Assembly: GCF_900188065.1 (NCBI RefSeq) | Contig: NZ_FZNQ01000002.1 | Span: 1 to 64,000, forward strand | DNA length: 64,000 nt | Origin: Halorubrum vacuolatum | Lineage (GTDB): Archaea; Halobacteriota; Halobacteria; Halobacteriales; Haloferacaceae | Direction: 5' to 3' | Shown here: positions 1-64,000 of the stretch, one piece after another | Layout: each line of letters opens with the position of its first letter | How positions within the stretch are numbered: position 1 is the first letter of the stretch | Program-made: the position numbers and the translations under genes | The notes under the pieces: generated by a model | The model's database searches: none | What the model was told of the DNA's origin: nothing | Seen by the model: the letters and a program-made list of their open reading frames with translations, nothing else

Positions 1-52
1 AATATCCAGCAGTGCCATCGAGTGTGGTTAGTGGAGGCGTTGTCGGCTGTAT

Positions 53-76
53 CCCCGCCCTGAAGGGCGGGGTTTT
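53..76 (+). terminator. GC hairpin followed by T-run (terminator or IS200/IS605-type end)
   Basis: An 8-bp perfect stem (53-60 with 65-72) closes a TGAA loop and is followed directly by TTTT. This can be a transcription terminator for a gene left of the window. Hairpins of this CCCGCCC/GGGCGGG type followed by T residues also occur at the right ends of haloarchaeal IS200/IS605 (tnpB-carrying) elements, so it could be the tail of such an element. No tnpB sequence is visible here, so the choice stays open. Confidence 0.4.
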
Positions 77-108
77 AGCCTTGCAACTTCCATAAACACG
101 GCGTTCGC

Positions 109-1011
109 TCACCCATCGTGTCGGCCGTCATCGTCGTCCTCCCGGAAGACAGCCGTTTCGGATTCCAGATCCTCGGGCGCAGGCGAGCGGCCGAGCATCT
201 CGCGGAGGGTCATGAGCCCACGGCGCCGGGTCGTTCCCTTCGAGAGGCGAACCCCCGGGAAGGTCCGGTCGGGTCGTTCCTCGGCGACACCGAGGTGGTC
301 CATGTGGTAGGTGAGCCACAGGAAGCCGAGCGAGAGCGCGCTCAACCCGATGAAGATCACCCAGGACGCCAGTGGTGGAACCCGAAGCGCGGCGATCACG
401 ACCCCGACGACGACGTAGACGAAGGCGACGAACACCGAGAGCACCGTGACCGTGACGAGCATATCGTTGACGGCCGTCATCCGGGCGTTGTAGTCGATCC
501 ACCCGGCGTAGCTCCTCAGCAATCGCTCCTCGAAGGTCGTGTCCGTCGAGGGGGCGCCCGAACCGTCCGAGCCGTTGGAGCCTCCGGGGCCACCGGCGTC
601 GACATCGGCGTTTCCGACGCCGTCGATGCCGTTACGGGCTCGTTCCTCGGCGATCGCCAGTTCGATCTCGTCGGCGGCCGTGCCGATCCCACCTCGAAGG
701 TTTGAGGAGGTGTACGTGACGGACGCCAACCCGGTCGAGACGAGGAGCAGGACGCCGCCGGCGACCGTGAACGAATTGATAAACAGGCCGACCTCGAGGT
801 CGGTCTGTGTCAGGACCGAGCCGCCGGTGACGACGATGCCGATGAGCAGCAGGTTCGCTTTGAGGATCTCGATCGCCTTGCTGTCGATCTCCCGCAGGCG
901 CTCCACCTGATACTGGAAGGTCGCCCGTAGCTCCTCGTGAGCGAGGTCGAGCGTGTCCGATCCCTCCCCGCCCATTGGTTCCTCGGAGCGGACTCCGTGA
1001 TCGGTTCCCAT
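109..1011 (-). CDS. Hypothetical four-helix membrane protein
   Basis: A 300-residue protein of unknown function. Hydrophobic helices are visible at about residues 51-67, 75-96, 183-209 and 215-235. A polar, Gly/Asp/Ser-rich segment (about 105-160) separates the two helix pairs. The N-terminus is acidic and followed by an amphipathic stretch rich in Glu/Arg. The C-terminal 60 residues are charged and probably cytoplasmic. There is no catalytic motif. The start used gives Met-Gly-Thr; a second Met at residue 13 is also possible. It faces away from cdd, with a tandem repeat in the shared upstream region. Confidence 0.75.
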   Translation of the reverse strand: MGTDHGVRSEEPMGGEGSDTLDLAHEELRATFQYQVERLREIDSKAIEILKANLLLIGIVVTGGSVLTQTDLEVGLFINSFTVAGGVLLLVSTGLASVTYTSSNLRGGIGTAADEIELAIAEERARNGIDGVGNADVDAGGPGGSNGSDGSGAPSTDTTFEERLLRSYAGWIDYNARMTAVNDMLVTVTVLSVFVAFVYVVVGVVIAALRVPPLASWVIFIGLSALSLGFLWLTYHMDHLGVAEERPDRTFPGVRLSKGTTRRRGLMTLREMLGRSPAPEDLESETAVFREDDDDGRHDG

Positions 1012-1054
1012 GACTCCGCGATACCCGGAGCGGCGTCCTAAGCCTATCGACGAC

Positions 1055-1116
1055 GTGAACGAATCGAAGGTGGTTCTCGTCGGGGGTGAACGAATCGAAG
1101 GCGGTTCTCGTCGGGG
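1055..1116. repeat. Two-copy 31-bp tandem duplication upstream of cdd
   Basis: Two adjacent 31-bp units (1055-1085 and 1086-1116) each begin GTGAACGAATCGAAGG and differ at one position (T/C). They lie between the divergent starts at 1011 and 1172. Such near-identity points to a recent duplication in promoter DNA. Confidence 0.85.
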
Positions 1117-1171
1117 TGGACGTCGCGCCCGCGACCCGGCCGCTTATGAACTCCGCCGCCGAGTTCCGCGC

Positions 1172-1576
1172 ATGGATCCGCTCATCGAGGCCGCCCGTGA
1201 CGCGCTCTCGAACGCGTACGTCCCGTATTCCGAGTATCGCGTTGGGGCCGCCGTCGAAACCGCCGACGGTACGGTTTATACGGGCTGTAACCTGGAGAAC
1301 GCCAACTACTCCAATAGCCTGCACGCCGAGGAGGTCGCCATCGCCGAAGCGGTAAAAAACGGCCACGACTCCTTCGACCGGGTCGCCGTCGCCTCCGACG
1401 CCCGCGACGGGGTCACCCCCTGTGGGATGTGTCGACAGACGCTCGCGGAGTTCGCCGACGGCGACCTCCTCGTGATCTGTGATGAGGGCGACGGCGAGGT
1501 CAGCGACTATCGCCTCGATGAACTCCTTCCGAACGCCATCTCGCTGCGGACGCTCGAGGACGCCTCGGACGGCTGA
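1172..1576 (+). CDS. cdd: Cytidine deaminase
   Basis: A 134-residue enzyme that hydrolytically deaminates cytidine/deoxycytidine to uridine/deoxyuridine in pyrimidine salvage. The zinc signature is complete: HAEE at residues 51-54 (ligand and proton-shuttle Glu) and PCGMC at 83-87 (two Cys ligands). The substrate-binding segment GCNLENANY precedes it. Length fits the homotetrameric small CDA class. The open frame extends upstream to 1010, but the family begins at the Met used here. Uridine phosphorylase follows 1.5 kb downstream on the same strand and would consume the product. Confidence 0.95.
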   Translation: MDPLIEAARDALSNAYVPYSEYRVGAAVETADGTVYTGCNLENANYSNSLHAEEVAIAEAVKNGHDSFDRVAVASDARDGVTPCGMCRQTLAEFADGDLLVICDEGDGEVSDYRLDELLPNAISLRTLEDASDG

Positions 1577-1611
1577 TCGAAACAAAACGGGACGTCGACA
1601 GGACGGGACGA

Positions 1612-2907
1612 TCAGCTCCGCCGAGTCGCCGGGCGCTTCGTTCCCGCCTGCAGCTCCGCTTGTAAGGACGCGATCCGTTCGTTTCGCTCGACGAGCAACC
1701 GCTCACGGTCGATCCGATCCAGCGCGGTCCCGGCGCGGTCGGCCAGGAGTTCGACCAGTTCGACATCCGACTCATCGGGAACTGTCCGCTCCGTCGAGAC
1801 CACCTGTACGACTCCATCGTCACCGAGCGGAACGCTGATCGTGAACGGGGCAGCCACATCGGCGTCCGGGACGGGTCGATCCTCCCCACCTCGCCGTGCC
1901 CTCCCGTGGCGACGCGACGCTGCCGCGGCCGTCTCATCGAAGGCAACGGCGTCGTCGCTCGCGGACCCGCCGAGCGAACGGGCCACCGAAACGAGTCGGC
2001 CCTCCTCGGAGGTGAACACGGCACACCCGTCGAAGCCGAGCTCGGCTGTCGCGAGGTCCGTGACCGTCCGGTACACGGCCGCCGCCGTCTCACGATCGCT
2101 GAATCTCGATCCCTCCCGGAGGAGCCGCCGGAACCGGCGTCGATGCCGTTCCCGATAACTGACGTCCCGGACGAAGATCGCGAGTCCGTCAGGGGAGGGG
2201 CGTACACGCGCCTCGATCCACCGACCCGGCTCGCCCTTCGCCTCCGGGCGGCCAACCACCTCGGTCGGCTCGTCGTTGGCCATCGCGAACCGGTACGCCG
2301 TGAGGAACGGGTTGTCCTCGGGATCATCGACGATCCCCGCGGCCAGATCGAGGAAGTTCTCACCGAGAAGTGCCTCCCGGTCCCCGTTTTCGGCACCGAA
2401 AACCTCCGCAGTCCTGTCGTTGAGGTCGACGATCGTCCAGTCGCGATCGAGAAAGAGGAAGCGCTCAGTCGTGTGCCGGAGGATCCGGGATTGTCGCCGG
2501 GTCAGGGCAGTCGCCTCCCGCCTGGTGCGGTAGTGATCGATCGCGCTCCGCAGCCGATTGGCGAGGAGGTCGTAGTGATCCGAGGTGCCACCCTTTCGGA
2601 CGTAATCGGTGACGCCCGCTGAGATGGCCTCGCTGGCGACCGCCTCGCTGCCGCGGGAGGTGTATAACACGACCGGGAGGTCAGCGGCGGTCGACCGGAT
2701 CCCCTCGAGAAGCTCGATCCCGTCGAGCGGAGACATGTCGTAGTCGGTAAGCACGCAGTGGACGTTCCCGAAGCCCTCCAGATCAGTGAGGACGGCGCTC
2801 GCATCCGTGGTCGTCTCGATGGCGACGTCGTCCAATCGACGGTCGAGCTGCGCCTCGACGAGCTCTAAGAAGGCAGGATCATCGTCGACGTAGAGGAGAA
2901 CTGCCAT
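1612..2907 (-). CDS. Response-regulator sensor protein (REC-PAS-GAF), no output domain
   Basis: A 431-residue cytoplasmic signalling protein. The receiver domain fills residues 1-120, with the acidic pocket in YVDDD, a likely phospho-acceptor Asp55 (LTDYDM) and the conserved Lys105. A PAS-like domain follows (about 135-265), then a GAF-like domain (about 275-400). The tail is a short basic coiled coil. I see no histidine-kinase core (H, N or G boxes) and no HTH, so it probably acts by protein contact. The reading frame is open upstream to 3033, but the receiver starts at the Met used. It is inserted on the opposite strand between cdd and udp. Confidence 0.85.
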   Translation of the reverse strand: MAVLLYVDDDPAFLELVEAQLDRRLDDVAIETTTDASAVLTDLEGFGNVHCVLTDYDMSPLDGIELLEGIRSTAADLPVVLYTSRGSEAVASEAISAGVTDYVRKGGTSDHYDLLANRLRSAIDHYRTRREATALTRRQSRILRHTTERFLFLDRDWTIVDLNDRTAEVFGAENGDREALLGENFLDLAAGIVDDPEDNPFLTAYRFAMANDEPTEVVGRPEAKGEPGRWIEARVRPSPDGLAIFVRDVSYRERHRRRFRRLLREGSRFSDRETAAAVYRTVTDLATAELGFDGCAVFTSEEGRLVSVARSLGGSASDDAVAFDETAAAASRRHGRARRGGEDRPVPDADVAAPFTISVPLGDDGVVQVVSTERTVPDESDVELVELLADRAGTALDRIDRERLLVERNERIASLQAELQAGTKRPATRRS

Positions 2908-3065
2908 ACGTGAGCCGGATTTTGCGATCGGTAACTTAGCTCTTGCGGCCTCGTCGTCACGGATGATACCGTCCCTCATGGCTCGGAAGACCGCTCTTCG
3001 GGAAGACACCGTGGCTGAAATCGAGTCGGCCATATATAAACCGAAGCGGGCAGAAGACGGGACAT

Positions 3066-3884
3066 ATGCCCGGAGATAGTGAAGACCCGAACGCGGAGGT
3101 TCAGTATCACGTGGCGGTCGGACCCGGCGACGTCGCCGACGCGGTGCTGCTTCCAGGCGATCCCGATCGCGTCGACAAGGTGACCGCGCTCTGGGAGGAT
3201 CACGAGGAGGTCGCCCACCATCGGGAGTACCGGACGGCCACCGGAACGTACGACGGCGCGCCGGTGTCCGTGACCTCGACCGGGATCGGGTCGCCGTCGG
3301 CGACGATCGCGGTGGAGGAACTGGCTCGCGTGGGCGTCGAGACGTTCATTCGGGTCGGATCCTGCGGGGCGATCCAACCGGACATGGCCGTCGGCGACCT
3401 CGTGATCACGACCGGCGCCGTCAGACAGGAGGGAACGAGCGACGAGTACGTCCGCGAGGACTATCCGGCCACGGCGGACGGCGAGGTCGTCTCCGCGCTC
3501 GTGGCCGCCGCCGAACGGCTCGGCTACGACTATCACGTCGGGGTCACGATGAGCGCCGACTCCTTTTATGCGGGACAGGGTCGGCCGGGCTTCGGCGGCT
3601 TCGAGGCCGCCGGCTCCGATGCGCTCATCGAGGAACTACAGGCGGCGAACGTGAAGAACGTCGAGATGGAGGCCGCCGCCATCCTCACCGTCGCGAGCCT
3701 CTATGGCCTTCGAGCGGGAGCCGTCTGTTCGGTGTATGCGAACCGTGTCACCGGTGAGTTCCGCACCGAAGGTGCGTCGCGGGCGGCCGAAACCGCCAGC
3801 CTCGCCGTGAAGCTGCTCGCACGGATGGACGAGGTGAAACGGGAGGCCGGCGTCGATCGGTGGCACGCCGGCCTCACGATCTGA
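3066..3884 (+). CDS. udp: Uridine phosphorylase (NP-1 family)
   Basis: A 272-residue nucleoside phosphorylase that splits uridine with phosphate into uracil and ribose-1-phosphate. NP-1 family features seen are the N-terminal LLPGDPDRV phosphate loop, TSTGIGSPS, the RVGSCGAIQ motif (about 98-106) and the VEMEAAAIL segment carrying the ribose-contacting Met-Glu. A TATA-like tatataaa sits about 25 bp upstream, giving an almost leaderless transcript. With cdd it forms a cytidine-to-uracil route; ribose-1-phosphate could enter the archaeal pentose bisphosphate pathway, though that is inference. Purine-specific activity cannot be fully excluded. Confidence 0.93.
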   Translation: MPGDSEDPNAEVQYHVAVGPGDVADAVLLPGDPDRVDKVTALWEDHEEVAHHREYRTATGTYDGAPVSVTSTGIGSPSATIAVEELARVGVETFIRVGSCGAIQPDMAVGDLVITTGAVRQEGTSDEYVREDYPATADGEVVSALVAAAERLGYDYHVGVTMSADSFYAGQGRPGFGGFEAAGSDALIEELQAANVKNVEMEAAAILTVASLYGLRAGAVCSVYANRVTGEFRTEGASRAAETASLAVKLLARMDEVKREAGVDRWHAGLTI

Positions 3885-4052
3885 TGCGGAAGCACCGACG
3901 GATCGACCCGATCGATTTATCTTACGAGATCCCCTGCGGCGGGTAGATCGCATCCCGCAATCGGGATGAGTCCCCTTTTCGAGAGGCCATCGGTCCGGTT
4001 CGACGGGACGCCTTTCAAAGCGCCTTTATCTGCTGACTCCCGACCGAAGAGC

Positions 4053-5234
4053 ATGACTACTCAGGTCGTCGTCGTCGGTTCCGGGTACGCCGGCGCCGGG
4101 GCGGTGAAGGCGTTCGAAGACGAGGTGGGCGAGGGTGAAGCCGAGTTGACGTGGGTCGCCGAACACGACTATCACCTCGTGTTACATGAGGTCCATCGGG
4201 TGATCCGAAATCCCGCCGTCGAATCGAAGATCACGATCCCCGTCGAGGAGATAACGTCCCCCGACACCGACTTCGTGCAGGGTCGTGTCGTCGACGTCGA
4301 CACCGACGGTCGAACGGTCGAGACCGATGACGGCACGACCGTCGAGTACGACTACCTGCTCATCGCGGTCGGCTCCTCGACCGCCTTCTTCGGTATCGAC
4401 GGGCTCGCCGAAAACGCCCATCAGCTGAAGGGACTTGCGGATGCGAAGGCGATCCACGAGGACGTACGCGAGGCGGTGGCCGCGGCGACCCAATCGGCTC
4501 CCGCGCGCGTCGTCGTCGGCGGCGCCGGACTCTCGGGCATCCAGACGGCCGGGGAGGTCGCCGAATACCGTGACAAACACCGAGCGCCGATCGAGATCAC
4601 CCTGATCGAGGGAATGGACGAGATCTTCCCGGGACAGGATCCGGAGATCCAGGGCGCGCTCCGAAAGCGGCTCGTCGAGGCCGACGTGGAGATCCTCACG
4701 GGCGAGTTCATCTCCCGGGCCGACGCAGAACGCGTCTATCTCGGCGGTGGGGAGGACGAGGAGCCCAGCGAAGTCGAATACGACGTGCTGATCTGGACTG
4801 GCGGGATCACCGGCCAAGAGGAGCTCGACGGCGTGGAACTCGAAAAGGACGAGCGGTCGAACCGGGTCTATGCCGGGTCTGATTTCACGACGAGCGACGA
4901 GCGCGTCTTCGCCATCGGCGACACCGCATTGGTCGATCAGGGCGACAGCGACGTCGCCCCCCCGACCGCACAGGCCGCATGGCAAGCCGCGGAGGTCGCC
5001 GGGGAGAACCTCGCGCGGGCCGCCCGCGGTGCGCCACTACGGTCCTGGCGTTTCAAGGATAAAGGAACCGTCGTCTCCGTCGGCAACAAGGCGGTCGCAC
5101 ACGATGTTGTCGGGATGCCGATCACGACCTTCGGCGGGGTACCCGCCAAACTGTTGAAAAAGGCGATCGCCACGCGCTGGATCGCGAAGGTCTCTTCGAC
5201 CGGTCGAGGGATCGACGCCTTCGGCGACATGTGA
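4053..5234 (+). CDS. NAD(P)/FAD-dependent oxidoreductase, type II NADH dehydrogenase-like
   Basis: A 393-residue two-dinucleotide-fold flavoprotein. The FAD-binding GxGxxG is at the extreme N-terminus (VVGSGYAGAG), the second Rossmann motif is near residue 155 (VVVGGAGLSGIQTAGE), and the FAD-contacting FAIGDTA lies near residue 290. The C-terminal 60 residues are basic and amphipathic, as in membrane-anchored NDH-2 enzymes that pass electrons from NADH to menaquinone without pumping. Haloarchaea lack a classical NADH-input module on complex I, so such enzymes feed the chain. The start was placed at Met-Thr-Thr because upstream residues are not family-like. Sulfide:quinone reductase is a possible alternative. 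Confidence 0.85.
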   Translation: MTTQVVVVGSGYAGAGAVKAFEDEVGEGEAELTWVAEHDYHLVLHEVHRVIRNPAVESKITIPVEEITSPDTDFVQGRVVDVDTDGRTVETDDGTTVEYDYLLIAVGSSTAFFGIDGLAENAHQLKGLADAKAIHEDVREAVAAATQSAPARVVVGGAGLSGIQTAGEVAEYRDKHRAPIEITLIEGMDEIFPGQDPEIQGALRKRLVEADVEILTGEFISRADAERVYLGGGEDEEPSEVEYDVLIWTGGITGQEELDGVELEKDERSNRVYAGSDFTTSDERVFAIGDTALVDQGDSDVAPPTAQAAWQAAEVAGENLARAARGAPLRSWRFKDKGTVVSVGNKAVAHDVVGMPITTFGGVPAKLLKKAIATRWIAKVSSTGRGIDAFGDM

Positions 5235-5296
5235 CCGTCGGTTGAGCCCCGGTGGCACGCCCCCCACGTGCGCTTTTGTATATCTGTCCCGATCGC

Positions 5297-6022
5297 ATGG
5301 ATATGACCGACGCGTTCGGCCGCGCGATCCGCGATCACTATCACGGAAGGCGGAGTGAACCCCTCCTTCACCACGATGGGCGCGAGACGGTCGAACATCC
5401 GATCGAGTCCTACTATTTCACCGAGTTCGACCCCGAAAGCGATCTACACGGGTGGATGACGAAATGGCTCCAAGGGCCTCTGGTTGACCTCGGTGCTGGA
5501 ACCGGGAGACACGCGCTGTATTTCCAAAACCGGTTCGAGACGGTCGCGCTCGAACCGAGCCCGGCGCTCGTAGAGACCATGCGGGATCGCGGCGTGTACG
5601 ACGCCCGCAAGGGGGATATGTTCGCGCTCCGGGAGACCTTCGGGCGTGACCGGTTTCGATCGGCGCTGTCGAACGGGACACAGCTGGGGCTGGCTGGGTC
5701 GATGGAAGGACTGTCGGCGTTCCTCGGCGACCTCGCATACGTCACCGCCCCCGATGCGACCGCCGTCCTCGACTGTTATGACCCCGATCACGACGCGACC
5801 CGCGACCTCCTCGGCTATCGTCACGACCCAACGCCGGGGCTTGCACATCGCGTGATGTACTTCGAGTACGACGGCGAGCGCGACCCGATCTTACAGCTCC
5901 GGCTGTTCAGCCCGGACCGGCTGCGCGAGGCGGCGATCGGCACCGGCTGGTCGGTCGCGGAGGTCGTCCGCGGGAAGGCGGGAAGCGAATACCACTACCG
6001 AGCCGCGCTCGAGAAACGGTGA
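5297..6022 (+). CDS. Class I SAM-dependent methyltransferase
   Basis: A 241-residue soluble protein with the SAM-binding motif I VDLGAGTGRHALYF near residue 65 and an acidic end of strand 2 (VALEPS). Motif-IV-like and later strands can be followed (AVLDCYDPD). The C-terminal half has a YFEYDGE-type segment typical of small-molecule methyltransferases. The substrate is not evident. Two Met codons (5297, 5303) could start it; the first is used. It lies 62 bp after the flavoprotein on the same strand. Confidence 0.85.
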   Translation: MDMTDAFGRAIRDHYHGRRSEPLLHHDGRETVEHPIESYYFTEFDPESDLHGWMTKWLQGPLVDLGAGTGRHALYFQNRFETVALEPSPALVETMRDRGVYDARKGDMFALRETFGRDRFRSALSNGTQLGLAGSMEGLSAFLGDLAYVTAPDATAVLDCYDPDHDATRDLLGYRHDPTPGLAHRVMYFEYDGERDPILQLRLFSPDRLREAAIGTGWSVAEVVRGKAGSEYHYRAALEKR

Positions 6023-6070
6023 ACTGGACGCCGGCGACGACGTCGATGGCGACATCGACGCCGGACGCCG

Positions 6071-6307
6071 TCACTCCTCGACGTAGGTGATCTCGGCGAT
6101 CTCCCGTCGCGAGCCGTCCGCGTCGTCGTTCTCGTATTTATATAAGGCGTCGGCATCCTCGTCGGCCGTGGCGTTGTGTGAGCCGTCGCAGAACGGTTTG
6201 TTCTTCGAGAGCCCACAGCGACAGACGTAGATCGCGCCGTCATCGCCCATGTCCGACTCGTCGAGCCGTTGCGGCCCCTTCGCTTCGTGGGTTACCTCGC
6301 GTGGCAT
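6071..6307 (-). CDS. CDGSH-type iron-sulfur protein
   Basis: A 78-residue protein with the full CDGSH signature [16 protein letters not shown], in which three Cys and one His bind a redox-active [2Fe-2S] cluster. It is soluble, unlike eukaryotic mitoNEET, and the remainder is acidic. Its partner and role (electron or cluster transfer) are unknown. Met at 6313 would add two residues; MPREV is the more natural beginning. It converges with the methyltransferase and lies divergent from msrB. Confidence 0.9.
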
Positions 6308-6386
6308 ACACATACATGATCGCGGGGACAGCTAAAATACGTGGGTGGTCAAAGTCGGCTGGTGGGACCACTTCCGAATCAGTACC

Positions 6387-6491
6387 GCTCTCGCCGATGT
6401 CATGCCAGCTCTCGCCGATGCCACACCCGCTGTCGGCACAACCTTCACACCCGCTGTCGGCACAACCTTCACACCCGCTGTCGGCACAACC
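6387..6491. repeat. Composite tandem repeat upstream of msrB (21-bp and 24-bp units)
   Basis: A GCTCTCGCCGATG motif recurs at 6387 and 6408 (21-bp spacing). Immediately after it, a 24-bp unit beginning CACACCCGCTGTCGG is repeated at 6422, 6446 and 6470, the last copy ending near 6491. The array occupies the DNA between the divergent CDGSH gene and msrB (start 6521), so it must overlap or abut the msrB promoter. Confidence 0.9.
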
Positions 6492-6520
6492 GCCTTATCC
6501 GTGCGGTCCGAACGGGAAAC

Positions 6521-6943
6521 ATGAGCGAGAGCGACCCTGCAGAGCCCGCAGATCCCGCCGAACTCACCGACGAGCAGTGGCGCGAGCGACTGACCGACGA
6601 GGAATACCGCATCCTTCGTGAAAGCGGAACTGAGGCCCGTTTCTCCGGTAAGTACGTGAATCACAAGGCGGACGGGATTTACCGCTGTGCGGCGTGCAAC
6701 GCGGTGCTTTTCGACGCCGAAACCAAGTACGAGTCCGGCTGCGGGTGGCCCGCGTTTTATGCCGCCGAGGACGGGGCGGTGACGACGGCGCTCGATACGA
6801 GCCACGGGATGCGGCGGACGGAAGTGAAGTGTGCGAGCTGTGATTCACACCTCGGACACGTCTTCGACGACGGCCCGCAACCGACCGGCAAGCGATTCTG
6901 TATCAACTCCGTCGCGATGGCGTTCGAGGAAACCGAGGAGTAA
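6521..6943 (+). CDS. msrB: Peptide-methionine (R)-S-oxide reductase
   Basis: A 140-residue enzyme that repairs methionine-R-sulfoxide in proteins. The catalytic Cys is in RFCINSVA near the C-terminus and a potential resolving Cys is in the SGCGWPAF motif. Two CxxC pairs (CAAC and CASC) form the structural zinc site, and HLGHVFDDG completes the active site. Length matches stand-alone MsrB. The Met used is preceded by low-complexity repeat DNA, so the open frame to 6341 is not coding. Confidence 0.96.
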   Translation: MSESDPAEPADPAELTDEQWRERLTDEEYRILRESGTEARFSGKYVNHKADGIYRCAACNAVLFDAETKYESGCGWPAFYAAEDGAVTTALDTSHGMRRTEVKCASCDSHLGHVFDDGPQPTGKRFCINSVAMAFEETEE

Positions 6944-7018
6944 GGTCGGCGTCGGGGTTGACACCGGATCCGGGACGGATCCGTTCCTTTTACCGCCCCG
7001 CGTGCGGAGGTTTCGGTC

Positions 7019-7432
7019 ATGAACGTCCGCAAGGTCTCCCGGACGGTCGGGGTCGCCACCGCCATCGTCACGGTGATCGTTCTGGCCGCGCCGTACGCGG
7101 TCATCTCCGGCCACGAAAACCTGCTCATCTCGTACTATTCCGCGGGCCCGATCGGCGCCGGCGGGATCGGCCTCTTCGCGTTGATGGGTGCGGTCGTCCT
7201 CGCGTCCATCGAGCAGGGGAACGTCGACCCGGGAACCCTCGCCGGGGTCGCCGTCGTGCTCTCGATCGCGACGACGGTCGCCGCGCTGCTCTGGTATCTC
7301 ACCATCGACCCGAACGTGCTCTTCAGCTTCCCGCCGGAGTATCAGTGGCTCGAGTGGCATGCGCCCGCGGTGCTCGCCGTCTCGCTCCCGCTGCCCGCCT
7401 GTGCGGGGCTCTACGCACGGGAGTTGCTGTAG
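7019..7432 (+). CDS. Hypothetical membrane protein (four helices)
   Basis: A 137-residue hydrophobic protein with helices near residues 9-29, 43-64, 73-93 and 115-134 and very short loops. No catalytic motif is seen. The length and pattern resemble small haloarchaea-specific membrane proteins without a known role. It starts about 75 bp downstream of msrB and its start codon lies in a short spacer, so co-transcription with msrB is plausible. SRP RNA follows. Confidence 0.75.
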   Translation: MNVRKVSRTVGVATAIVTVIVLAAPYAVISGHENLLISYYSAGPIGAGGIGLFALMGAVVLASIEQGNVDPGTLAGVAVVLSIATTVAALLWYLTIDPNVLFSFPPEYQWLEWHAPAVLAVSLPLPACAGLYARELL

Positions 7433-7510
7433 CGGCGGCGACTTCGCTTCCTCCATTACCGCCGCCGGGACGGTAGCGAAAGGCCCTTAAGTCGAACCCG
7501 AATAGGTCAG

Positions 7511-7824
7511 GATGGACTAGGTCGGGCGGTTAGGCCCCGCTCGTAACCCGTGAGGGAGTCTTTAGCGGGGACCGAACACCGGGCACGTCCGGTCAGACCG
7601 GGACGGGCCTCGGGAGCCAACGTGGAAGCCTCGTCCGCCGGGGACAGCGGTCCACGGCGCCCGCCCGCAGGGGCGGTCCGTCGTGGTTCGCCGGCGACAC
7701 CGGGTCAGGCGCGGAAGCGAGCAGCCCACCGTCGGACGCCAGTCGCTCGTCGGGTCGCGGGGTGGAGAAGGCAACCGGGATACCCCGTTCCGGAACGCCG
7801 GGCAACCCCGGTCGTCCACCATTC
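7511..7824 (+). ncRNA. ffs: Signal recognition particle RNA (7S RNA)
   Basis: A GC-rich, highly structured non-coding stretch. The S-domain signature is present around 7702-7732: GGGTCAGGCGCGGAAG followed by CGAGCAGCCC, the conserved helix 8 bulge and tetraloop region where SRP54 binds. The 5' part GGTCGGGCGGTTAGGCCCC forms the Alu-domain helices 3/4, and the 5' and 3' ends pair (ATGGAC with GTCCACCAT). Length of about 310 nt fits haloarchaeal 7S RNA. An AT-rich CCCTTAAGT at about 7484-7492 is a suitable TATA element. Ends are accurate only to a few bases. Confidence 0.93.
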
Positions 7825-8023
7825 ATATGCGTCATCGCGCACGTCGCTTTCGACCCCACAGCGAATGCTGCCCGTAACCTGCCGTCGGCGCTGACAGCAC
7901 GGAAGAACCCCGAACGACGACCGGCGGCGTTCGTGTGGTCCCATTCGATCACCCGACCGGGATGACGCCGTGAAACGCCGCCGCTCTCAAGGCTTAAATT
8001 CGGTGGCGCACAATCCCGCCACA

Positions 8024-10420
8024 GTGACCGATTCCCCGCCGTGGGCCGACGTGTTCGGCCATGAAGATCCCTACCCCGAACAGGCCGACGGGATAGCTGC
8101 CGCCATCGACGTCGCCGAGGAGGGCGGCTTCCTCGTGCTTGAGGGTGCCTGCGGGACCGGAAAGACGATGCTCGCGTTGACCGCCGGGCTCGACCGCGTT
8201 CGCGATCCGGACTCCCCGTTCGAGCGCGTCCTCGTGCTCACGAGCGTCAAGCAACAGCTCCGACAGTTCGAGACCGACCTCGGGACGATAAACGCGAACC
8301 TGCCCGACGGGTACGATCCGATCTCCGGGCTCACGCTCGTCGGTAAAGCCGATGTCTGCCCGTACGCCCGCGAGAACCGCGGCGGGATCGACGCCGAGAA
8401 CGTCTACGAGCGGTGTGAGGGGCTCCGTGAGCGCACCCGATCGCTCGTCGGCGAGGGCGGTGTCACCACCACGTCCAACCTGGTGAGCGAGGCGCGTGGG
8501 CAACAGGTCGGCCTGCTCGATTCGGGAGCGGATACCGCGTCGGCCTCCTATCTCACCGTCGATGGCGAACCGACTCCATATCGCCCGGAGACCGAGGAGT
8601 TCCGTGACACGGAGTTCTGTCCGTTTTACGCCGGCTTTCTCGATGACCTCCCGGAGGACGGAGATCCCTTGGAGGCCGTTCCGGTCGACCTCAGCGACGT
8701 CGGACACCTCGGGCCGACCGAGCTGGTCCGGCTCGCGGCCGGCCGCGGCTCCTGTCCACATTCGGTGATGGGGGCGCTCGTGCCGGAAGTCGAGGTCGTC
8801 ATCGGGAACTACTACCACGCCTTTGACCCCGTGACGACATCGACGTTCACCGGTGCGTTGCTCGATGAATCGACGTTCCTCGTCTGTGATGAAGCGCACA
8901 TGCTTGAGCCGCGCGTGCGCGACCTCGTGAGCGATGCGATCGCGGACACGAGCCTCCGGGATGCGACGACGGAGCTTACCCGAGTCATTCAGCCGGTCAC
9001 CTTCGAGGAGGACGGTGCGGACGCGGGGGAGGACGCGGACCTCGTTCGTGGCGAACTCGCCGAGACCGACGTGACGGTCGAGGAGATCGAAGAGTTCAGG
9101 GAGTTCTGTCACGACCTTCGAGCGGAACTCGACCGGCGCATCACCGACCATCTCGACCGGGAGCGTCCGGACTGGCGGGTATCGATGGACTCCCTTGAGG
9201 ACGTGGAGATCCCGCTTCGGGACCCCGAAGAACCGGCCGAGGACGCGATCACGGCGTGGGCGCGCCGTGCGGGATACGGCGACCGCGTCTGGGCGCGTGC
9301 CGCGACCGTCGGCGCGGTCGCCGGACGGATCTTGGACTCGCTTGAGGAGGAAGACAAAAAACGGGTCGCACCCGGCGTCGGTCGGACGCTCAACGCGTGG
9401 TATCGCGAGGGACACGAGGAGTTCTTCCGCGCCATCGACCTCGAACGGACCGTCGATGCGTCGGAACCGCCGGATTCCTGGCGACACGGCTACAACGCGA
9501 GCCTCGCGCTCTACAATTGCCTGCCGAGCGAACCGATCGGCGACCGGCTCGCGGAGTTCGGCGGCGGGGTGTTGATGAGCGCGACGCTTGAGCCGATGGA
9601 CGTCTTCCGTGCGGTGACCGGGCTCGACCATCTCGAACGCGCCGGTCGGCCCGTCGAGGAGCGGACGTACGGCCTGACGTTTCCCGAATCGAACCGTGCG
9701 AGCTTCGCGGTCGACGTGCCCAAGTTCATCCACGATAACCGCGGACCTCCAGGTGAGCGGAACGGGACCCGGCTCGCGCATCTCGACGCGACGGCACGGA
9801 TCGCCGCGCGTCCGGGGAACGTGCTCGTCGGAATGCCGAGCTACGCGGAGGCGACGTGGATGGCGGAGGCGTTGGGAGAACGGGTCGAAAAGCCCGTTCT
9901 GCTCGATGAATCCACCGGCGACCGTGCGACCGAGTCGTTAAAGGACGACTTCTTCGCCGGCGACGGAAAGGTGCTCGTCACCAGTCTCCGGGGGACGCTT
10001 ACGGAGGGTGTGGACTATCGGGGCGACCGGCTCTCGGCGGCGGTGGTCTGTGGCGTGCCCATCATCAATACGGCCCGCCCACGAACCCGTGCGGTAATCA
10101 CCGCCTACGACCGCCGCTTCGAGGACGGTTTCGAGACCGCGCTCACCGTCCCTGCGGTTCGAAAGGCCCGACAGGCGATCGGCCGGGTGATCCGTGGCCG
10201 TGAGGAACGAGGCGTCCGGGCCCTCCTCGATGCGAGATACGCCCGGGAGTCCTGGAACGGCGTGCGTGGGTACCTTCCGGAACACGAACGCGAGGAATTC
10301 ACGCCGGTGAGCCCGGACATGCTCGAGGTCGCGCTGGATCGATTCGAGGCGATCTACCGGGAACCCCTAACGAATCGGCAGCCGTCGTCTGACCATCAAG
10401 GAGTGCCTGAAGATCGGTGA
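8024..10420 (+). CDS. ATP-dependent DNA helicase, XPD/Rad3-DinG superfamily 2
   Basis: A 798-residue helicase. Walker A is EGACGTGKT about 45 residues in, and the DEAH-type Walker B is CDEAH. The late motif VI is QAIGRVIRGREERG. Between motifs I and II are Cys residues (including DVCPYAR and RGSCPHS) placed like the 4Fe-4S ligands of XPD. A GTG start at 8024 is preferred because a TATA-like CTTAAATT lies 24-31 bp upstream, giving a leaderless message; an upstream ATG at 7970 would put that TATA box inside the coding region. Probable role is 5'-3' unwinding in DNA repair; DinG-like activity is an alternative. Confidence 0.9.
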   Translation: MTDSPPWADVFGHEDPYPEQADGIAAAIDVAEEGGFLVLEGACGTGKTMLALTAGLDRVRDPDSPFERVLVLTSVKQQLRQFETDLGTINANLPDGYDPISGLTLVGKADVCPYARENRGGIDAENVYERCEGLRERTRSLVGEGGVTTTSNLVSEARGQQVGLLDSGADTASASYLTVDGEPTPYRPETEEFRDTEFCPFYAGFLDDLPEDGDPLEAVPVDLSDVGHLGPTELVRLAAGRGSCPHSVMGALVPEVEVVIGNYYHAFDPVTTSTFTGALLDESTFLVCDEAHMLEPRVRDLVSDAIADTSLRDATTELTRVIQPVTFEEDGADAGEDADLVRGELAETDVTVEEIEEFREFCHDLRAELDRRITDHLDRERPDWRVSMDSLEDVEIPLRDPEEPAEDAITAWARRAGYGDRVWARAATVGAVAGRILDSLEEEDKKRVAPGVGRTLNAWYREGHEEFFRAIDLERTVDASEPPDSWRHGYNASLALYNCLPSEPIGDRLAEFGGGVLMSATLEPMDVFRAVTGLDHLERAGRPVEERTYGLTFPESNRASFAVDVPKFIHDNRGPPGERNGTRLAHLDATARIAARPGNVLVGMPSYAEATWMAEALGERVEKPVLLDESTGDRATESLKDDFFAGDGKVLVTSLRGTLTEGVDYRGDRLSAAVVCGVPIINTARPRTRAVITAYDRRFEDGFETALTVPAVRKARQAIGRVIRGREERGVRALLDARYARESWNGVRGYLPEHEREEFTPVSPDMLEVALDRFEAIYREPLTNRQPSSDHQGVPEDR

Positions 10421-10481
10421 GCCGACGTTACCCCCACATCAAGCGGCGCATAACTAAGGTGTATGTACCGGACAGATACCT

Positions 10482-10634
10482 ATGGTACAGGCCGACACCC
10501 ACCACCGATATCACGTCGTTTGTCGCGAGTGCCGCACCGAGAAGGTGTTCGAATCCGCGGCCGCGGCGGAGTCGTTCACACGACGACACGCCGAGGCGAC
10601 CGAACATATTGTGGTCTATGAACCCATCGAGTGA
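10482..10634 (+). CDS. Small 50-residue protein, possible zinc-knuckle
   Basis: A short ORF beginning MVQADTHHRYHVVCRECRTE and ending in VVYEPIE. A His-rich start is followed by one CxxC, then a helix rich in Ala/Glu and an RRH segment, so a metal site of two Cys and two His is conceivable. An AT-rich CATAACTAAG about 30 bp upstream can serve as TATA box. It starts 61 bp after the helicase and ends 30 bp before the convergent aminotransferase. Codon use (strong G/C third positions) matches the neighbours. Function unknown. Confidence 0.7.
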   Translation: MVQADTHHRYHVVCRECRTEKVFESAAAAESFTRRHAEATEHIVVYEPIE

Positions 10635-10664
10635 TCCGGGAGCGCCTACGCCAGTGACGAGGGG

Positions 10665-11726
10665 CTACTCGGTCACCGCGGCGAACGCGTCCATCGTCTC
10701 CTCGACCCGGTCGAGACGTGCGGCGTGACCCATGTGTCCGATCCGAAGGATGTCGTTCGCGAGGTCACCGAGGCCCGTAGCGAGGGTGATGTCGTGCTCG
10801 TTCCGGATCCGACGCTGGACGTGCTCCGCCTCGCCCGGCAGGCGGAGGGCGGTGACGGTCGGCGAGCTTCGCTGCGGGTCGGGATAGAGCGGAACACCGA
10901 TCTCGCCTGCACGCTCACGGCAGTAGTCGGCCACACGCTCGTGCCGTTCGTACGTTTCCTGGAGGCCCTCCTCGCGAAGCAGCGCGAGCGCCTCCCGGAG
11001 GGCGACCACGTTGGTCGTCAGATGGGTGTAGGGGAAGCCGTCGGTCGTGTGACGCCACGGGAGGAAGTTGGTGTACAGCGAGGTCGGCTCCCGCGCCTCC
11101 ATCGCCTCCCACGTTCGATCGGAGATCGCGGCGGTGGTCAGGCCGGGCGGCGCGCTGAAACACTTCTGTGAGGCCCCGAGACAGACATCGATCCGGTCGG
11201 TCGGAACCGGAACACCGCCGGGCGAGGAGACGGCGTCGACGACCGTGAGGACCTCGTATTCCTCGAACAGGTCAAGCGCCGGGTCGAGGTCGTTGAGGGT
11301 CCCTGTCGGCGTCTCACAGTGGACCATCGTGGCGACCGTGAACGTCCCGTCCGCTAACGCCGCTTCGAGTTCCTGGATCGGAAGCGGTTCGTCGTATCCC
11401 GTCGTCACCAGTGTCGGCTCCCCACCGTACGATTCGACGAGGTCGGCGAAGCCGTCCCCGTAGAGTCCGTTCGAGAGACAGAGGACCTCCGTGCCGGGTT
11501 CGACGAGTGACGCGACGGCGGCTTCGAGCCCGAGGATCCCCTCGCCGCCGGGAACGACGACGTCGTGGGAGTCGGCGTCGGCGATCCCGTAAATCGCTTC
11601 CAGATCGGTCACCACATCGCCATAGATCCCCTGAAACCGTGGATCGACGTCCGGATTTATCAACTCCGCAGCCATCGCCTCGCGGACGGGTTCTGGGACC
11701 GCGGTCGGCCCCGGCGTCATGAGCAT
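10665..11726 (-). CDS. Class V aminotransferase (alanine-glyoxylate / serine-pyruvate type)
   Basis: A 353-residue PLP enzyme. The start TPGPTAVPEPV is typical of the alanine-glyoxylate/serine-pyruvate branch, where the Pro-Gly-Pro loop contacts substrate. The PLP-anchoring Lys is in CLGASQKCFSAPPG, preceded by the cofactor-binding VVDAVSSPGGVP segment with its Asp. The amino donor cannot be fixed from sequence. The second Met (MTPGP) may be the real start, because many relatives begin there. It is divergent from the CinA-type gene. Confidence 0.9.
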   Translation of the reverse strand: MLMTPGPTAVPEPVREAMAAELINPDVDPRFQGIYGDVVTDLEAIYGIADADSHDVVVPGGEGILGLEAAVASLVEPGTEVLCLSNGLYGDGFADLVESYGGEPTLVTTGYDEPLPIQELEAALADGTFTVATMVHCETPTGTLNDLDPALDLFEEYEVLTVVDAVSSPGGVPVPTDRIDVCLGASQKCFSAPPGLTTAAISDRTWEAMEAREPTSLYTNFLPWRHTTDGFPYTHLTTNVVALREALALLREEGLQETYERHERVADYCRERAGEIGVPLYPDPQRSSPTVTALRLPGEAEHVQRRIRNEHDITLATGLGDLANDILRIGHMGHAARLDRVEETMDAFAAVTE

Positions 11727-11821
11727 ACCCGATGGGCGGGCCGGGAGGGTATATAAGGGACGGGTCGCCGTCGACGATCGGTTTCGGACGGGCTTTTATC
11801 GGTCGTACACGTTATCAGGGT

Positions 11822-12574
11822 ATGCAGGTGGCGCTGATCACGGTCGGCGACGAGTTGCTCTCCGGCGACACGGTGAACACGAACGCGAACTGGCTTGCCG
11901 GACGGCTCGCGGAACGCGGCGCGCGGGTCGACAGGATCCTCTCGCTGCCCGACGATCGGGCGGTTATCGCCGACCACGTTCGCGAGTACGCCGACGGGTT
12001 CGACGCCGTCATCGTGACCGGCGGGATCGGCGGGACGCCGGATGACGTAACGATGGAAGCGGTCGCTGACGCCTTCGATCGGGGACTGGCTTCAACGGAG
12101 ACGACGCGAGCCGCGGTGGAGGAGCGGCTCGCCGAGATCCGTGAGCGGGTCCCGAACCGTGACCTCGCGGTCGATACAGAAGCCGAGGCGGCGATCCCGA
12201 CGGGAGCCCGTCCGCTTTTAAATGAAGCGGGGCTGGCCCCGGGCTGTGTCCTCGAGAACGTCTACGTGATGCCGGGGATCCCGGGGGAACTGAAGTCGAT
12301 GTTCGACGGCGTCGCCGAGGAGTTCTCCGGCGATCGCACCTCGCGGTTTCTCTACACCGTCGAACCGGAGGCGAACATCATCCCGGCGTTGCGGGAGGCG
12401 ATGGAGCGGTTCGACGTCGTCGTGGGTTGTTATCCGGACCGCGAAAAGCGACATAACCGGTTGAAGATCACGGCGACGGACGCGGAAACCGTCGAAGACG
12501 CGAGCGAGTGGTTGCTGGCGAACGTGAACGCGAGCGAGACGCCGGTGGCTCGCGACTGGGGCGGAGAGGAGTGA
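11822..12574 (+). CDS. Molybdopterin-binding / CinA N-terminal domain protein
   Basis: A 250-residue protein of the MoaB/MogA fold. Typical elements are VGDELLSGDTVNTN at the N-terminus and VIVTGGIGGTPDDVT, the loop that binds molybdopterin or a nucleotide diphosphate. The amidase C-terminal domain of full CinA is absent, so this is the stand-alone archaeal form. CinA N-domains can act as ADP-ribose or nicotinamide-nucleotide pyrophosphatases; which activity applies here is unknown. The start is set at MQVALITVGDE. A TATA-like CTTTTATCGG lies about 30 bp upstream. Confidence 0.88.
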   Translation: MQVALITVGDELLSGDTVNTNANWLAGRLAERGARVDRILSLPDDRAVIADHVREYADGFDAVIVTGGIGGTPDDVTMEAVADAFDRGLASTETTRAAVEERLAEIRERVPNRDLAVDTEAEAAIPTGARPLLNEAGLAPGCVLENVYVMPGIPGELKSMFDGVAEEFSGDRTSRFLYTVEPEANIIPALREAMERFDVVVGCYPDREKRHNRLKITATDAETVEDASEWLLANVNASETPVARDWGGEE

Positions 12575-12576
12575 CG

Positions 12577-12612
12577 GTTTTTATAAACACGAGCGACACC
12601 CGGTATAAAAAC
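12577..12612. terminator. Bidirectional inverted-repeat terminator between convergent genes
   Basis: A perfect 9-bp inverted repeat (GTTTTTATA at 12577-12585 and TATAAAAAC at 12604-12612) lies just after the CinA-type stop and before the stop of the opposite-strand MFS gene. Each transcript would end with a U-rich stretch, consistent with a shared terminator. Confidence 0.6.
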
Positions 12613-12637
12613 GGGCGATAGCGTTTATACGCACGCC

Positions 12638-13843
12638 TCAACGAGCGCGGAGCGAGAGGACGGCGGCGACGATCACACACACGGCCGCCGCGCCCGCAAG
12701 CGCAAGAAATAGCGCGGGTTCGCCCCCAAGCGTGAGCGCCGCGCCGCCGATCGAGGCCCCAAGCGCGCCGAACCCGAACGTCCCGAGATAGGTGTATCCG
12801 AAGGAGATGCCGTGGTGTTCAGCGGGGGCGTGCTCGGCGACGAGCGTCTGTGTGATGGGTGCAACCGCGTAGATGGTGAACCCGAGCAGCCCGCAGACCG
12901 CGAGTAACGGAATAACCCCGGCCGCACTCGCCGGGAGGAACCCAAGCGTCCCCACGATGACGGCGAGCAGGAGGGCGATGAGTATCCGGTCGGGTCGATG
13001 GCGGTCGCTCAGCCGACCGCCTGCGTACTGGCCGATCACGCCGACGAGCAGCAGCGCCGAGTAGGCGAACTGGTCGGCATCGATCGTCTCCCCGCCGACG
13101 GTCACGGGTTGAAAGACCGTTACTCGGGAGAGCACGTCCGGGAGGAACGTGAAGAACCCACGGTAGAAGATCCCGTAGGTCAACACGACCGCGAAGACGA
13201 CGAGGAAGCCGCTCGTGAACAGCACGCGGGAGTCCGCGAGGAACTCACGCGGGGTGCTTACCGAGCTCGCCCGTTCGGCGTCGACCGCGGCCCGCTCGTC
13301 GAACGCCGAAAACGCGCCGACGAGCGGCACCGCAAGCGCGGGCAGGGCGAGCGCGAGCATCACGGGTCGCCAGTCGAAGACCGCGAGCGCGAGGAGGACC
13401 GCGAGTGGCCCGATCACCGTCCCGAGGCTCCCGGCCGCGCCGTGATAGCCGAGCACGGTGCCGCGTTGGTCGGCCCCCCGACTGATAAGGGCGAGCGCGG
13501 CGGGGTGGTAGATACTTGCGGCGACACCCCACGCGGCGAGGCCGACGAGCACCGCGGGCAACGTTCCCACGAGCGCCATCAGCGCGAGCGCGAGCCCCAT
13601 GCCGCCCGCCGACAGCGAGACCAATCGGCGGGCGGGATAGCGGTCCGCCAACACGCCGGCGATGGGCGAGCCGACCCCGACCAGCCCGAACGCGACGCCG
13701 AGGGCGAGTCCCCATGCGAACGTCGAGAGATCGAAGACGGCGAGCCAGACGACGAGAAAGACCGGAATGGAGAGCTCGTGGCCGTGAAAGACGCCGTGGC
13801 CGACCATCGTGAATCGGGCGATGCCGCCGTCGTTGCCGTTCAT
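12638..13843 (-). CDS. Major facilitator superfamily transporter
   Basis: A 401-residue, 12-helix carrier. The signature loop between helices 2 and 3 is visible as GVLADRYPARRLV. The second half repeats the pattern with GGRLSDRHRPDRI. Helices 7-12 follow a polar central loop (about residues 185-205). Its closest recognisable pattern is the fosmidomycin-resistance/arabinose-efflux type, suggesting proton-coupled efflux, but the substrate is unknown. It shares a short divergent promoter region with the geranylgeranyl reductase homologue. Confidence 0.88.
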   Translation of the reverse strand: MNGNDGGIARFTMVGHGVFHGHELSIPVFLVVWLAVFDLSTFAWGLALGVAFGLVGVGSPIAGVLADRYPARRLVSLSAGGMGLALALMALVGTLPAVLVGLAAWGVAASIYHPAALALISRGADQRGTVLGYHGAAGSLGTVIGPLAVLLALAVFDWRPVMLALALPALAVPLVGAFSAFDERAAVDAERASSVSTPREFLADSRVLFTSGFLVVFAVVLTYGIFYRGFFTFLPDVLSRVTVFQPVTVGGETIDADQFAYSALLLVGVIGQYAGGRLSDRHRPDRILIALLLAVIVGTLGFLPASAAGVIPLLAVCGLLGFTIYAVAPITQTLVAEHAPAEHHGISFGYTYLGTFGFGALGASIGGAALTLGGEPALFLALAGAAAVCVIVAAVLSLRAR

Positions 13844-13920
13844 CCCTTCGAGGATTCATTTCGGTCCATAAAAAACGCGAGGACCGTGAGATTAATACTA
13901 AGACGGAGACCTCTCGGGAT

Positions 13921-15309
13921 ATGGAACGAGTAGACGTCGCGATCGTGGGCGGCGGGCCCGGCGGAGCCGCCGCGGCACATGCGGCCGCGGAGGCCGGTGC
14001 CGACGCGCTCGTCCTCGAGAAGGGCGTTCCGCGGGCCGACCGTGAGGAGATCGGGCCGGACTCGACGGACGCTGCCGGCATCCTCGATTACTGGGTCGAC
14101 ATTATGGGGATCCATCCCGACGAGTTCGACGAGGGGGTCCTCCAGTGTAAGTTGAACCGCGCGGAGTTTCGGGGGCCCGACACGCAGGCGACGCTGTACT
14201 CGACGGGGATCGAGTCCTCCTACGACCACTTCGGCTACACTTTCCACCGCGCACGGTTCGACGACTGGATGCGGGAGCGGGCCGAGGACGCCGGTGCGGA
14301 GTATCGTGTCGGTGCGTCCGTCCGAGACGTACGGAGCGACCTCGACGTTCACCCGGACGGTTCGGAGCCACGACACGTCGTCGAACTCGCCTCCGGCGAC
14401 GAGGTCGGCGCCGACTTCGTCGTCCTCGCGGACGGGCCACAGCGAACCGTCACGAACCGCGTGCTCGACCGGTTCCTTCCGGACGGCTCGAAGGCGTCGG
14501 AGCGGCTCGCGTCCCACGACGTCAACCATATCGCCTATCAGGAGTATCGCCGGGTGCCCGAGGAAGTCTATGAGGAGGTCGACGACGCCATCGTCTTCTG
14601 GTGGGGCGTAATGCCCGGCGAGACGGCTTATCCCTGGATCTTCCCGAATCAGGATCGCGTCTGCCGGATCGGGTTGACGATGCCCATCGGGCTCGACATC
14701 GACGACTTCGATCGGGAGGCGTATCACCTCCTCACGCCGGAGGACGAGTCCATTCCGAAGGGCTCGGAGTATATCCGCCGACTGCTCGAATGGCAGTACG
14801 GCGACGAGTACGACGTCGACGAGGCGTTCCCGCTCGTCGAGGATGCGGGCAAGCGTGGCGGAACGGAGACGTACGCGATCTCCTCGACACGGCCGATCGA
14901 TTCGCCGACGAAAGCCGGGGTCGCCGTCGTCGGCGGCGCGATGGGAACGACCTCGGCGTTCCATGAGGGTGGCGACCACGTCGCCGTTCGGACGGGCGCG
15001 ATCGCCGGCGAGTTGGCCGCCCGCGGCGACATGGCCGCGTACAACCGACGCTGGAAGGAGGCGATCGGCGACGAGATCGTTCGGAACGTGACGATGGCGG
15101 ACGCCGTGGCCGACTACGACCCCGACGACTGGAACCGGATCATCGGCGCGGCGGACGCGATGCTCGCCGCCGAGACGGGCGACGGACTACTTTCACAGCC
15201 ATACCGCTCCGGCTGGGAGTCGGCCAAGTTGCTGTTGACCTATAAGTGGCTCAAACGACGGACGAAACGGAACTACGTCGGCATCGACGAGGACGAATAC
15301 GTCTACTGA
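13921..15309 (+). CDS. Geranylgeranyl reductase family flavoprotein
   Basis: A 462-residue FAD enzyme. It starts with the dinucleotide-binding VAIVGGGPGGAAAAHAA motif, has the conserved FHRARFDDWM segment that contacts FAD, and contains PWIFPNQDRVCRIG and a GGAMGTTSAFHEGG second FAD motif. Family members hydrogenate geranylgeranyl chains of archaeal lipids (digeranylgeranylglycerophospholipid reductase) or related isoprenoids such as menaquinone side chains. Haloarchaea carry several paralogues, so the exact lipid is inferred. The start ATG directly follows an ATTAATACTAAG promoter-like region. Confidence 0.88.
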   Translation: MERVDVAIVGGGPGGAAAAHAAAEAGADALVLEKGVPRADREEIGPDSTDAAGILDYWVDIMGIHPDEFDEGVLQCKLNRAEFRGPDTQATLYSTGIESSYDHFGYTFHRARFDDWMRERAEDAGAEYRVGASVRDVRSDLDVHPDGSEPRHVVELASGDEVGADFVVLADGPQRTVTNRVLDRFLPDGSKASERLASHDVNHIAYQEYRRVPEEVYEEVDDAIVFWWGVMPGETAYPWIFPNQDRVCRIGLTMPIGLDIDDFDREAYHLLTPEDESIPKGSEYIRRLLEWQYGDEYDVDEAFPLVEDAGKRGGTETYAISSTRPIDSPTKAGVAVVGGAMGTTSAFHEGGDHVAVRTGAIAGELAARGDMAAYNRRWKEAIGDEIVRNVTMADAVADYDPDDWNRIIGAADAMLAAETGDGLLSQPYRSGWESAKLLLTYKWLKRRTKRNYVGIDEDEYVY

Positions 15310-15343
15310 TCCGAGGTGGTGTTGCGTCTTTGGACTCGGTCGA

Positions 15344-16453
15344 CTACCGAACAACGGGCGCGTGAAGCGCGAGTGGATCGCTCGGAACGCCCTCGAGATC
15401 GACCGGCGTCACTTCGTGGGTCGGCCATCGACCGGTCTTCGTGAGCGTCTCGATCCGATCGGCGGCGACGAGGTGGGTGTCCTCGCTTTTCGTTCCCTGC
15501 ACCGTCGGGTTCCACGCATAGCCCATCGGCGTGTGGACGGGATCGGCTCCGTCGGGGGTGGCGATCCACTCCCGACCGGCGTACCCTGCCGCCCCACCCT
15601 GATGATGATGGGTCCATTCCTCGGGAAACCCGACCGCCTCGTACGCGGACCGGATCGCCGTGAAGACGTCGCCCGCGGTGTTTTCCCCGAGATCGCCACG
15701 GGCGGCCGCCTGCGTCGCGGCGAGCGCGGTGGCCTCGACGCGGGCCGCGGCTCGATGGCGTCGCTCGAACCACTCCGGCGGGTCGAAGGCCACGGTTCTG
15801 GTGAGCGAGGCGTATAACCCGTCGCGCTCGGCGGTGATCGATATCAGTGCGTAGTCGCCGAGCCGTGCATCGGTCGGGGTGTAGTGGCGGTACGTTTGAG
15901 CGCGTTCGGCCCCACCGACGAGCACGACGGGGGTGTTCACGTCCCGGGAGGCCAACGCGATCTGGATGCCCGCTTTAACCTCGTATTCGGGGTCATCGGG
16001 TTCGAGGTTGCGGCAGACCGTTTCGACCGCGATGGCGGCCTCACGGCCCAGTTCGCGATAGCGTTCGACATCGTCGTCGGTGAGTGGCTGTCGAAGTTCG
16101 GTCGGATCGATCGTCTCGAAACCCGGAACCGGAAAGTCGGCGGCGGCGGGCGTGGGCGATCGCGCAGCGACCGCCTCGGCGAGTGAGTCGGCGTACCACG
16201 GGAAGGCGTCGACGGTGACCGCCGACGGCAGCTCCTCCTCGGCGAGCCGGTCGGCCTCGATGCTGTCGGTCACCACTCGAAACGTGCCGTCATAGCCGGC
16301 GGCGGCGATCCCGATATCCGCGTCGGCATCAACGACGTTGTCGCCCCCGACGAGCCACGCGAACCCGTTGGGGCGGGCGAACCACACCGCCTCCAGCCCC
16401 CGCGAGGTGAGGTACTCATCGAGCCGATCGGCGCGGGCGGAGAGGTCGACCAT
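15344..16453 (-). CDS. M24 (Xaa-Pro aminopeptidase/creatinase-fold) protein lacking metal ligands
   Basis: A 369-residue protein with a creatinase N-domain (about 1-130) and a pita-bread M24 domain. In active M24 peptidases the metals are held by Asp, Asp, His, Glu, Glu. Here the first two Asp positions read SITAERDGLY and SLTRT, so both seem replaced. A His-rich HHHQGG motif and a terminal KSEDT remain. This matches a divergent non-metallo subgroup comparable with creatinase rather than prolidase. Actual substrate is unknown. It converges with the flavoprotein gene. Confidence 0.85.
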   Translation of the reverse strand: MVDLSARADRLDEYLTSRGLEAVWFARPNGFAWLVGGDNVVDADADIGIAAAGYDGTFRVVTDSIEADRLAEEELPSAVTVDAFPWYADSLAEAVAARSPTPAAADFPVPGFETIDPTELRQPLTDDDVERYRELGREAAIAVETVCRNLEPDDPEYEVKAGIQIALASRDVNTPVVLVGGAERAQTYRHYTPTDARLGDYALISITAERDGLYASLTRTVAFDPPEWFERRHRAAARVEATALAATQAAARGDLGENTAGDVFTAIRSAYEAVGFPEEWTHHHQGGAAGYAGREWIATPDGADPVHTPMGYAWNPTVQGTKSEDTHLVAADRIETLTKTGRWPTHEVTPVDLEGVPSDPLALHAPVVR

Positions 16454-16619
16454 ATCGAGGTCTGTGAACGGGGTGGATAAAAACGGACGGAAGCGCCCGC
16501 GTGAAGCCTCGCACGGTCGACCGTCGCGGTGTGTGTGAGAAAATCACCACACGGGCCCCCGATCCGAAAGGTTCAATTACGTCCCACGGAAATCGATGAA
16601 TGCGTAAGCAAGCCCACTC

Positions 16620-16694
16620 GGGTTGGTAGTCTAGTCCGGTTATGACACCTCCTTGACATGGAGGAGGCCGGCAGTTCAAATCTGCCCCAACCCA
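16620..16694 (+). tRNA. tRNA-Val (anticodon GAC)
   Basis: A full cloverleaf in 75 nt. Acceptor strands GGGTTGG and CCAACCC pair, with discriminator A. The anticodon stem CCTCC/GGAGG encloses TTGACAT, giving anticodon GAC. The T arm GGCAG-TTCAAAT-CTGCC is perfect. CCA is not encoded and there is no intron. Confidence 0.96.
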
Positions 16695-16912
16695 CTTACT
16701 TCCACACTGTACATCACTGAGCAGCGCAACCACGATCCTCTTGTGGAGGCCGGCATCCGCACCGAGCGCAGCGAGGTGCGGGCTCGGACGGCTTGCCGTC
16801 CGGTGGGTCAAACCCGTCCCGGTCTGTTTTTTACCGAGATCACATTCCCCAAGCAGTGTGCGGAGACTGCCGTCGATGATCGAAGCGGAACAGCGAACGG
16901 GGGAGCCTGTCC
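16695..16912. other. Intergenic region downstream of tRNA-Val
   Basis: No gene is seen in this 218-bp stretch. It holds several small hairpins (for example CGGACGGCTTGCCGTCCG near 16786-16803) and a T6 run near 16826-16831. An 11-bp piece of the tRNA variable/T-arm region (16663-16673) recurs at 16745-16755. An ORF on the other strand that spans the tRNA was disregarded. Confidence 0.5.
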
Positions 16913-17650
16913 CTAGGATTTGATGAGGAGCTGCTCACGCTCCGGTTGAGCGGACTCCTCCCCCACGAGTTCGGGTTGGGTGTCGCTCGTCGGCGGCTCA
17001 TCGGTTTCGGTGGGGGTCTCCTGCACCGGGAGATCAGCAACAAAGCGCTTGACGAGTCGCTCCTCCGCACGGTGGAGCGTTTCGCTACACGTCGATTTGG
17101 CGATCCCGTACCGTTCGGCGAGTTCGGTGAGCGTACACTCACGTGGAGTATCGTAGTATCCGGCGTCCACCGCCTCCGTCAGGAGGTCGTGTTGTGTCTC
17201 GGTGAGCAGCCGGGTTGCGCCCTCGGAGCGGCTCACACAGTTCACATCGAATAAAACCCCCTCCCGCGCGAGTGCTCGGCCGAACGCCGAAAGGCGCTCC
17301 TGATCACAGAGGACCTCCACGGTCGTCCCCCCATCGATGACTTCGATGGGGAATTCCAAGGGAAGACCGGATGCATCTGCGGCGGCCACGAAGCGTGGCG
17401 GCTCCGCGGTGAGATTAAGCGTCACCTCGTGATCGGTCCGACCGACGACCGCCGCGGATTCGACCCCATCATGTCGTTCCAGTTCAGCGATTATCGCGTC
17501 GCCGTCGGCCGTAACGAGTGAGGCGAGCAGGTGGCTGGTCCCATTCCCGACGGCACCGCGCAAGCGGAACGCCGTCCGCGGATGCCGTCGAGAGATATCG
17601 CCGAGCCAGGTATCCTCCGGAACCGAGAGCCGGATCCGAACCCACGTCAT
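16913..17650 (-). CDS. HTH_10 family transcriptional regulator (bacterio-opsin activator-like)
   Basis: A 245-residue protein. The N-terminal 150 residues form the sensor-like region typical of haloarchaeal Bat-type regulators, starting MTWVRIRLSVPED. The C-terminal HTH_10 domain is LLTETQHDLLTEAVDAGYYD followed by the helix-turn-helix LTELAERYGIAKSTCSETLHRAEE. The tail is a Pro/Thr/Glu-rich acidic extension. The start follows family homology; upstream frame is noise. It is transcribed divergently from the radical SAM gene, suggesting it may control that gene. Confidence 0.9.
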   Translation of the reverse strand: MTWVRIRLSVPEDTWLGDISRRHPRTAFRLRGAVGNGTSHLLASLVTADGDAIIAELERHDGVESAAVVGRTDHEVTLNLTAEPPRFVAAADASGLPLEFPIEVIDGGTTVEVLCDQERLSAFGRALAREGVLFDVNCVSRSEGATRLLTETQHDLLTEAVDAGYYDTPRECTLTELAERYGIAKSTCSETLHRAEERLVKRFVADLPVQETPTETDEPPTSDTQPELVGEESAQPEREQLLIKS

Positions 17651-17930
17651 CGTCGTCCTCCCCGTATCGTGCCGAGGGATCGCTGTGACCGAGCAATGCG
17701 TGTGTACACCATAGTCGATCATCGCGGTCCGTGACCCTCTGAGTAGCCCTTCACGCATCCAGATTTTTAAATCGACGGCCGGTCGGACCACCTTTGTGTA
17801 CCTCGCTTCGCCGAAGATCCATCCCATGCGGTGAGCCAAGATCCGCGACATGGCGAACATCTTCGCTCCCGTTCTCATCCCGTTGGAAAAGGGGTGTCGT
17901 TTGTTCGGTAATCCCTCACAAGTAGCCCGT

Positions 17931-18998
17931 ATGTTTGGTGTGATCGACGTGGACCAGTCGCCGCTCGTGTTGATCTGGGAGGTGACGCAGGCGTGTGGGT
18001 TGGCCTGCCGCCACTGTCGGGCCGCCGCGGTTCCCCGCCGACATCCCGAGGAACTTGACACCGAGGAGGCCAAGGCGCTGCTCGATGACGCCGCCGAATT
18101 CGGTGACGGACAACTCGTCGTGCTCTCCGGCGGCGATCCACTGATGCGAGAGGACCTCCCGGAACTCGTTCGCTATGGAACCGATCGGGGGCTGCGGATG
18201 GCGGTCACGCCGAGCGGGACACGATCGCTCACACGCGAGCGCATTGCCGAACTCGCCGACGCCGGGATGGCCCGCATGGCCGTCAGCCTCGACGGGGCGA
18301 CCCGCGAGTCACACGACGCGTTCCGTGGCGAGGAGAGCTACGCCGACACGATCGCCGCGGCGGAGGCCGCACGGGAACACGGGATCCCCGTGCAGGTGAA
18401 CACGACCGTCTGCGCCGATACGGTCGAGGAACTCCCGGCGATCCGTGAGCTGGTCGGCGAGGTCGGCGTCGTGTTGTGGAGCGTATTTTTCCTCGTTCGT
18501 GTCGGACGCGGGGGCGTGTTGACACCCATTTCACCCGTCCGTGCCGAGGGGATCATGGAGTGGCTCCACGATGTCGACGCCGAGGAGCCGTTCGGCGTGA
18601 AGACGACCGAGGCTCCATTCTATCGACGGGTCGGACTTCAGCGCGAAGACGGCGGCCGGGAGGGGAGCCGTCGACGGGCGGGGGTCAGGGCCGGCTGTGG
18701 GTTCGCGTTCGTGAGCCACACCGGCGAGGTGTATCCCTCGGGGTTCCTCCCGCTTTCGGCCGGAAACGTGCGGGAGTCGTCGATCGTGGACGTCTACCGT
18801 GAGTCGGCGCTCTTCCGCTCGCTTCGAAATCCGGACGGCTTTACTGGCAAATGTGGGGCCTGCGAGTTCAGACACGTCTGTGGCGGGAGTCGATCGCGTG
18901 CGTACGCCGAGACCGGCGACCCGGCCGGAAGCGACCCGCTCTGTCCGTACGTTCCGGAAGGATACGATGGACCGCTTCCGGCACGGATCGCGGATTGA
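17931..18998 (+). CDS. Radical SAM/SPASM domain protein (TIGR04053-like)
   Basis: A 355-residue enzyme. The radical SAM [4Fe-4S] site is C22-x3-C26-x2-C29 (CGLACRHC), preceded by the family-typical PLVLIWEVTQ. The GGDP SAM-binding motif follows. At the C-terminus is a SPASM segment with Cys in AGCGF, KCGAC, HVCGG and PLCPY for auxiliary clusters. Relatives include heme-pathway enzymes (AhbC/AhbD, NirJ) and peptide-modifying maturases. No small precursor peptide gene is obvious next to it. The start at MFGVIDVD matches the family; an ATG at 17850 is the alternative. A TATA-like TTTTTAAAT lies near 17764. Confidence 0.88.
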   Translation: MFGVIDVDQSPLVLIWEVTQACGLACRHCRAAAVPRRHPEELDTEEAKALLDDAAEFGDGQLVVLSGGDPLMREDLPELVRYGTDRGLRMAVTPSGTRSLTRERIAELADAGMARMAVSLDGATRESHDAFRGEESYADTIAAAEAAREHGIPVQVNTTVCADTVEELPAIRELVGEVGVVLWSVFFLVRVGRGGVLTPISPVRAEGIMEWLHDVDAEEPFGVKTTEAPFYRRVGLQREDGGREGSRRRAGVRAGCGFAFVSHTGEVYPSGFLPLSAGNVRESSIVDVYRESALFRSLRNPDGFTGKCGACEFRHVCGGSRSRAYAETGDPAGSDPLCPYVPEGYDGPLPARIAD

Positions 18999-19084
18999 TC
19001 GGTGGGTGGATCGACCACCGGCGGATGAGCCCCCAGGTGGGGACGCCCCGTGTGTCCAAACCCTGACGTCCGATCAGCCCGACC

Positions 19085-19098
19085 GCAATGTTTTTTTG
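19085..19098 (+). terminator. T-run after the radical SAM gene
   Basis: A T7 run (19091-19097) about 90 bp beyond the stop codon marks the end of a GC-rich stretch and the beginning of an AT-rich intergenic area. U-rich ends are the usual archaeal termination signal. No stable stem precedes it. Confidence 0.4.
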
Positions 19099-19158
19099 AT
19101 ATAGATAGTAAGTTCTTCATCAGCCGACCGTTCGCCCCCCCTCGAGGACTGCTAATTG

Positions 19159-19198
19159 ACTACAACAGGAGTAGTAACACAGTCAAAAGTTATATTTA
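19159..19198 (+). promoter_or_regulatory. Promoter and candidate operator of the sugar ABC operon
   Basis: A clear TATA box TATATTTA lies at 19191-19198, 28-35 bp before the ATG at 19226, so the transcript has little or no leader. Just upstream is a perfect 5-bp inverted repeat with a 7-bp spacer, ACTAC-N7-GTAGT (19159-19175). The position directly upstream of the BRE/TATA is where archaeal activators commonly bind. The regulator is unknown; a TrmB-like sugar regulator is an attractive guess. Confidence 0.65.
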
Positions 19199-19225
19199 GC
19201 GGCTCTACATAACACTCGAAACGTA

Positions 19226-20686
19226 ATGGTCGATACTGACTCAAACGGTGACCTGAGAGAGAGCAGCGTCTCCCGACGTCGCTTCATGGCGGCGACCGGT
19301 GCAACGGGCGCGGCGATGGGGATCGCTGGGTGTTTGGGCGGGGATGACGACGAGGACGGACCGACGACGATCCAACTGTCAGCCGACGCGGACTTTCAGG
19401 AGATCGAAGACGAGATCGAGGCCGCGCTGTACGACGCCGGCCTGTCGGAGGAGATCGAACTCGAGGTCCTTCCCGGCGACTTCGAGACCGACTCCCGGCG
19501 TGAGGACTATCAGGCGGCGCTCGACGCCGGCCGAGGCGACCCGGACATCTTCATGATGGACAGCGGATGGACGATCCCGTTCATCCTGCGTGAACAGGTT
19601 CTCAACCTCGAAGAGGAACTGTCCGATGACGTCCTCTCGCGGGTCGAAAACGAGTACCTGGAGGCTGCCGTCGATACAGCAACGCACCCGGAGACGGGGG
19701 AGCTCTTCGCGCTTCCGTTCTTCCCCGACTATCCGGTTATGCAGTACCGGAAGGATCTCGTCGAGGAGGCCGGCTACGATCCCGAGGGCGAAAACTGGGC
19801 GACCGAGCCGATGTCCTGGCAGGAGTGGGCCGAGATGGTCGCCGACGTGTGGGACTACCACGGCGGCGAGGACGAGTACACCTACGGGTTCACCACCCAG
19901 GCGGCCGCCTACGAGGGGCTCGCCTGCTGTACGTTCAACGAGACGATGTCCTCGTTCGGCGGCGCGTTCTTCGGCGGCCGCGAGAACCTCTTCGACCGCA
20001 GCGATCGGCCGGTGACGGTGACCGAGGAGCCGGTCATCGAGACGATCCGGATGATGCGCGCGTTCATGTACGGCGACGAGGACGAGGAGGCCCACCCGGA
20101 CTTCCCGCAGATCACGAACGACGACCTCGTGCAGTACACCGAGGAGGACGCCCGTGAGCCGTTCACGAACGGCAACGCCATCTTCCACCGTAACTGGCCC
20201 TACTCGGTCGTCATCAACGGCGAGGAGGACGCGTTCGGCGAGGACCTGGGCACGATGCCGCTTCCGTACGGTGTCTCACCGGGGGACTCCCAGTACGACG
20301 GCCTCGGCGGCACCCAGCACGCGCTCGGTGGCTGGCATCTCGCAGTCAACCCGAACTCCAACAACGTTCAGGCCGCTCTCGAGGTCCTCGAGGCGTTCGT
20401 CGACGACGACGTCATGCTCACGATCTTCGAACTGAACGGCAACCTGCCGCCGGTTCCGGAGGTCGTCGAAGCGGCCGATCCAGGCGAACTCGGCCCGATC
20501 GGCCGCTACCTCGACACGCTTGCCGTGGCAGGGGAACACACGATTCCGCGTCCAGTCACCGACGTCTGGCCACAACAAGCCGCACAGGTCTATCAGGAGG
20601 TCCACGACGCCTATACGCAGACGAAGACACCTGAGGAGGCGATGGAAGACCTGCAAGAACAGCTCGAAACGAGCGATCAGGACTGA
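19226..20686 (+). CDS. Sugar ABC transporter substrate-binding lipoprotein (CUT1, Tat-exported)
   Basis: A 486-residue extracellular solute-binding protein, family 1 type. The N-terminus has a twin-arginine signal (SRRRFMAATG) followed by the lipobox GIAGC, so it is exported folded and lipid-anchored outside the cell. The mature part begins with an acidic linker. Typical SBP elements are the ALDAGRGDPDIFMMD and YRKDLVEEAGYDP segments, the latter characteristic of trehalose/maltose/multiple-sugar binders. The exact sugar is unknown. It is first in a four-gene operon. Confidence 0.93.
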   Translation: MVDTDSNGDLRESSVSRRRFMAATGATGAAMGIAGCLGGDDDEDGPTTIQLSADADFQEIEDEIEAALYDAGLSEEIELEVLPGDFETDSRREDYQAALDAGRGDPDIFMMDSGWTIPFILREQVLNLEEELSDDVLSRVENEYLEAAVDTATHPETGELFALPFFPDYPVMQYRKDLVEEAGYDPEGENWATEPMSWQEWAEMVADVWDYHGGEDEYTYGFTTQAAAYEGLACCTFNETMSSFGGAFFGGRENLFDRSDRPVTVTEEPVIETIRMMRAFMYGDEDEEAHPDFPQITNDDLVQYTEEDAREPFTNGNAIFHRNWPYSVVINGEEDAFGEDLGTMPLPYGVSPGDSQYDGLGGTQHALGGWHLAVNPNSNNVQAALEVLEAFVDDDVMLTIFELNGNLPPVPEVVEAADPGELGPIGRYLDTLAVAGEHTIPRPVTDVWPQQAAQVYQEVHDAYTQTKTPEEAMEDLQEQLETSDQD

Positions 20687-20693
20687 CGGAGAG

Positions 20694-21713
20694 ATGGCCA
20701 CAGATAGCTCGAAAGACGGCCCAACCGCCTTGCGGCGTCTGATATACGGACCCGTCAACCGGATGGAGACGCTCAGCGAGGCCGCATACGCGTACATCCT
20801 GTTGATCCCGGCGTTCATTCTGCTGGCGATCGTGGCGTTTTATCCGCTCATCGATACCTTCCGGATGTCGCTGCTGTCGGACGAGACCGCGGGTCCCGAC
20901 CCCTTCGGCGAATTCGTCGGGATTCAGAACTACATCGACGTGCTCACCGGAAACACCCGCCTGACGCGTGAGTTCGTCGACGTCGGTCTCACGGGATCGT
21001 TCCCGTTCCTCGAACTCGGAACACCGTTCCTTCGACAGGCATTGTTCGTCACGCTCGCGTTCGCGATCTTGAGCGTCATCTTCGAGACCCTTATCGGGTT
21101 CGGACAGGCACTGGTCCTGGACAAGGAGTTCCGTGGCCGCCGCTGGGTGCGCGTCGCGATCATCCTCCCGTGGGCGATCCCGGTCGCGATCCAGGGGATG
21201 TTGTTCTTCCTGATCTTCCAGCCGACGGTCGGATTCGCCTCCGATCTGATGCAGTGGTTGGGGATCTTCGGATCGTCGCCGCTCGCGAGCAGTCGAGATG
21301 GGTTCATTATCGTTCTCGTCGCCGACATCTGGAAGACGGCGGCGTTCATGGCCCTGCTCATTCTCGCCGGGCTCCAGAGCGTCGATCGAAGCCTCTACGA
21401 TGTCGCACGGGTGTCGGGAGCGTCCCCGTGGCAACGGTTCAAGCTGATCACGCTGCCCATCGTGATGCCGGCGCTGATCGTCGCGATGCTGTTCCGCACC
21501 CTGGACGCGATGCGCGTCTACGGGGTGATCGACTCGACGGTCGGCTGTTCGACCGTTCCGTCGCTCACCTGTCTCGTCGTCGACGGTCTCTTCGGGGGAA
21601 CGCGAATATACGCGACGGCGGCGACGGTGGCGTTCATGACGGCCGTCATCATCGGGCTGGTGGTGATCGTCTATCTGTGGGGCTTCCGTGAAACCGAAGG
21701 AGGGTTCGCCTAA
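20694..21713 (+). CDS. Sugar ABC transporter permease (MalF-type)
   Basis: A 339-residue inner-membrane subunit with six main helices. The EAA coupling loop reads YDVARVSGASPWQRFKLITL followed by PIVMPAL, which contacts the ATPase. A sizeable periplasm-facing loop follows helix 1. The start chosen (7 bp after the binding-protein stop) gives MATDSSKDG; the frame extends upstream but overlaps the previous gene. It forms the translocation pore with the next gene's product. Confidence 0.93.
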   Translation: MATDSSKDGPTALRRLIYGPVNRMETLSEAAYAYILLIPAFILLAIVAFYPLIDTFRMSLLSDETAGPDPFGEFVGIQNYIDVLTGNTRLTREFVDVGLTGSFPFLELGTPFLRQALFVTLAFAILSVIFETLIGFGQALVLDKEFRGRRWVRVAIILPWAIPVAIQGMLFFLIFQPTVGFASDLMQWLGIFGSSPLASSRDGFIIVLVADIWKTAAFMALLILAGLQSVDRSLYDVARVSGASPWQRFKLITLPIVMPALIVAMLFRTLDAMRVYGVIDSTVGCSTVPSLTCLVVDGLFGGTRIYATAATVAFMTAVIIGLVVIVYLWGFRETEGGFA

Positions 21714-22720
21714 TGAGCGAAGAGAGCGCAGCTGAGAGACTGAAGGAGTATTCGCCGGGTGAGGAGCCCGAACTGGACCGTGGTCCACTGGAGCAGTGGG
21801 CGGCGAAGATGATCTCGAACCCCGAGCGCGCGTACAAGGCGATGTTCTACACCGCGACGGTGTTTTTCCTCGTCACGACGCTGTTCCCGTTCTACTGGCT
21901 GCTCATGGTGGCGCTAACCCGCCAAGGAAATCTACAGAACATCGTCTTCGTGCCGGGCAGTTTCGATCCCGCGCTGCTCGCGGAGGGGGACATCACCATG
22001 GGGATCAATTTCCTGGCGTTCGTTGAGGTGTTCACGACGGTGCCGTTCCATCGGTACATCTTCAACAGCTTCGTCATCGCCTCGGTGACGACGGTGATCG
22101 TCATCGTCGTCGCGAGCCTCGCGGGCTACGTCTTCGGCCGGTTACGGTTCAAGTTCAAGGGACCCCTGCTGCTGTTGGTGCTCATCGTCTCGTTCTTCCC
22201 ACCGGCGGCGTTCTTCATCCCGCTGAACCAACTGTTCAACACGAACGTGGATATCCTGCGACCCGTCCTCACGGACGGATCGCTATATAACACGCCGTAC
22301 GCGATGCTCATCCCGTTCTCGGCGCTGTTCATGCCGCTTTCGATCTTCATCCTCACGACCTTCTATTCACAGATCCCGGACGGGCTTGAGGATGCGGCCC
22401 GCGTCGAGGGAACGACCCGCGTCGGCGCGCTGTTCCGCGTCATCGCGCCGCTGTCGGCACCCGGCGTCGCAACCGCCGGGGTGTTGACCTTCATCGCCGT
22501 CTACAACGAGTACTTCTTCTCCTCGTTGATGACGGACGGCCGCGAGCACAACTGGGCGCCGCTGGTCGAGGGAATCTTGCGCTACCAGGGGCAACACGAG
22601 GTACTGTTCAACCTGATGGCGGCCGCGAGCATCGCCGGGGTCATCCCCGTCGCGCTGCTCGTCGTCGTCGCACAGGAGAAGATCGTAAGCGGACTCACAT
22701 CGGGGGCACTCAAGGAGTAA
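21713..22720 (+). CDS. Sugar ABC transporter permease (MalG-type)
   Basis: A 335-residue permease with an acidic 35-residue N-terminal tail, then six helices. The EAA loop is LEDAARVEGTTRVGALFRVI followed by APLSAPG. Its start codon overlaps the stop of the upstream permease by one base (TAATG), implying translational coupling. It pairs with the MalF-type subunit in a heterodimeric pore for a CUT1 sugar importer. Confidence 0.93.
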   Translation: MSEESAAERLKEYSPGEEPELDRGPLEQWAAKMISNPERAYKAMFYTATVFFLVTTLFPFYWLLMVALTRQGNLQNIVFVPGSFDPALLAEGDITMGINFLAFVEVFTTVPFHRYIFNSFVIASVTTVIVIVVASLAGYVFGRLRFKFKGPLLLLVLIVSFFPPAAFFIPLNQLFNTNVDILRPVLTDGSLYNTPYAMLIPFSALFMPLSIFILTTFYSQIPDGLEDAARVEGTTRVGALFRVIAPLSAPGVATAGVLTFIAVYNEYFFSSLMTDGREHNWAPLVEGILRYQGQHEVLFNLMAAASIAGVIPVALLVVVAQEKIVSGLTSGALKE

Positions 22721-22723
22721 TCC

Positions 22724-23851
22724 ATGGCGGACGTACAACTACAACACATCACGAAGGAGTATGGTGACGTAACGGCAGTCGATGATATGAACCTCGAGAT
22801 ACGGGACGGCGAGTTCGTCACGTTCGTCGGTCCGTCGGGGTGTGGGAAATCGACCACGATGGAGACGATCGCGGGCCTCACGCTTCCCACGGACGGGAAG
22901 GTGACGATCGGCGACCGCGACGTCACGAACCTTCCACCGAAGGATCGGGGCATCTCGATGGTCTTTCAGAACATCGCGCTGTTCCCGCACATGGACGTCT
23001 ATGACAACATCTCCTTCGGGCTTCGGCTGCGGAAGTACGAGGAGGAGGAGATAGACCGCCGCGTCGAGAACGCCGCGGAGGTCGTCCAGCTGGAGGGGAT
23101 GATGGACCGGATGCCGGACGAGATGTCGGGCGGACAGCGCCAGCGCGTCGCGATCGCCCGCGCGATCGTTCGGAATCCGGATGTCTTCTTAATGGACGAG
23201 CCGTTGGCGAACCTCGACGCGAAGCTCCGCGTCCACATGCGAACGGAGCTCCAGCGGCTCCACAAGGAGCTTGATACGACGATCATCTACGTCACTCACG
23301 ACCAGGCCGAGGCGATGACGATGTCCGATCGGATCGCCGTCATCAATGCCGGACAGCTCCAGCAGATCGACCCGCCGCTGGTCTGTTATAACAAGCCGGC
23401 GAACATCTTCGTCGCCGGTTTTATCGGATCGCCGTCGATGAACTTCCTCGAGGGCGAGGTGACCGACTCCGGATTCAGCTCCGAACACGTCGAGATCGAA
23501 TTCGACGTCGACAACCATGCCGCACGCGTCGGTGACAAGGTCACGCTCGGGGTGCGTCCGGAGGACGTCTACATCGCCGATTCCTCATCCGCGGTCGAGG
23601 ACCGCTCAGCGCGGTTCGAAGCGCACTCGGACGTCATCGAGCCGATGGGGAACGAGATCTTCGTCTACCTCAAACTCGGCGAACCCGGTCGGGTTCGCAT
23701 GGACGACCAGGCGGCCGACGATCAGGTGCTCATGAGCGTCGATCCGGACGTGCCCGTCGAGGAGGATCAGGAGATGGACGTCGTCTTCGACCGGTCCCGG
23801 CTCCATCTCTTCGATACCGCATCGGGCGAGGCGATCAGCCACGGCTTCTGA
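22724..23851 (+). CDS. ABC transporter ATP-binding protein (MalK/UgpC family)
   Basis: A 375-residue ATPase powering the sugar importer. Walker A is GPSGCGKST, the ABC signature MSGGQRQRVAIARA, Walker B VFLMDEPLANLDAKLR, and the switch His lies in VTHDQAEAMT. The C-terminal 130 residues form the TOBE/OB regulatory domain that binds EIIA-like or sensory partners in other systems. It starts 3 bp after the permease stop. Generic MalK proteins often serve several importers. Confidence 0.94.
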   Translation: MADVQLQHITKEYGDVTAVDDMNLEIRDGEFVTFVGPSGCGKSTTMETIAGLTLPTDGKVTIGDRDVTNLPPKDRGISMVFQNIALFPHMDVYDNISFGLRLRKYEEEEIDRRVENAAEVVQLEGMMDRMPDEMSGGQRQRVAIARAIVRNPDVFLMDEPLANLDAKLRVHMRTELQRLHKELDTTIIYVTHDQAEAMTMSDRIAVINAGQLQQIDPPLVCYNKPANIFVAGFIGSPSMNFLEGEVTDSGFSSEHVEIEFDVDNHAARVGDKVTLGVRPEDVYIADSSSAVEDRSARFEAHSDVIEPMGNEIFVYLKLGEPGRVRMDDQAADDQVLMSVDPDVPVEEDQEMDVVFDRSRLHLFDTASGEAISHGF

Positions 23852-23962
23852 CCCGATTCGACGGCTGCGCCCCCTCGTCGGTCGCCGCGGCCGCCGCAAA
23901 CCCGCGTTTTCCCCGAAGTGCGACGTGTTTTAGTGTCTTCACCGTCCCTGACAAGCCAAGAG

Positions 23963-24637
23963 ATGCCACGCGAACAGTATCAGACGAAACTCGAGAACCT
24001 CCGTGAGGACGTCCTGTACATGTCGGAGGTCGTCGCCGAGGCGCTCAGGAACGGGCTCGATGCACTGGAGCGGCGCGACGCCGACCTCGGCGAGGAGGTG
24101 ATCGTCGGCGACGCCGAGATCAACGACCTCTACCTCGACCTCGAGGGACAGTGTACCGACCTCATCGCGCTTCAACAGCCCGTCGCCGGCGACCTTCGGT
24201 TCATCGCGGCCTCGTTTAAGATCATCACCGACCTCGAACGTATTGCCGACCTCGCGACGCACCTCGGTCGATACGCGCGTGCGGGCAACCGGGAGGTCTA
24301 TCCGGACGTCGACGTCCAGCGGATCGGGGAGATGACCCTCGAGATGTTGGAGGGTGCGATGGCGGCCTACGAGCAATCGGACGTGGACGGCTGTTATGCG
24401 GTCGCCGAGATGGACGACGATCTCGACGCGTTGTGTGAGACCGCGAGCGACGTGGTCGTCCGCGACCTCATCACGCGTGATGAGTTGGACGCCGATGAGG
24501 ACATCGAGACGATGATGGAAAACGTCTCCCGGTTGCTGCTCACGATCCGCGACCTCGAACGTGTCGGCGATCACGCCGTGAACATCGCGGCACGGTCGCT
24601 GTATATGATCGAAAACGACGACGAGTTGCTATATTAA
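23963..24637 (+). CDS. phoU: Phosphate uptake regulator PhoU
   Basis: A 224-residue all-helical protein made of two PhoU repeats, each ending in the metal-binding E/D-x3-D-type segment: FKIITDLERIADLATH (first) and LLTIRDLERVGDHAVN (second). PhoU proteins bind Pst transporters and repress phosphate uptake. No Pst genes are near, so this may be a free-standing copy. The start is MPREQYQ; upstream residues do not belong to the family. Its stop directly abuts the stop of the convergent aminopeptidase gene. Confidence 0.92.
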   Translation: MPREQYQTKLENLREDVLYMSEVVAEALRNGLDALERRDADLGEEVIVGDAEINDLYLDLEGQCTDLIALQQPVAGDLRFIAASFKIITDLERIADLATHLGRYARAGNREVYPDVDVQRIGEMTLEMLEGAMAAYEQSDVDGCYAVAEMDDDLDALCETASDVVVRDLITRDELDADEDIETMMENVSRLLLTIRDLERVGDHAVNIAARSLYMIENDDELLY

Positions 24638-25585
24638 CTACGCCGGAAGCGTCACCGCCTCGCCGTCGGCATACACCGTCGGATCGGTGAGGATCCCGTC
24701 GAGGTGAAGGGGCGCTTCGGTCTCGCCACCGATACCGGCGTTGTCCCCGATGGCGATGTGGACGGTTCCGGCGGCCTTCTCATCGAGGAGGACGGACCCG
24801 ACAAGCTCTTCGACGCCGACGTTCGTTCCGATGCCGAGCTCCGCGAGGTTGTAGGCGTCGTCCCCGACGGCTTCCGCACCCGCTTCGACCTGTGCGCGGA
24901 TCGCTTCGTCCGATATGTGGGTCACGAAGCCGTCTTCGACCTCGAACCGGAGCGTCTCGCCCGCTTCCAGCCGGCCGTGCGGGCGCATCGTCCCGTCGAC
25001 GACGTACGTTCCGGTGGCCGTCTCGGGTGCGACGAACACCTCGCCGGCCGGGAGGTTCGAGAAGGAGCCCGGCTCGTGGACGATCCCGGTATCCGAGAGC
25101 CACTCGCGGTCGCCGATCCCGAAGGTGATGTCCGTGCCCGCGGGCGCGGTGACGCGGATCTCCTCGGCGTCCGCGACCTGCTTCAACACCGCGGCGCTGT
25201 GCTCGGCGATCGCCTCATAATCGGCATCGAGTCCCGCGATGAACACCTCCTCCGTGATACCCGGCAACGTCGATCCACGCGCGCCGGCATCGCAGGCGGC
25301 CCCCCGGGCACGTGTGTGGCTGAGGCTCTTCGTCGTCGGCGCGAGGAACACGTCCCCGGCGGCCATCGCGGCCGCGACCGGGGCCGGCGGCTCCGCGCCG
25401 TGCTGTTCGCCCGGGGGATATCGGAGCAGACTCACGTCGTCGGTCGTCCGCCGCGCCGCCTCGTACAGCGCCTCGCCGATCCGTTGCCGCTTGTCGTCCG
25501 TGATCACGGTGACGGTCTCATCGGACCCGACCGCCAGACACTGTTCGATCGCCGTTCGGGCCGCGGTGGCGAGCTGGTCGCTCAT
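24638..25585 (-). CDS. M29-type aminopeptidase
   Basis: A 315-residue cocatalytic metallopeptidase of the AmpS/PepT family. The metal-binding motifs are in the C-terminal half: SNLPAGEVFVAPE, NLAELGIGTN, DEKAAGTVHIAIGDN and HLDGI. These supply Glu, Glu, His and Asp ligands. The protein is shorter than the bacterial enzymes (about 400 residues) but has every core motif. It should trim N-terminal residues from peptides in the cytoplasm. The start at MSDQLATAAR is preferred over the Met 13 codons upstream. Confidence 0.88.
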   Translation of the reverse strand: MSDQLATAARTAIEQCLAVGSDETVTVITDDKRQRIGEALYEAARRTTDDVSLLRYPPGEQHGAEPPAPVAAAMAAGDVFLAPTTKSLSHTRARGAACDAGARGSTLPGITEEVFIAGLDADYEAIAEHSAAVLKQVADAEEIRVTAPAGTDITFGIGDREWLSDTGIVHEPGSFSNLPAGEVFVAPETATGTYVVDGTMRPHGRLEAGETLRFEVEDGFVTHISDEAIRAQVEAGAEAVGDDAYNLAELGIGTNVGVEELVGSVLLDEKAAGTVHIAIGDNAGIGGETEAPLHLDGILTDPTVYADGEAVTLPA

Positions 25586-25714
25586 AGTCCACGGTGGGGG
25601 ATCCAACGCGTTAGCCCTTGTCATCCCGGCGACCTACCCGGCGGGCTCGGTGTAACCCCCTTGTAGGAGTAAAATACCCTATTACGTATTTGAGTTACAG
25701 GCGACGATCCGTCG

Positions 25715-25778
25715 AATTAACCGAGCCGTTACTCAGCGCGTAGTTAATTTATTACACCATTTCTCGAAAGAATTATAC
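25715..25778 (+). promoter_or_regulatory. AT-rich promoter/operator region of type II GAPDH gene
   Basis: A TATA-like AATTATACC (25770-25778) lies about 25-33 bp before the ATG at 25803. Upstream are a 7-bp inverted repeat (AATTAAC 25715-25721, GTTAATT 25743-25749) and, inside it, TACT-N7-TAGT (25730-25744), which loosely resembles the TACT-N7/8-GAGTA site described for the haloarchaeal regulator TrmB. The match is imperfect and regulation by TrmB is only inferred. Confidence 0.45.
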
Positions 25779-25802
25779 CCGGTGCCGGAGGATGACCCGA
25801 CA

Positions 25803-26870
25803 ATGATACGCGTTGGTGTGAACGGATACGGGACGATCGGAAAGCGCGTCGCCGACGCCGTCGACGTGCAGCCGGACATGGAGCTCATCGGCGTGACGAA
25901 GACCCGGCCGAACTTCGAGGCGGACGCCGCCCGCCGACGGGGATACGACCTCTATGCGGCGATCGGCGACCGCCTTCCGGCCTTCGAGGAGGCCGGGATC
26001 GAGGTGGCGGGGACGCTCGCGGACCTGCTCGATGCCGTGGACGTCATCGTCGACTGCTGCCCCTCGGGAGTCGGCGAGCGAAACCGCGAGATCTACCGTG
26101 CACACGACGTCAAAGCCATTTATCAGGGTGGCGAGGACGCGACGGTCGCCGAGGCGTCGTTCAACGCCCGCGCACGCTTCGAGGCCGCCCGCGGTGCCGA
26201 TCACGTCCGCGTCGTCTCCTGTAACACGACCGGGCTCTCGCGGGTCATCGCTCCCCTCGATGAGACCTACGGCGTCGAAAAGGTCCGTGCGACCCTCGTT
26301 CGACGCGGCGGCGACCCGGCCGAGACCGGGCGGGGCCCGATAAACGACGTGTTGCCCGACCCGGTGACGGTCCCGTCCCACCACGGTCCAGACGTCAACA
26401 CGATCCTTCCCGACGTCGACATCGACACCCTCGGGCTCACCGTGCCCGCGACACAGATGCACACCCACAGTCTCAACGTCACCCTGTCGTGCGAGCCGGA
26501 CACGGCGTCGGTTCGCGAGCTCCTCCGTGAGGAGGATCGGCTCTTCCTCATCCCCGAGACGGCCGCCATCGACGGTGCGGGGAAGCTCAAGGAGTTCGCG
26601 CGCGACGTCGGCCGATCGCGCGGGGACCTCTGGGAGAACTGCATTTGGGAGGAGTCGATAAACGTCGTCGGGCGCGATCTCTACCTGTTCCAGAACATCC
26701 ATCAGGAGGCCGACGTGGTTCCCGAGAACATCGATGCGATCCGCGCGATGTGTACCGACGAGTCGCCCGCCGACTCGATAGCCACGACGAACCGGACGCT
26801 CGGCGTCGGCCTCGAGTCGATGGCCTCCCGATCCGACGGTGGCCGGGAGCCGCTCGTCGCCGACGACTGA
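25803..26870 (+). CDS. gap: Type II glyceraldehyde-3-phosphate dehydrogenase
   Basis: A 355-residue archaeal-type GAPDH. The Rossmann motif is [17 protein letters not shown] at the start. The catalytic Cys is in SCNTTGLSR (about residue 140), and an archaeal substrate-binding segment THSLNVTL follows. It interconverts glyceraldehyde-3-phosphate and 1,3-bisphosphoglycerate; haloarchaea often use the type II enzyme for gluconeogenesis and a bacterial-like one for glycolysis. The start 7 codons inside the open frame fits the family and the TATA distance. Confidence 0.95.
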
Positions 26871-26944
26871 TCGACGAGACCCCCTCCGGTTGCCATCTCC
26901 AGGCATCCCGCAACCTCTTTGCGCCCCCTTATCGAAGTGTCCCC

Positions 26945-27850
26945 ATGAGCGAGAGTGCCTTCGAGGACGGCGCAGTCGAGAGCTACCGCGAGGCGGGTGC
27001 GGTGTTGGTCGAGACGATGAACGAGGCCCGCGAGATGGTCGAACCCGGACGGACCCACCTCGAGGTCGTCGAGTGGGCGGAGGACTTCATTCGTGAGTCC
27101 GACGCGGGGATCGCCTTTCCGGTCAACATCAGCGTGAACGAGGAGGCCTCCCACGCGACGCCCGCCCGCGAGGACGAGACCACCTTCGGCGAGGGGATGG
27201 TCTGTCTCGACATCGGGGTCCACATCGACGGCTACATCGCCGACGCGGCGGTCACCGTCGATCACACCGGAACGGTCGAACTCGTTGAGGCGGCCGAGAT
27301 GGCGCTCGAAGCCGCGATCGACGAGGCCGGCCCGGGCGTCGAGGTCGGCGTCGTGGGGCAGGCGATCGAGGACGTGATCCGCGGGTACGGCTACACGCCA
27401 GTATTGAACCTCTCGGGGCACGGCGTCCAGCGATATGACGCACACACCGCCCCGAACGTCCCGAACCGTGGGGTCGACCGCTCCGTCGAGTTGGAGCCCG
27501 GACAGGCCGTCGCCATCGAGCCGTTCGCCACCGACGGCCGCGGGAAGGTTGGCGAGGGGACCGTAGAGGAGATCTACGAGCTCGAACGCGAGCGGAGCGT
27601 TCGCGACCGCCGCGCACGCCAGGCGCTCGAGGAGATCGCCGAGTTCGACGGCCTCCCCTTTGCGGCGCGGTGGCTCGACGGCGACGGCGCCGACATGGCG
27701 TTGCGCCGGCTGAAACAGTCGAACGTGATCACGAGCTATCCCGTTTTAAAGGAGGCCGAGGGGTCACTCGTGAGCCAGGCGGAACACACGCTGTTGATCA
27801 CCGAGGACGGCGTCGAGGTGACGACCGCCGGCATTCACTCGTTCGACTGA
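26945..27850 (+). CDS. map: Methionine aminopeptidase, type II
   Basis: A 301-residue enzyme removing initiator Met from nascent proteins. All five metal ligands can be located: the two Asp in DIGVHIDGYIADAAV, His in NLSGHGVQRYDAH, Glu in AIEPFAT and the final Glu in AEHTLLIT. A type II insertion sits between residues 185 and 255. The start MSESAFEDG is clear although the frame continues upstream. Its stop abuts the start of the HIT gene, an operon arrangement. Confidence 0.96.
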   Translation: MSESAFEDGAVESYREAGAVLVETMNEAREMVEPGRTHLEVVEWAEDFIRESDAGIAFPVNISVNEEASHATPAREDETTFGEGMVCLDIGVHIDGYIADAAVTVDHTGTVELVEAAEMALEAAIDEAGPGVEVGVVGQAIEDVIRGYGYTPVLNLSGHGVQRYDAHTAPNVPNRGVDRSVELEPGQAVAIEPFATDGRGKVGEGTVEEIYELERERSVRDRRARQALEEIAEFDGLPFAARWLDGDGADMALRRLKQSNVITSYPVLKEAEGSLVSQAEHTLLITEDGVEVTTAGIHSFD

Positions 27851-28399
27851 ATGGACCGGATCTACGCGCCATGGCGGATCCACTGGGTCGAACGCGAGGA
27901 GGACCCGATAGACGGCTGTCCGTTCTGTGTCCTTCCCGAGCGGGACGATGACCGGGAGGCACGGATCGTCGCGCGCAGCGACCACAACTACGCCCTGCTC
28001 AACAACGCGCCGTACAACCCGGGACACGTCATGATCATTCCGAACCGCCATATCGAGGACTGGACCGACCTCGACGACGAGGTGATGGTGGATCACGGCC
28101 GGCTCAAGGCGGCGACCATCGAGGCGACCCGTCGCGACCTCGACCCGGAAGGGTTCAACACGGGGCTCAACCTCGGCAGTGACGCCGCCGGCGGTTCGCT
28201 CGATCACCTCCACACGCACGTCGTTCCACGCTGGCGCGGGGACACGAACTTCATGCCCGTCGTGGGGGAAACGAAGGTGATCGTCGAGGGGCTCGAACGG
28301 ACCTACGACCACCTCCACGCCGCCTTCGCCGCCGGCGATCACGTCGTGGATAAAGGCGATCTCGAATCCGGCGACGCGGTGCGGCTCTCGTTTCACTAG
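27851..28399 (+). CDS. HIT family hydrolase
   Basis: A 182-residue nucleotide hydrolase/transferase. The histidine triad is HLHTHVVPRW (H-x-H-x-H-x-x). An N-terminal CPFC pair resembles half of a zinc site in Fhit/HINT relatives. NPGHVMIIPNRH is the conserved strand before the triad. Family members cleave AMP-lysine, AMP-amide or dinucleoside polyphosphates. It begins immediately at the map stop codon and is probably cotranscribed. Confidence 0.93.
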   Translation: MDRIYAPWRIHWVEREEDPIDGCPFCVLPERDDDREARIVARSDHNYALLNNAPYNPGHVMIIPNRHIEDWTDLDDEVMVDHGRLKAATIEATRRDLDPEGFNTGLNLGSDAAGGSLDHLHTHVVPRWRGDTNFMPVVGETKVIVEGLERTYDHLHAAFAAGDHVVDKGDLESGDAVRLSFH

Positions 28400-28490
28400 C
28401 CGTCGGCGGAAGCCATGTCGTGTAGCGACGGGGTACCCCACCCGCCGTACGTGAAGGTTTAAGTTACGAACCGGCGTCATTTATGTTCGA

Positions 28491-29249
28491 ATGGACGGTC
28501 TCGACGCGGTCTTCGAGGACGCGGAGATTGCCGACCTGTCGCTCGCCGTGGTGAATCGAACGTCTCCGGAGCCGCTCCAGCGCATCCTCGAGAAGCTGTT
28601 CGACCACCAGCAGGTCGACGTGATGGAGGTCGATCGGGACGAGGAGACGGAGGATATGGTCTACCTCCTCGACGGCGAGGAGGTGATCGCGAAGTCCCCG
28701 CTGTCGGCGGTCGCGGACGCGATCCTCACCGTCAACTCCGACCTATATATCACGGGGACACACACGCTCGAGGAGGTCGATCCCCCGGAGGTGATCGCCG
28801 GCCTCACCGACGTGCCCTTTCACCTCCGGGGCTATCCCGAATCGCACAAGGAGAAGCTTCTCCTCATCGTTATCTCCCGCTACATCGAACGGCTGTCGTT
28901 TATACACGGCGGCGGAAAACACCGGGCCTCGTTTCAGCGTCTCTCGCGGATCGAGGACGAACGCGGCACGCGGGCCGTCTACGAGATGCTCGCCGACACG
29001 GACATCGACGTCCACGTTTATGGGATGCCAGACTGGACGCCTCCGCCGGAGTTCGATCTCACGATGCACGGCGGCTGGGAGGGTGAGTTCCGGCATTCGT
29101 GGTTCGTCGTCCACGTCCCCGAAGACGAGTCGCTCCCGCATGCCGCCCTCGTCGCGCTCGAAACCCGCCCGCGCATGTGGAAGGGCCTCTGGACGTATCG
29201 AACGGAGAAGGTACGGGAGATCAACCGCTACATCGAAGCGCAGCTGTGA
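28491..29249 (+). CDS. DICT sensory domain-containing protein
   Basis: A 252-residue soluble protein. The pattern SLAVVNRTSPEPLQRILEKL at the beginning and HSWFVVHVPEDESLPHAALVALE in the second half matches the DICT domain, found beside diguanylate cyclases and two-component proteins. No other domain is visible, so it could be a stand-alone sensor or regulator. A TATA-like AGTTACGA lies about 30 bp upstream. The next gene encodes a probable c-di-AMP synthase, making a second-messenger link attractive but unproven. Confidence 0.75.
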   Translation: MDGLDAVFEDAEIADLSLAVVNRTSPEPLQRILEKLFDHQQVDVMEVDRDEETEDMVYLLDGEEVIAKSPLSAVADAILTVNSDLYITGTHTLEEVDPPEVIAGLTDVPFHLRGYPESHKEKLLLIVISRYIERLSFIHGGGKHRASFQRLSRIEDERGTRAVYEMLADTDIDVHVYGMPDWTPPPEFDLTMHGGWEGEFRHSWFVVHVPEDESLPHAALVALETRPRMWKGLWTYRTEKVREINRYIEAQL

Positions 29250-29310
29250 CCCGACCGGGGCTCGAGGATGGACGCGACGGCCGTCCCGACGGTCACATAT
29301 ATCGCGAGCG

Positions 29311-29370
29311 ACGTGATCCATCATATGACCGATCAGGGGAACGTGATCCATCATATGACCGATCAGGGGA
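29311..29370. repeat. Exact two-copy 30-bp tandem repeat upstream of dacZ
   Basis: Two identical 30-bp units lie back to back at 29311-29340 and 29341-29370, each beginning ACGTGATCCATCATATGACC. The second ends 28 bp before the dacZ start at 29399. Each unit contains the palindrome CATATG flanked by GATC motifs. No mismatches are present, indicating a recent or conserved duplication of promoter/leader DNA. Confidence 0.95.
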
Positions 29371-29398
29371 GACAGTCGTGCGTGCGTGGGGAGTATCG

Positions 29399-29956
29399 AT
29401 GAGCGGGCTCTCGATCGATTACCGGAATCACGACGGCGTCACGGAGATCGTCGACCGGTTGGCGTACGCCGCGGAACACGTCAGCATCGCGTTCGACGGC
29501 TGGGAGGAGCCGCACGTAAAGGGGCCGGGGCTGTACTTCGCGGTCGTCGCCGATCGCGAATACGGGGCGTATGCGGATCCGATGGGCGAGAACCGCTGGC
29601 CGCGTGGCGAGTGTGCGAGCGTCTTCTCGGAGGACGCCTTCGTCGATGCCGCCGAACGCGTGGGCCTCGCACGCGACGGCGGTGTGGTCGTCGCCGTCGA
29701 CGGCGAGGTGCAAGCACAGATGGTTCGGTTCCGCGATCTCGGTGCGCACGCCGACGAGGCCGACCTGATGAACGGCGTCGAGTACGAGCCGTGGATGGGA
29801 TCACGGCACATGAGCGCCATCGAGACCTCCGTCCGTCCGGAGGTCGTCGCCACCGTCACCCTGAGCGAGGAGAGCGGCCGCGTCAGCGTCTTCCGTGACG
29901 GCGAGGCACACACGTATACCCGTACGGAGCTCGGCGGTCGCTGGCGTGGCGAGTGA
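29399..29956 (+). CDS. dacZ: Probable diadenylate cyclase (c-di-AMP synthase)
   Basis: A 185-residue protein resembling haloarchaeal DacZ. In the DisA_N-like fold the nucleotide-binding D-G-A motif appears as DGG (residues 93-95, ARDGGVVVAVDG). The second motif R-H-R appears as RHMSA (136-140), followed by TVTLSEESGRVSVF. Two ATP would be condensed to cyclic di-AMP, which controls osmotic and turgor responses in haloarchaea. Departures from consensus (DGG, RHM) fit archaeal DacZ as far as I recall, but need alignment. A perfect tandem repeat sits in the leader. A UspA gene follows. Confidence 0.8.
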   Translation: MSGLSIDYRNHDGVTEIVDRLAYAAEHVSIAFDGWEEPHVKGPGLYFAVVADREYGAYADPMGENRWPRGECASVFSEDAFVDAAERVGLARDGGVVVAVDGEVQAQMVRFRDLGAHADEADLMNGVEYEPWMGSRHMSAIETSVRPEVVATVTLSEESGRVSVFRDGEAHTYTRTELGGRWRGE

Positions 29957-30019
29957 TCTCCAACGTTGAACGCCGAGTGATCCCCATTCTTAAAGATCCC
30001 CGCACGCGAATGCCGCCAC

Positions 30020-30445
30020 ATGTACGACGACGTACTCGTCCCGACCGACGGCAGCGAGGCGGTTGAGCAGGCGCTCGAACACGCGATCCGATTGGCGACC
30101 GATCATGACGCGCGGATACATGCCCTCTACGTCGTCGATCAACGGATCGTGACGGCGAACTCAGGTGACCTCCACGACGAAGTCGTCGCCGATCTCGAGA
30201 CCCAAGGTGATGCGGCCGTGACGGCCGTGGTCGAGCGGGCCGAGGCGGCCGGGCTGGAAGCCGAACGTGTCGTCCGTCGCGGGACGCCCGATACGGAGAT
30301 CGTCGCATACGCCGATGAGGCCGGGATCGACGTCATCGTGATGAGTCCGGAAGGAAAATCACCCCGCGAACGGCTTCGCTCGCTCGGGAGCGTCTCGGAC
30401 CGTGTCGCCGACGACGCCTCGGTTCCGGTCTTTTTGATCAAGTGA
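30020..30445 (+). CDS. Universal stress protein (UspA family)
   Basis: A 141-residue single-domain USP. It begins VLVPTDGSEAVEQAL and ends with the usual C-terminal strand VFLIK. The ATP-binding G-2x-G-9x-G(S/T) motif is degenerate (MSPEGKSPRERLRSLGSVSD keeps G and S positions), so nucleotide binding is likely but uncertain. It starts about 60 bp after dacZ on the same strand. Haloarchaea have many USPs; the specific role is unknown. Confidence 0.9.
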   Translation: MYDDVLVPTDGSEAVEQALEHAIRLATDHDARIHALYVVDQRIVTANSGDLHDEVVADLETQGDAAVTAVVERAEAAGLEAERVVRRGTPDTEIVAYADEAGIDVIVMSPEGKSPRERLRSLGSVSDRVADDASVPVFLIK

Positions 30446-30481
30446 GCCGGCCCGCGAACCGGACGATCTTTTAAAACGAAC

Positions 30482-30573
30482 GTCAGGAACTTCAGGAGAC
30501 GAACTGCGGAAGCGTCAGGAGACGAACAGCAGGACCGTCAGGAGACGAACAGCAGGAACGTCAGGAGACGAAC
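30482..30573. repeat. Four-copy 23-bp tandem repeat at the 3' end of engB
   Basis: Units at 30482-30504, 30505-30527, 30528-30550 and 30551-30573 each end in a CAGGAGACGAAC core, the last three sharing CGTCAGGAGACGAAC. The rightmost unit includes the stop codon and last codons of engB (opposite strand). The copies therefore look like successive duplications of the gene's 3' tail into the spacer between convergent usp and engB. Confidence 0.9.
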
Positions 30574-31181
30574 TTCAACAGGTCATCGCGCTTGTGCTCG
30601 TGGAACCGGTCGCGCAGACACGCACGCAGCGGATCGATCTCGCCGCGTTTCGCACAGATCGGCGCGATCGTCCCCGACCACTGTTGCCACGGCGGATACA
30701 GCCCGAGCCGGTCGGCGATCGCATCGAGACGGCCGTCGAGGTCGTCGATCTTGTCGGTCTTGTTGACGGCGACGATCGGGTCGATGCCGACGTCGACGAG
30801 GAACTCGAACATCTCGACGTCGTGGGGGATCTCCCCCCGCTCAGTATGCCGATCGATGATGTCGACCGCGCTCTTGCCGTCGAGCACGAGAACGCCGGCG
30901 ACGATTGCGTCGGCGTGTTCCTCGACGTACCGCACGATGTCGGTCTTGATCGCCTCCCGCTGGTCCGTTTCCACCCCGGACATGAAGCCGAAGCCGGGGA
31001 GGTCCGTGAACATGAACGACTCACTCGCCCAGTCGAAGTGATTCGGCTGTCTGGTCACCCCGGGTTTCTTCCCCGTCGAGAAGTCGTGACCCGTGAGCTC
31101 GCGCATCAGCGTCGACTTCCCGACGTTCGAGCGTCCCACGAGGACGACCTCCACGTCACGGTCCGGCCGGTCTTCGAACAT
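30561..31181 (-). CDS. engB: GTP-binding protein EngB/YihA
   Basis: A 206-residue TRAFAC GTPase. G1 is GRSNVGKST, the G3 region DLPGFG, G4 NKTDK and G5-like CAKRGE. In bacteria EngB helps assemble the large ribosomal subunit; the archaeal role is likely similar. The start MFEDRPDRD fits the family, and TTTTAAA (minus strand near 31203-31209) lies 20-30 bp upstream as TATA box. The 3' end is caught up in a tandem repeat. Confidence 0.92.
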
Positions 31182-31225
31182 GGCCGATGCAACGCGACTC
31201 GGCGGTTTAAAAGCGCGGGAACGGG

Positions 31226-31924
31226 TCAGGACACCGTCTCCGGCGTGGGCGTCGTGGACGACCCATCCACTGGCCCGTCGTCCTGCGCGGCGAAGGCACG
31301 GCCGAACATCCGGAAGATGGCGACCTGTCCGTAAAACTGCACGAACGGGATGAGCACGAGCCCGATCACGGTGATCGCGAGGACGCCCGTCACCGCCCAC
31401 AGGATGAGGCTCACGACGAGCGGCATCAACACGGCGATGAGATACTCCACGCTCAAAAGCGTCGGAGCCAACCGCGACGGAGCGAAGGCCGCGCCGATCC
31501 GGTTGTCGACCGCGTACGCCGTAAGTGCGGCCGGCACGGCATAATAAATGAGAAGCACTACGGGGATGAACGCGAGCGCGGCGAGGAGCCCGAGGCCGCC
31601 GATGAACACGCCGGCATCCCCACCGACGGCGCCGCCCGCACCGAGCACGACGACGACGAGGAGCGAATAGCCGACGAGCGGAACGATCGCGTATGCGATC
31701 CCGATGAGCGTCGCGATGACGCCACGGACGAGCAGCGTGCCCCAATCGGTGAACGCCGGCGGAATGTCCTCGCCGTGCACCGTCGATTCAAGCACGGCGA
31801 CCAGGTATCCGAGCAACAGGAACGCCGGGATCACGAGCCACGAGAAAAAGCCCAGCGCGCCGCCGATGAGCACCCGCCCGAGCCAGTCATCACGAACCGG
31901 GTATGAGAGACCGTCCTCAAGCAT
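31226..31924 (-). CDS. DUF4013 membrane protein
   Basis: A 232-residue polytopic protein with about six hydrophobic stretches. The start [22 protein letters not shown] and the motif [13 protein letters not shown] are typical of the DUF4013 family, which is common in haloarchaea and some bacteria and has no known function. The C-terminal 20 residues are polar. It is 44 bp upstream of engB on the same strand. The divergent MTHFS gene starts 75 bp away and TATATA is present between them. Confidence 0.88.
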
Positions 31925-31998
31925 ACATCTACTGACACAAATGCGCTATATAAAGCCTGTGTCGTCGGCTTTAGGTGGCGGTTTCCCGTCACACCCGT

Positions 31999-32742
31999 AT
32001 GGACAAACAGGCGGTTCGTGAGCTGATCTGGGACGCCTTGGAGGAGCGTGGGGAGGCCCGCTTTCCGTTTCCACCCCATGGCCGGATCCCGAACTTCGCG
32101 GGCGCGAAGGCGGCCCGCGACCGGCTCGTCGAAACGAGGCCATGGCGGGCCGCCGAGACGTTGAAGTGCAATCCGGACGCCCCACAGCTCCCCGTACGGC
32201 GTGCGGCGCTGCGGGCCGGCAAGGTCGTCTATATGGCCCAGCCGCGGCTTCGTGACCCCGATCCGTTCCTCGAACTCGATCCGGCCGTCGTGACGGACAT
32301 CGACGAGGCGACGACCGTCTCCGGCGTCTCGAAACACGGCGTGCCGGTCGCCCCCGAAGATGTCCCCCAGATCGATCTCGTCGTGGCCGGGTCCGTCGCG
32401 GTGACGACTGACGGCGTCCGTCTCGGCAAGGGTGAGGGCTACAGCGACCTCGAGTGGGCCGTCCTCCGTGAACTCGATGCCGTCGACGACGACACGGTGT
32501 TGGCAACGACGGTTCACGAGTTACAGGTCCTCGACGGCCCAGCCTCCCCGTTTCCGGCGGATGAAACCCAACCGAACCCGGACCCACACGACGTCCCGAT
32601 CGACATCGTCGCACCGCCGGATGGGCTCCGGCACACGGAGACGCCGTACCCGCGTCCGGTGGGCGTCGACTGGGACCTGCTTGAGGAGAAGCGACTCGGT
32701 GAGATCCCGGTGTTGGCGGCGCGTGCACCACCGACGGAGTGA
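31999..32742 (+). CDS. 5-formyltetrahydrofolate cyclo-ligase
   Basis: A 247-residue MTHFS-type enzyme that converts 5-formyl-THF and ATP to 5,10-methenyl-THF. The ATP/phosphate-binding motif LGKGEGYSDLE is present, as is the N-terminal KxxxR region (MDKQAVRELIWDALEE). The length exceeds bacterial enzymes (about 190) but fits archaeal homologues. Start MDKQ is used, eight codons inside the open frame. It restores folate lost as futile 5-formyl-THF. Confidence 0.9.
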   Translation: MDKQAVRELIWDALEERGEARFPFPPHGRIPNFAGAKAARDRLVETRPWRAAETLKCNPDAPQLPVRRAALRAGKVVYMAQPRLRDPDPFLELDPAVVTDIDEATTVSGVSKHGVPVAPEDVPQIDLVVAGSVAVTTDGVRLGKGEGYSDLEWAVLRELDAVDDDTVLATTVHELQVLDGPASPFPADETQPNPDPHDVPIDIVAPPDGLRHTETPYPRPVGVDWDLLEEKRLGEIPVLAARAPPTE

Positions 32743-32841
32743 GCTCCCGGTTGAAGCCGGGGAACCCGAGGTGAGGACAGGTACGTCCGCTTCCTCGGTG
32801 TTTCACCGCCCATTAAGTCCCCCGGCGTCTGCGGTGTCACC

Positions 32842-34023
32842 ATGTCGGATCGTTGGTTGTACGCGTGGGGGCTCGGGTCGGTCGCGTTCGGTGGCGCGTC
32901 GCTCATCATCCCGCTGTACGTCGTCGCGCTCGGCGGGACGGCGACGACGCTCGGGGTCCTCGCCGGCGTGGCGGCGCTCGTCGGCGTCCCGGGTGCGCTC
33001 GTCTTCGGCCGGATCGCCGACCAAACGGGCCGCCGACGGGTGCTCGTGCTCGCGGCGCTCGCGAGTGCGGCGGCGGCGCTCGCGGTGGTCCCGTTCACCG
33101 AACGCATCGCCGTCGTGATCCTCGCCAACGGGATCGTCTGGTTCGCGTTCGCCGCGGCGACGCCGGTGGTGACGCTGCTCGCGGTCGTGGGCGCACCCGA
33201 GCACGCATGGAGCGAGCGTATCGGCGAACTGAACAAGTACCAGGGGGTCGGCTGGGCGGTGGGGCTGCTGCTCGGGGCGATCTGGACCGCCGTCGCGATC
33301 CGGACGATCGGGACGAGCGCGCTCGAGGGCTTCCTGCTCGTACTCGCGGTCATGGCGGCTGCGTCGCTCCTCGCGGGCCTTCGGCTGCTTCCGCCGGATC
33401 CCGATCCCGACACGGCGGAGGGATCCGTGTCAGCCCGACGGCTCGGGCGGGCGCTTCGTCGGGCCGACCGGTTCAGCGTTCGGACGGCGACGTTCCCGTT
33501 CACGCCCGCACGGATGGACGTTAGACGGCTCCGCCCGCGGCGGATCGCCAATCGGTTCACCCCGGAATTGGCGATCTACTTCCTCGCGGTGACGAGCTTT
33601 TTCACCGGCTTTTCGGCCTTCTTCGCGCCGTTGCCCGCGTATCTCACCGACATCGGGATCGGCTCGGACGGCGTGTTCGTTCTCTATCTCGTCAGCAGCG
33701 TCGCCGCTGCGGTCTTCTTCGAGCGCGCCGGGCGGTTGAGCGCGAAACACGATACGGTCACCCTGCAGGCGGCCGGGCTCACCGTTCGAGCGCTCGCGCT
33801 CCCCGGCGTGGCCGTCGTCGGGGCGCTCTTCGGGATGTCGACGGGCGGGTTCGCGGGCCTCGCCGTCGTCTTCGCCGTGATCGGACTCACGTGGGCGGTC
33901 ATCGCGGTGACGGCCGGGACGCTCGTTACACGGCTGGCTCCACCGGCGATCCGTGGGGAGGCCCTCGGGGTGTATGCGGCGCTCAGTGCGCTGGCGGGCG
34001 GCATCGGAAGCGTCCTCGGCTGA
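32842..34023 (+). CDS. MFS transporter interrupted by TGA before the last helix
   Basis: A 393-residue frame encoding about eleven membrane helices. The first half has the MFS loop GRIADQTGRRRVLV after helix 2, and the second half the related GRLSAKHDTVT. The frame ends ...GGIGSVLG then TGA at 34021-34023. Translation of the same frame past the stop gives an obvious final helix and basic tail, so a full-length protein would be about 436 residues. One G-to-T change (GGA to TGA) would explain it. Likely a recently inactivated or C-terminally truncated drug/sugar exporter; a sequencing error is also possible. Confidence 0.8.
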   Translation: MSDRWLYAWGLGSVAFGGASLIIPLYVVALGGTATTLGVLAGVAALVGVPGALVFGRIADQTGRRRVLVLAALASAAAALAVVPFTERIAVVILANGIVWFAFAAATPVVTLLAVVGAPEHAWSERIGELNKYQGVGWAVGLLLGAIWTAVAIRTIGTSALEGFLLVLAVMAAASLLAGLRLLPPDPDPDTAEGSVSARRLGRALRRADRFSVRTATFPFTPARMDVRRLRPRRIANRFTPELAIYFLAVTSFFTGFSAFFAPLPAYLTDIGIGSDGVFVLYLVSSVAAAVFFERAGRLSAKHDTVTLQAAGLTVRALALPGVAVVGALFGMSTGGFAGLAVVFAVIGLTWAVIAVTAGTLVTRLAPPAIRGEALGVYAALSALAGGIGSVLG

Positions 34024-34152
34024 TGGGTGGCGGCGACGAGCTACGGGATCGGCTTCGGCGTCGCGGGCCTCCTCGTCCTCCTCGGCGCGGCAATCCTCCT
34101 CCTGCTCCGACGGCGAACGGACCGACGGGACGTCGCCTCGACGGCTCTCTGA
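34024..34152 (+). pseudogene. Orphaned C-terminal helix of the MFS gene
   Basis: In the frame of the upstream transporter, 42 codons follow the TGA and end at a second TGA (34150-34152). They encode WVAATSYGIGFGVAG, then a Leu-rich segment and the RRRTDRRD basic tail, which looks exactly like transmembrane helix 12 with its cytoplasmic end. No start codon precedes it. Confidence 0.8.
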
Positions 34153-34284
34153 GCGCGATCGACGCTTCGGACGACGGCTCCCGATCGGTCGACGGCGGCG
34201 CCCGAGATCCGACAACGGCACCCGAATGGTGGCCGGCCTTCGATTGGATAACGGTTTTACCGCTTGCGTCGAAACGTCGGGTCC

Positions 34285-35610
34285 ATGGACGAGGAGGGTC
34301 GGGAGTACTACGTCATCAGCGACCTGCATATCGGTGGGGACGAACAGTTGGAGGAGGTCGAGTTCCTCGATGAACTTCTCGAGTTTTTGGACCGATTCGA
34401 AGGGACCGACGACGACGTGGAGATCGTCATCAACGGGGACGCCTTCGGCCTCTGGGAGTTCACGACCGTCGAGGGCACGGAGAAACTCGACGTCTTGGAG
34501 GAGACGTACCCGGAGCTGTTCGAGACGTTCCGTCGCGTCGGCGAGGACGTGCAGATCACGTTGCTGCCGGGCAACCACGACCACGAACTCGCCGCCTATG
34601 AGGAGTACGTCGATCGACTGGCGGCGTACAACATCGATCTCGTCCAGGAGCCGTCGATCACCCGGCCGATCGGTGATCGGGAGATCCACTTCGAACACGG
34701 CCATCAACACGACCCGAACAACCGCATCGATGACTGGGGGAGCCCGCATGCGACACCGCTCGGCTACTTTTATAACACACTCGTGACCAGCCGGGCGGGT
34801 CGGCTCTCGGACCGCGGTCGGTACAACTGGTTGAAGGACGTCCAGGCGGTGACGCCGACCGAACGGATGCCGATCTGGCTCGTCTCGAAGTACTTCTACC
34901 GGGAGATGAATCCCGTCTTGCGGTACGCGCTCGTCCCGTTCCTGTTGTTTTTCAACATCAGCATCCTGCTCGCGCTGCTCGCGGCGGCCGACATCGCCGG
35001 GATCTGGTCGATGCCGGTCGAGCGAACGACAGCGTTCCTCGGACAGTTCGGAACCGCGGGCACCGCCGTCTGGTTCCTGCTCGCGATCAACGTCGTCGTC
35101 ACAGGGGTCATCCTGCTCGTCGCGATCCCGCTGTATTTCATCAGACGCGACGTCCGGAAGACGATCGAGCGCTTCGGCGTCCTCGAAACGTCGCTGACCG
35201 TCGACGCCGAAGGCCCGTACCAGCCGGCCGCCCGGGAGGTCTTCGAGGAGAACCCCGACGCCGTGATCTACTGTTACGGGCACACCCACCGACCGCTCGT
35301 CCGTGACATCGAGGGTGGCGTGATGGTGAACACCGGCACGTGGCTGAAACGGCTCCACCGTCGTGATGGGGCCATCGGCATATTGCCGCCGGTGTTTTAT
35401 CCGTCCTATCAACTCGCGGCGGTACGGATCGCCGAGACGGCCGATGGGATCGTCGTCGAATACGAGGCTGAACGGAAGCCCAGCCCGGCGACCGAGGAGC
35501 TGACCCGCACGGAGCGGTTTTTCACCGTCGGTCGCGAGCCCGAGCCCGACCTCCCCGAGCGTGTGGTGATCGACCCGGAGACCGGCGAGGCGACGTCGCC
35601 GTCGGCGTAG
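34285..35610 (+). CDS. Membrane-bound metallophosphoesterase with helical hairpin inserted in the catalytic domain
   Basis: A 441-residue calcineurin-like phosphoesterase. Metal motifs are D13-x-H15 (SDLHIG), G51-D52, G96-N-H-D99 and H138-G-H140 in the N-terminal part, and G332-H-T-H335 near the C-terminus. Two transmembrane helices (about 213-235 and 262-285) lie between them, so the domain is split by a membrane hairpin. UDP-diacylglucosamine hydrolase- or Mre11-like substrates cannot be assigned. A TTTTACC element sits about 30 bp before the ATG used. Confidence 0.85.
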   Translation: MDEEGREYYVISDLHIGGDEQLEEVEFLDELLEFLDRFEGTDDDVEIVINGDAFGLWEFTTVEGTEKLDVLEETYPELFETFRRVGEDVQITLLPGNHDHELAAYEEYVDRLAAYNIDLVQEPSITRPIGDREIHFEHGHQHDPNNRIDDWGSPHATPLGYFYNTLVTSRAGRLSDRGRYNWLKDVQAVTPTERMPIWLVSKYFYREMNPVLRYALVPFLLFFNISILLALLAAADIAGIWSMPVERTTAFLGQFGTAGTAVWFLLAINVVVTGVILLVAIPLYFIRRDVRKTIERFGVLETSLTVDAEGPYQPAAREVFEENPDAVIYCYGHTHRPLVRDIEGGVMVNTGTWLKRLHRRDGAIGILPPVFYPSYQLAAVRIAETADGIVVEYEAERKPSPATEELTRTERFFTVGREPEPDLPERVVIDPETGEATSPSA

Positions 35611-35633
35611 TCAACGAAGAAGTTCTCGACACC

Positions 35634-35717
35634 CCGTCGCTGTCGACGGCCCGTCGCTTTTGACAACCCGTCGCTGTCGACGGCCCGTCGCTTTTGACAA
35701 CCCGTCGCTGTCGACGG
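35634..35717. repeat. 34-bp tandem repeat built of hairpins
   Basis: Two complete 34-bp units (35634-35667, 35668-35701) and a 16-bp partial (35702-35717). Each begins with CCGTCGCTGTCGACGG, a perfect 6-bp stem with a CTGT loop, followed by a CCCGTCGCTTTTGACAA half. Three identical hairpins therefore stand in a row between the phosphoesterase stop and the next gene, with T4 runs between. They might act as terminator or RNA-stability elements. Confidence 0.93.
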
Positions 35718-35747
35718 ATATAGGGCCGTCCGCGACGTAGTCACGTC

Positions 35748-36035
35748 ATGACCCGGACCGTGACGTACCGATGCAGCGAGTGTCTCGAGGGCGCGGTGAC
35801 CCGCTCATTCGACACCGCACACCTCATGGCGCGATGTCCGGCGTGTGGCTCCTTCACCCGGTTGATAAACGGCGCCGTCATCGAGCAGTACGAGGCCTAC
35901 GAGGCGGAGCCGCCGGAAGCGTTCGAGTGGAACCGCCTTGACAGGCTTGAAAAGCTACTTGTCGCCGAGCGGATCACCCGAACGGATCGGACGCTCGCGG
36001 ATTTCAGCATCGAGGAGCGCGGTAGCTCCGAATAA
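35748..36035 (+). CDS. Small zinc-ribbon protein
   Basis: A 95-residue protein with two CxxC pairs (YRCSEC at about residue 9 and RCPACGSF at about 30), which would bind one zinc in a ribbon. The second half is acidic and helical and lacks motifs. A GATATAGG TATA-like element precedes the start by about 27 bp. Zinc ribbons of this size are frequent in haloarchaea and mostly uncharacterised; DNA, RNA or protein binding is possible. Confidence 0.8.
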   Translation: MTRTVTYRCSECLEGAVTRSFDTAHLMARCPACGSFTRLINGAVIEQYEAYEAEPPEAFEWNRLDRLEKLLVAERITRTDRTLADFSIEERGSSE

Positions 36036-36060
36036 GCCCGCCCGCCGTCGCCATCCCCGA

Positions 36061-37155
36061 TCACCGAACGAGCGGCATGTTGTAGCTCGTCTCCTCGGCC
36101 ATCACGAACTCCCACGTCGCCTCGCATGCACACGAGACCTGCTCGAAGACAGACGGGTCCTGCCGGAGGTCGAAGTCCTTGATCGCCGTCTGCACCCGGT
36201 CGTCACACTCGCCGCAGTTGTGTGCGCCCCGTTCGGAGCCGTGCCCGACGGGGTCGGAGACGACGATGGCGTCGACGTGGGCCGTCTCCTCGAGGACGTG
36301 TGCGACCGACCAGAGCCACGGCGGCCGGTAGCCGCCCTCGAAGAAGAGCTCGTCGACCATCGTGTACCGCTGGACGTTACATGGGTTCATCGAGACGGTG
36401 TGACAGCCGTCGACGGCCGCACAGCGTTCGATGGAGTCGATCATGTCGGCTGCGGCCTCCGGCTCCGAGAGGAAGGGGGGTTTCATCAGGAGATACGCCT
36501 TCACCCCAACGTCGGCGTCGTGTTCGTCGTCGGCGACGGCGGCCTCCGCGCAGGCGTCCTCGAAGTCGGCGAAATCGAAGTACTTGTTCACACAGTCGCG
36601 GCGGACGCGGTCGGTCGCGGTCTCCAACCCGACCGCGACGTCCGTCGCGAGCCCGTGGGCAGCGAAGTCCGCGAGCTTCCCGCGGTCGACGAAGTCGGGC
36701 AACGATTCGACGACGATCCGGTCGCGGTCCGCGAACGTCTCGGCGATCGACTTGCGGGTCTCCGCGGGCACCTCGCGCTCGTCGAGGAAGGAGCCGGAGG
36801 TGTAGATCTTGATCAGCTCGGCGGGCCCGTCGGCGTGCTCGCGCTCGTGGTCGAGACACACCTCGATCTGTTGACGGAGCGCCTCGTGGCTGACGCTGCC
36901 ACCTTCGACGGATTCGGCGACGTAGCCGCACATCGTACAGCCGCCGGCGCGGGCCCAGCGACAGCCGCCGGTGTTCAAGATGATCGTGAGCGAGTTCACG
37001 ACGCCGTCGGGCGTGTTGTCCTCGTCGATCCAGACGCGGGTGGGCTGGGTCGGGTCGTACGTCTCGGTCCGTTCCGCGCGGATGTCACGCATCACCGCGT
37101 TGTGTGCGTCCATCCCGCGCCCCTGCTCGTAGGCGTCGGGGCTCGGCTTGCTCAT
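36061..37155 (-). CDS. Archaeosine biosynthesis radical SAM protein RaSEA
   Basis: A 364-residue radical SAM enzyme. The cluster Cys are C65, C73 and C76 (GGCRWARAGGCTMCGY), the wide spacing typical of this family rather than CxxxCxxC. Additional Cys near the C-terminus (HNCGECD, SCACEA) may bind another metal. RaSEA works with ArcS to convert preQ0-lysine-modified tRNA position 15 into archaeosine. The start MSKPSPDAYE fits. It is divergent from priS. Confidence 0.92.
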   Translation of the reverse strand: MSKPSPDAYEQGRGMDAHNAVMRDIRAERTETYDPTQPTRVWIDEDNTPDGVVNSLTIILNTGGCRWARAGGCTMCGYVAESVEGGSVSHEALRQQIEVCLDHEREHADGPAELIKIYTSGSFLDEREVPAETRKSIAETFADRDRIVVESLPDFVDRGKLADFAAHGLATDVAVGLETATDRVRRDCVNKYFDFADFEDACAEAAVADDEHDADVGVKAYLLMKPPFLSEPEAAADMIDSIERCAAVDGCHTVSMNPCNVQRYTMVDELFFEGGYRPPWLWSVAHVLEETAHVDAIVVSDPVGHGSERGAHNCGECDDRVQTAIKDFDLRQDPSVFEQVSCACEATWEFVMAEETSYNMPLVR

Positions 37156-37279
37156 TGTCGGAAGGAGTCGTTCCGCGGCTAAAGCGGTGTCGTCAGCGAC
37201 GCCCTCATCCCGACGTTCGTTCCGATCCGATCCGGCGAGCGACACGCCTTTATCGGCACCGCCGGTACCCGTAGAGACG

Positions 37280-38443
37280 ATGGACGACCGGACGCGTTCA
37301 TATCTCGCGGGCCGCTTCGGGGACTACTACCGGAGCGTCTCGCTGTCCCCGCCACCCGATGCCCATCTCCGCGAGTGGGGACACATCCCGTGGACGCCGG
37401 GGTCGGGAACGACGATGGTCCGACACAACTCGGCGTACGATCTGGGCGACTTCGACACGTTCTTCGCCGAGGAGGCACCTCGCCATGCCTACTTCTCGGC
37501 CGCGCGCTACGACGACCCCGGCGCATCCACGATGTCGAAGAAGGGCTGGCAGTCGGCCGACCTCGTCTTCGACCTCGACGCCGATCACCTCCCGGGCGTC
37601 GACCCCGAGACGACCTCGTATGCGGGGATGCTTGCGGCGTGTAAGGAGGCACTCGATCGGCTGCTCGCGTTCCTGGAGGACGACTTCGCCTTCGAGGACC
37701 TCACGATCGTCTTCTCGGGCGGCCGGGGCTATCACGTCCACGTCCGCGACGAATCGATACGGAAACTCGACGGGGAAGCGCGTCGGGAGATCGTCGATTA
37801 CGTGCGGGCGATCGACCTCGACACCGAGAACCTGATCCACACCGTGACCGAGCGGGGGACGACGAAGCGCGTCCTCCGCACGAACGGCGGCTGGGGCGCA
37901 CGCGTGCATGAGGCACTCGTCGCGTACGCAGACGAGTTGCGCGAGATGGACGAGGCGGCGGCGCGCGAACGCCTGATGGAACTCGACGGGATCGGCGAGG
38001 GGCGCGCGAAGACGATCCTCGGCGCGTTCGAGCGCAACCCACGGGCGGTCCGCGAGGGCAACGTCGAGGCGGGTGGCCCAGGTGTTCGCCGGCTCGTCTC
38101 GGCGCTGGCCGCACAGGTGCGCGCGACCCAGACCGCGCCGATCGACGAGCCGGTCACGACGGACATCAGGCGGCTCATCCGGCTTCCCGGAACGCTTCAC
38201 GGCGGATCGGGGCTCGTCGTGACCCGGATCCCGCGCGAGGAGTTCGACGACTTCGACCCGCTCGTGGACGCGATCCCCGAGCGGTTCGTCGGCCGCGAGA
38301 TCGCGATCGAGACCGATACCGAGCGGACGGTAGAACTAAGCGGACGGCGCGTGTCAGTACCGTCCGGTAGAAGCAGCGTCCCCGAGTTCGTGGGCATCTT
38401 CCTGATGACCCGCGGCGAGGCGCGAAAGGCCCCTGAACGATGA
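37280..38443 (+). CDS. priS: DNA primase small (catalytic) subunit PriS
   Basis: A 387-residue archaeo-eukaryotic primase. Catalytic acidic residues are D98 and D100 in LVFDLDADH, and the nucleotide-binding FSGGRGYHVHV motif follows near residue 150. It synthesises RNA/DNA primers with PriL. A CTTTATC TATA-like element lies about 30 bp before ATG 37280. The GINS gene begins 7 bp after the stop, a pairing conserved in haloarchaea. Confidence 0.95.
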   Translation: MDDRTRSYLAGRFGDYYRSVSLSPPPDAHLREWGHIPWTPGSGTTMVRHNSAYDLGDFDTFFAEEAPRHAYFSAARYDDPGASTMSKKGWQSADLVFDLDADHLPGVDPETTSYAGMLAACKEALDRLLAFLEDDFAFEDLTIVFSGGRGYHVHVRDESIRKLDGEARREIVDYVRAIDLDTENLIHTVTERGTTKRVLRTNGGWGARVHEALVAYADELREMDEAAARERLMELDGIGEGRAKTILGAFERNPRAVREGNVEAGGPGVRRLVSALAAQVRATQTAPIDEPVTTDIRRLIRLPGTLHGGSGLVVTRIPREEFDDFDPLVDAIPERFVGREIAIETDTERTVELSGRRVSVPSGRSSVPEFVGIFLMTRGEARKAPER

Positions 38444-38450
38444 CCGCGAC

Positions 38451-39593
38451 ATGAACCTCGACGAACTCCGATCGGTGCAGGCGAAGGAGCGACGCAAGGA
38501 CAGCCTCCAGCACCTGCGCGATGCGTTCTATGACGACGTCGCGGCATACCTTGCGGACCTCCGGGCCGCGCGCGACCGACGTGCGAGCGAGGTGGACAAC
38601 CCCTTCTCGGATGACGACGTGCGCCGGCTGTCCGATGAGGTCGGGACGGCCGAGGAGGTCGCGGAGGCGCTGTATGAACGGCGTGTCGGCAAGGTGGTCA
38701 AGCTCGCGTCCTTCGCGGCCGCCGACATGCCCGTCGAGACGGAGGGAATGACGAGCCAGGAGCGGGAGCTGTTCGACGACCTCGTCGAGCACATCGTCGC
38801 GAACAAATCGACCGTCCTCGACGCGCTCTCGGGTGTGACGACCCCGGAACAACCGGGGAGGGGGACGCCTGGCGAAAGCGAAACCGACCCGACGGCGGAA
38901 GCGACGGACGCGCAGGCCCCCGATCCCGCATTCGAACCGGATGGGGCGCTCGCGGAGGCGATGGGCGCGTCGACCGACACGCACGACGTCGCCCCCGAAC
39001 AGTCCGCCGAATCACCCGCCGAGCCAACCGTCGAGCCATCCGTTGAGGAGCCAGCCCGTCCGACGGACTCCCCGATCACCGAGCCCGACCCCGACGCTGT
39101 CGCTGATCCTGACTCGAACGCTATCGCTGATCGGGATCCGAACGCTATCGCTGATCCTGACCCGAACGCTGTCGCTGATCGGGATCCGAACGCTGTCGGC
39201 GATCCCGGACCGGACCATGCCGCCGGCGAACAGGCTGATGTGTCCACGCGACGTGGGGACGGTCCGGTGCCGGTCGATCCGGAGCCGGCTCCGCCGGGTG
39301 CGGTGGAGACCGATCCGACCGCCGAAACGCCACCCGTGTCGACGGACGATGACGGGTCGAACGCATCGGCGGCCACTCCCCGGGACAGTGGTGAAAAGGA
39401 CGGGCCGACCCCATCCGTGTCCACGGCAACGGCCGACCAGGATCGGACGACCGTTCGGATCACCGCGGACGTGGGGGAGATACTCGGCACCGACGAGCGG
39501 GAGTATCACCTCACGAGCGAGGACGTGGTGAGCCTGCCGGCGGCGAACGCCGAACCGCTCGTCAAGCGGGACGCGGCGGAGCGGATCGACTGA
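38451..39593 (+). CDS. GINS complex subunit (Gins51/Gins15 type) with long linker
   Basis: A 380-residue replication factor. The helical A domain is at about 1-125 (MNLDELRSVQAKERRKDSL...). The small B domain is at the C-terminus (about 330-380, TVRITADVGEILGTDEREY). This A-then-B order is that of Gins51. GINS joins MCM and Cdc45/RecJ-like protein in the replicative helicase. The unusual part is an approximately 190-residue acidic, Pro/Ala-rich linker containing octapeptide repeats. It forms an operon with priS. Confidence 0.9.
   Translation: MNLDELRSVQAKERRKDSLQHLRDAFYDDVAAYLADLRAARDRRASEVDNPFSDDDVRRLSDEVGTAEEVAEALYERRVGKVVKLASFAAADMPVETEGMTSQERELFDDLVEHIVANKSTVLDALSGVTTPEQPGRGTPGESETDPTAEATDAQAPDPAFEPDGALAEAMGASTDTHDVAPEQSAESPAEPTVEPSVEEPARPTDSPITEPDPDAVADPDSNAIADRDPNAIADPDPNAVADRDPNAVGDPGPDHAAGEQADVSTRRGDGPVPVDPEPAPPGAVETDPTAETPPVSTDDDGSNASAATPRDSGEKDGPTPSVSTATADQDRTTVRITADVGEILGTDEREYHLTSEDVVSLPAANAEPLVKRDAAERID
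39105..39200. repeat. In-frame 24-bp repeat in the GINS linker
   Basis: Four 24-bp units encode octapeptides DPDSNAIA, DRDPNAIA, DPDPNAVA and DRDPNAVG (residues 219-250), with degenerate units on both sides. The 24-bp period keeps the reading frame. Alternate units are most similar, suggesting a 48-bp duplication of a pair. Confidence 0.9.
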
Positions 39594-39731
39594 AACGATA
39601 CCGAGGTGCCCGATCGCCGTGGAAGCGGCACGGCCGATAAGCAACCGTTCCGAACGAAGGGGAGTCGGCGCTCAGCGCGCGGTCATTGGCTGCACGTTCC
39701 GTCGAGTAGCGGCCGGAAGAGCCGATCCGGA

Positions 39732-40766
39732 CTATCCCTGCGGGGGCTCCTCCTCGGGGAACTCCTCCGGCGGAACCGGCTCACCCGGCGGCGCTTCGTC
39801 GCCGGAGCTCTCGGGCGGCTGCTGTGCGGCGTTCCGATCGTTTTCGACGAGGAAGTCCGCGAGGTTCCCGATCAGCACGTCGTTGTCGACGCGCTGAGCG
39901 TTCTCCGGCGACATGAAGTCGCTGTCGCCGGCCATCACCACGCTGCCGGTGTGGATGAGAAGCGGCTTCTCGGTTGAGGCACGGGTTGTCGAGAGCTGGC
40001 TGCCGTCGCTCGGGCGCAACTCGGCGTTGGCGAAGTTGGTTCCGACGGGCGTCGCCGATTGGAAGACTACGCGATCGACGCCGTCCGTGACCGGCGACTC
40101 GGCGTCGGGCTCGGCGTAGACACGCTGGTAGTTCAGGTCGTGGTCCTCCATGTTGTAGACGTATCCGGGCTCGGTCGTCACGCCGAGCGCCGCATCGAGG
40201 GCCGCAGCACCCGGCTGGTCGAACTCCGCATCCCCATCGCTCGCCAACAGCACGTGGCCGTCGTTCTCGGCGAACGTCTCGATGTCCTCGACCTCCGCGT
40301 CGGCGTACTCGGTACGGAAGGTCACGAACGCGTCGGCCTCGGCGAGGTCGGCACCGAGGGCGGTCGGTTCGTCGTCTCCGGGCGGCTGTGCGCCGGGCTC
40401 CGGCGTGTGGATCCGAACCTCGTGGCCGTTCTCGATGAGCGCGTTCACCAACGGCCGAACGTCGCGGTCCGCGGCGCCGTCGGCACCGAGCCCGAGCAGC
40501 GCGAGGGGGTCGGCGGCCACGCCGCCGTCAGCCGCCGCGCCGGGATCGATGAGGATCGTCTGTGGCGGAGCCGTACTCGACATCTCCACGTCGGCCTCGC
40601 CGGGGGTACCGTCGTGGACCAGGTCCTCATCGAGGTAGTGATCGTTCTCCAGTTCGGGGGGCGTCTCCGCGCCGTCGGCCGTGAGGTAGCCGATGCCCGC
40701 AGCGCCACCGAGGATCAGCGCGAACGTCGCGACGAAGGCGACGGCGAGCGTCATGGCGCGGTTCAT
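39732..40766 (-). CDS. DUF4350-like secreted or membrane-anchored protein
   Basis: A 344-residue protein with one N-terminal helix (residues 5-29) serving as signal or anchor. The rest is extracellular and acidic, with alternating strands such as TILIDPGAA and DGHVLLASDGDAEF. These resemble the class I glutamine amidotransferase-like DUF4350 fold. The C-terminus is Pro/Glu-rich. Its start overlaps the stop of the sppA gene by 4 bp (ATGA), so the two are translationally coupled and may work on the same membrane substrate. Function unknown. Confidence 0.7.
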   Translation of the reverse strand: MNRAMTLAVAFVATFALILGGAAGIGYLTADGAETPPELENDHYLDEDLVHDGTPGEADVEMSSTAPPQTILIDPGAAADGGVAADPLALLGLGADGAADRDVRPLVNALIENGHEVRIHTPEPGAQPPGDDEPTALGADLAEADAFVTFRTEYADAEVEDIETFAENDGHVLLASDGDAEFDQPGAAALDAALGVTTEPGYVYNMEDHDLNYQRVYAEPDAESPVTDGVDRVVFQSATPVGTNFANAELRPSDGSQLSTTRASTEKPLLIHTGSVVMAGDSDFMSPENAQRVDNDVLIGNLADFLVENDRNAAQQPPESSGDEAPPGEPVPPEEFPEEEPPQG

Positions 40767-41845
40767 GGGCTCACCTCCCCTGAAAGCGAGGGTGCATCGT
40801 TCGTCTCCCCGTCCTCGCGCGTCTCGCCGTCGGTCTCATCCGTTCGGTCCTCGATCTCATCGGTCTCGTTCGTTCCGTCGGTTTCGTCGCCGTTCACGGC
40901 TCCGCTTCCGGCCGTGTCGCCGTCACCGGCGGCCGACTCGATGTCGTCGGCGGCGAAGCGTTCGATGGTGTCGATGTGCGGGACCGCTCCCTCATAGACG
41001 TACGCGAACGGCATCGGTTCGACCTCGGCGTAGCCGGGGTCGTTCGAGTAGACGGCGACGAGCTCATCGTCCGTCTGGATCAGGATCGGCAGGTCGCCGT
41101 CCATGCCGGTCTCGCGGGTGTCGACCTCGTAGTTTCGCATGCCTGCTCGGTCGGCGGCCTCGTGGACGGCCTCGTCGAGCGAGCCGATCTCGTCGGCGAA
41201 GCCGTTGTGGACCGCCTCGGTGCCGAGATAGACGTCGGCGTGTGCGACCTCCTCGCGTGGCATTTCGAACTCGTCACCGCGTTCCTCCATCATCGCATCG
41301 ACGAACGTGTCGGCGAGCGTCTGTTGCTGGGCCCACTGTTCGATCTCGTTGCTGCCGGTCTTGTCGGGGCCGCTCGGGCCTTCGACCGGTGGCGACGAGG
41401 CGGGTGCCGGGGCGTTCAAACCGATGCTGCCGACGGTGGAGGTCGGTAGGACGTAGATCTCGTCGGCGGGCGCCATCGCGTAGTAACCGCCGGAGGCGCT
41501 GATGTCCTGGACGCTGGCGATGACGGGCATCTCCGCGCTGGTTCGCTGGACCGATTTGTACATCCGTTCGGAGGCGACGGGTTGGCCGCCGCTCGTGTCG
41601 AGTTTCAACACGACCGCGCCGACGGAGTCGTTGTTCCGTGCCTCGGAGAGTTCTGCTTCAACGTCGTCCGCGAGGGCGGCGTTGACCGTTCCTTCGACCT
41701 CGACAACGGCGACCGTGTCGGACGGATCGCTGGTGGTGCCGTAGACGACGGGAACGAACACCGCCGCCACCACCGTAGCCACCACGACGACGATCGCGAC
41801 CTGCTGTCGCATCGAGAGGGCGTCAAGATAGTCGTTAGCGGGCAT
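40763..41845 (-). CDS. sppA: Signal peptide peptidase SppA (S49 family)
   Basis: A 360-residue membrane protease. A signal anchor lies at about 15-36. The catalytic Ser is probably S118 in DISASGGYYAMAPAD, preceded by the LKLDTSGGQPV strand that forms the oxyanion region. A Lys general base is plausibly K162 (SGPDKTGS). The length suits the single-domain archaeal form that degrades cleaved signal peptides. The C-terminal 70 residues are a Thr/Glu/Asp-rich tail of unknown use. It is first of a two-gene unit. Confidence 0.88.
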   Translation of the reverse strand: MPANDYLDALSMRQQVAIVVVVATVVAAVFVPVVYGTTSDPSDTVAVVEVEGTVNAALADDVEAELSEARNNDSVGAVVLKLDTSGGQPVASERMYKSVQRTSAEMPVIASVQDISASGGYYAMAPADEIYVLPTSTVGSIGLNAPAPASSPPVEGPSGPDKTGSNEIEQWAQQQTLADTFVDAMMEERGDEFEMPREEVAHADVYLGTEAVHNGFADEIGSLDEAVHEAADRAGMRNYEVDTRETGMDGDLPILIQTDDELVAVYSNDPGYAEVEPMPFAYVYEGAVPHIDTIERFAADDIESAAGDGDTAGSGAVNGDETDGTNETDEIEDRTDETDGETREDGETNDAPSLSGEVSP

Positions 41846-42223
41846 TGCCGATTAGCAGTTAAATTGACCGTCACTTAACGGTGGGGGTGGGTCAAACCGC
41901 GCGTTCAGCCACATCGTCACGAACCCTCATGGCCACGCTTCCGAGCCCTCGGACACCCGCGTACCCGGCGATCTCCGGCTCCGTTCGCATTCGCCTGCTC
42001 AGCCGTCTCCGACTCGTTGTCGCGGACTGTGGAGTACCTCCTCATGAGCCGCCGATCAGCGATGCGGAACGCGGCCGGTCGCGGATGTTATCAATTGAGA
42101 TATTTGAATGGGACCGCTTATATGTACCCCACCACTCCCTTCAACCAACCAGACGGGGATCGGGAGTTAGACGGGATCGGCGGTCGCGTCGAAGACGTCC
42201 CCAATCCCCACCCCCGCTGGGGA
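41846..42223 (+). promoter_or_regulatory. Intergenic region with pilin promoter and leader hairpin
   Basis: No gene is supported in this stretch. A TATA box CTTATATG is at about 42117-42124, preceded by AT-rich ATCAATTGAGATATTTGAA, so transcription would begin near 42150 and leave a leader of about 80 nt. The leader ends in a 6-bp hairpin, TCCCCA (42205-42210) with TGGGGA (42218-42223), 7 nt before the pilin start. The GGGGA arm may double as a weak ribosome-binding site. Confidence 0.55.
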
Positions 42224-42230
42224 CCAAACA

Positions 42231-42677
42231 ATGCAACTCAGCAAGCTATTCAACGACGACAAGGCGGTGTCGCCGGTCATTGGGGTTATCCTGATGGTCG
42301 CGATCACCGTGATTCTCGCCGCCGTCATCGGCACGTTCGTGCTCGGACTCGGTGATCAAGTCCGTGATACGACGCCATCGGCATCGATCAACTCGGAGAT
42401 CGTCGACGAGGAAGTCAGGTTTACACACGAGAGCGGACAGAACATCGCGGTGGACAATTTGCGACTCTCCGGGCCTAGCCCCTACGATGAATCACTAACT
42501 GACATATCTGACGATGATCTAGACGAAGAGTTCAATGCCGGAGATAACTTCACTGCAGGTGATACGATCACCACCGATGGACTCGGTGCCAGTGAGGGTA
42601 GTGATAACACCCTGAGACTTGTCTGGGAGAGCGGAGGTTCGTCATCCACTCTGAGTAGTCAGGATTACAACGACTAG
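42231..42677 (+). CDS. Type IV pilin (archaeal Pilin_N/DUF1628)
   Basis: A 148-residue prepilin. The class III signal is MQLSKLFNDDKAVSPVIGV, with PibD cleavage expected after Lys11. The hydrophobic helix (about 14-40, SPVIGVILMVAITVILAAVI) packs in the pilus core. The C-terminal domain is acidic and Ser/Thr/Gly-rich, with probable N-glycosylation sequons (NFT). It is a lone pilin, so assembly genes are elsewhere. Codon use in the last 60 codons is more AT-rich than in neighbours. Confidence 0.93.
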   Translation: MQLSKLFNDDKAVSPVIGVILMVAITVILAAVIGTFVLGLGDQVRDTTPSASINSEIVDEEVRFTHESGQNIAVDNLRLSGPSPYDESLTDISDDDLDEEFNAGDNFTAGDTITTDGLGASEGSDNTLRLVWESGGSSSTLSSQDYND

Positions 42678-43014
42678 TAATAGTCTATCAAGTCTCTTTT
42701 TAAACGACCGATCGGACGACGAGCGGCTAATATCAGACGGAACACCACCGGATCGACGCGGGATCCCGTCACCGTGTAGAGGCACGCGTCGATCCAGCGG
42801 AGCGACCAGCTCACCAAGTCGGTGGGAGGCAGGCTCGCACCGATCAGTATATAAAACATGCAAAAGGTGGGCCGGCGCAGATATCGAACAGATGCGAGAC
42901 GGTCGTCCTCGCTTCGCTCGGACGCTGCGACTCGCGTGTTCGAATCTCCGCCTCGTCATTTCACCCCACGTCGGACTCCTCGCTATCGCTCGTCGCTTCG
43001 ACGTGGGGTAAAAG
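42678..43014. other. Intergenic region with displaced tRNA-Pro 3' end and long hairpin
   Basis: No gene is supported. From 42862 to about 42889 the sequence repeats, with two single-base indels, the 3' end of tRNA-Pro and flanking A residues (43010-43035). Just before the tRNA is a perfect 11-bp inverted repeat (ACCCCACGTCG 42963-42973, CGACGTGGGGT 42999-43009) with a 25-nt loop. A TATATAAAA element is at about 42848-42856. The arrangement resembles a remnant integration site; the hairpin may also terminate the tRNA transcript. Confidence 0.55.
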
Positions 43015-43087
43015 TGGGCCGGCGCAGATTCGAACTGCGGTTACGGCCACCCGAAGGCCGAAGGATACCAGGCTACCCCACCGGCCC
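43015..43087 (-). tRNA. tRNA-Pro (anticodon CGG)
   Basis: On the minus strand the 73-nt sequence has acceptor strands GGGCCGG/CCGGCCC with discriminator A. The anticodon stem CGGCC/GGCCG holds loop TTCGGGT, giving anticodon CGG. The T arm CGCAG-TTCGAAT-CTGCG is intact. CCA is not encoded. Confidence 0.95.
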
Positions 43088-43161
43088 GCATGCGAAGGGA
43101 GGCCGGCACATCTTTTAACGCTTCCGAACACGCCCGCGAGCCGGCACCCACACCGAATCCG

Positions 43162-43620
43162 TCACCCCTCGAAGTACCGATCCCGATGCCGCCGACACCC
43201 CGGATTGAACGCCGCGCCACACGCCGGACACGCGTCCCCACACCCGAGATACGCCCGCGCGGTGAGCGTCGATCCACACCGCCCACACAACACCGCCGGC
43301 TCGTCGAACCGATCCCGCGGCCACGGCGCCATCCGATGGTTCGTCACCACGTCGTGACACGCAAAACAGGGATAATACACCGCACAGCGACCACACCGCA
43401 ACGCGACCACGTCCACCGGATCGTCCCAGTGTGCACACCGCGTCTCGGCGTCGACCGCAACGCCCCGCACCGGCACCGAAAACCGCCCGTCGAGGGCCGG
43501 TGGACGGGTCGTCCGTCGGTCCGGATCGTCGGCCGAACCGCGATCCTCACCATCCGCGTCGTCCCCGACCGCATCGTCCCCATCTACGTCGTCCACGACT
43601 GCGTCCTCGCCGTCGCACAT
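43162..43620 (-). CDS. CHY zinc finger protein
   Basis: A 152-residue protein with an acidic N-terminal tail (about 1-45), then a Cys/His-rich core beginning RGVAVDAETRCAHW. Metal residues include C-x-H, CGRC, CFACHD and CGRCG, and a final CPACGAAFNPGCRRH. This order matches the CHY-type finger binding three zinc ions. Microbial members are largely uncharacterised. It begins 3 bp after the trmY stop on the same strand, so it is probably the second gene of that unit. Confidence 0.9.
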   Translation of the reverse strand: MCDGEDAVVDDVDGDDAVGDDADGEDRGSADDPDRRTTRPPALDGRFSVPVRGVAVDAETRCAHWDDPVDVVALRCGRCAVYYPCFACHDVVTNHRMAPWPRDRFDEPAVLCGRCGSTLTARAYLGCGDACPACGAAFNPGCRRHRDRYFEG

Positions 43621-43622
43621 GC

Positions 43623-44219
43623 TCAGTAGTCCGTGTAACCGTCGGTGTCGAGCCAGTTGTGCGCGACAGAGACGGTGTGATCGGCGTGGAGCAGCTTCGG
43701 ACCGACCCGAAGCTCGTGGTCGCCACGCTCCGCGAGGACGTCGGCCTCATCGACGGTGAAATCGCCGTGATCCGAGAGGACGAACACGGGGTCCGCGGGC
43801 GGGTCGACATCGACGAGCGGGTCGCCGTCCTCGTGCAGCGTCACGAGCGAGCCGTCGGCGGCCACCCGGTCGAGCGTCGCTTCGAGGCCCATCCGGCGCA
43901 GCTCGACGCCGGGGGAGACGTCGGCGGGCATGTGGCCGATCGCGTCGGCGCGCGCGGCGAGTGCGTCCCGGATCCGAGCGGCCACGTTGCGCTCGTCGGG
44001 GTGGAGGTGTCGCAGCCGGTTCGAATCGAACGTCACCGTGAGCGCGTCGCCACAGATCAGGTGGACGCGCACGTCCTCGCGGATCCCGTGTGAGAGGAAG
44101 ACGCCGGTCGCGACACAGCGGCAGAGCAGGTCGAGCCGGCCCGCACCGGGGAGGTCATCGAGCGAGATCGGATCCGGCGTCGTCGGCACGTCGTGCCCAA
44201 CGACGATGAACTGGCGCAT
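43623..44219 (-). CDS. trmY: tRNA (pseudouridine-54 N1)-methyltransferase TrmY
   Basis: A 198-residue SPOUT-fold methyltransferase. It begins [20 protein letters not shown], a segment typical of TrmY. The knotted SAM-binding C-terminal part includes [11 protein letters not shown] and the final SVAHNWLDT. It methylates pseudouridine-54 of tRNA to m1-psi, the archaeal equivalent of ribothymidine. The substrate base would be formed by Pus10, encoded 6 kb away. Confidence 0.94.
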
Positions 44220-44270
44220 ACGGGACCGTCAGCCCAAATCGACATAAGCCGTGCGACCCACGGCGGAGAC

Positions 44271-44420
44271 ATGAGCGTCACCGGCATCTGTCACGTCTGT
44301 GAATCGGCCGCCGCCCGGCACACCTGCGAGCTATGCGGGCAGGCCGTCTGTAGGGATCACTGGCGATCGACGACGGGCGTCTGTCTCGCCTGTGCCCGCG
44401 GGACCGGCGGCGAGATGTGA
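44271..44420 (+). CDS. Small HIT-type zinc finger protein
   Basis: A 49-residue protein almost wholly composed of a cross-braced zinc finger: CHVC, HTCELCG, CRDHW and CLAC. This supplies eight Cys/His ligands for two zinc ions. Such mini-proteins in haloarchaea are predicted to mediate protein or nucleic-acid contacts. The ATG follows directly on the divergent trmY promoter; an upstream in-frame ATG at 44193 overlaps trmY and is disfavoured. Confidence 0.85.
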   Translation: MSVTGICHVCESAAARHTCELCGQAVCRDHWRSTTGVCLACARGTGGEM

Positions 44421-44466
44421 CCAGACCCGTGCGGGCGGACGTGGCCGTCTGGATCCCTCTCGCGGG

Positions 44467-45294
44467 CTATCGATACCGGTTCAGCCGCTTTTGCAGGCGC
44501 TTCGCGGCGTCACCGGCCGCGCCGAAGTAGGTCGCCTCGTCCTCGGGCCGGGCGGCGTTCTCGCCCGCGAAGATGATCCCCCGCGAGGAGTTCACGAGGC
44601 CGACGTCGACGCTCGTTCCGGGCACCTCGGCGAGCCCGTATTCGACGGCCGCCTCGGCGTCGCCGCCCTGCGCGCCGACCCCCGGGACGAGGAAGGGGAT
44701 CTCGGGGACGATACCCCGGACGGTTTCGAGTTCCTCGGGTGCGGTCGCACCGACGACGAGGCCGACGTTCCCGTTCGCGTTCCAGACGTCGGCGAGGGCC
44801 GCGACCCGCTCGTAGAGGGGTTCACCGGAGGCGAGTTCGAGGTCCTGGAGGTCGGCCCCGCCGGGGTTGGAGGTTCGACAGAGGATGAACACGCCGGCGT
44901 CGGTGTCGAGGAACGGCTGGAGGGAATCGCGGCCGAGATACGGGTTCACCGTGATCGCGTCGACGGTTTCGAGGACTTCGGCGTACCGTCGACTGGTGTT
45001 TCCGATGTCGGCCCGCTTCGCATCGAGGAGGACGGGAACGCCCTTTCCGTCGGCGTAAGCGATGGTTTCGGTGAGCGCGCGCCAGCCGTCGGGATCTTCG
45101 TAGAAGGCGGCGTTCGGTTTATAACAGGCCGCGTGTTCGTGGGTCGCGTCGATGATCCGGCGGTTGAACGCCCATCGCGGGAGGTCGGCGTCCGCGAGGA
45201 AGTCGGGGAGTCGGCTCGGGTCGGGGTCGAGGCCGACGGAGACGACGCTGTCGGTTGTATCGATCCGGTCGGCCAGCGTCTCGAAGAAGCGCAT
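44467..45294 (-). CDS. pyrF: Orotidine-5'-phosphate decarboxylase, type 2
   Basis: A 275-residue enzyme performing the last step of UMP synthesis. The catalytic D-x-K-x-x-D triad is LLDAKRADIG (about residue 90). The start is SVGLDPDPSRLP, and the phosphate-binding strand is FLVPGVGAQGGD. Length and motifs fit the PyrF type 2 subgroup rather than the shorter type 1. CarB of the same pathway is the next conserved gene on this strand. Confidence 0.95.
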   Translation of the reverse strand: MRFFETLADRIDTTDSVVSVGLDPDPSRLPDFLADADLPRWAFNRRIIDATHEHAACYKPNAAFYEDPDGWRALTETIAYADGKGVPVLLDAKRADIGNTSRRYAEVLETVDAITVNPYLGRDSLQPFLDTDAGVFILCRTSNPGGADLQDLELASGEPLYERVAALADVWNANGNVGLVVGATAPEELETVRGIVPEIPFLVPGVGAQGGDAEAAVEYGLAEVPGTSVDVGLVNSSRGIIFAGENAARPEDEATYFGAAGDAAKRLQKRLNRYR

Positions 45295-45731
45295 ATCTGG
45301 TCTCTCAATCGGGCGGCGCTAAACGTTGTCTGTCCCGGCTTCGCGGTTCGTTCGATCATATACTAGCGTCTCCAGCATGCCGGATCGGGCCGCTCTGTAT
45401 ATAAATCGCTTCGGCACACGCGCCAGCCTCGGTCAACCTCACCCTCCCCAGCCGACGACCGACGCCCGCCGCGTCGCTCCGGGCGTCGGCCGGACCCTCG
45501 CGCGCGTTTCTCGCGCGCGCCGGAGGGTCACACCGACCTGGGGTCGCCCGTCCATGCTGTGCGGACGGGCTGGTGAACCCTTATAAACGAAAACGGCCCC
45601 ACACTCCCCGTGGTTTAACAGACAGTCCACGTCGGTCGAGGCGGGTGTGCGGTGCGCCGTCGTGGAAAGCAGGTCGCACGCACCGTCTGTTCGCCAACCC
45701 GCTCGCGGTATGTTTCGAGCCGCCAGCCCGG
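45295..45731. other. 437-bp intergenic region with TATA elements and hairpins
   Basis: No ORF is supported. The region contains a plus-strand TATATAAAT (45397-45405), then the double-hairpin repeat (45436-45528). After it come a CCCGTCC/GGACGGG hairpin (about 45548-45570) and a second TTATAAAC (45580-45587). The first TATA box is 30-40 bp before the repeat, so the repeat could be transcribed as a small structured RNA. Both nearby genes run on the opposite strand. Confidence 0.45.
45436..45528. repeat. Double-hairpin dispersed repeat, copy A
   Basis: A 93-bp element closely matching 51377-51473. It starts ACCTCACCCTCCCCAGCCG. Hairpin 1 has the stem CCGACGCCCG/CGGGCGTCGG. Hairpin 2 has CCCTCGCGCGCG pairing with CGCGCGC and GAGGG across a TTTCT loop, with a GCCG bulge. 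Flanks outside the element are unrelated to those of copy B. Confidence 0.92.
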
Positions 45732-48700
45732 CTACTCGCCCCAGTTCGCGACGCGCTGTGGGCGGTCGGAGACGGCCATCACGTCGAGGTCATCGTCCTG
45801 ATGTGCGAGCGCCTCCAGCGCCGCCTTCGCCGATGCGTGCGTCGAGAAGTAGGTGATCTCCTCCTCAACGGCCACCTCCAACAGCTCACGCTGACGTGAG
45901 ACGATGAGGTCGACCTCGCCGCGCCGGGTCGCCTCCACGAGATCCGTCGCCGTCGACAGCTCGAAGTGCTCCGCGAACCCCTCGACGAGCGCCTCGCCCG
46001 CCTCGGCGCCCGGATCCGGGAACTCATCGGCCGAGAGGTCGACGACCGCCGTCCCGCTCCGCGGGATCGACTTGCCCGTCGAGTCCTGCGCCTTATCGTA
46101 GGCCTTCCCGAACGAGCGGGCCGTCCCCATCACCTCACCGGTGGATTTCATCTCCGGCCCGAGCCGCGGGTCCGATCCGGGCAGCCGGTCGAACGGCAGG
46201 ACGACCTCCTTCACGCTACGGTGCTCGGGGATCCGCTCCTCGGCCTCCAAGTCCGCGAGAGTGAGATCGTCGGTCATCACCTTCGCGGCCAGCTTCGCGA
46301 TCGGCACGCCTGTCGCCTTCGAGACGAACGGAACCGTCCGCGAGGAGCGCGGGTTCGCCTCAAGTACGTATACCGTGCTTTCGACGTCGTCGTCGCCGAC
46401 GCCGGTCACCGCCAGCTGGACGTTCAACAGGCCGACCGTATCGAGCGCACGGGCGATCCGCTCGGTCACCTCACGCACCCTCGCGAGTGTCTCCTCGGAG
46501 AGCGACCGCGGCGGGATCATACACGCGGAGTCACCGGAGTGGACGCCGGCGCTCTCGACGTGTTCCATCACGCCGCCGATCAGCACGTCATCGCCGTCAG
46601 CTACCGCGTCGACGTCAAGTTCCACGGCGTCCGCGAGATACTGGTCGATCAGGATCGGTTTATCGGGCGAGACGCGGACCGCCTCCTCGATGTACCGTTC
46701 GAGCTCCTCGTCGTCCTCAACGACGCGCATCGCCCGACCGCCGAGCACGTACGACGGGCGCACGAGCACTGGATAGCCGATCTCGTGGGCGAGATGTAAC
46801 GCCTCCTCGCGACTCCTCGCGGTTCCACCCTCCGGCTGTGCGACGTCCATCTCGCCCATGAGGAGGTTGAAGCGGTCGCGGTCCTCCGCGAGATCCATCG
46901 CCTCAACGCTCGTCCCGAGGATCTCACAGTCGAGCCCGCGGCGCTCGATCTCGTCCTGTAGGGGCTGGCCGACGTTCACGGACGTCTGGCCACCGAACTG
47001 GACCATCACCCCGTCGGCACCCGTCGTCTCGATGACGTCGGCGATCTCCTCGGCGGAGATCGGCTCGAAGAAGAGCCCGTCGGAGGTGTCGTAGTCCGTC
47101 GAGACGGTCTCTGGATTGTTGTTAACGACGTGTGCGTCGATTCCCAACTCACGGAGCGCACGCACCGCGTGGACCGCACAGTAGTCGAACTCCACACCCT
47201 GACCGATACGGATCGGGCCGCCACCGACCACGACGACGCTTTCGACGTCGGTGTCGACACGAACCTCGTTCGCCGCGCCAGCAGTATTGGCGTCCATCAG
47301 GAACTCCGGCAGCCGCGCGGAATAGTAGTACGGTGTGGAGGCCTCGAACTCACCGGCACAGGTATCGACCTGCTTGAACGTACGGTCCGGAACCGCGGTC
47401 TCCACGTCGCTCACGTCGGCATCGACGCCACCAGCGGCGGCGACCGCCGCGATCTCGGCGTTCGTCCGACCCGCGGAGGCGGCTGGCGTGAACTCACCGG
47501 TTGCGGCTTTTGCGGTCGCATCGGCGATGTTCTCGAACCGTTCGACGTACCACTCGTGGATGTCGGTGAGTTCGACGACGTCCTCGACCAAATAGCCGCG
47601 GTCGAACGCCTCGAAGATCGCGTAGGGGCGATCGGGACTTGGGCGGACGAGATATTCCGTCTCCAACTCCTCGTCGGATACGTCCTCGAAGTCGACGGCG
47701 GGGTCGTACTCCGAGGAGCGGAGCGCTTTCGTCATGCTCTCCTCGAACGTCCGGCCGATCGCCATCGCCTCGCCGGTCGATTTCATCGCCGTCCCGAGCT
47801 CGAAGTCGACATCCTCGAACTTGTCGATGGGCCAACGGGGCACCTTCGTGACGACGTAATCGATGGCGGGTTCGAAGGCGGCAGTCGTCTCGCCGGTGAT
47901 CTCGTTTTTGATCTCGTGGAGCCGCTTGCCGAGCGCGACCTTCGCGGTGACACGTGCGATGGGGTACCCGGTCGCTTTTGAGGCGAGCGCCGACGAGCGT
48001 GAGACGCGCGGGTTGACCTCAACGACGCGGTACTCTCCACCCGGCGTGCCGTCGTCATGCCACGCGAACTGGATGTTACAGCCGCCCTGAATGCCGAGTT
48101 CCCGGATGACTTCAAGGGCAGCGTCACGCATCTCTTGATGGCCATCGTCGGGAATGACCTGCGAGGGAGTGACAACGGTGGATTCGCCCGTGTGAATCCC
48201 CATTGGATCGATGTTCTCCATGTTACAGATGATGATACAGGAGTTATCGGCGTCCCGCATCACCTCGTACTCCAACTCGACCCAGCCGGAGATCGACTCG
48301 GTGATCAACACCTCACCGTTACGCGAGAGACGCAGTCCCTTCCGAACGCGCTCAACGAGGTTATCGAAGTCGTCGACGACCCCTGAGCCCGATCCGCCGA
48401 GCGTGTACGTCGTCCGCGCGATGACGGGGAGGCCACCGACTTCGTCGACGGCCGCCTGGACACGTTCGCGGAACGACTCCTCGTCGAAGTCCGTGACGGA
48501 CTCATCTTCACCAAGTGAGATCGTTGTCGACTTCGGCATTGGCTGGCCAATCTTCTCCATCCGCTGACGGAACAGATCGCGATCCTCCGTCGCGTAGATG
48601 GTATCGAGCGGCGTTCCCATCACCTCGACATCGTACTTTTCTAAGATTCCCTGCTCGGCCAGCTCCGCGGTGACATTGAGCCCGGTCTGTCCGCCGAGGC

Positions 48701-48956
48701 CGGCGATGACCCCATCGGGCTCTTCGATCCGGATCACCTCGGCGATGGCTTCAGGGGTGATCGGCTCGATATAGACTCGGTCCGCGGTGTCCGGGTCGGT
48801 CATGATCGTCGCCGGGTTGGAGTTCACCAACACGACCCGTGCGCCCTCCTCCTGAAGCGCGCGGCATGCCTGCGCGCCGGAGTAGTCGAACTCCGCAGCC
48901 TGTCCGATCTGGATCGGCCCGCTGCCGATGAGCAGAATGGTCCGGTCCTCGCTCAT
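45732..48956 (-). CDS. carB: Carbamoyl-phosphate synthase large subunit
   Basis: A 1074-residue enzyme making carbamoyl phosphate from bicarbonate, ammonia and two ATP for pyrimidine and arginine synthesis. The N-half begins ILLIGSGPIQIGQAAEFDYSG, and the second synthetase half repeats it at about residue 575 (VVVVGGGPIRIGQGVEFDY). Each half has an ATP-grasp domain (for example RTTYTLGGSGSG and RPSYVLGGRAM). The last 130 residues form the MGS-like allosteric domain. The length equals bacterial CarB. CarA is not adjacent. An inverted repeat lies upstream of its promoter. Confidence 0.98.
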   Translation of the reverse strand: MSEDRTILLIGSGPIQIGQAAEFDYSGAQACRALQEEGARVVLVNSNPATIMTDPDTADRVYIEPITPEAIAEVIRIEEPDGVIAGLGGQTGLNVTAELAEQGILEKYDVEVMGTPLDTIYATEDRDLFRQRMEKIGQPMPKSTTISLGEDESVTDFDEESFRERVQAAVDEVGGLPVIARTTYTLGGSGSGVVDDFDNLVERVRKGLRLSRNGEVLITESISGWVELEYEVMRDADNSCIIICNMENIDPMGIHTGESTVVTPSQVIPDDGHQEMRDAALEVIRELGIQGGCNIQFAWHDDGTPGGEYRVVEVNPRVSRSSALASKATGYPIARVTAKVALGKRLHEIKNEITGETTAAFEPAIDYVVTKVPRWPIDKFEDVDFELGTAMKSTGEAMAIGRTFEESMTKALRSSEYDPAVDFEDVSDEELETEYLVRPSPDRPYAIFEAFDRGYLVEDVVELTDIHEWYVERFENIADATAKAATGEFTPAASAGRTNAEIAAVAAAGGVDADVSDVETAVPDRTFKQVDTCAGEFEASTPYYYSARLPEFLMDANTAGAANEVRVDTDVESVVVVGGGPIRIGQGVEFDYCAVHAVRALRELGIDAHVVNNNPETVSTDYDTSDGLFFEPISAEEIADVIETTGADGVMVQFGGQTSVNVGQPLQDEIERRGLDCEILGTSVEAMDLAEDRDRFNLLMGEMDVAQPEGGTARSREEALHLAHEIGYPVLVRPSYVLGGRAMRVVEDDEELERYIEEAVRVSPDKPILIDQYLADAVELDVDAVADGDDVLIGGVMEHVESAGVHSGDSACMIPPRSLSEETLARVREVTERIARALDTVGLLNVQLAVTGVGDDDVESTVYVLEANPRSSRTVPFVSKATGVPIAKLAAKVMTDDLTLADLEAEERIPEHRSVKEVVLPFDRLPGSDPRLGPEMKSTGEVMGTARSFGKAYDKAQDSTGKSIPRSGTAVVDLSADEFPDPGAEAGEALVEGFAEHFELSTATDLVEATRRGEVDLIVSRQRELLEVAVEEEITYFSTHASAKAALEALAHQDDDLDVMAVSDRPQRVANWGE

Positions 48957-48978
48957 TATCCCGACGAAGTGCGTTCAT

Positions 48979-49031
48979 CGTAATAAGGGCGGCGATAAAA
49001 TACGATTATCGTAGCCTGTTTGCGATAATCG
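48979..49031 (-). promoter_or_regulatory. carB promoter with 9-bp inverted repeat
   Basis: Read on the minus strand, TATA-like elements occur at 48980-48987 (CTTATTA) and 48993-49003 (TATTTTATC), 25-45 bp upstream of the carB ATG at 48956. Directly upstream is a perfect inverted repeat, CGATTATCG (49003-49011) and CGATAATCG (49023-49031), separated by 11 bp. The centre-to-centre distance is 20 bp, about two helical turns, fitting a dimeric regulator. Confidence 0.6.
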
Positions 49032-49107
49032 AAAGATATGGTGTCACATACCGCACTCGTCGGTGGTCACCAAGAGCTGTCGCCCGGTCGGTCCTCGTCA
49101 GGATCCG

Positions 49108-49314
49108 TCAGTTGTTCAGTCGATACCGATAGGGTCGCTTGGTTATGACTTCCACTTCGCCACGTTCGGCCCACCGCCCCAACACGGTAGCGACACGATG
49201 CGGGCTATCGATCCCCTCACGCTCGTCCAACAGCGTGAGGATCTCCCGCGCCGTCAACGGCTCGTCGGCCTCGGCGAGCACACCGCGTAACCGCTCGTAT
49301 TCATGGGTGTGCAT
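49108..49314 (-). CDS. Small winged-helix DNA-binding protein
   Basis: A 68-residue protein. It reads MHTHEYERLRGVLAEADEPL, then the helix-turn-helix TAREILTLLDEREGIDSPHRVATVLGRW, and ends with a wing GEVEVITKRPYRYRL. This is a compact winged helix of the type found in many haloarchaeal regulators. A TATA-like GCTATAGG (minus, near 49336-49345) lies about 26 bp upstream of the Met chosen, supporting a leaderless start. It precedes carB on the same strand by 150 bp and might regulate it. Confidence 0.75.
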   Translation of the reverse strand: MHTHEYERLRGVLAEADEPLTAREILTLLDEREGIDSPHRVATVLGRWAERGEVEVITKRPYRYRLNN

Positions 49315-49373
49315 GTGTCTTACGTACACCCCCCACACCTATAGCGTTCAGTGAGACAGGAGTCAGACGATCG

Positions 49374-49922
49374 TCAGACGCCCCCGTCCTGTGCGTATGG
49401 ATCGACGGCGTCGAGGTCGCGTTCGGCACGGTATCGCTCGACGAACTCGGCCACGTCGAAGGCGGCCATTTCCTCCTCGAAGGCGGCCAGCGCGTCGTCG
49501 TCGTTCGCGTGACTGACGGCGTGTTCCATCAGTTCGACGACGAGTTCGACGATCACCTCGTGGAGTCGGCGCGCGTCGAAGTCCGCGACCCAAACCATCG
49601 CGTAGCCGACGTCGGCATTCTCGCTCGCGTCGTGTGTGACGACACCCTCCGGAAACTCCTCTAACACGATGCCGAGGAGGTGGGGCGTGTCGAACTCCGG
49701 CATCTCCTCGCTCGTCGTCTCGATCGCCTCACGAAGCACGTCGACGAGAAATTCCGGGAGAAACCGTTCGGGCGGGTGAACGTCCATGACGACCGCGTGG
49801 GTTCCGCCGCAATCGCAGTGATACTCGCGCATCCCGAGATCGAGCGCCCCGAGCCGGACGGACTCGCCACAGGGAAGCTCAAGGGCGTCCTCGTCGCCAC
49901 CGGGGACGCGTGGCTGAACCAT
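49374..49922 (-). CDS. DUF5815-like haloarchaeal protein
   Basis: A 182-residue acidic protein. A short N-terminal part contains LELPCGESV and HCDCGGTHAVVMDVHPPERF, giving three Cys that may bind metal. The rest is mainly helical and very rich in Glu/Asp. I recognise the pattern as a haloarchaea-specific family that I recall as DUF5815; no function is known. It is divergent from pus10, whose start is 130 bp away. Confidence 0.75.
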   Translation of the reverse strand: MVQPRVPGGDEDALELPCGESVRLGALDLGMREYHCDCGGTHAVVMDVHPPERFLPEFLVDVLREAIETTSEEMPEFDTPHLLGIVLEEFPEGVVTHDASENADVGYAMVWVADFDARRLHEVIVELVVELMEHAVSHANDDDALAAFEEEMAAFDVAEFVERYRAERDLDAVDPYAQDGGV

Positions 49923-50053
49923 ATCCCCGATTGAACGCTCGGTGGGTTAAAGGACGCGAAGCCGAGCGGCCGGACGTAACCGTGAGCGGTTCACGGGCCG
50001 GGAGGCCCGGCGCGTTCCACAAGACAATTAGCGCCGGGTGCGCTTTCGCTCGC

Positions 50054-51337
50054 ATGGACGTACTGGAGGTCGCGGCCGATGCGACCGCGACGGGTCCGGT
50101 CTGTGACGCCTGCCTCGGTCGACTCGTCGCCGACCGGAGCTTCGGGCTGTCGAACGCCGACCGCGGACGGGCGCTTCGTGTCGCCCGTGAGCTGGCGGCC
50201 GATATGGATCACGAGCCGGTCGGGCCGGCCGACTGCTGGGTCTGTGAGGGCCACTGTGGAACCCACGACCGATGGGCCCAACGGGCCGCCGAGGCGGTCG
50301 ACGGGATCGAGTTCGCCACGTACAACGTCGGCACCCGTCCCTCGCCGTTAATCGAGGAGAACGACCGATTGCTCCGTGAGGAGGTCGGGCTGAACCCCGA
50401 GGCCGGCGAGCTGTTTAAATCGGCGTTCAACCGCGAGGTCGGCAAACGGTTCGGCTCGTTGACCGGCGCGACGGTCTCGTTCGATCGGCCGGACGTGCAG
50501 TTCACGATCGATCTGGCCGACGACGAGTTGGGGACGAAGGTGAACTCGACGTTCGTCTACGGCCGCTATCGGAAACTGGAGCGCGATATCCCGCAGACGG
50601 AGTGGCCCTGTCGGGAGTGTCACGCGTCGGGTCGGCGGGGACGCGAGCCGTGTGATCACTGCGGCGGGAGCGGCTATCTCTACGATGAGAGCGTCGAAGG
50701 CTACGTCGCGCCGATCGTTGAGGACGTGATGGACGGCACCGAGGCGGTCTTTCACGGCGCGGGACGCGAGGACGTCGACGCGCTCATGCTCGGGACGGGA
50801 CGGCCGTTCGTCGTCGAGATCGAGGAGCCACGTCGCCGCCGGGTCGACGTCGAGCGGCTGGAGGGCGACATCAACGCGCTCGCGGAGGGGGCGATCGAAG
50901 TCGAAGGGTTGCGGCTCGCGACGTACGATATGGTGGCGCGGGTGAAGGAACTGGAGGCGTCGAAGCGCTACCGCGCGGCGGTCGCCTTCGATGCGGACGT
51001 GGCCGAGGAGTCGCTTGTGGCGGCCGCGGAGCGGCTCTCCGGGGCGACGATCGAACAGTACACGCCGAACCGGGTCGACCATCGGCGGGCGAGCCTCACG
51101 CGCGAGCGCGAGGTGTATGAATTGACCGCCGAGTTGGAAGGGCCCCGGGAGGCGACCGTCGAGGTCCACGGCGCGGGCGGACTGTATATAAAGGAGCTGA
51201 TCTCCGGGGATGAGGGGCGGACCGAACCGAGCCTCGCCGGATTGTTGGGTGTGGGGGCGGAAGTGACCGCGCTCGATGTGCTCGCCGTGGAGGGCGAGGC
51301 GGAGCCGTTCGAGGATGAAGCGTTCTTCCGGGATTGA
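50054..51337 (+). CDS. pus10: tRNA pseudouridine(54/55) synthase Pus10
   Basis: A 427-residue enzyme. The N-terminal THUMP-like part has a zinc ribbon from C17-x-x-C20 (VCDAC) and CWVCEGHC. A second Cys cluster is CRECHASGRRGREPCDHC. The catalytic region has the Asp in GREDVDALMLGTGRPFV, and the C-terminus contains GLYIKELISGDEGRTEPSL. It isomerises U54 and/or U55 of tRNA. The start MDVLEVAAD matches archaeal homologues. Confidence 0.95.
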   Translation: MDVLEVAADATATGPVCDACLGRLVADRSFGLSNADRGRALRVARELAADMDHEPVGPADCWVCEGHCGTHDRWAQRAAEAVDGIEFATYNVGTRPSPLIEENDRLLREEVGLNPEAGELFKSAFNREVGKRFGSLTGATVSFDRPDVQFTIDLADDELGTKVNSTFVYGRYRKLERDIPQTEWPCRECHASGRRGREPCDHCGGSGYLYDESVEGYVAPIVEDVMDGTEAVFHGAGREDVDALMLGTGRPFVVEIEEPRRRRVDVERLEGDINALAEGAIEVEGLRLATYDMVARVKELEASKRYRAAVAFDADVAEESLVAAAERLSGATIEQYTPNRVDHRRASLTREREVYELTAELEGPREATVEVHGAGGLYIKELISGDEGRTEPSLAGLLGVGAEVTALDVLAVEGEAEPFEDEAFFRD

Positions 51338-51376
51338 GCGGTCAGGGTCGTCTCCGCGGATTTGGCGTATCCGTCG

Positions 51377-51473
51377 ACCTCACCCTCCCCAGCCGACGAC
51401 CGACGCCCGCCGCGATGCGTGCGGCGGGCGTCGGTCGGACCCTCGCGCGCGTTTCTCGCGCGCGCCGGAGGGT
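51377..51473. repeat. Double-hairpin dispersed repeat, copy B
   Basis: A 97-bp copy of the element at 45436. The stem of hairpin 1 is longer here: CCGACGCCCGCCGC with GCGGCGGGCGTCGG (14 bp, loop GATGCGT). Hairpin 2 is identical to copy A. It lies 40 bp after the pus10 stop and 136 bp from the stop of convergent rqcH. The rest of the 270-bp spacer shows only AT-rich stretches near 51520-51570. Confidence 0.92.
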
Positions 51474-51608
51474 GTTCTTTGAGCGGAGTGTTTTGAGTGT
51501 GCGTACCGGTCAGTCGCCTTTTAAAATACGATTCCCGCTATTGCTGATAAATCGAACTCGTTAGTTTATAACGAACCCCCGTCAGCTGTCCTGGATGAAC
51601 GCCACCGC

Positions 51609-53789
51609 TCAGCCCCTGATCTCGGAGCCACCCGGCGGGAGGAACTCTTGGAGTTGATCCGCGCTTGCGATCTTGCGGACGAACGACTGGTCGGCGAACC
51701 GCTCTTTTAATTCCCGATAGACCATCATCGCGGCGTCGTTCTGGGCGTACATTCCGGGTTCAACGGTCACCGTCGTCTCCGCCCGTTCCGTGATGGCCGA
51801 CGGCGGCCCGCCGATCGCCCGCGTCACGGGCTCACACTGAACCCCGACGGCGACCCGGCACGGAACGTCCTCGAAGTAGGTCCGCTCGCCGCGGATCACG
51901 AAACTCCCCTTCTCGATGTACTCGCCGCTCTCGGGCGTCTTCGACACCTGCTCCGGTTCGACCATGTACGCGTCGCCCGCGCCACGCCCGTCCTTCCAGT
52001 CGGAGGAGTACGAGACGGCGAACTGGGCGGCCTCCCGAAGCGTCTCCTCGCGCCAGTCGACAGGGTCGGCCGACTCGGAGGGCCCGGCCGCCTTCAAGAG
52101 CGTCACCGGCCCGCCGTGTGCCTGCGTGTGGAAGAACCGGTCGTATTTCCCCATGTACTTTTTCACCAGCTCCTCGTTCTGGTCGGCGTTGCGCCCGCCG
52201 ATGACCAGATAGCCGTCCGAGGTGTGGAACCACCGGAAGCGCTCGTACCAGTCGTCCGGCGACCGGATCGGGATCGAACTCCGCGAGAGCCAGTCGATCT
52301 CCGGCGGGTCCTCGCCTTCCTCGTCGTCATCCTCGGCCCGGGGGTCGCCATCGGCGGCCTCCCACTCCGCTTTGCGTTCCTTCACGGCCGCCAGTTCGGC
52401 CCGGGTGGACTCGATCGCCTCCTCCGCACCTTCCATTTTTTCCTCGATCCGTTTCGCCTCGCCGTAGAGCCGGTCGGCGTTCACCTCGACGCCCGCATCG
52501 GCCTCCAGTTCGACCCGGGTTCCGCCGATCTCGACGGTCACGGTGCCCGCGCCGCCGTCGACGTCGACGACCGCCTCCGCCGCCGGGATCCCCCGTTCGG
52601 CCCCGGCCGCGAGCGTCTCCTCGATCTCCGCCCACGGGATCGACTCCTCACGGGCCCCCTGTACCGTCGAGAGCACCTCGTCGACCAGCTCGTAGTTGGC
52701 ATACAGCAGCTCCGCCCGCTCGCGCTCGGCGGCCGCCTCCTCTTTGAACCCCTCGATCGCGCCCTCCTGCTGTTCGATGATCCGCTCCTGTTTGGCGATC
52801 TCCGCCTCGAAATCGGGCCGGGACGGCCCCGAATCCGCCGGCTCGCCGTCGGCCGCGGGGTCCCGTTCGAGCCGCCGGAAGTACTCGTCGACGGCGGCGT
52901 TGAACGAGTCGAACCCGACGCTCGGCAACCCCTCACGCTCGACGAGCGGGAATGGCGTGACGTCGACGACGCGCATCTCGGCGTCGTCGGTGTCCGCACC
53001 TTCCGTGGCTTCTCCCGCACCGTCCGCAGCCCCTTCGACCGGCTCCTCGTAGATCCGCGGGTCGAACTCGCCGGCCCGAAGCCGCTCGGCGACGTCCGAG
53101 ATGGCCTCATGAAGCGCCCGATAGGTCGACTCGTCCGCCTCCTCGATGGGAAGTTCCTTCTCCACCCCTGCACGCGCACAGATCTCCTCGGCGTAGAGCC
53201 CACCGAGGTTGAGCTGGGTCGCGAGGGTTCGGACGACGTCGCTGTCGGACTCGTTCATGTGCCGGATAAACGCATCGAGGCTCACCTCCAGGGGGTTGAG
53301 CCGCGAGGTCGGATAGCCGTACTGCGCGCCGGGTGCGACCGTGCGTGAGCGGAGCCGGACCGTCGAGAGCGATCCGACCACCTCGCCGGTTCCATCGAGG
53401 ACCGCGACGTTGCCCTGCCCGAACAGCTCGGCGACGACCGTCGTATTCGCGTCCTCGCGTTCGAACTCGAAGGTGAGGATGCGGTCGAACTCGTACTGCG
53501 TGACGCCCGCGAAATCGGCCCCGGAGAGCCGGTTTCGGAGCATCTTCGCGAAGTTCGGCGGACGCTCCGGGGCGTCCGCGACGTGTGCGGGGTCGGCGAC
53601 GTGTGCCCGCTTGATCTCGCCGACCTGCATGAGCAGCTCGACGCGGCCGTGATCGAAGTCGCGGAGCTTCAGCCGAACGAGGTCGTCGTCATAGAGGTAC
53701 GCCTTGTCGACTTTCGCCCCCTCGTACCGACCGAGTTCGGTGACGAGCGCGCGGAGGTCGATGCTCGAAAGCTCCCGCTTCGGATCCAT
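51609..53789 (-). CDS. rqcH: Ribosome rescue protein RqcH (NFACT family)
   Basis: A 726-residue protein with the full NFACT layout. The NFACT-N domain covers about residues 1-210 (start SSIDLRALVTELGRYEGAKV). A helical/coiled-coil middle (about 330-480) follows, then the NFACT-R domain with FRWFHTSDGYLVIGGRNADQNEELVKKYM-type elements and HTQAHGGPVTLLK. Relatives bind stalled 50S subunits and elongate alanine tails. There is a long acidic insertion near 250-330. No partner gene is adjacent. Confidence 0.93.
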   Translation of the reverse strand: MDPKRELSSIDLRALVTELGRYEGAKVDKAYLYDDDLVRLKLRDFDHGRVELLMQVGEIKRAHVADPAHVADAPERPPNFAKMLRNRLSGADFAGVTQYEFDRILTFEFEREDANTTVVAELFGQGNVAVLDGTGEVVGSLSTVRLRSRTVAPGAQYGYPTSRLNPLEVSLDAFIRHMNESDSDVVRTLATQLNLGGLYAEEICARAGVEKELPIEEADESTYRALHEAISDVAERLRAGEFDPRIYEEPVEGAADGAGEATEGADTDDAEMRVVDVTPFPLVEREGLPSVGFDSFNAAVDEYFRRLERDPAADGEPADSGPSRPDFEAEIAKQERIIEQQEGAIEGFKEEAAAERERAELLYANYELVDEVLSTVQGAREESIPWAEIEETLAAGAERGIPAAEAVVDVDGGAGTVTVEIGGTRVELEADAGVEVNADRLYGEAKRIEEKMEGAEEAIESTRAELAAVKERKAEWEAADGDPRAEDDDEEGEDPPEIDWLSRSSIPIRSPDDWYERFRWFHTSDGYLVIGGRNADQNEELVKKYMGKYDRFFHTQAHGGPVTLLKAAGPSESADPVDWREETLREAAQFAVSYSSDWKDGRGAGDAYMVEPEQVSKTPESGEYIEKGSFVIRGERTYFEDVPCRVAVGVQCEPVTRAIGGPPSAITERAETTVTVEPGMYAQNDAAMMVYRELKERFADQSFVRKIASADQLQEFLPPGGSEIRG

Positions 53790-53839
53790 ATCACGGTCCA
53801 GACGGGGGTCGGAAAAAGGCGTGTCGTTGTGTCGACGGC

Positions 53840-54289
53840 TCAGACCGAAAGCACCGGCTGGCTCGCATACAGCAGGACGTACTCGGCCGCCTTCTCTAAG
53901 ACCTCGCCGGGCCCACCGGTCACGGGTTCGCGCGGCACGACGATGAAGTCCGCGTCGATCTCCTCGGCGGTGTCGAGCACGACGCTCCCGGGATGAACGG
54001 TTTTCACTTTCGTCGAGAAGCCGTAGGCGATGGAGTTTCCGTGCGGAACACCCGCGGCGTCCGCACGCTCGATGACGGAGTCGGTGAACGATTCGGTGTC
54101 GTCGGCGATGTCGGCCTCGTCGACGGCTCCGGTCTCTATCGCCCGGACGACGTCCTCATCAAGGACGTAGAGGGCATGCACCCTCGCACCATACTCGCGG
54201 GCGATGGCGATGGCGTAATCGACGGCCTCGTGGGATTCCTCGCTGCCGTCGACCGGCACGAGGACGAGGTCGATGTCGAGTTCGGTCAT
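53840..54289 (-). CDS. Universal stress protein (UspA family)
   Basis: A 149-residue USP. It starts VLVPVDGSEESHEAV and has the usual beta-alpha pattern, including VHALYVLDEDVV. The ATP-binding G-x2-G-x9-G motif is altered to REPVTGGPGEVLEKAAEY, so nucleotide binding may be lost or modified. The start is placed at MTELDIDLVLVP; a Met 45 codons upstream would add a segment unlike this family. It is downstream of tRNA-Ile and 50 bp upstream of rqcH on the same strand. Confidence 0.88.
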   Translation of the reverse strand: MTELDIDLVLVPVDGSEESHEAVDYAIAIAREYGARVHALYVLDEDVVRAIETGAVDEADIADDTESFTDSVIERADAAGVPHGNSIAYGFSTKVKTVHPGSVVLDTAEEIDADFIVVPREPVTGGPGEVLEKAAEYVLLYASQPVLSV

Positions 54290-54608
54290 GCAAGCACCGT
54301 CGTCACCGAGGGTCAAAAACCCCGCTGTGTAACGGTTCATGATGTTCGTTTCACGGGAGGAGCCGCTCCCTAGGCCCAGCAACAGTACGATAGTGTTGTA
54401 GAAGGGTGCCGCCAAACCTCGCATCCATAACGTTCGAGGACCATGTGCCTCGCTCCCGGCGGTCGTCGGACGGCAGGTACAACCGAATACGTCGATGTTC
54501 GGAAATCAATCGAGGGCAACCGCTCAGACGGCACGGAATATCGAAATTGGGTGGCTGGGGAGTTCCCGGCCCCAATTTCCCGTGGCCGATGAAGGCCAGG
54601 GAAGGAGG
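54290..54608. other. Intergenic region between usp and tRNA-Ile with a hairpin
   Basis: No gene is supported. A perfect 9-bp inverted repeat (GAAATTGGG 54543-54551, CCCAATTTC 54571-54579) lies 30 bp beyond the 3' end of tRNA-Ile and ends in a short T run on the minus strand, so it may terminate the tRNA transcript. The remainder shows no motif I can name. Confidence 0.5.
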
Positions 54609-54682
54609 TGGGCCAACGCGGATTTGAACCGCGGACCTCCCGGTTATCAGCCGAGCGCTCAACCTGACTGAGCTATTGGCCC
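54609..54682 (-). tRNA. tRNA-Ile (anticodon GAT)
   Basis: A 74-nt minus-strand cloverleaf. Acceptor strands GGGCCAA/TTGGCCC pair, with discriminator A. The D arm GCTCAGTCAGGTTGAGC is standard. Anticodon loop CTGATAA gives GAT. The T arm CGCGG-TTCAAAT-CCGCG is perfect. No intron and no encoded CCA. Confidence 0.96.
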
Positions 54683-54859
54683 AGGCGAGCGCATTCAGTC
54701 GTTGCGTAGGGAGGTGTTTAAGGGTTTCTTTTCAGGTGTCGCCCCGCTGTCTGGCGGTTTTGTGGCGCATACACACGAGGCGATGACACGGCGTGTGCGC
54801 TCACGACCACCCGAAGCGTCCGCTCGCGACCACACGGCGTGTGACTCACGAACGCGTCC

Positions 54860-55477
54860 TCACGGCGATCGCTCCTCGTCCTCAAGGGTGTAATCCACGT
54901 CGACGACGTCGTCCGCACGGTCCTCGTCGGCGAACCGATCCCCGTCGGTCGGCCCCTCCCGTCCGAAGGGGTCGTCCGGGTCATCGGGACCACCCGGACC
55001 GCCCGTCCAGCCGCCGGCTCCAGGCTCGAACCCCTCGAATCCGCCGTCGTTTTGGCCCGGAAAGCCGCCGACGTAGACGTTACCGGTGATGAATCCGTCC
55101 GTCTCCCGGTCGATGTAGGGGATCACGACGTATCGCTTCAACGCCACCCGGATCGGGACCCGCGAGATCGGGAGCGCGAGCAGGAAGCCGATCGCGTCGG
55201 TCACGAGCCCCGGGGTCAAAAGGAGCGCGCCGGCGGCGATAAGGAGCCCGCCGTCAAGCAGTTCGTCGGTCGGCGGCTCCCCGCGCGCGAGCTTTCGCTG
55301 GACGCGCGCGATCGTGGCGCGGCCCTCCGCGCGCAACAGCAACATTCCGAGGATGGCGGTCAGCACGACGAGCGCGACGGTGAGCACCGCCCCGAGCCGT
55401 GTCGCGACGTAGATCAGAAAGAGGGCGTCCACGAAGGGGACGACGAGGAGCAACGCGAGCAGCGTTCGCGGGCGCAT
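54860..55477 (-). CDS. FxsA family membrane protein
   Basis: A 205-residue protein. The first 150 residues contain about four hydrophobic segments with the FxsA pattern PFVDALFLIYVATRLGAVLT and the glycine-rich LLIAAGALLLTPGLVTDAIGFLL. E. coli FxsA relieves F-exclusion of phage T7; the general function is unknown. The last 60 residues are Gly/Asp/Pro-rich and disordered, ending in an acidic tail. It diverges from the DUF1405 gene. Confidence 0.9.
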   Translation of the reverse strand: MRPRTLLALLLVVPFVDALFLIYVATRLGAVLTVALVVLTAILGMLLLRAEGRATIARVQRKLARGEPPTDELLDGGLLIAAGALLLTPGLVTDAIGFLLALPISRVPIRVALKRYVVIPYIDRETDGFITGNVYVGGFPGQNDGGFEGFEPGAGGWTGGPGGPDDPDDPFGREGPTDGDRFADEDRADDVVDVDYTLEDEERSP

Positions 55478-55597
55478 GTCACCTCCTTCCGGCCGGGAAC
55501 GGATAGCCCTTTTCGTCCCGGTCGGCGACGGGGGAAGACGCTGAACCGGCCTCCCGCGGACCGCCATCGCTTTCAGCGACCGGGTCAACCGACGGAT

Positions 55598-56302
55598 ATG
55601 AACCTCGTCGGCGCGCTCGGTCGCGACCCGCCCGACCGCGACCCGCTTCCCCGATGGGTCGCCCCGTTGCCGAAGGCGCTTGAGGACGTCGCGTTTCGGT
55701 TCGTCTGGGTCATCGTCGCCATCAACCTCGCGGGGACCGCCTTCGGCTTCTGGTACTACCGGTTCCAGTTCGGCCGGGTCGTCCCCGAGATGTGGATCTT
55801 CGTGCCGGACAGCCCGATGGCGACGCTGTTTATCGCGCTCGCGCTCGCCTCGTGGGCGATCGGGAAACCGAACGACTACCTCGCGGCGCTCGCGTTCTTC
55901 GGAAACATCAAACTCGGGCTCTGGACGCCGTACGTCCTCGTCGCGTTCGCGCCCGGCTTTCTCGCGACCTCCTCGACGCCGATGTACCTCTTTTTGTTCG
56001 TGAGTCACCTCGCGATGGCGCTGCAGGCGTTCGTCCTCCATCGGATGACCGACTTCCCGATCAAGGCGGTCGCCGTCGCGGCCGCGTGGTACACCCTCGA
56101 TCTCCTGATGGACTACTTCGTGCCCATCGTCGGCGACGTCACCCACACGCCGCTGCCATACGCCGGTACCGAGCCGTGGTTTACCACGACGGTGTTGCAG
56201 GTCGCCGCCGCCGGCGCCGTGGTCCTTACCGTCATCCCGCTGTTTTGGGCGCTTTCGACGCGGATCGCCATCCTCCGTGTTCGTCGCGCTGAGTCCGCGT
56301 GA
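55598..56302 (+). CDS. DUF1405 membrane protein
   Basis: A 234-residue protein with about six membrane helices. Typical elements are FRFVWVIVAINLAGTAFGFWYYRFQ, the polar WIFVPDSPMATLF and the helix GNIKLGLWTPYVLV. This matches DUF1405, shared with Firmicutes such as Bacillus YpjA, whose function is unknown. The start MNLVGALGRDP agrees with relatives; the earlier frame overlaps FxsA on the other strand. It lies 40 bp upstream of the enolase-like gene. Confidence 0.9.
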   Translation: MNLVGALGRDPPDRDPLPRWVAPLPKALEDVAFRFVWVIVAINLAGTAFGFWYYRFQFGRVVPEMWIFVPDSPMATLFIALALASWAIGKPNDYLAALAFFGNIKLGLWTPYVLVAFAPGFLATSSTPMYLFLFVSHLAMALQAFVLHRMTDFPIKAVAVAAAWYTLDLLMDYFVPIVGDVTHTPLPYAGTEPWFTTTVLQVAAAGAVVLTVIPLFWALSTRIAILRVRRAESA

Positions 56303-56342
56303 GCGGCATCCAATTTAAACCCTCAGGCGATTTCGGTATGGT

Positions 56343-57389
56343 ATGAGCGCCTACGAGCGGATCGCCGATCTCACCGTGACGATCGAGTCGGTCGCACGCC
56401 GGCGATATACGGCGAACACGACGAGCGGGTTCGAGCGGACCACGACGGAGTTTCGGCTGGCGGGAGACGGGCTCATGGGACGCGGCGAGGACGTGACCTA
56501 TGACACGGCCGATCACGACGCACTCGCGGCGGTCGACCCGATCGATTTGGAAGGGGAGTGGACGATTGCGGAGCTTTCCGCCGTCCTCGACGAGCGCGAC
56601 TTATTTCACGGCGAGGAGCCATCCCGACCGGCCGCACGCAACTACCGACGCTGGGCGGTCGAGAGCGCCGCGCTCGATCTCGGCCTCAAACAGGCCGACG
56701 AGTCGCTCGGTGAGCGGCTCGGGATCGATCCGGAGCCGGTCCGGTTCGCCGTCTCCACACGGTTGGGCGATCCACCGGCCGCCGAGCGGGTCACGGGGCT
56801 ACTGAATGTCGACCCGAATCTGGAGTTCAAATTGGATCCGACCCCCGACTGGCCGGATGACCTGTTCGTGACGCTTCGCGAGACCGGCGCGGTCCGCGTG
56901 CTCGATTTAAAAGGCTGGTACGAGGGAACGGAGGTCGACGTCGAAGCCGATCCGGAGCTGTATCGAGATGTCCTCGCGGCGTTCCCGCACGCCGTCGTCG
57001 AGGATGCCGCATTCACCTCGGAGACGACGCCGCTTTTGGAGCCACAGGCGGAGCGGCTCGCGTTCGATTACCCGATCGACGGCGTGGAGAGCCTCCGTTC
57101 GCTGCCCGTCGAGCCCGGCTGGTGTAACATCAAGCCGTCACGCTTTGGGACCGTGGAGTCGCTCTTCGAGACGCTTGCGTACTGTGAACGGGAGGGGATA
57201 ACATGTTACGGCGGTGGGCAGTTCGAACTCGCGTGTGGCCGTGATCAGATCCAGACGCTCGCGGCGCTCTTTTATCCTGACGCACCGAACGACGTCGCCC
57301 CAGGCGTGTTTAACGACCCCGAGGCCGAACCGCCGTATCCGAAAAGCCCGCTCAAACCGGACGCCGAGGCGGTCGGCTTCGCGTATTGA
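56343..57389 (+). CDS. Enolase-superfamily (muconate-lactonizing-like) protein
   Basis: A 348-residue protein with an N-terminal capping domain and a barrel. Residues at expected barrel positions are K163 (EFKLDPT), D188 (VLDLKGW), E220 (VVEDAAF), D242 (AFDYPI) and K264 (NIKPSRFG). That is the Lys-Asp-Glu-Asp-Lys arrangement of the MLE subgroup, so acid-base and Mg sites appear intact. The first motif is KxD rather than the common KxK. OSBS, dipeptide epimerase or another reaction is possible. No menaquinone genes are adjacent. Confidence 0.75.
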   Translation: MSAYERIADLTVTIESVARRRYTANTTSGFERTTTEFRLAGDGLMGRGEDVTYDTADHDALAAVDPIDLEGEWTIAELSAVLDERDLFHGEEPSRPAARNYRRWAVESAALDLGLKQADESLGERLGIDPEPVRFAVSTRLGDPPAAERVTGLLNVDPNLEFKLDPTPDWPDDLFVTLRETGAVRVLDLKGWYEGTEVDVEADPELYRDVLAAFPHAVVEDAAFTSETTPLLEPQAERLAFDYPIDGVESLRSLPVEPGWCNIKPSRFGTVESLFETLAYCEREGITCYGGGQFELACGRDQIQTLAALFYPDAPNDVAPGVFNDPEAEPPYPKSPLKPDAEAVGFAY

Positions 57390-57405
57390 GAAACCCGCGT
57401 CGTGT

Positions 57406-58218
57406 TCACCCACCGAGGAACTGCTGACGGACCTCCTCGTCGGCGAGAAGCCGGTCGCCGGTGTCGACGTAGCCGTTTTTCCCCTGTGCCACGACGTAGC
57501 CGCGGTCACATCGACGCAGCGCCTCCTTCGCGTTCTGTTCGACCATCAGTATCGCGGTCCCGTCGTCGTTGACGCGGTCGATCCGATCGAACATATCCTG
57601 GACGAGGTCCGGCGCGAGCCCTGCGGAAGGCTCATCGAGGAGAAGCAGGTCCGGATCGAGCATCAGCGCCCGCCCCATGGCGACCATCTGTCGCTGGCCG
57701 CCGGACATCGATCCGGCCTTCTGTGTCTTCCGCTCGCGAAGCACCGGAAACCGGTCATAGACGTGTTCGATCCGGTCTTTGGGGACCTCATCGAGAATGT
57801 ACGCGCCCATTTCGAGGTTCTCCTGCACCGTCAGCGCCGAGAAGACGTTCTCGTTTTGGGGGACGTAGCTGATTCCCTCGTGAATGATCCGCTCGGGGGC
57901 AAGCCCGTGTATCGCCTCGCCGGCAAACTCGATGGACCCGCCCATGAAGGTCGTCAGCCCGAAGACCGACTTCATCACGGTCGATTTTCCGGCGCCGTTC
58001 GGACCGACGACGGTCACGTACTCCCCCTCGCCGACATCGAGGTCGATCCCGTTTAGGATCTGCAGGTCGCCGTAGCCGGCGTCGAGGTCGCGAACCTCCA
58101 GGAGCGATGACTCCGGTGCGGAGGCCAACGGATCGGTGTTTGCGGATACCGGTCCGTCCGTTGGCGGGTTATCGGTCGGTTCGTCGTCCGTCGCTGTCGA
58201 GTTCACGTCCTCGCTCAT
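57406..58218 (-). CDS. livF: Branched-chain amino acid-type ABC transporter ATPase LivF
   Basis: A 270-residue ATPase. Walker A is GPNGAGKST, signature SMSGGQRQMVAMGRAL, Walker B LLLLDEPSAGLAP and switch VEQNAKEAL. These match LivF. An acidic N-terminal tail of about 35 residues precedes the core. Its start overlaps the livG stop by 4 bp, and it is last in the livHMGF unit. Substrates of such systems include Leu/Ile/Val, urea or other amides; not resolvable here. Confidence 0.93.
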   Translation of the reverse strand: MSEDVNSTATDDEPTDNPPTDGPVSANTDPLASAPESSLLEVRDLDAGYGDLQILNGIDLDVGEGEYVTVVGPNGAGKSTVMKSVFGLTTFMGGSIEFAGEAIHGLAPERIIHEGISYVPQNENVFSALTVQENLEMGAYILDEVPKDRIEHVYDRFPVLRERKTQKAGSMSGGQRQMVAMGRALMLDPDLLLLDEPSAGLAPDLVQDMFDRIDRVNDDGTAILMVEQNAKEALRRCDRGYVVAQGKNGYVDTGDRLLADEEVRQQFLGG

Positions 58219-59087
58219 ACGTCCTCACCAAGATAGGCCTCTATCACACGTTCGTCATGACGGATAACGCTCGGGTCGCCCTCGGCCAACACCGACCCTT
58301 GGTGCATCACGATCACCCGTTCGCAGTGTTCCATAATGACGTCCATATCGTGTTCGACGAGGAGGAAGGTGTAGCCCTCTGCCTGCAGGTCGTGAATTCG
58401 CGCCAATAGCTTGCGTTCGAGCGTTGGGTTCACGCCGGCGAGCGGCTCGTCGAGAAGCAGCATGTCCGGATCCGTCATCAGCGCCCGCGCCATCTCCAGA
58501 AGCTTTCGCTGACCGCCGGAGAGGGTCCCTGCCTGCTGTTGTGCAAGGTGGTCGATCTCGAAGAATTCGAGCGTCTCCCAGACCCGCTCGCGAAGCTCCT
58601 CTTCCTGTTTGATCACCTGCCCCCGGGCACCCGGCAGGACCGACCGCCAGAGCGTCTCGCCGATCTGCCCTTTCGGCGCGAGCATCAGGTTCTCGAGGAC
58701 GGTCATCTCCTCTAACGACCGGGCGATCTGGAACGTCCGAACAAGCCCACGGGTCGCGATCTGGTCCGGGCGCAACCCCGTGATCGCCTCCCCTTTGAAC
58801 TCGACGACGCCCGAGTCGGGCTTGTGTGCACCAGTGATACAGTTGAACGTCGTCGATTTTCCGGCGCCGTTCGGCCCGATGAGGCCGGTCAGGCTTCCCG
58901 ACTCGACGACGAAACTCGCGTCGTCGACGGCGACGATCCCCCCGAAGGTCTTTCGAAGGTTCTCCACGCGAAGCGGTGTCTCGACGGCCTCAGCACGACT
59001 GCCATCGGATTCGGCGGTGTCCGCAGTGGCCGTGTCGCGTTCGGCCGCTGCCGTGGGCGATCCCTGCGATTCACTCATCGGACTCAC
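58215..59087 (-). CDS. livG: Branched-chain amino acid-type ABC transporter ATPase LivG
   Basis: A 290-residue ATPase. Walker A is GPNGAGKST, signature TLSGGQRKLLEMARAL, Walker B LLLDEPLAGVNP, and the switch His is in VEHDMDVIMEH. The NxxTGAHKPDSG and RTFQIARSLEEMTV segments are typical of LivG. The N-terminal 35 residues are polar and acidic. Its start overlaps the livM stop by 17 bp; a Met three codons in reduces this to 8 bp. It pairs with LivF. Confidence 0.93.
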   Translation of the reverse strand: MSPMSESQGSPTAAAERDTATADTAESDGSRAEAVETPLRVENLRKTFGGIVAVDDASFVVESGSLTGLIGPNGAGKSTTFNCITGAHKPDSGVVEFKGEAITGLRPDQIATRGLVRTFQIARSLEEMTVLENLMLAPKGQIGETLWRSVLPGARGQVIKQEEELRERVWETLEFFEIDHLAQQQAGTLSGGQRKLLEMARALMTDPDMLLLDEPLAGVNPTLERKLLARIHDLQAEGYTFLLVEHDMDVIMEHCERVIVMHQGSVLAEGDPSVIRHDERVIEAYLGEDV

Positions 59088-60447
59088 CCCGGTTCGGGCG
59101 GTCGAGATCGGCTGCCGCCGCGGTCTCGGTGCGGTGGCCCATCACGCCGTCGGGCCGGTACTGGACGATGAGGATCAACACGACGCCGAGCAGAATGAAC
59201 TGGAGCGCGGAGATGTTGTCGATCGCATACGCGAGCATGGGTTCGGCGTTGAAGACGGTGATCAGGGGATCAACGGCCCCGGCGAACGTCCCCGGCGCAT
59301 CGAGCAGATCGAGTCTCGCGTCGACGATCCCGCCCACCCGACGCGGTGCGAGGAAGAGCAACGAGACGAAAAACAGCGCCCCGATCACGCTGCCGGTGTT
59401 CGACCCCGAACCCCCGATGATGACGGCGACGAACACGTAGAACGTCACGATGGGGCGGAACGAGTCGGGGCTGACGAAGCCCTGACTTCCCTGCCAGAGA
59501 ATACCGGCAAGCCCCATCAGCGCACAGCCGAGCATGAACACCTTGATCTTGAAGATCCGCGTGTCCTTCCCGAGCGACTGTGCGACCAACTCGTCCTCAC
59601 GGATGGATTTTAACACCCGCCCGAACGGCGAGAAACCGATCCGTCGCAACAGCCAGTAGAAGCCGACCGTGATCGCGAGCATCACGACCGCCCAAGTGAA
59701 CCGTCGAAGCACCGACGCGGCGACGAGCGTGACCTCCTCGCCGCCGATCTCGACGACGAACAGCTCGATGAGCGCCTCGCCCACGGCGGTGTCGAACAAC
59801 GCGTCTGTCGGCCGGTCGGGAAGGTCGATCCCGCTCCCACCACCGGTCGCAAAGCCGAAGCGCTCAAGGGTCCACTCCGAGAGCGTCCGCGAGTTCAGCG
59901 TCAGACGGATGATCTCGGAAAGCCCGAGGGTGACGATCGCGAAGTAGTCCGCGCGGACACGCAACGCCGGTACCGCAGCCACGAGCCCAACCAGTGCCGC
60001 GGCGATCATCCCACCGATCACGCCGATCGGGAGCGGAAGCCCGAGGCCCTGTCCCGAGATCGCATCCGCGGGCGTCGAGAGGAGCGCCATCGTGTAGACG
60101 CCGACGGCCATGAAGCCGGCGACGCCGATGTTGAACAGCCCGGTGTAGCCCCAGTGGAGGTTCAACGCGAGCGCCAACATCGCGTAGGCGGCAAAGAGGA
60201 AGGTGAGTTCACGCCATGCGGAGGCGATGGCGTTCGGCGTTCCCGTCGTGATCCCGAGCCGTAACAGCACGAATATCGTAAACAGGGTGTACACCGCCAC
60301 CATCGCCGTGGCGACGATCAGCACGTCGCTGCGTTCGATCCGGCCGAACATGTCGTCGAACACCGCCCGAACGCTTCCGTCCCCGGGCGGTTCGGCTCCG
60401 GGCGACTGCTCGCCCCCTTGCGGCTCGGAGCCCGATCCGTCCGTCAT
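59071..60447 (-). CDS. livM: Branched-chain amino acid-type ABC permease LivM
   Basis: A 458-residue permease with about ten hydrophobic segments. LivM features are LNLHWGYTGLFNIGVAGFMAVG, RADYFAIVTLGLSEIIRLTL and the ATPase-contact loop LLRRIGFSPFGRVLKSIREDE. The first 55 residues are polar. A long insertion between helices (about residues 205-250) is larger than in E. coli. The stop overlaps livG and the start overlaps livH by 4 bp. Confidence 0.92.
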   Translation of the reverse strand: MTDGSGSEPQGGEQSPGAEPPGDGSVRAVFDDMFGRIERSDVLIVATAMVAVYTLFTIFVLLRLGITTGTPNAIASAWRELTFLFAAYAMLALALNLHWGYTGLFNIGVAGFMAVGVYTMALLSTPADAISGQGLGLPLPIGVIGGMIAAALVGLVAAVPALRVRADYFAIVTLGLSEIIRLTLNSRTLSEWTLERFGFATGGGSGIDLPDRPTDALFDTAVGEALIELFVVEIGGEEVTLVAASVLRRFTWAVVMLAITVGFYWLLRRIGFSPFGRVLKSIREDELVAQSLGKDTRIFKIKVFMLGCALMGLAGILWQGSQGFVSPDSFRPIVTFYVFVAVIIGGSGSNTGSVIGALFFVSLLFLAPRRVGGIVDARLDLLDAPGTFAGAVDPLITVFNAEPMLAYAIDNISALQFILLGVVLILIVQYRPDGVMGHRTETAAAADLDRPNRGESDE

Positions 60448-61574
60448 GCCGTCGACACCCCCGCAAAGATCCCTTCAGGTCGGTACAACAACACGAGGAT
60501 CATGATCGCGAACGCCGCGGCCGCGTTGAAATCGGAGGGGAGCCAGATGAGCGAGACCTCGTGAACGAGGCCGATGACGAGGCCGCCGGCGATCGCCCCG
60601 TAGATGGAGCCGATCCCGCCGAGAATGACGGCAGCGAAGATGAACAACAGGAGGAACCAGCCGATGTTGAACTCCGCGGTTCCCCGTTCGAGCACGTAGA
60701 GGTATCCCGAAACGCCAGCGAGTCCGGCGCCGAGTATCCAGGTCGCCTGCACGACGCGCTCGGTTGGGATCCCCGTCACGAGCGCGAGGTCTTTGTTGTC
60801 CGCCATCGCCCGCATCGCCTTTCCGAGCTTCGTTCGCTGTAAGAGGAGGTGCATCGCCAGCATCAACGCCACGGCGACGATCACCAGCGAGAGGTCATGC
60901 AGGTTGATGGAGACGCCGAGAACATCCCGGCGAACGCCCTCCGTGGACGTGACCCCGCGGTTTCGGCTTCCGTAGACGAACTGTATCACGTATCGGAGGA
61001 TCAACGCGACCCCGATCGAGGCGATGAGCAGCGGAATGCCGCCGCGGTCGCGCATCGGTTTATATACAGTCCGGTCGATGACGAGCGCCGCCGCGATGGT
61101 GAGCAGGGCCGCGACGAGCGCTCCGATGAGCACCGCAACGGGTGCGCTCACCACCGACGCGCCGATCTCGGTCGGTCCGGGTCCGCTTCCGGCACGCACC
61201 GTGAGGAGGTAGCCGGCATCGGCGAGCCCCCACCCGGCGACGAGGAGCGCGGCCCCCCACCCGGTGAACGCGCCTGTCGTCAGGAGATCCCCGTGTGAGA
61301 AGTTTGCGAAGTTCAGGATGCTGTACGTCATCGAGAGGCCGATCCCTGCGAGCCCGAAGATCAGTCCGACGACGATCCCGCTCCACAACAGTCCGGCGAA
61401 GCCCACGAACGTCGTCCGGCCGCCGAAGGTCATTCCCCAAAACAGCGGGATCTCGATCGCCGCGAATCGAGCGAGGAGATCGAAAAGCAACACCGTGCCG
61501 ACGACGGCGACGAACCCGACGACGAGCGTGTCGGTCGACGGTCGGCTGCTAAGTGTACGTTCAACAATGCCCAT
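60444..61574 (-). CDS. livH: Branched-chain amino acid-type ABC permease LivH
   Basis: A 376-residue permease, first gene of the unit. LivH features are GLAGIGLSMTYSILNFANFSHGDLL near residue 85, a coupling loop LLQRTKLGKAMRAMADN and VTGIPTERVVQATWILGAGLA. The N-terminal 60 residues add an extra helix. No periplasmic binding-protein gene is within the window on either side, so the receptor must be encoded elsewhere. Confidence 0.93.
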   Translation of the reverse strand: MGIVERTLSSRPSTDTLVVGFVAVVGTVLLFDLLARFAAIEIPLFWGMTFGGRTTFVGFAGLLWSGIVVGLIFGLAGIGLSMTYSILNFANFSHGDLLTTGAFTGWGAALLVAGWGLADAGYLLTVRAGSGPGPTEIGASVVSAPVAVLIGALVAALLTIAAALVIDRTVYKPMRDRGGIPLLIASIGVALILRYVIQFVYGSRNRGVTSTEGVRRDVLGVSINLHDLSLVIVAVALMLAMHLLLQRTKLGKAMRAMADNKDLALVTGIPTERVVQATWILGAGLAGVSGYLYVLERGTAEFNIGWFLLLFIFAAVILGGIGSIYGAIAGGLVIGLVHEVSLIWLPSDFNAAAAFAIMILVLLYRPEGIFAGVSTA

Positions 61575-61716
61575 GTGTTACCTTTACATGACTCTACCCT
61601 CATTCAACGGTAAAGTACTCTTCGCTCGTTCCGTCGATAGACCTCTTCGCTCGTTGCTCTCGATAAGCGAACGCGATCTCGCGGTCGGCTATTTATGCAT
61701 AAAATAGGGTCGAAGG

Positions 61717-62421
61717 CTACGCCTCGCCGTAGACGGGCACCGCCGCGCCGCTCGTCACGTCAGCGGCGTCCGAACAGAGGAACGCCATCACCCGCGCCAC
61801 GTCATGTGGGTCGACCCAATCGTCGCTCGGGGTCATCATCTCCCGGTTCATCGGCGTATCGAGCACGCTCGGCATCACCGCGTTCGCACGAACGACTCCC
61901 TCGTTCTCCTCGGCGATGGTCTCTGTGAGGATCCGAACCCCGGCCTTGGTCGCCCGGTACAGTCCGTCGCCGGCACCGCCCTCCAACGATGACCGCGCGG
62001 AGACGGAGACGATCGCTCCCTCGCGCTCACGGAGGTGTGGCAGGGCGTGTTTGCTGGTCAGAAACATCGTTCGGAGGTTGACATCGAAAAGCAGGTCGAA
62101 CAGCTCTTCGTCCGTCCCCGCGATCGGATCCCCGCCACGCCAGGTACCGGCGATGTTGAGCAGGTGATCGATCCGACCGTGTTCCTCGACGATGGCGTCG
62201 ATCGTGCCCTCGACATCGTCCTCGTCGGTCAGGTCAGCCGCATAAAACGAGGTTCCGTCGTCCGGCTGGAGGAGGGAGCCGTCGTCCTCGGGCCCACGTA
62301 CGTCGACGGCGGCAACCGTCGCCCCAGCCTCCCGAAAGGTCTCGACCGCCGCGCTCCCCAGCGCGCCCGATGCACCGGTCACCACCGCAACGTCACCCGC
62401 GAAGTCGAACCGTACGCTCAT
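61717..62421 (-). CDS. Short-chain dehydrogenase/reductase (SDR)
   Basis: A 234-residue classical SDR. The cofactor motif is VVTGASGALGSAA (TGxxxGxG), followed by LLNIAG and the catalytic SVSARSS Ser with Y-x3-K in YRATKAG. An Asp after strand 2 (VAAVDVRG) favours NAD over NADP. Substrate unknown. The true start gives MSVRFDFAGD, since the frame continues upstream without family similarity. A tandem repeat lies about 30 bp upstream of the start. Confidence 0.9.
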   Translation of the reverse strand: MSVRFDFAGDVAVVTGASGALGSAAVETFREAGATVAAVDVRGPEDDGSLLQPDDGTSFYAADLTDEDDVEGTIDAIVEEHGRIDHLLNIAGTWRGGDPIAGTDEELFDLLFDVNLRTMFLTSKHALPHLREREGAIVSVSARSSLEGGAGDGLYRATKAGVRILTETIAEENEGVVRANAVMPSVLDTPMNREMMTPSDDWVDPHDVARVMAFLCSDAADVTSGAAVPVYGEA

Positions 62422-62451
62422 GTCCCATGTTACCGCCCGACGATAGTAAAC

Positions 62452-62518
62452 CCCGTCGCCTCTGGGGAGCGTTGTAAATCCCGTCGCCTCTGGGGAGCGT
62501 TGTAAATCCCGTCGCCTC
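62452..62518. repeat. 28-bp tandem repeat upstream of the SDR gene
   Basis: Two identical units (62452-62479, 62480-62507) and an 11-bp partial (62508-62518), each beginning CCCGTCGCCTCTGGGGAGCG. Each carries ATTTACAAC on the minus strand, so the duplicated block includes an AT-rich element that could be a TATA box or its neighbour for the SDR (start 62421). Confidence 0.93.
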
Positions 62519-62622
62519 GTGTTCGTTCGTGATCGCGTCCACGTGATGGACGTCACTGGATTGCACACGCATACACGCAGCCTCGACCGAACGCTCATAC
62601 GCACCGCCGTCCTCCTGTCCCC

Positions 62623-63099
62623 ATGGACGACCGCGTCCTCATCGTCGTATTGGTCGTCGCCGGGACCGCGCTGATGGCGAACCCGCTGTACCTCCCGGTC
62701 GCGGTCGACGACCCGAACCCGGTGTACACCCATGCCGTCCAGCCGGCCGGGCCGGACACCCCGACATTCGACGGGACCGATGTGAGGGACCGTGATGACC
62801 TCGATGCGGACGCACGGGCGGCCTTCGACCGCGCCCGTGAGGATCCCGAGGGCGCGTTCGTCATCGATGAACCGGGCGAGCGCGTCGATTCGCTCACATA
62901 TCCCACGGAGCCGACACTCGGCGATGGGCTCCTGATCGTCGCACACGAGGGCGAGGAGTACGAGTTCTGGACCCGTACCGTCGAACGTGAGCCGGGAATC
63001 GTGGTTGCACAGCGCTTGGCCTTACAGCCGGTCGCGTTCCTCGCCGGCTTCCTCGCCATCGTCGGCGCCGTCGCCGTCGCGATCCGTGGACGGGGATGA
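62623..63099 (+). CDS. Hypothetical protein with two terminal membrane helices
   Basis: A 158-residue protein. A helix at about 5-25 (VLIVVLVVAGTALMANPLYL) and another at about 130-153 flank an acidic extracellular region of about 100 residues. That region has DARAAFDRAREDPEGAFVIDE, and no Cys. The layout (anchor, soluble domain, anchor) is common among haloarchaeal proteins of unknown role. The ATG is close to the end of an upstream GC-rich spacer. Confidence 0.75.
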   Translation: MDDRVLIVVLVVAGTALMANPLYLPVAVDDPNPVYTHAVQPAGPDTPTFDGTDVRDRDDLDADARAAFDRAREDPEGAFVIDEPGERVDSLTYPTEPTLGDGLLIVAHEGEEYEFWTRTVEREPGIVVAQRLALQPVAFLAGFLAIVGAVAVAIRGRG

Positions 63100-63180
63100 G
63101 ACGCACGCGCCGGTGACCAAACCATCGTCTTCGGGGGACACAACCGTTATACGATCACCGGATCGAAGGGCTGTAGACCC

Positions 63181-64000
63181 GTGTCTTCACAGCCGTCCGT
63201 TCCGGGTGAGATATCGTCGTCGCTCGCGGGAGCGGCGACGTGGCTCCGCGTCTCGATACGGGAGCGGATCCGGATCGACACGCGTTCGCTGGCGCTGTTT
63301 CGTCTCCTCGCCGGTCTGTTGATCGTCGCGGACGTACTGTTGCGGTCGCGGAACCTCTCGTTCTTTTATATTGACGAGGGTGTCGTGCCGAGGTCGCTTG
63401 CGATCGCCGCCGAACCCGCCGCGGCGTACTCGGTGTACATGCTGGTGTCGACCCCGCAGGCCACCGCGGCGTTGTTCGCGTTGACGGGACTCGTCGGCCT
63501 CGCGCTCGCCGTGGGTTATTACACGCGAGTGGCGACCATCGCGGCGTTCCTCCTCGTCGTCTCGCTCGACCTCCGAAACCCGTTCGTGTTGAGCTTCGCG
63601 GACACGCTGTTCGCCACGCTCCTCTTCTGGGCGATCTTCCTCCCGCTAGGCGAGCGCTGGTCGATCGACGCCGCGGTCGCCGACCGTCCGCGTCGGTCCT
63701 CAGTTGCCGGCATCGCGACCGCCCTCATCCTCGCGCAGATGGTGACGATGTATCTCGTCAACGGGATCCACAAGACTGAATCGCCGCTCTGGTGGTCCGG
63801 AGAGGCCACGGTCCTTATCATGGGGATCGACGAGATCACCTTCCTCCTCGGCGACTCGCTTCGCGCGTTCCCCGAGGCGTTACAGTTCGGCGGGCTCGTC
63901 TGGTTCGGATTGCTGCTCGCCTCCCCGCTGCTTCTGATCCTTCGGGATCGCCCGCGGACCCTCCTCGTCGCGGCGTTCGCCGGTGTCCACCTCTCGCTCG
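63181..64000 (+). CDS. HTTM domain protein (vitamin K-dependent carboxylase-like), partial
   Basis: The frame runs from a GTG at 63181 off the right edge (273 codons seen). It reads VSSQPSVPGEISSS, then IDTRSLALFRLLAGLLIVADVLLR, an N-terminal pattern of the HTTM family. Further helices, NPFVLSFADTLFATLLFWAIF and MVTMYLVNGIHKTESPLWW, follow; the latter includes the family's NGxxK region. A TATA-like CGTTATACG lies at about 63145-63153, so the GTG is likely leaderless. The catalytic role of bacterial/archaeal members is largely unknown. Confidence 0.85.
   Translation, partial: MSSQPSVPGEISSSLAGAATWLRVSIRERIRIDTRSLALFRLLAGLLIVADVLLRSRNLSFFYIDEGVVPRSLAIAAEPAAAYSVYMLVSTPQATAALFALTGLVGLALAVGYYTRVATIAAFLLVVSLDLRNPFVLSFADTLFATLLFWAIFLPLGERWSIDAAVADRPRRSSVAGIATALILAQMVTMYLVNGIHKTESPLWWSGEATVLIMGIDEITFLLGDSLRAFPEALQFGGLVWFGLLLASPLLLILRDRPRTLLVAAFAGVHLSL

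Follow-up and report, generated by a model that had tools for sequence, protein, structure and literature searches.

The closest described systems to the gene studied here are the DHA1-type MFS exporters YajR of E. coli (PDB 3wdo) and NorA of S. aureus (9b3k, 28vj) and, much nearer in sequence, the haloarchaeal MFS_1 orthologues. A profile search found YajR as the only solved structure, and both exporters were among the top fold matches of the haloarchaeal protein, with which they have the 12-helix fold in common although they are only 13-18% identical to it. That the haloarchaeal transporter would also be an exporter, like YajR and NorA, is a guess from this likeness in the modelled fold. The orthologues, for example those of Halorubrum aquaticum (L036) and H. 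cibi (L032), are 68-69% identical along the gene, and this is the identity of even the nearest intact orthologue. They have the helices and the glycine-rich end of helix 11 that are seen in the gene in the window, by which we mean the whole stretch of 64,000 nucleotides that was analysed, but in the orthologues the glycine codon is translated and the protein ends after helix 12, whereas the window gene has a stop after residue 393 (Table 1). The explanation that we prefer is that this Halorubrum species carries a dispensable MFS transporter gene which was probably hit recently by a nonsense mutation.

Table 1. Coordinates of the disrupted transporter gene, its neighbours and another disrupted gene on this contig
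Feature	Position	Strand	Evidence
5-formyltetrahydrofolate cyclo-ligase family, upstream neighbour	31975..32742	+	Pfam PF01812 2.2e-22
Truncated MFS transporter ORF, 393 aa, helices 1-10 and most of helix 11	32842..34023	+	ORF call, Pfam MFS_1 5e-25, 12-helix model
Premature TGA at invariant glycine codon	34021..34023	+	GGN in 26/26 aligned orthologues; no other stop there in family search
Untranslated 3' part: helix 11 end, helix 12, basic tail, original stop TGA 34150-34152	34024..34152	+	Orthologue alignment, coding score, no decay
In-frame GTG 3 bases past stop; possible but unsupported restart codon	34027..34029	+	Sequence; reinitiation spacing from PMC10666635
Calcineurin-like phosphoesterase with membrane helices, downstream neighbour	34288..35610	+	Pfam PF00149 1.2e-11
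Transducer TAG	L105:6196-6198 = G000:C51:230196-230198, outside window		

The 393-residue ORF matched the Pfam MFS_1 model (PF07690) with 88.6 bits (5e-25), above the curated cut-off of 33.4. Our analysis confirms that, as the preliminary description had stated, TGA 34021-34023 terminates the gene that begins at 32842 and that its reading frame extends a further 42 codons, WVAATSYGIGFGVAGLLVLLGAAILLLLRRRTDRRDVASTAL, up to the TGA at 34150-34152. The peptide encoded past 34023 reads SYGIGFGVAGLL... and matches helix 12 of all orthologues in the alignment. The coding score of this tail is 0.47 bits per codon versus 0.476 for the genes of the contig, and GC at the three codon positions is the same in the tail as in the body. 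Because the coding score is gene-like and the codon-position GC is body-like, the tail truly belongs to the gene as its 3' end and does not stay open by chance. An AlphaFold2 model built on the read-through frame, with the TGA read as Gly (pLDDT 85.7, pTM 0.83), has the 12-helix MFS fold, in which residues 368-397 form helix 11 and residues 401-435 form helix 12. The earlier statement that the stop removes helix 12 is borne out by the model and the alignment but has to be corrected in one respect, which is that the stop, at residue 394, comes before helix 11 is complete, so that this helix loses its last four residues as well. The twelve helices of an MFS transporter, in two six-helix halves, are present in the read-through frame and not in the ORF as written; the window gene belongs to the MFS by descent, and its product is truncated.

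Twenty-six homologues, 21 from Halorubrum genomes and five others, were collected by a genus search and a genome scan and were aligned across the stop. The position of the TGA codon is a glycine codon, GGN, in 26/26 of these orthologues, and in three of them (L003, L005, and L020, where L003 is the same locus as L036 of H. aquaticum) it is GGA, which supports the proposal made in the preliminary description that a single change turned GGA into TGA. Natural ends at this position in the orthologues had been named there as the observation that would speak against a broken gene; none of the 26 ends there and all continue through helix 12. A family search in 170 genomes, 96 of which had a match, found no stop at MFS residue 394 in any other genome, and the window alone has one. 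Five other family matches that contain one TGA were considered as candidates for the same stop and were rejected, as four of these TGAs are terminal stops after helix 12 and the fifth match is free of stops as far as query residue 429. Further alleles of the species were sought with an exact DNA pattern in viral contigs, where there was no match, and one scan of genome contigs returned no close strain. These alignments also bear on whether the truncated protein, with its 11 complete or nearly complete helices, still transports. The MFS_1 match ends at residue 389, which leaves the domain nearly whole without the tail, and the body shows no decay. However, no family member naturally ends here, helix 12 is kept and hydrophobic in all family members, and six residues from G394 to V412, namely, G394, A397, F405, A408, G409, and V412, were invariant in a ten-sequence alignment. 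We consider a working 11-helix transporter improbable.

The remainder of the frame is undamaged, and this counts against a nonsense mutation because it is what would be seen in a functional or a very young allele. The root-to-tip length of the window branch is 1.127 versus 1.11-1.235 for its sisters, which shows no acceleration, and the similarity of the tail to outgroups is 0.574 versus 0.526-0.602 for the intact sisters. The terminal branch of the window is 0.24 substitutions per site long. Since a long unconstrained period on such a branch should show in 32 codons and none is seen, the change looks young, at least by this rough reasoning, and from the sequence comparison the stop mutation would appear to be recent. 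The same observations, an otherwise undamaged gene and an undecayed tail, would be expected if the glycine codon were real and the TGA a wrong base call, for which one substitution suffices, and the assembly is a draft of 72 contigs. On the other hand, single-base substitution errors are rare in a polished consensus, and because the gene is dispensable in the genus, as shown below, a real mutation would be readily tolerated. A consensus error deserves some weight and is unlikely, and we infer that the TGA base is real.

A dedicated tRNA or synthetase for selenocysteine or Pyl-type recoding of UGA was not found, as neither tRNA-Sec (RF01852), for which the near-hits were ordinary tRNAs, nor PylS (TIGR02367) gave a match over the cut-off. 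TGA ends 70 of the 111 long genes of the contig, which does not fit a genome-wide reassignment of UGA. It had been expected from the preliminary description that neither selenocysteine nor any other recoding of TGA would be involved, and this agrees with our results that TGA is an ordinary stop here. These results argue against a full product made by UGA read-through, as does a review of archaeal recoding in which stop redefinition is treated as selenocysteine and pyrrolysine insertion (PMC8211752). Alternatively, a restart at GTG 34027 would give a separate 41-residue helix-12 peptide. Haloferax ribosomes reinitiate at start codons that lie between about -8 and +6 nt from the stop (PMC10666635), and the in-frame GTG at +3 nt has this spacing, which is easily met by chance because a start-like codon so near a stop is not rare. 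The conserved tail would fit either read-through or restart, but the arrangement is seen in no orthologue, and of all the explanations we give this one the least credence. It is even harder to believe that a transporter made as two chains, an 11-helix piece of 393 residues and a GTG-started peptide of 41 residues (or made as a small read-through fraction), is still working. If either kind of product were shown, it would be a membrane protein that is, as far as is known, unusual among haloarchaea. Positive evidence for read-through, for a working 11-helix protein or for a restart at GTG 34027 was not found. What is seen here is an ordinary nonsense event or a base-call error and not unusual decoding, and among the three options that had been offered earlier, a broken gene, an 11-helix protein or read-through, the evidence favours the newly broken gene.

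The base rate of broken genes was examined by a coding-potential scan because a region comparison with G005, G007, and G001 was uninformative owing to short synteny. The scan covered 293 stops on the window's contig and 293 stops in G001. After inspection, two breaks on the window's contig were convincing, namely, the MFS TGA and an in-frame TAG that splits a HAMP/MCP-signal transducer inside its signalling domain, and none of the 293 stops in G001 was; with two breaks versus none, the numbers are too small to set the window genome apart. A separate observation from G000 is that L118 (C20, near 14.6 kb) has twelve tRNA genes on one strand within about 3 kb, a cluster that may represent a tRNA array like those of viruses or plasmids.

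A near-full-length copy of the MFS gene is absent in 30 of the 51 other Halorubrum genomes, some of those 30 being incomplete drafts. The closest relative as judged by the protein encoded at 36064-37155 is G035 (97%; the next is 92%), and in this genome (C41, L157) ~80 bases separate the cyclo-ligase gene from the metallophosphoesterase gene, and no transporter lies between the two. The sister clade has the transporter at another place, directly adjoining the homologue of 36064-37155. The absence of the gene at the G035 site is either a loss in G035 or a gain in the lineage of the window. In G046 (L095, 1403-1477) the first 17 MFS codons are fused to a short stretch resembling the start of helix 12, and intact genes have a similar VAFG-coding motif at both of the places that are joined in this remnant, which looks like the product of an internal deletion. 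G037 has kept 55 MFS-like residues with 56% identity, which may be what is left of the MFS gene or of a paralogue. Since the transporter gene is missing or fragmented in other Halorubrum genomes, it is dispensable. The metallophosphoesterase encoded at 34288-35610 is itself present in only 4 of the 51 other Halorubrum genomes and therefore the insertion that adjoins the conserved gene at 36064-37155 is patchy.

We propose that the invariant glycine codon mutated to TGA, most simply by a G to T change in GGA, so that translation would break off four residues short of the end of helix 11 and no helix 12 would be made; a protein without helix 12 would be expected to misfold or to be degraded. Relative to its orthologues the gene has a premature stop that is followed by homologous coding sequence, which is one mark of a nonsense pseudogene. 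It is also like an ordinary nonsense pseudogene in having a single in-frame stop in an intact frame and in being dispensable and lost or fragmented in relatives, but it differs from one in that the stop stands at 90% of the length of the gene. Because of this position we can only infer loss of function, and the truncated transporter is most likely non-functional. A nonsense mutation thus ranks first among the explanations, followed by a consensus error, then by an 11-helix protein and last by read-through or restart. The MFS gene should be annotated as disrupted and not as a complete 11-helix transporter, and the finding has little importance beyond annotation. It also adds one more case in which a single transporter has been lost repeatedly in a genus of haloarchaea.
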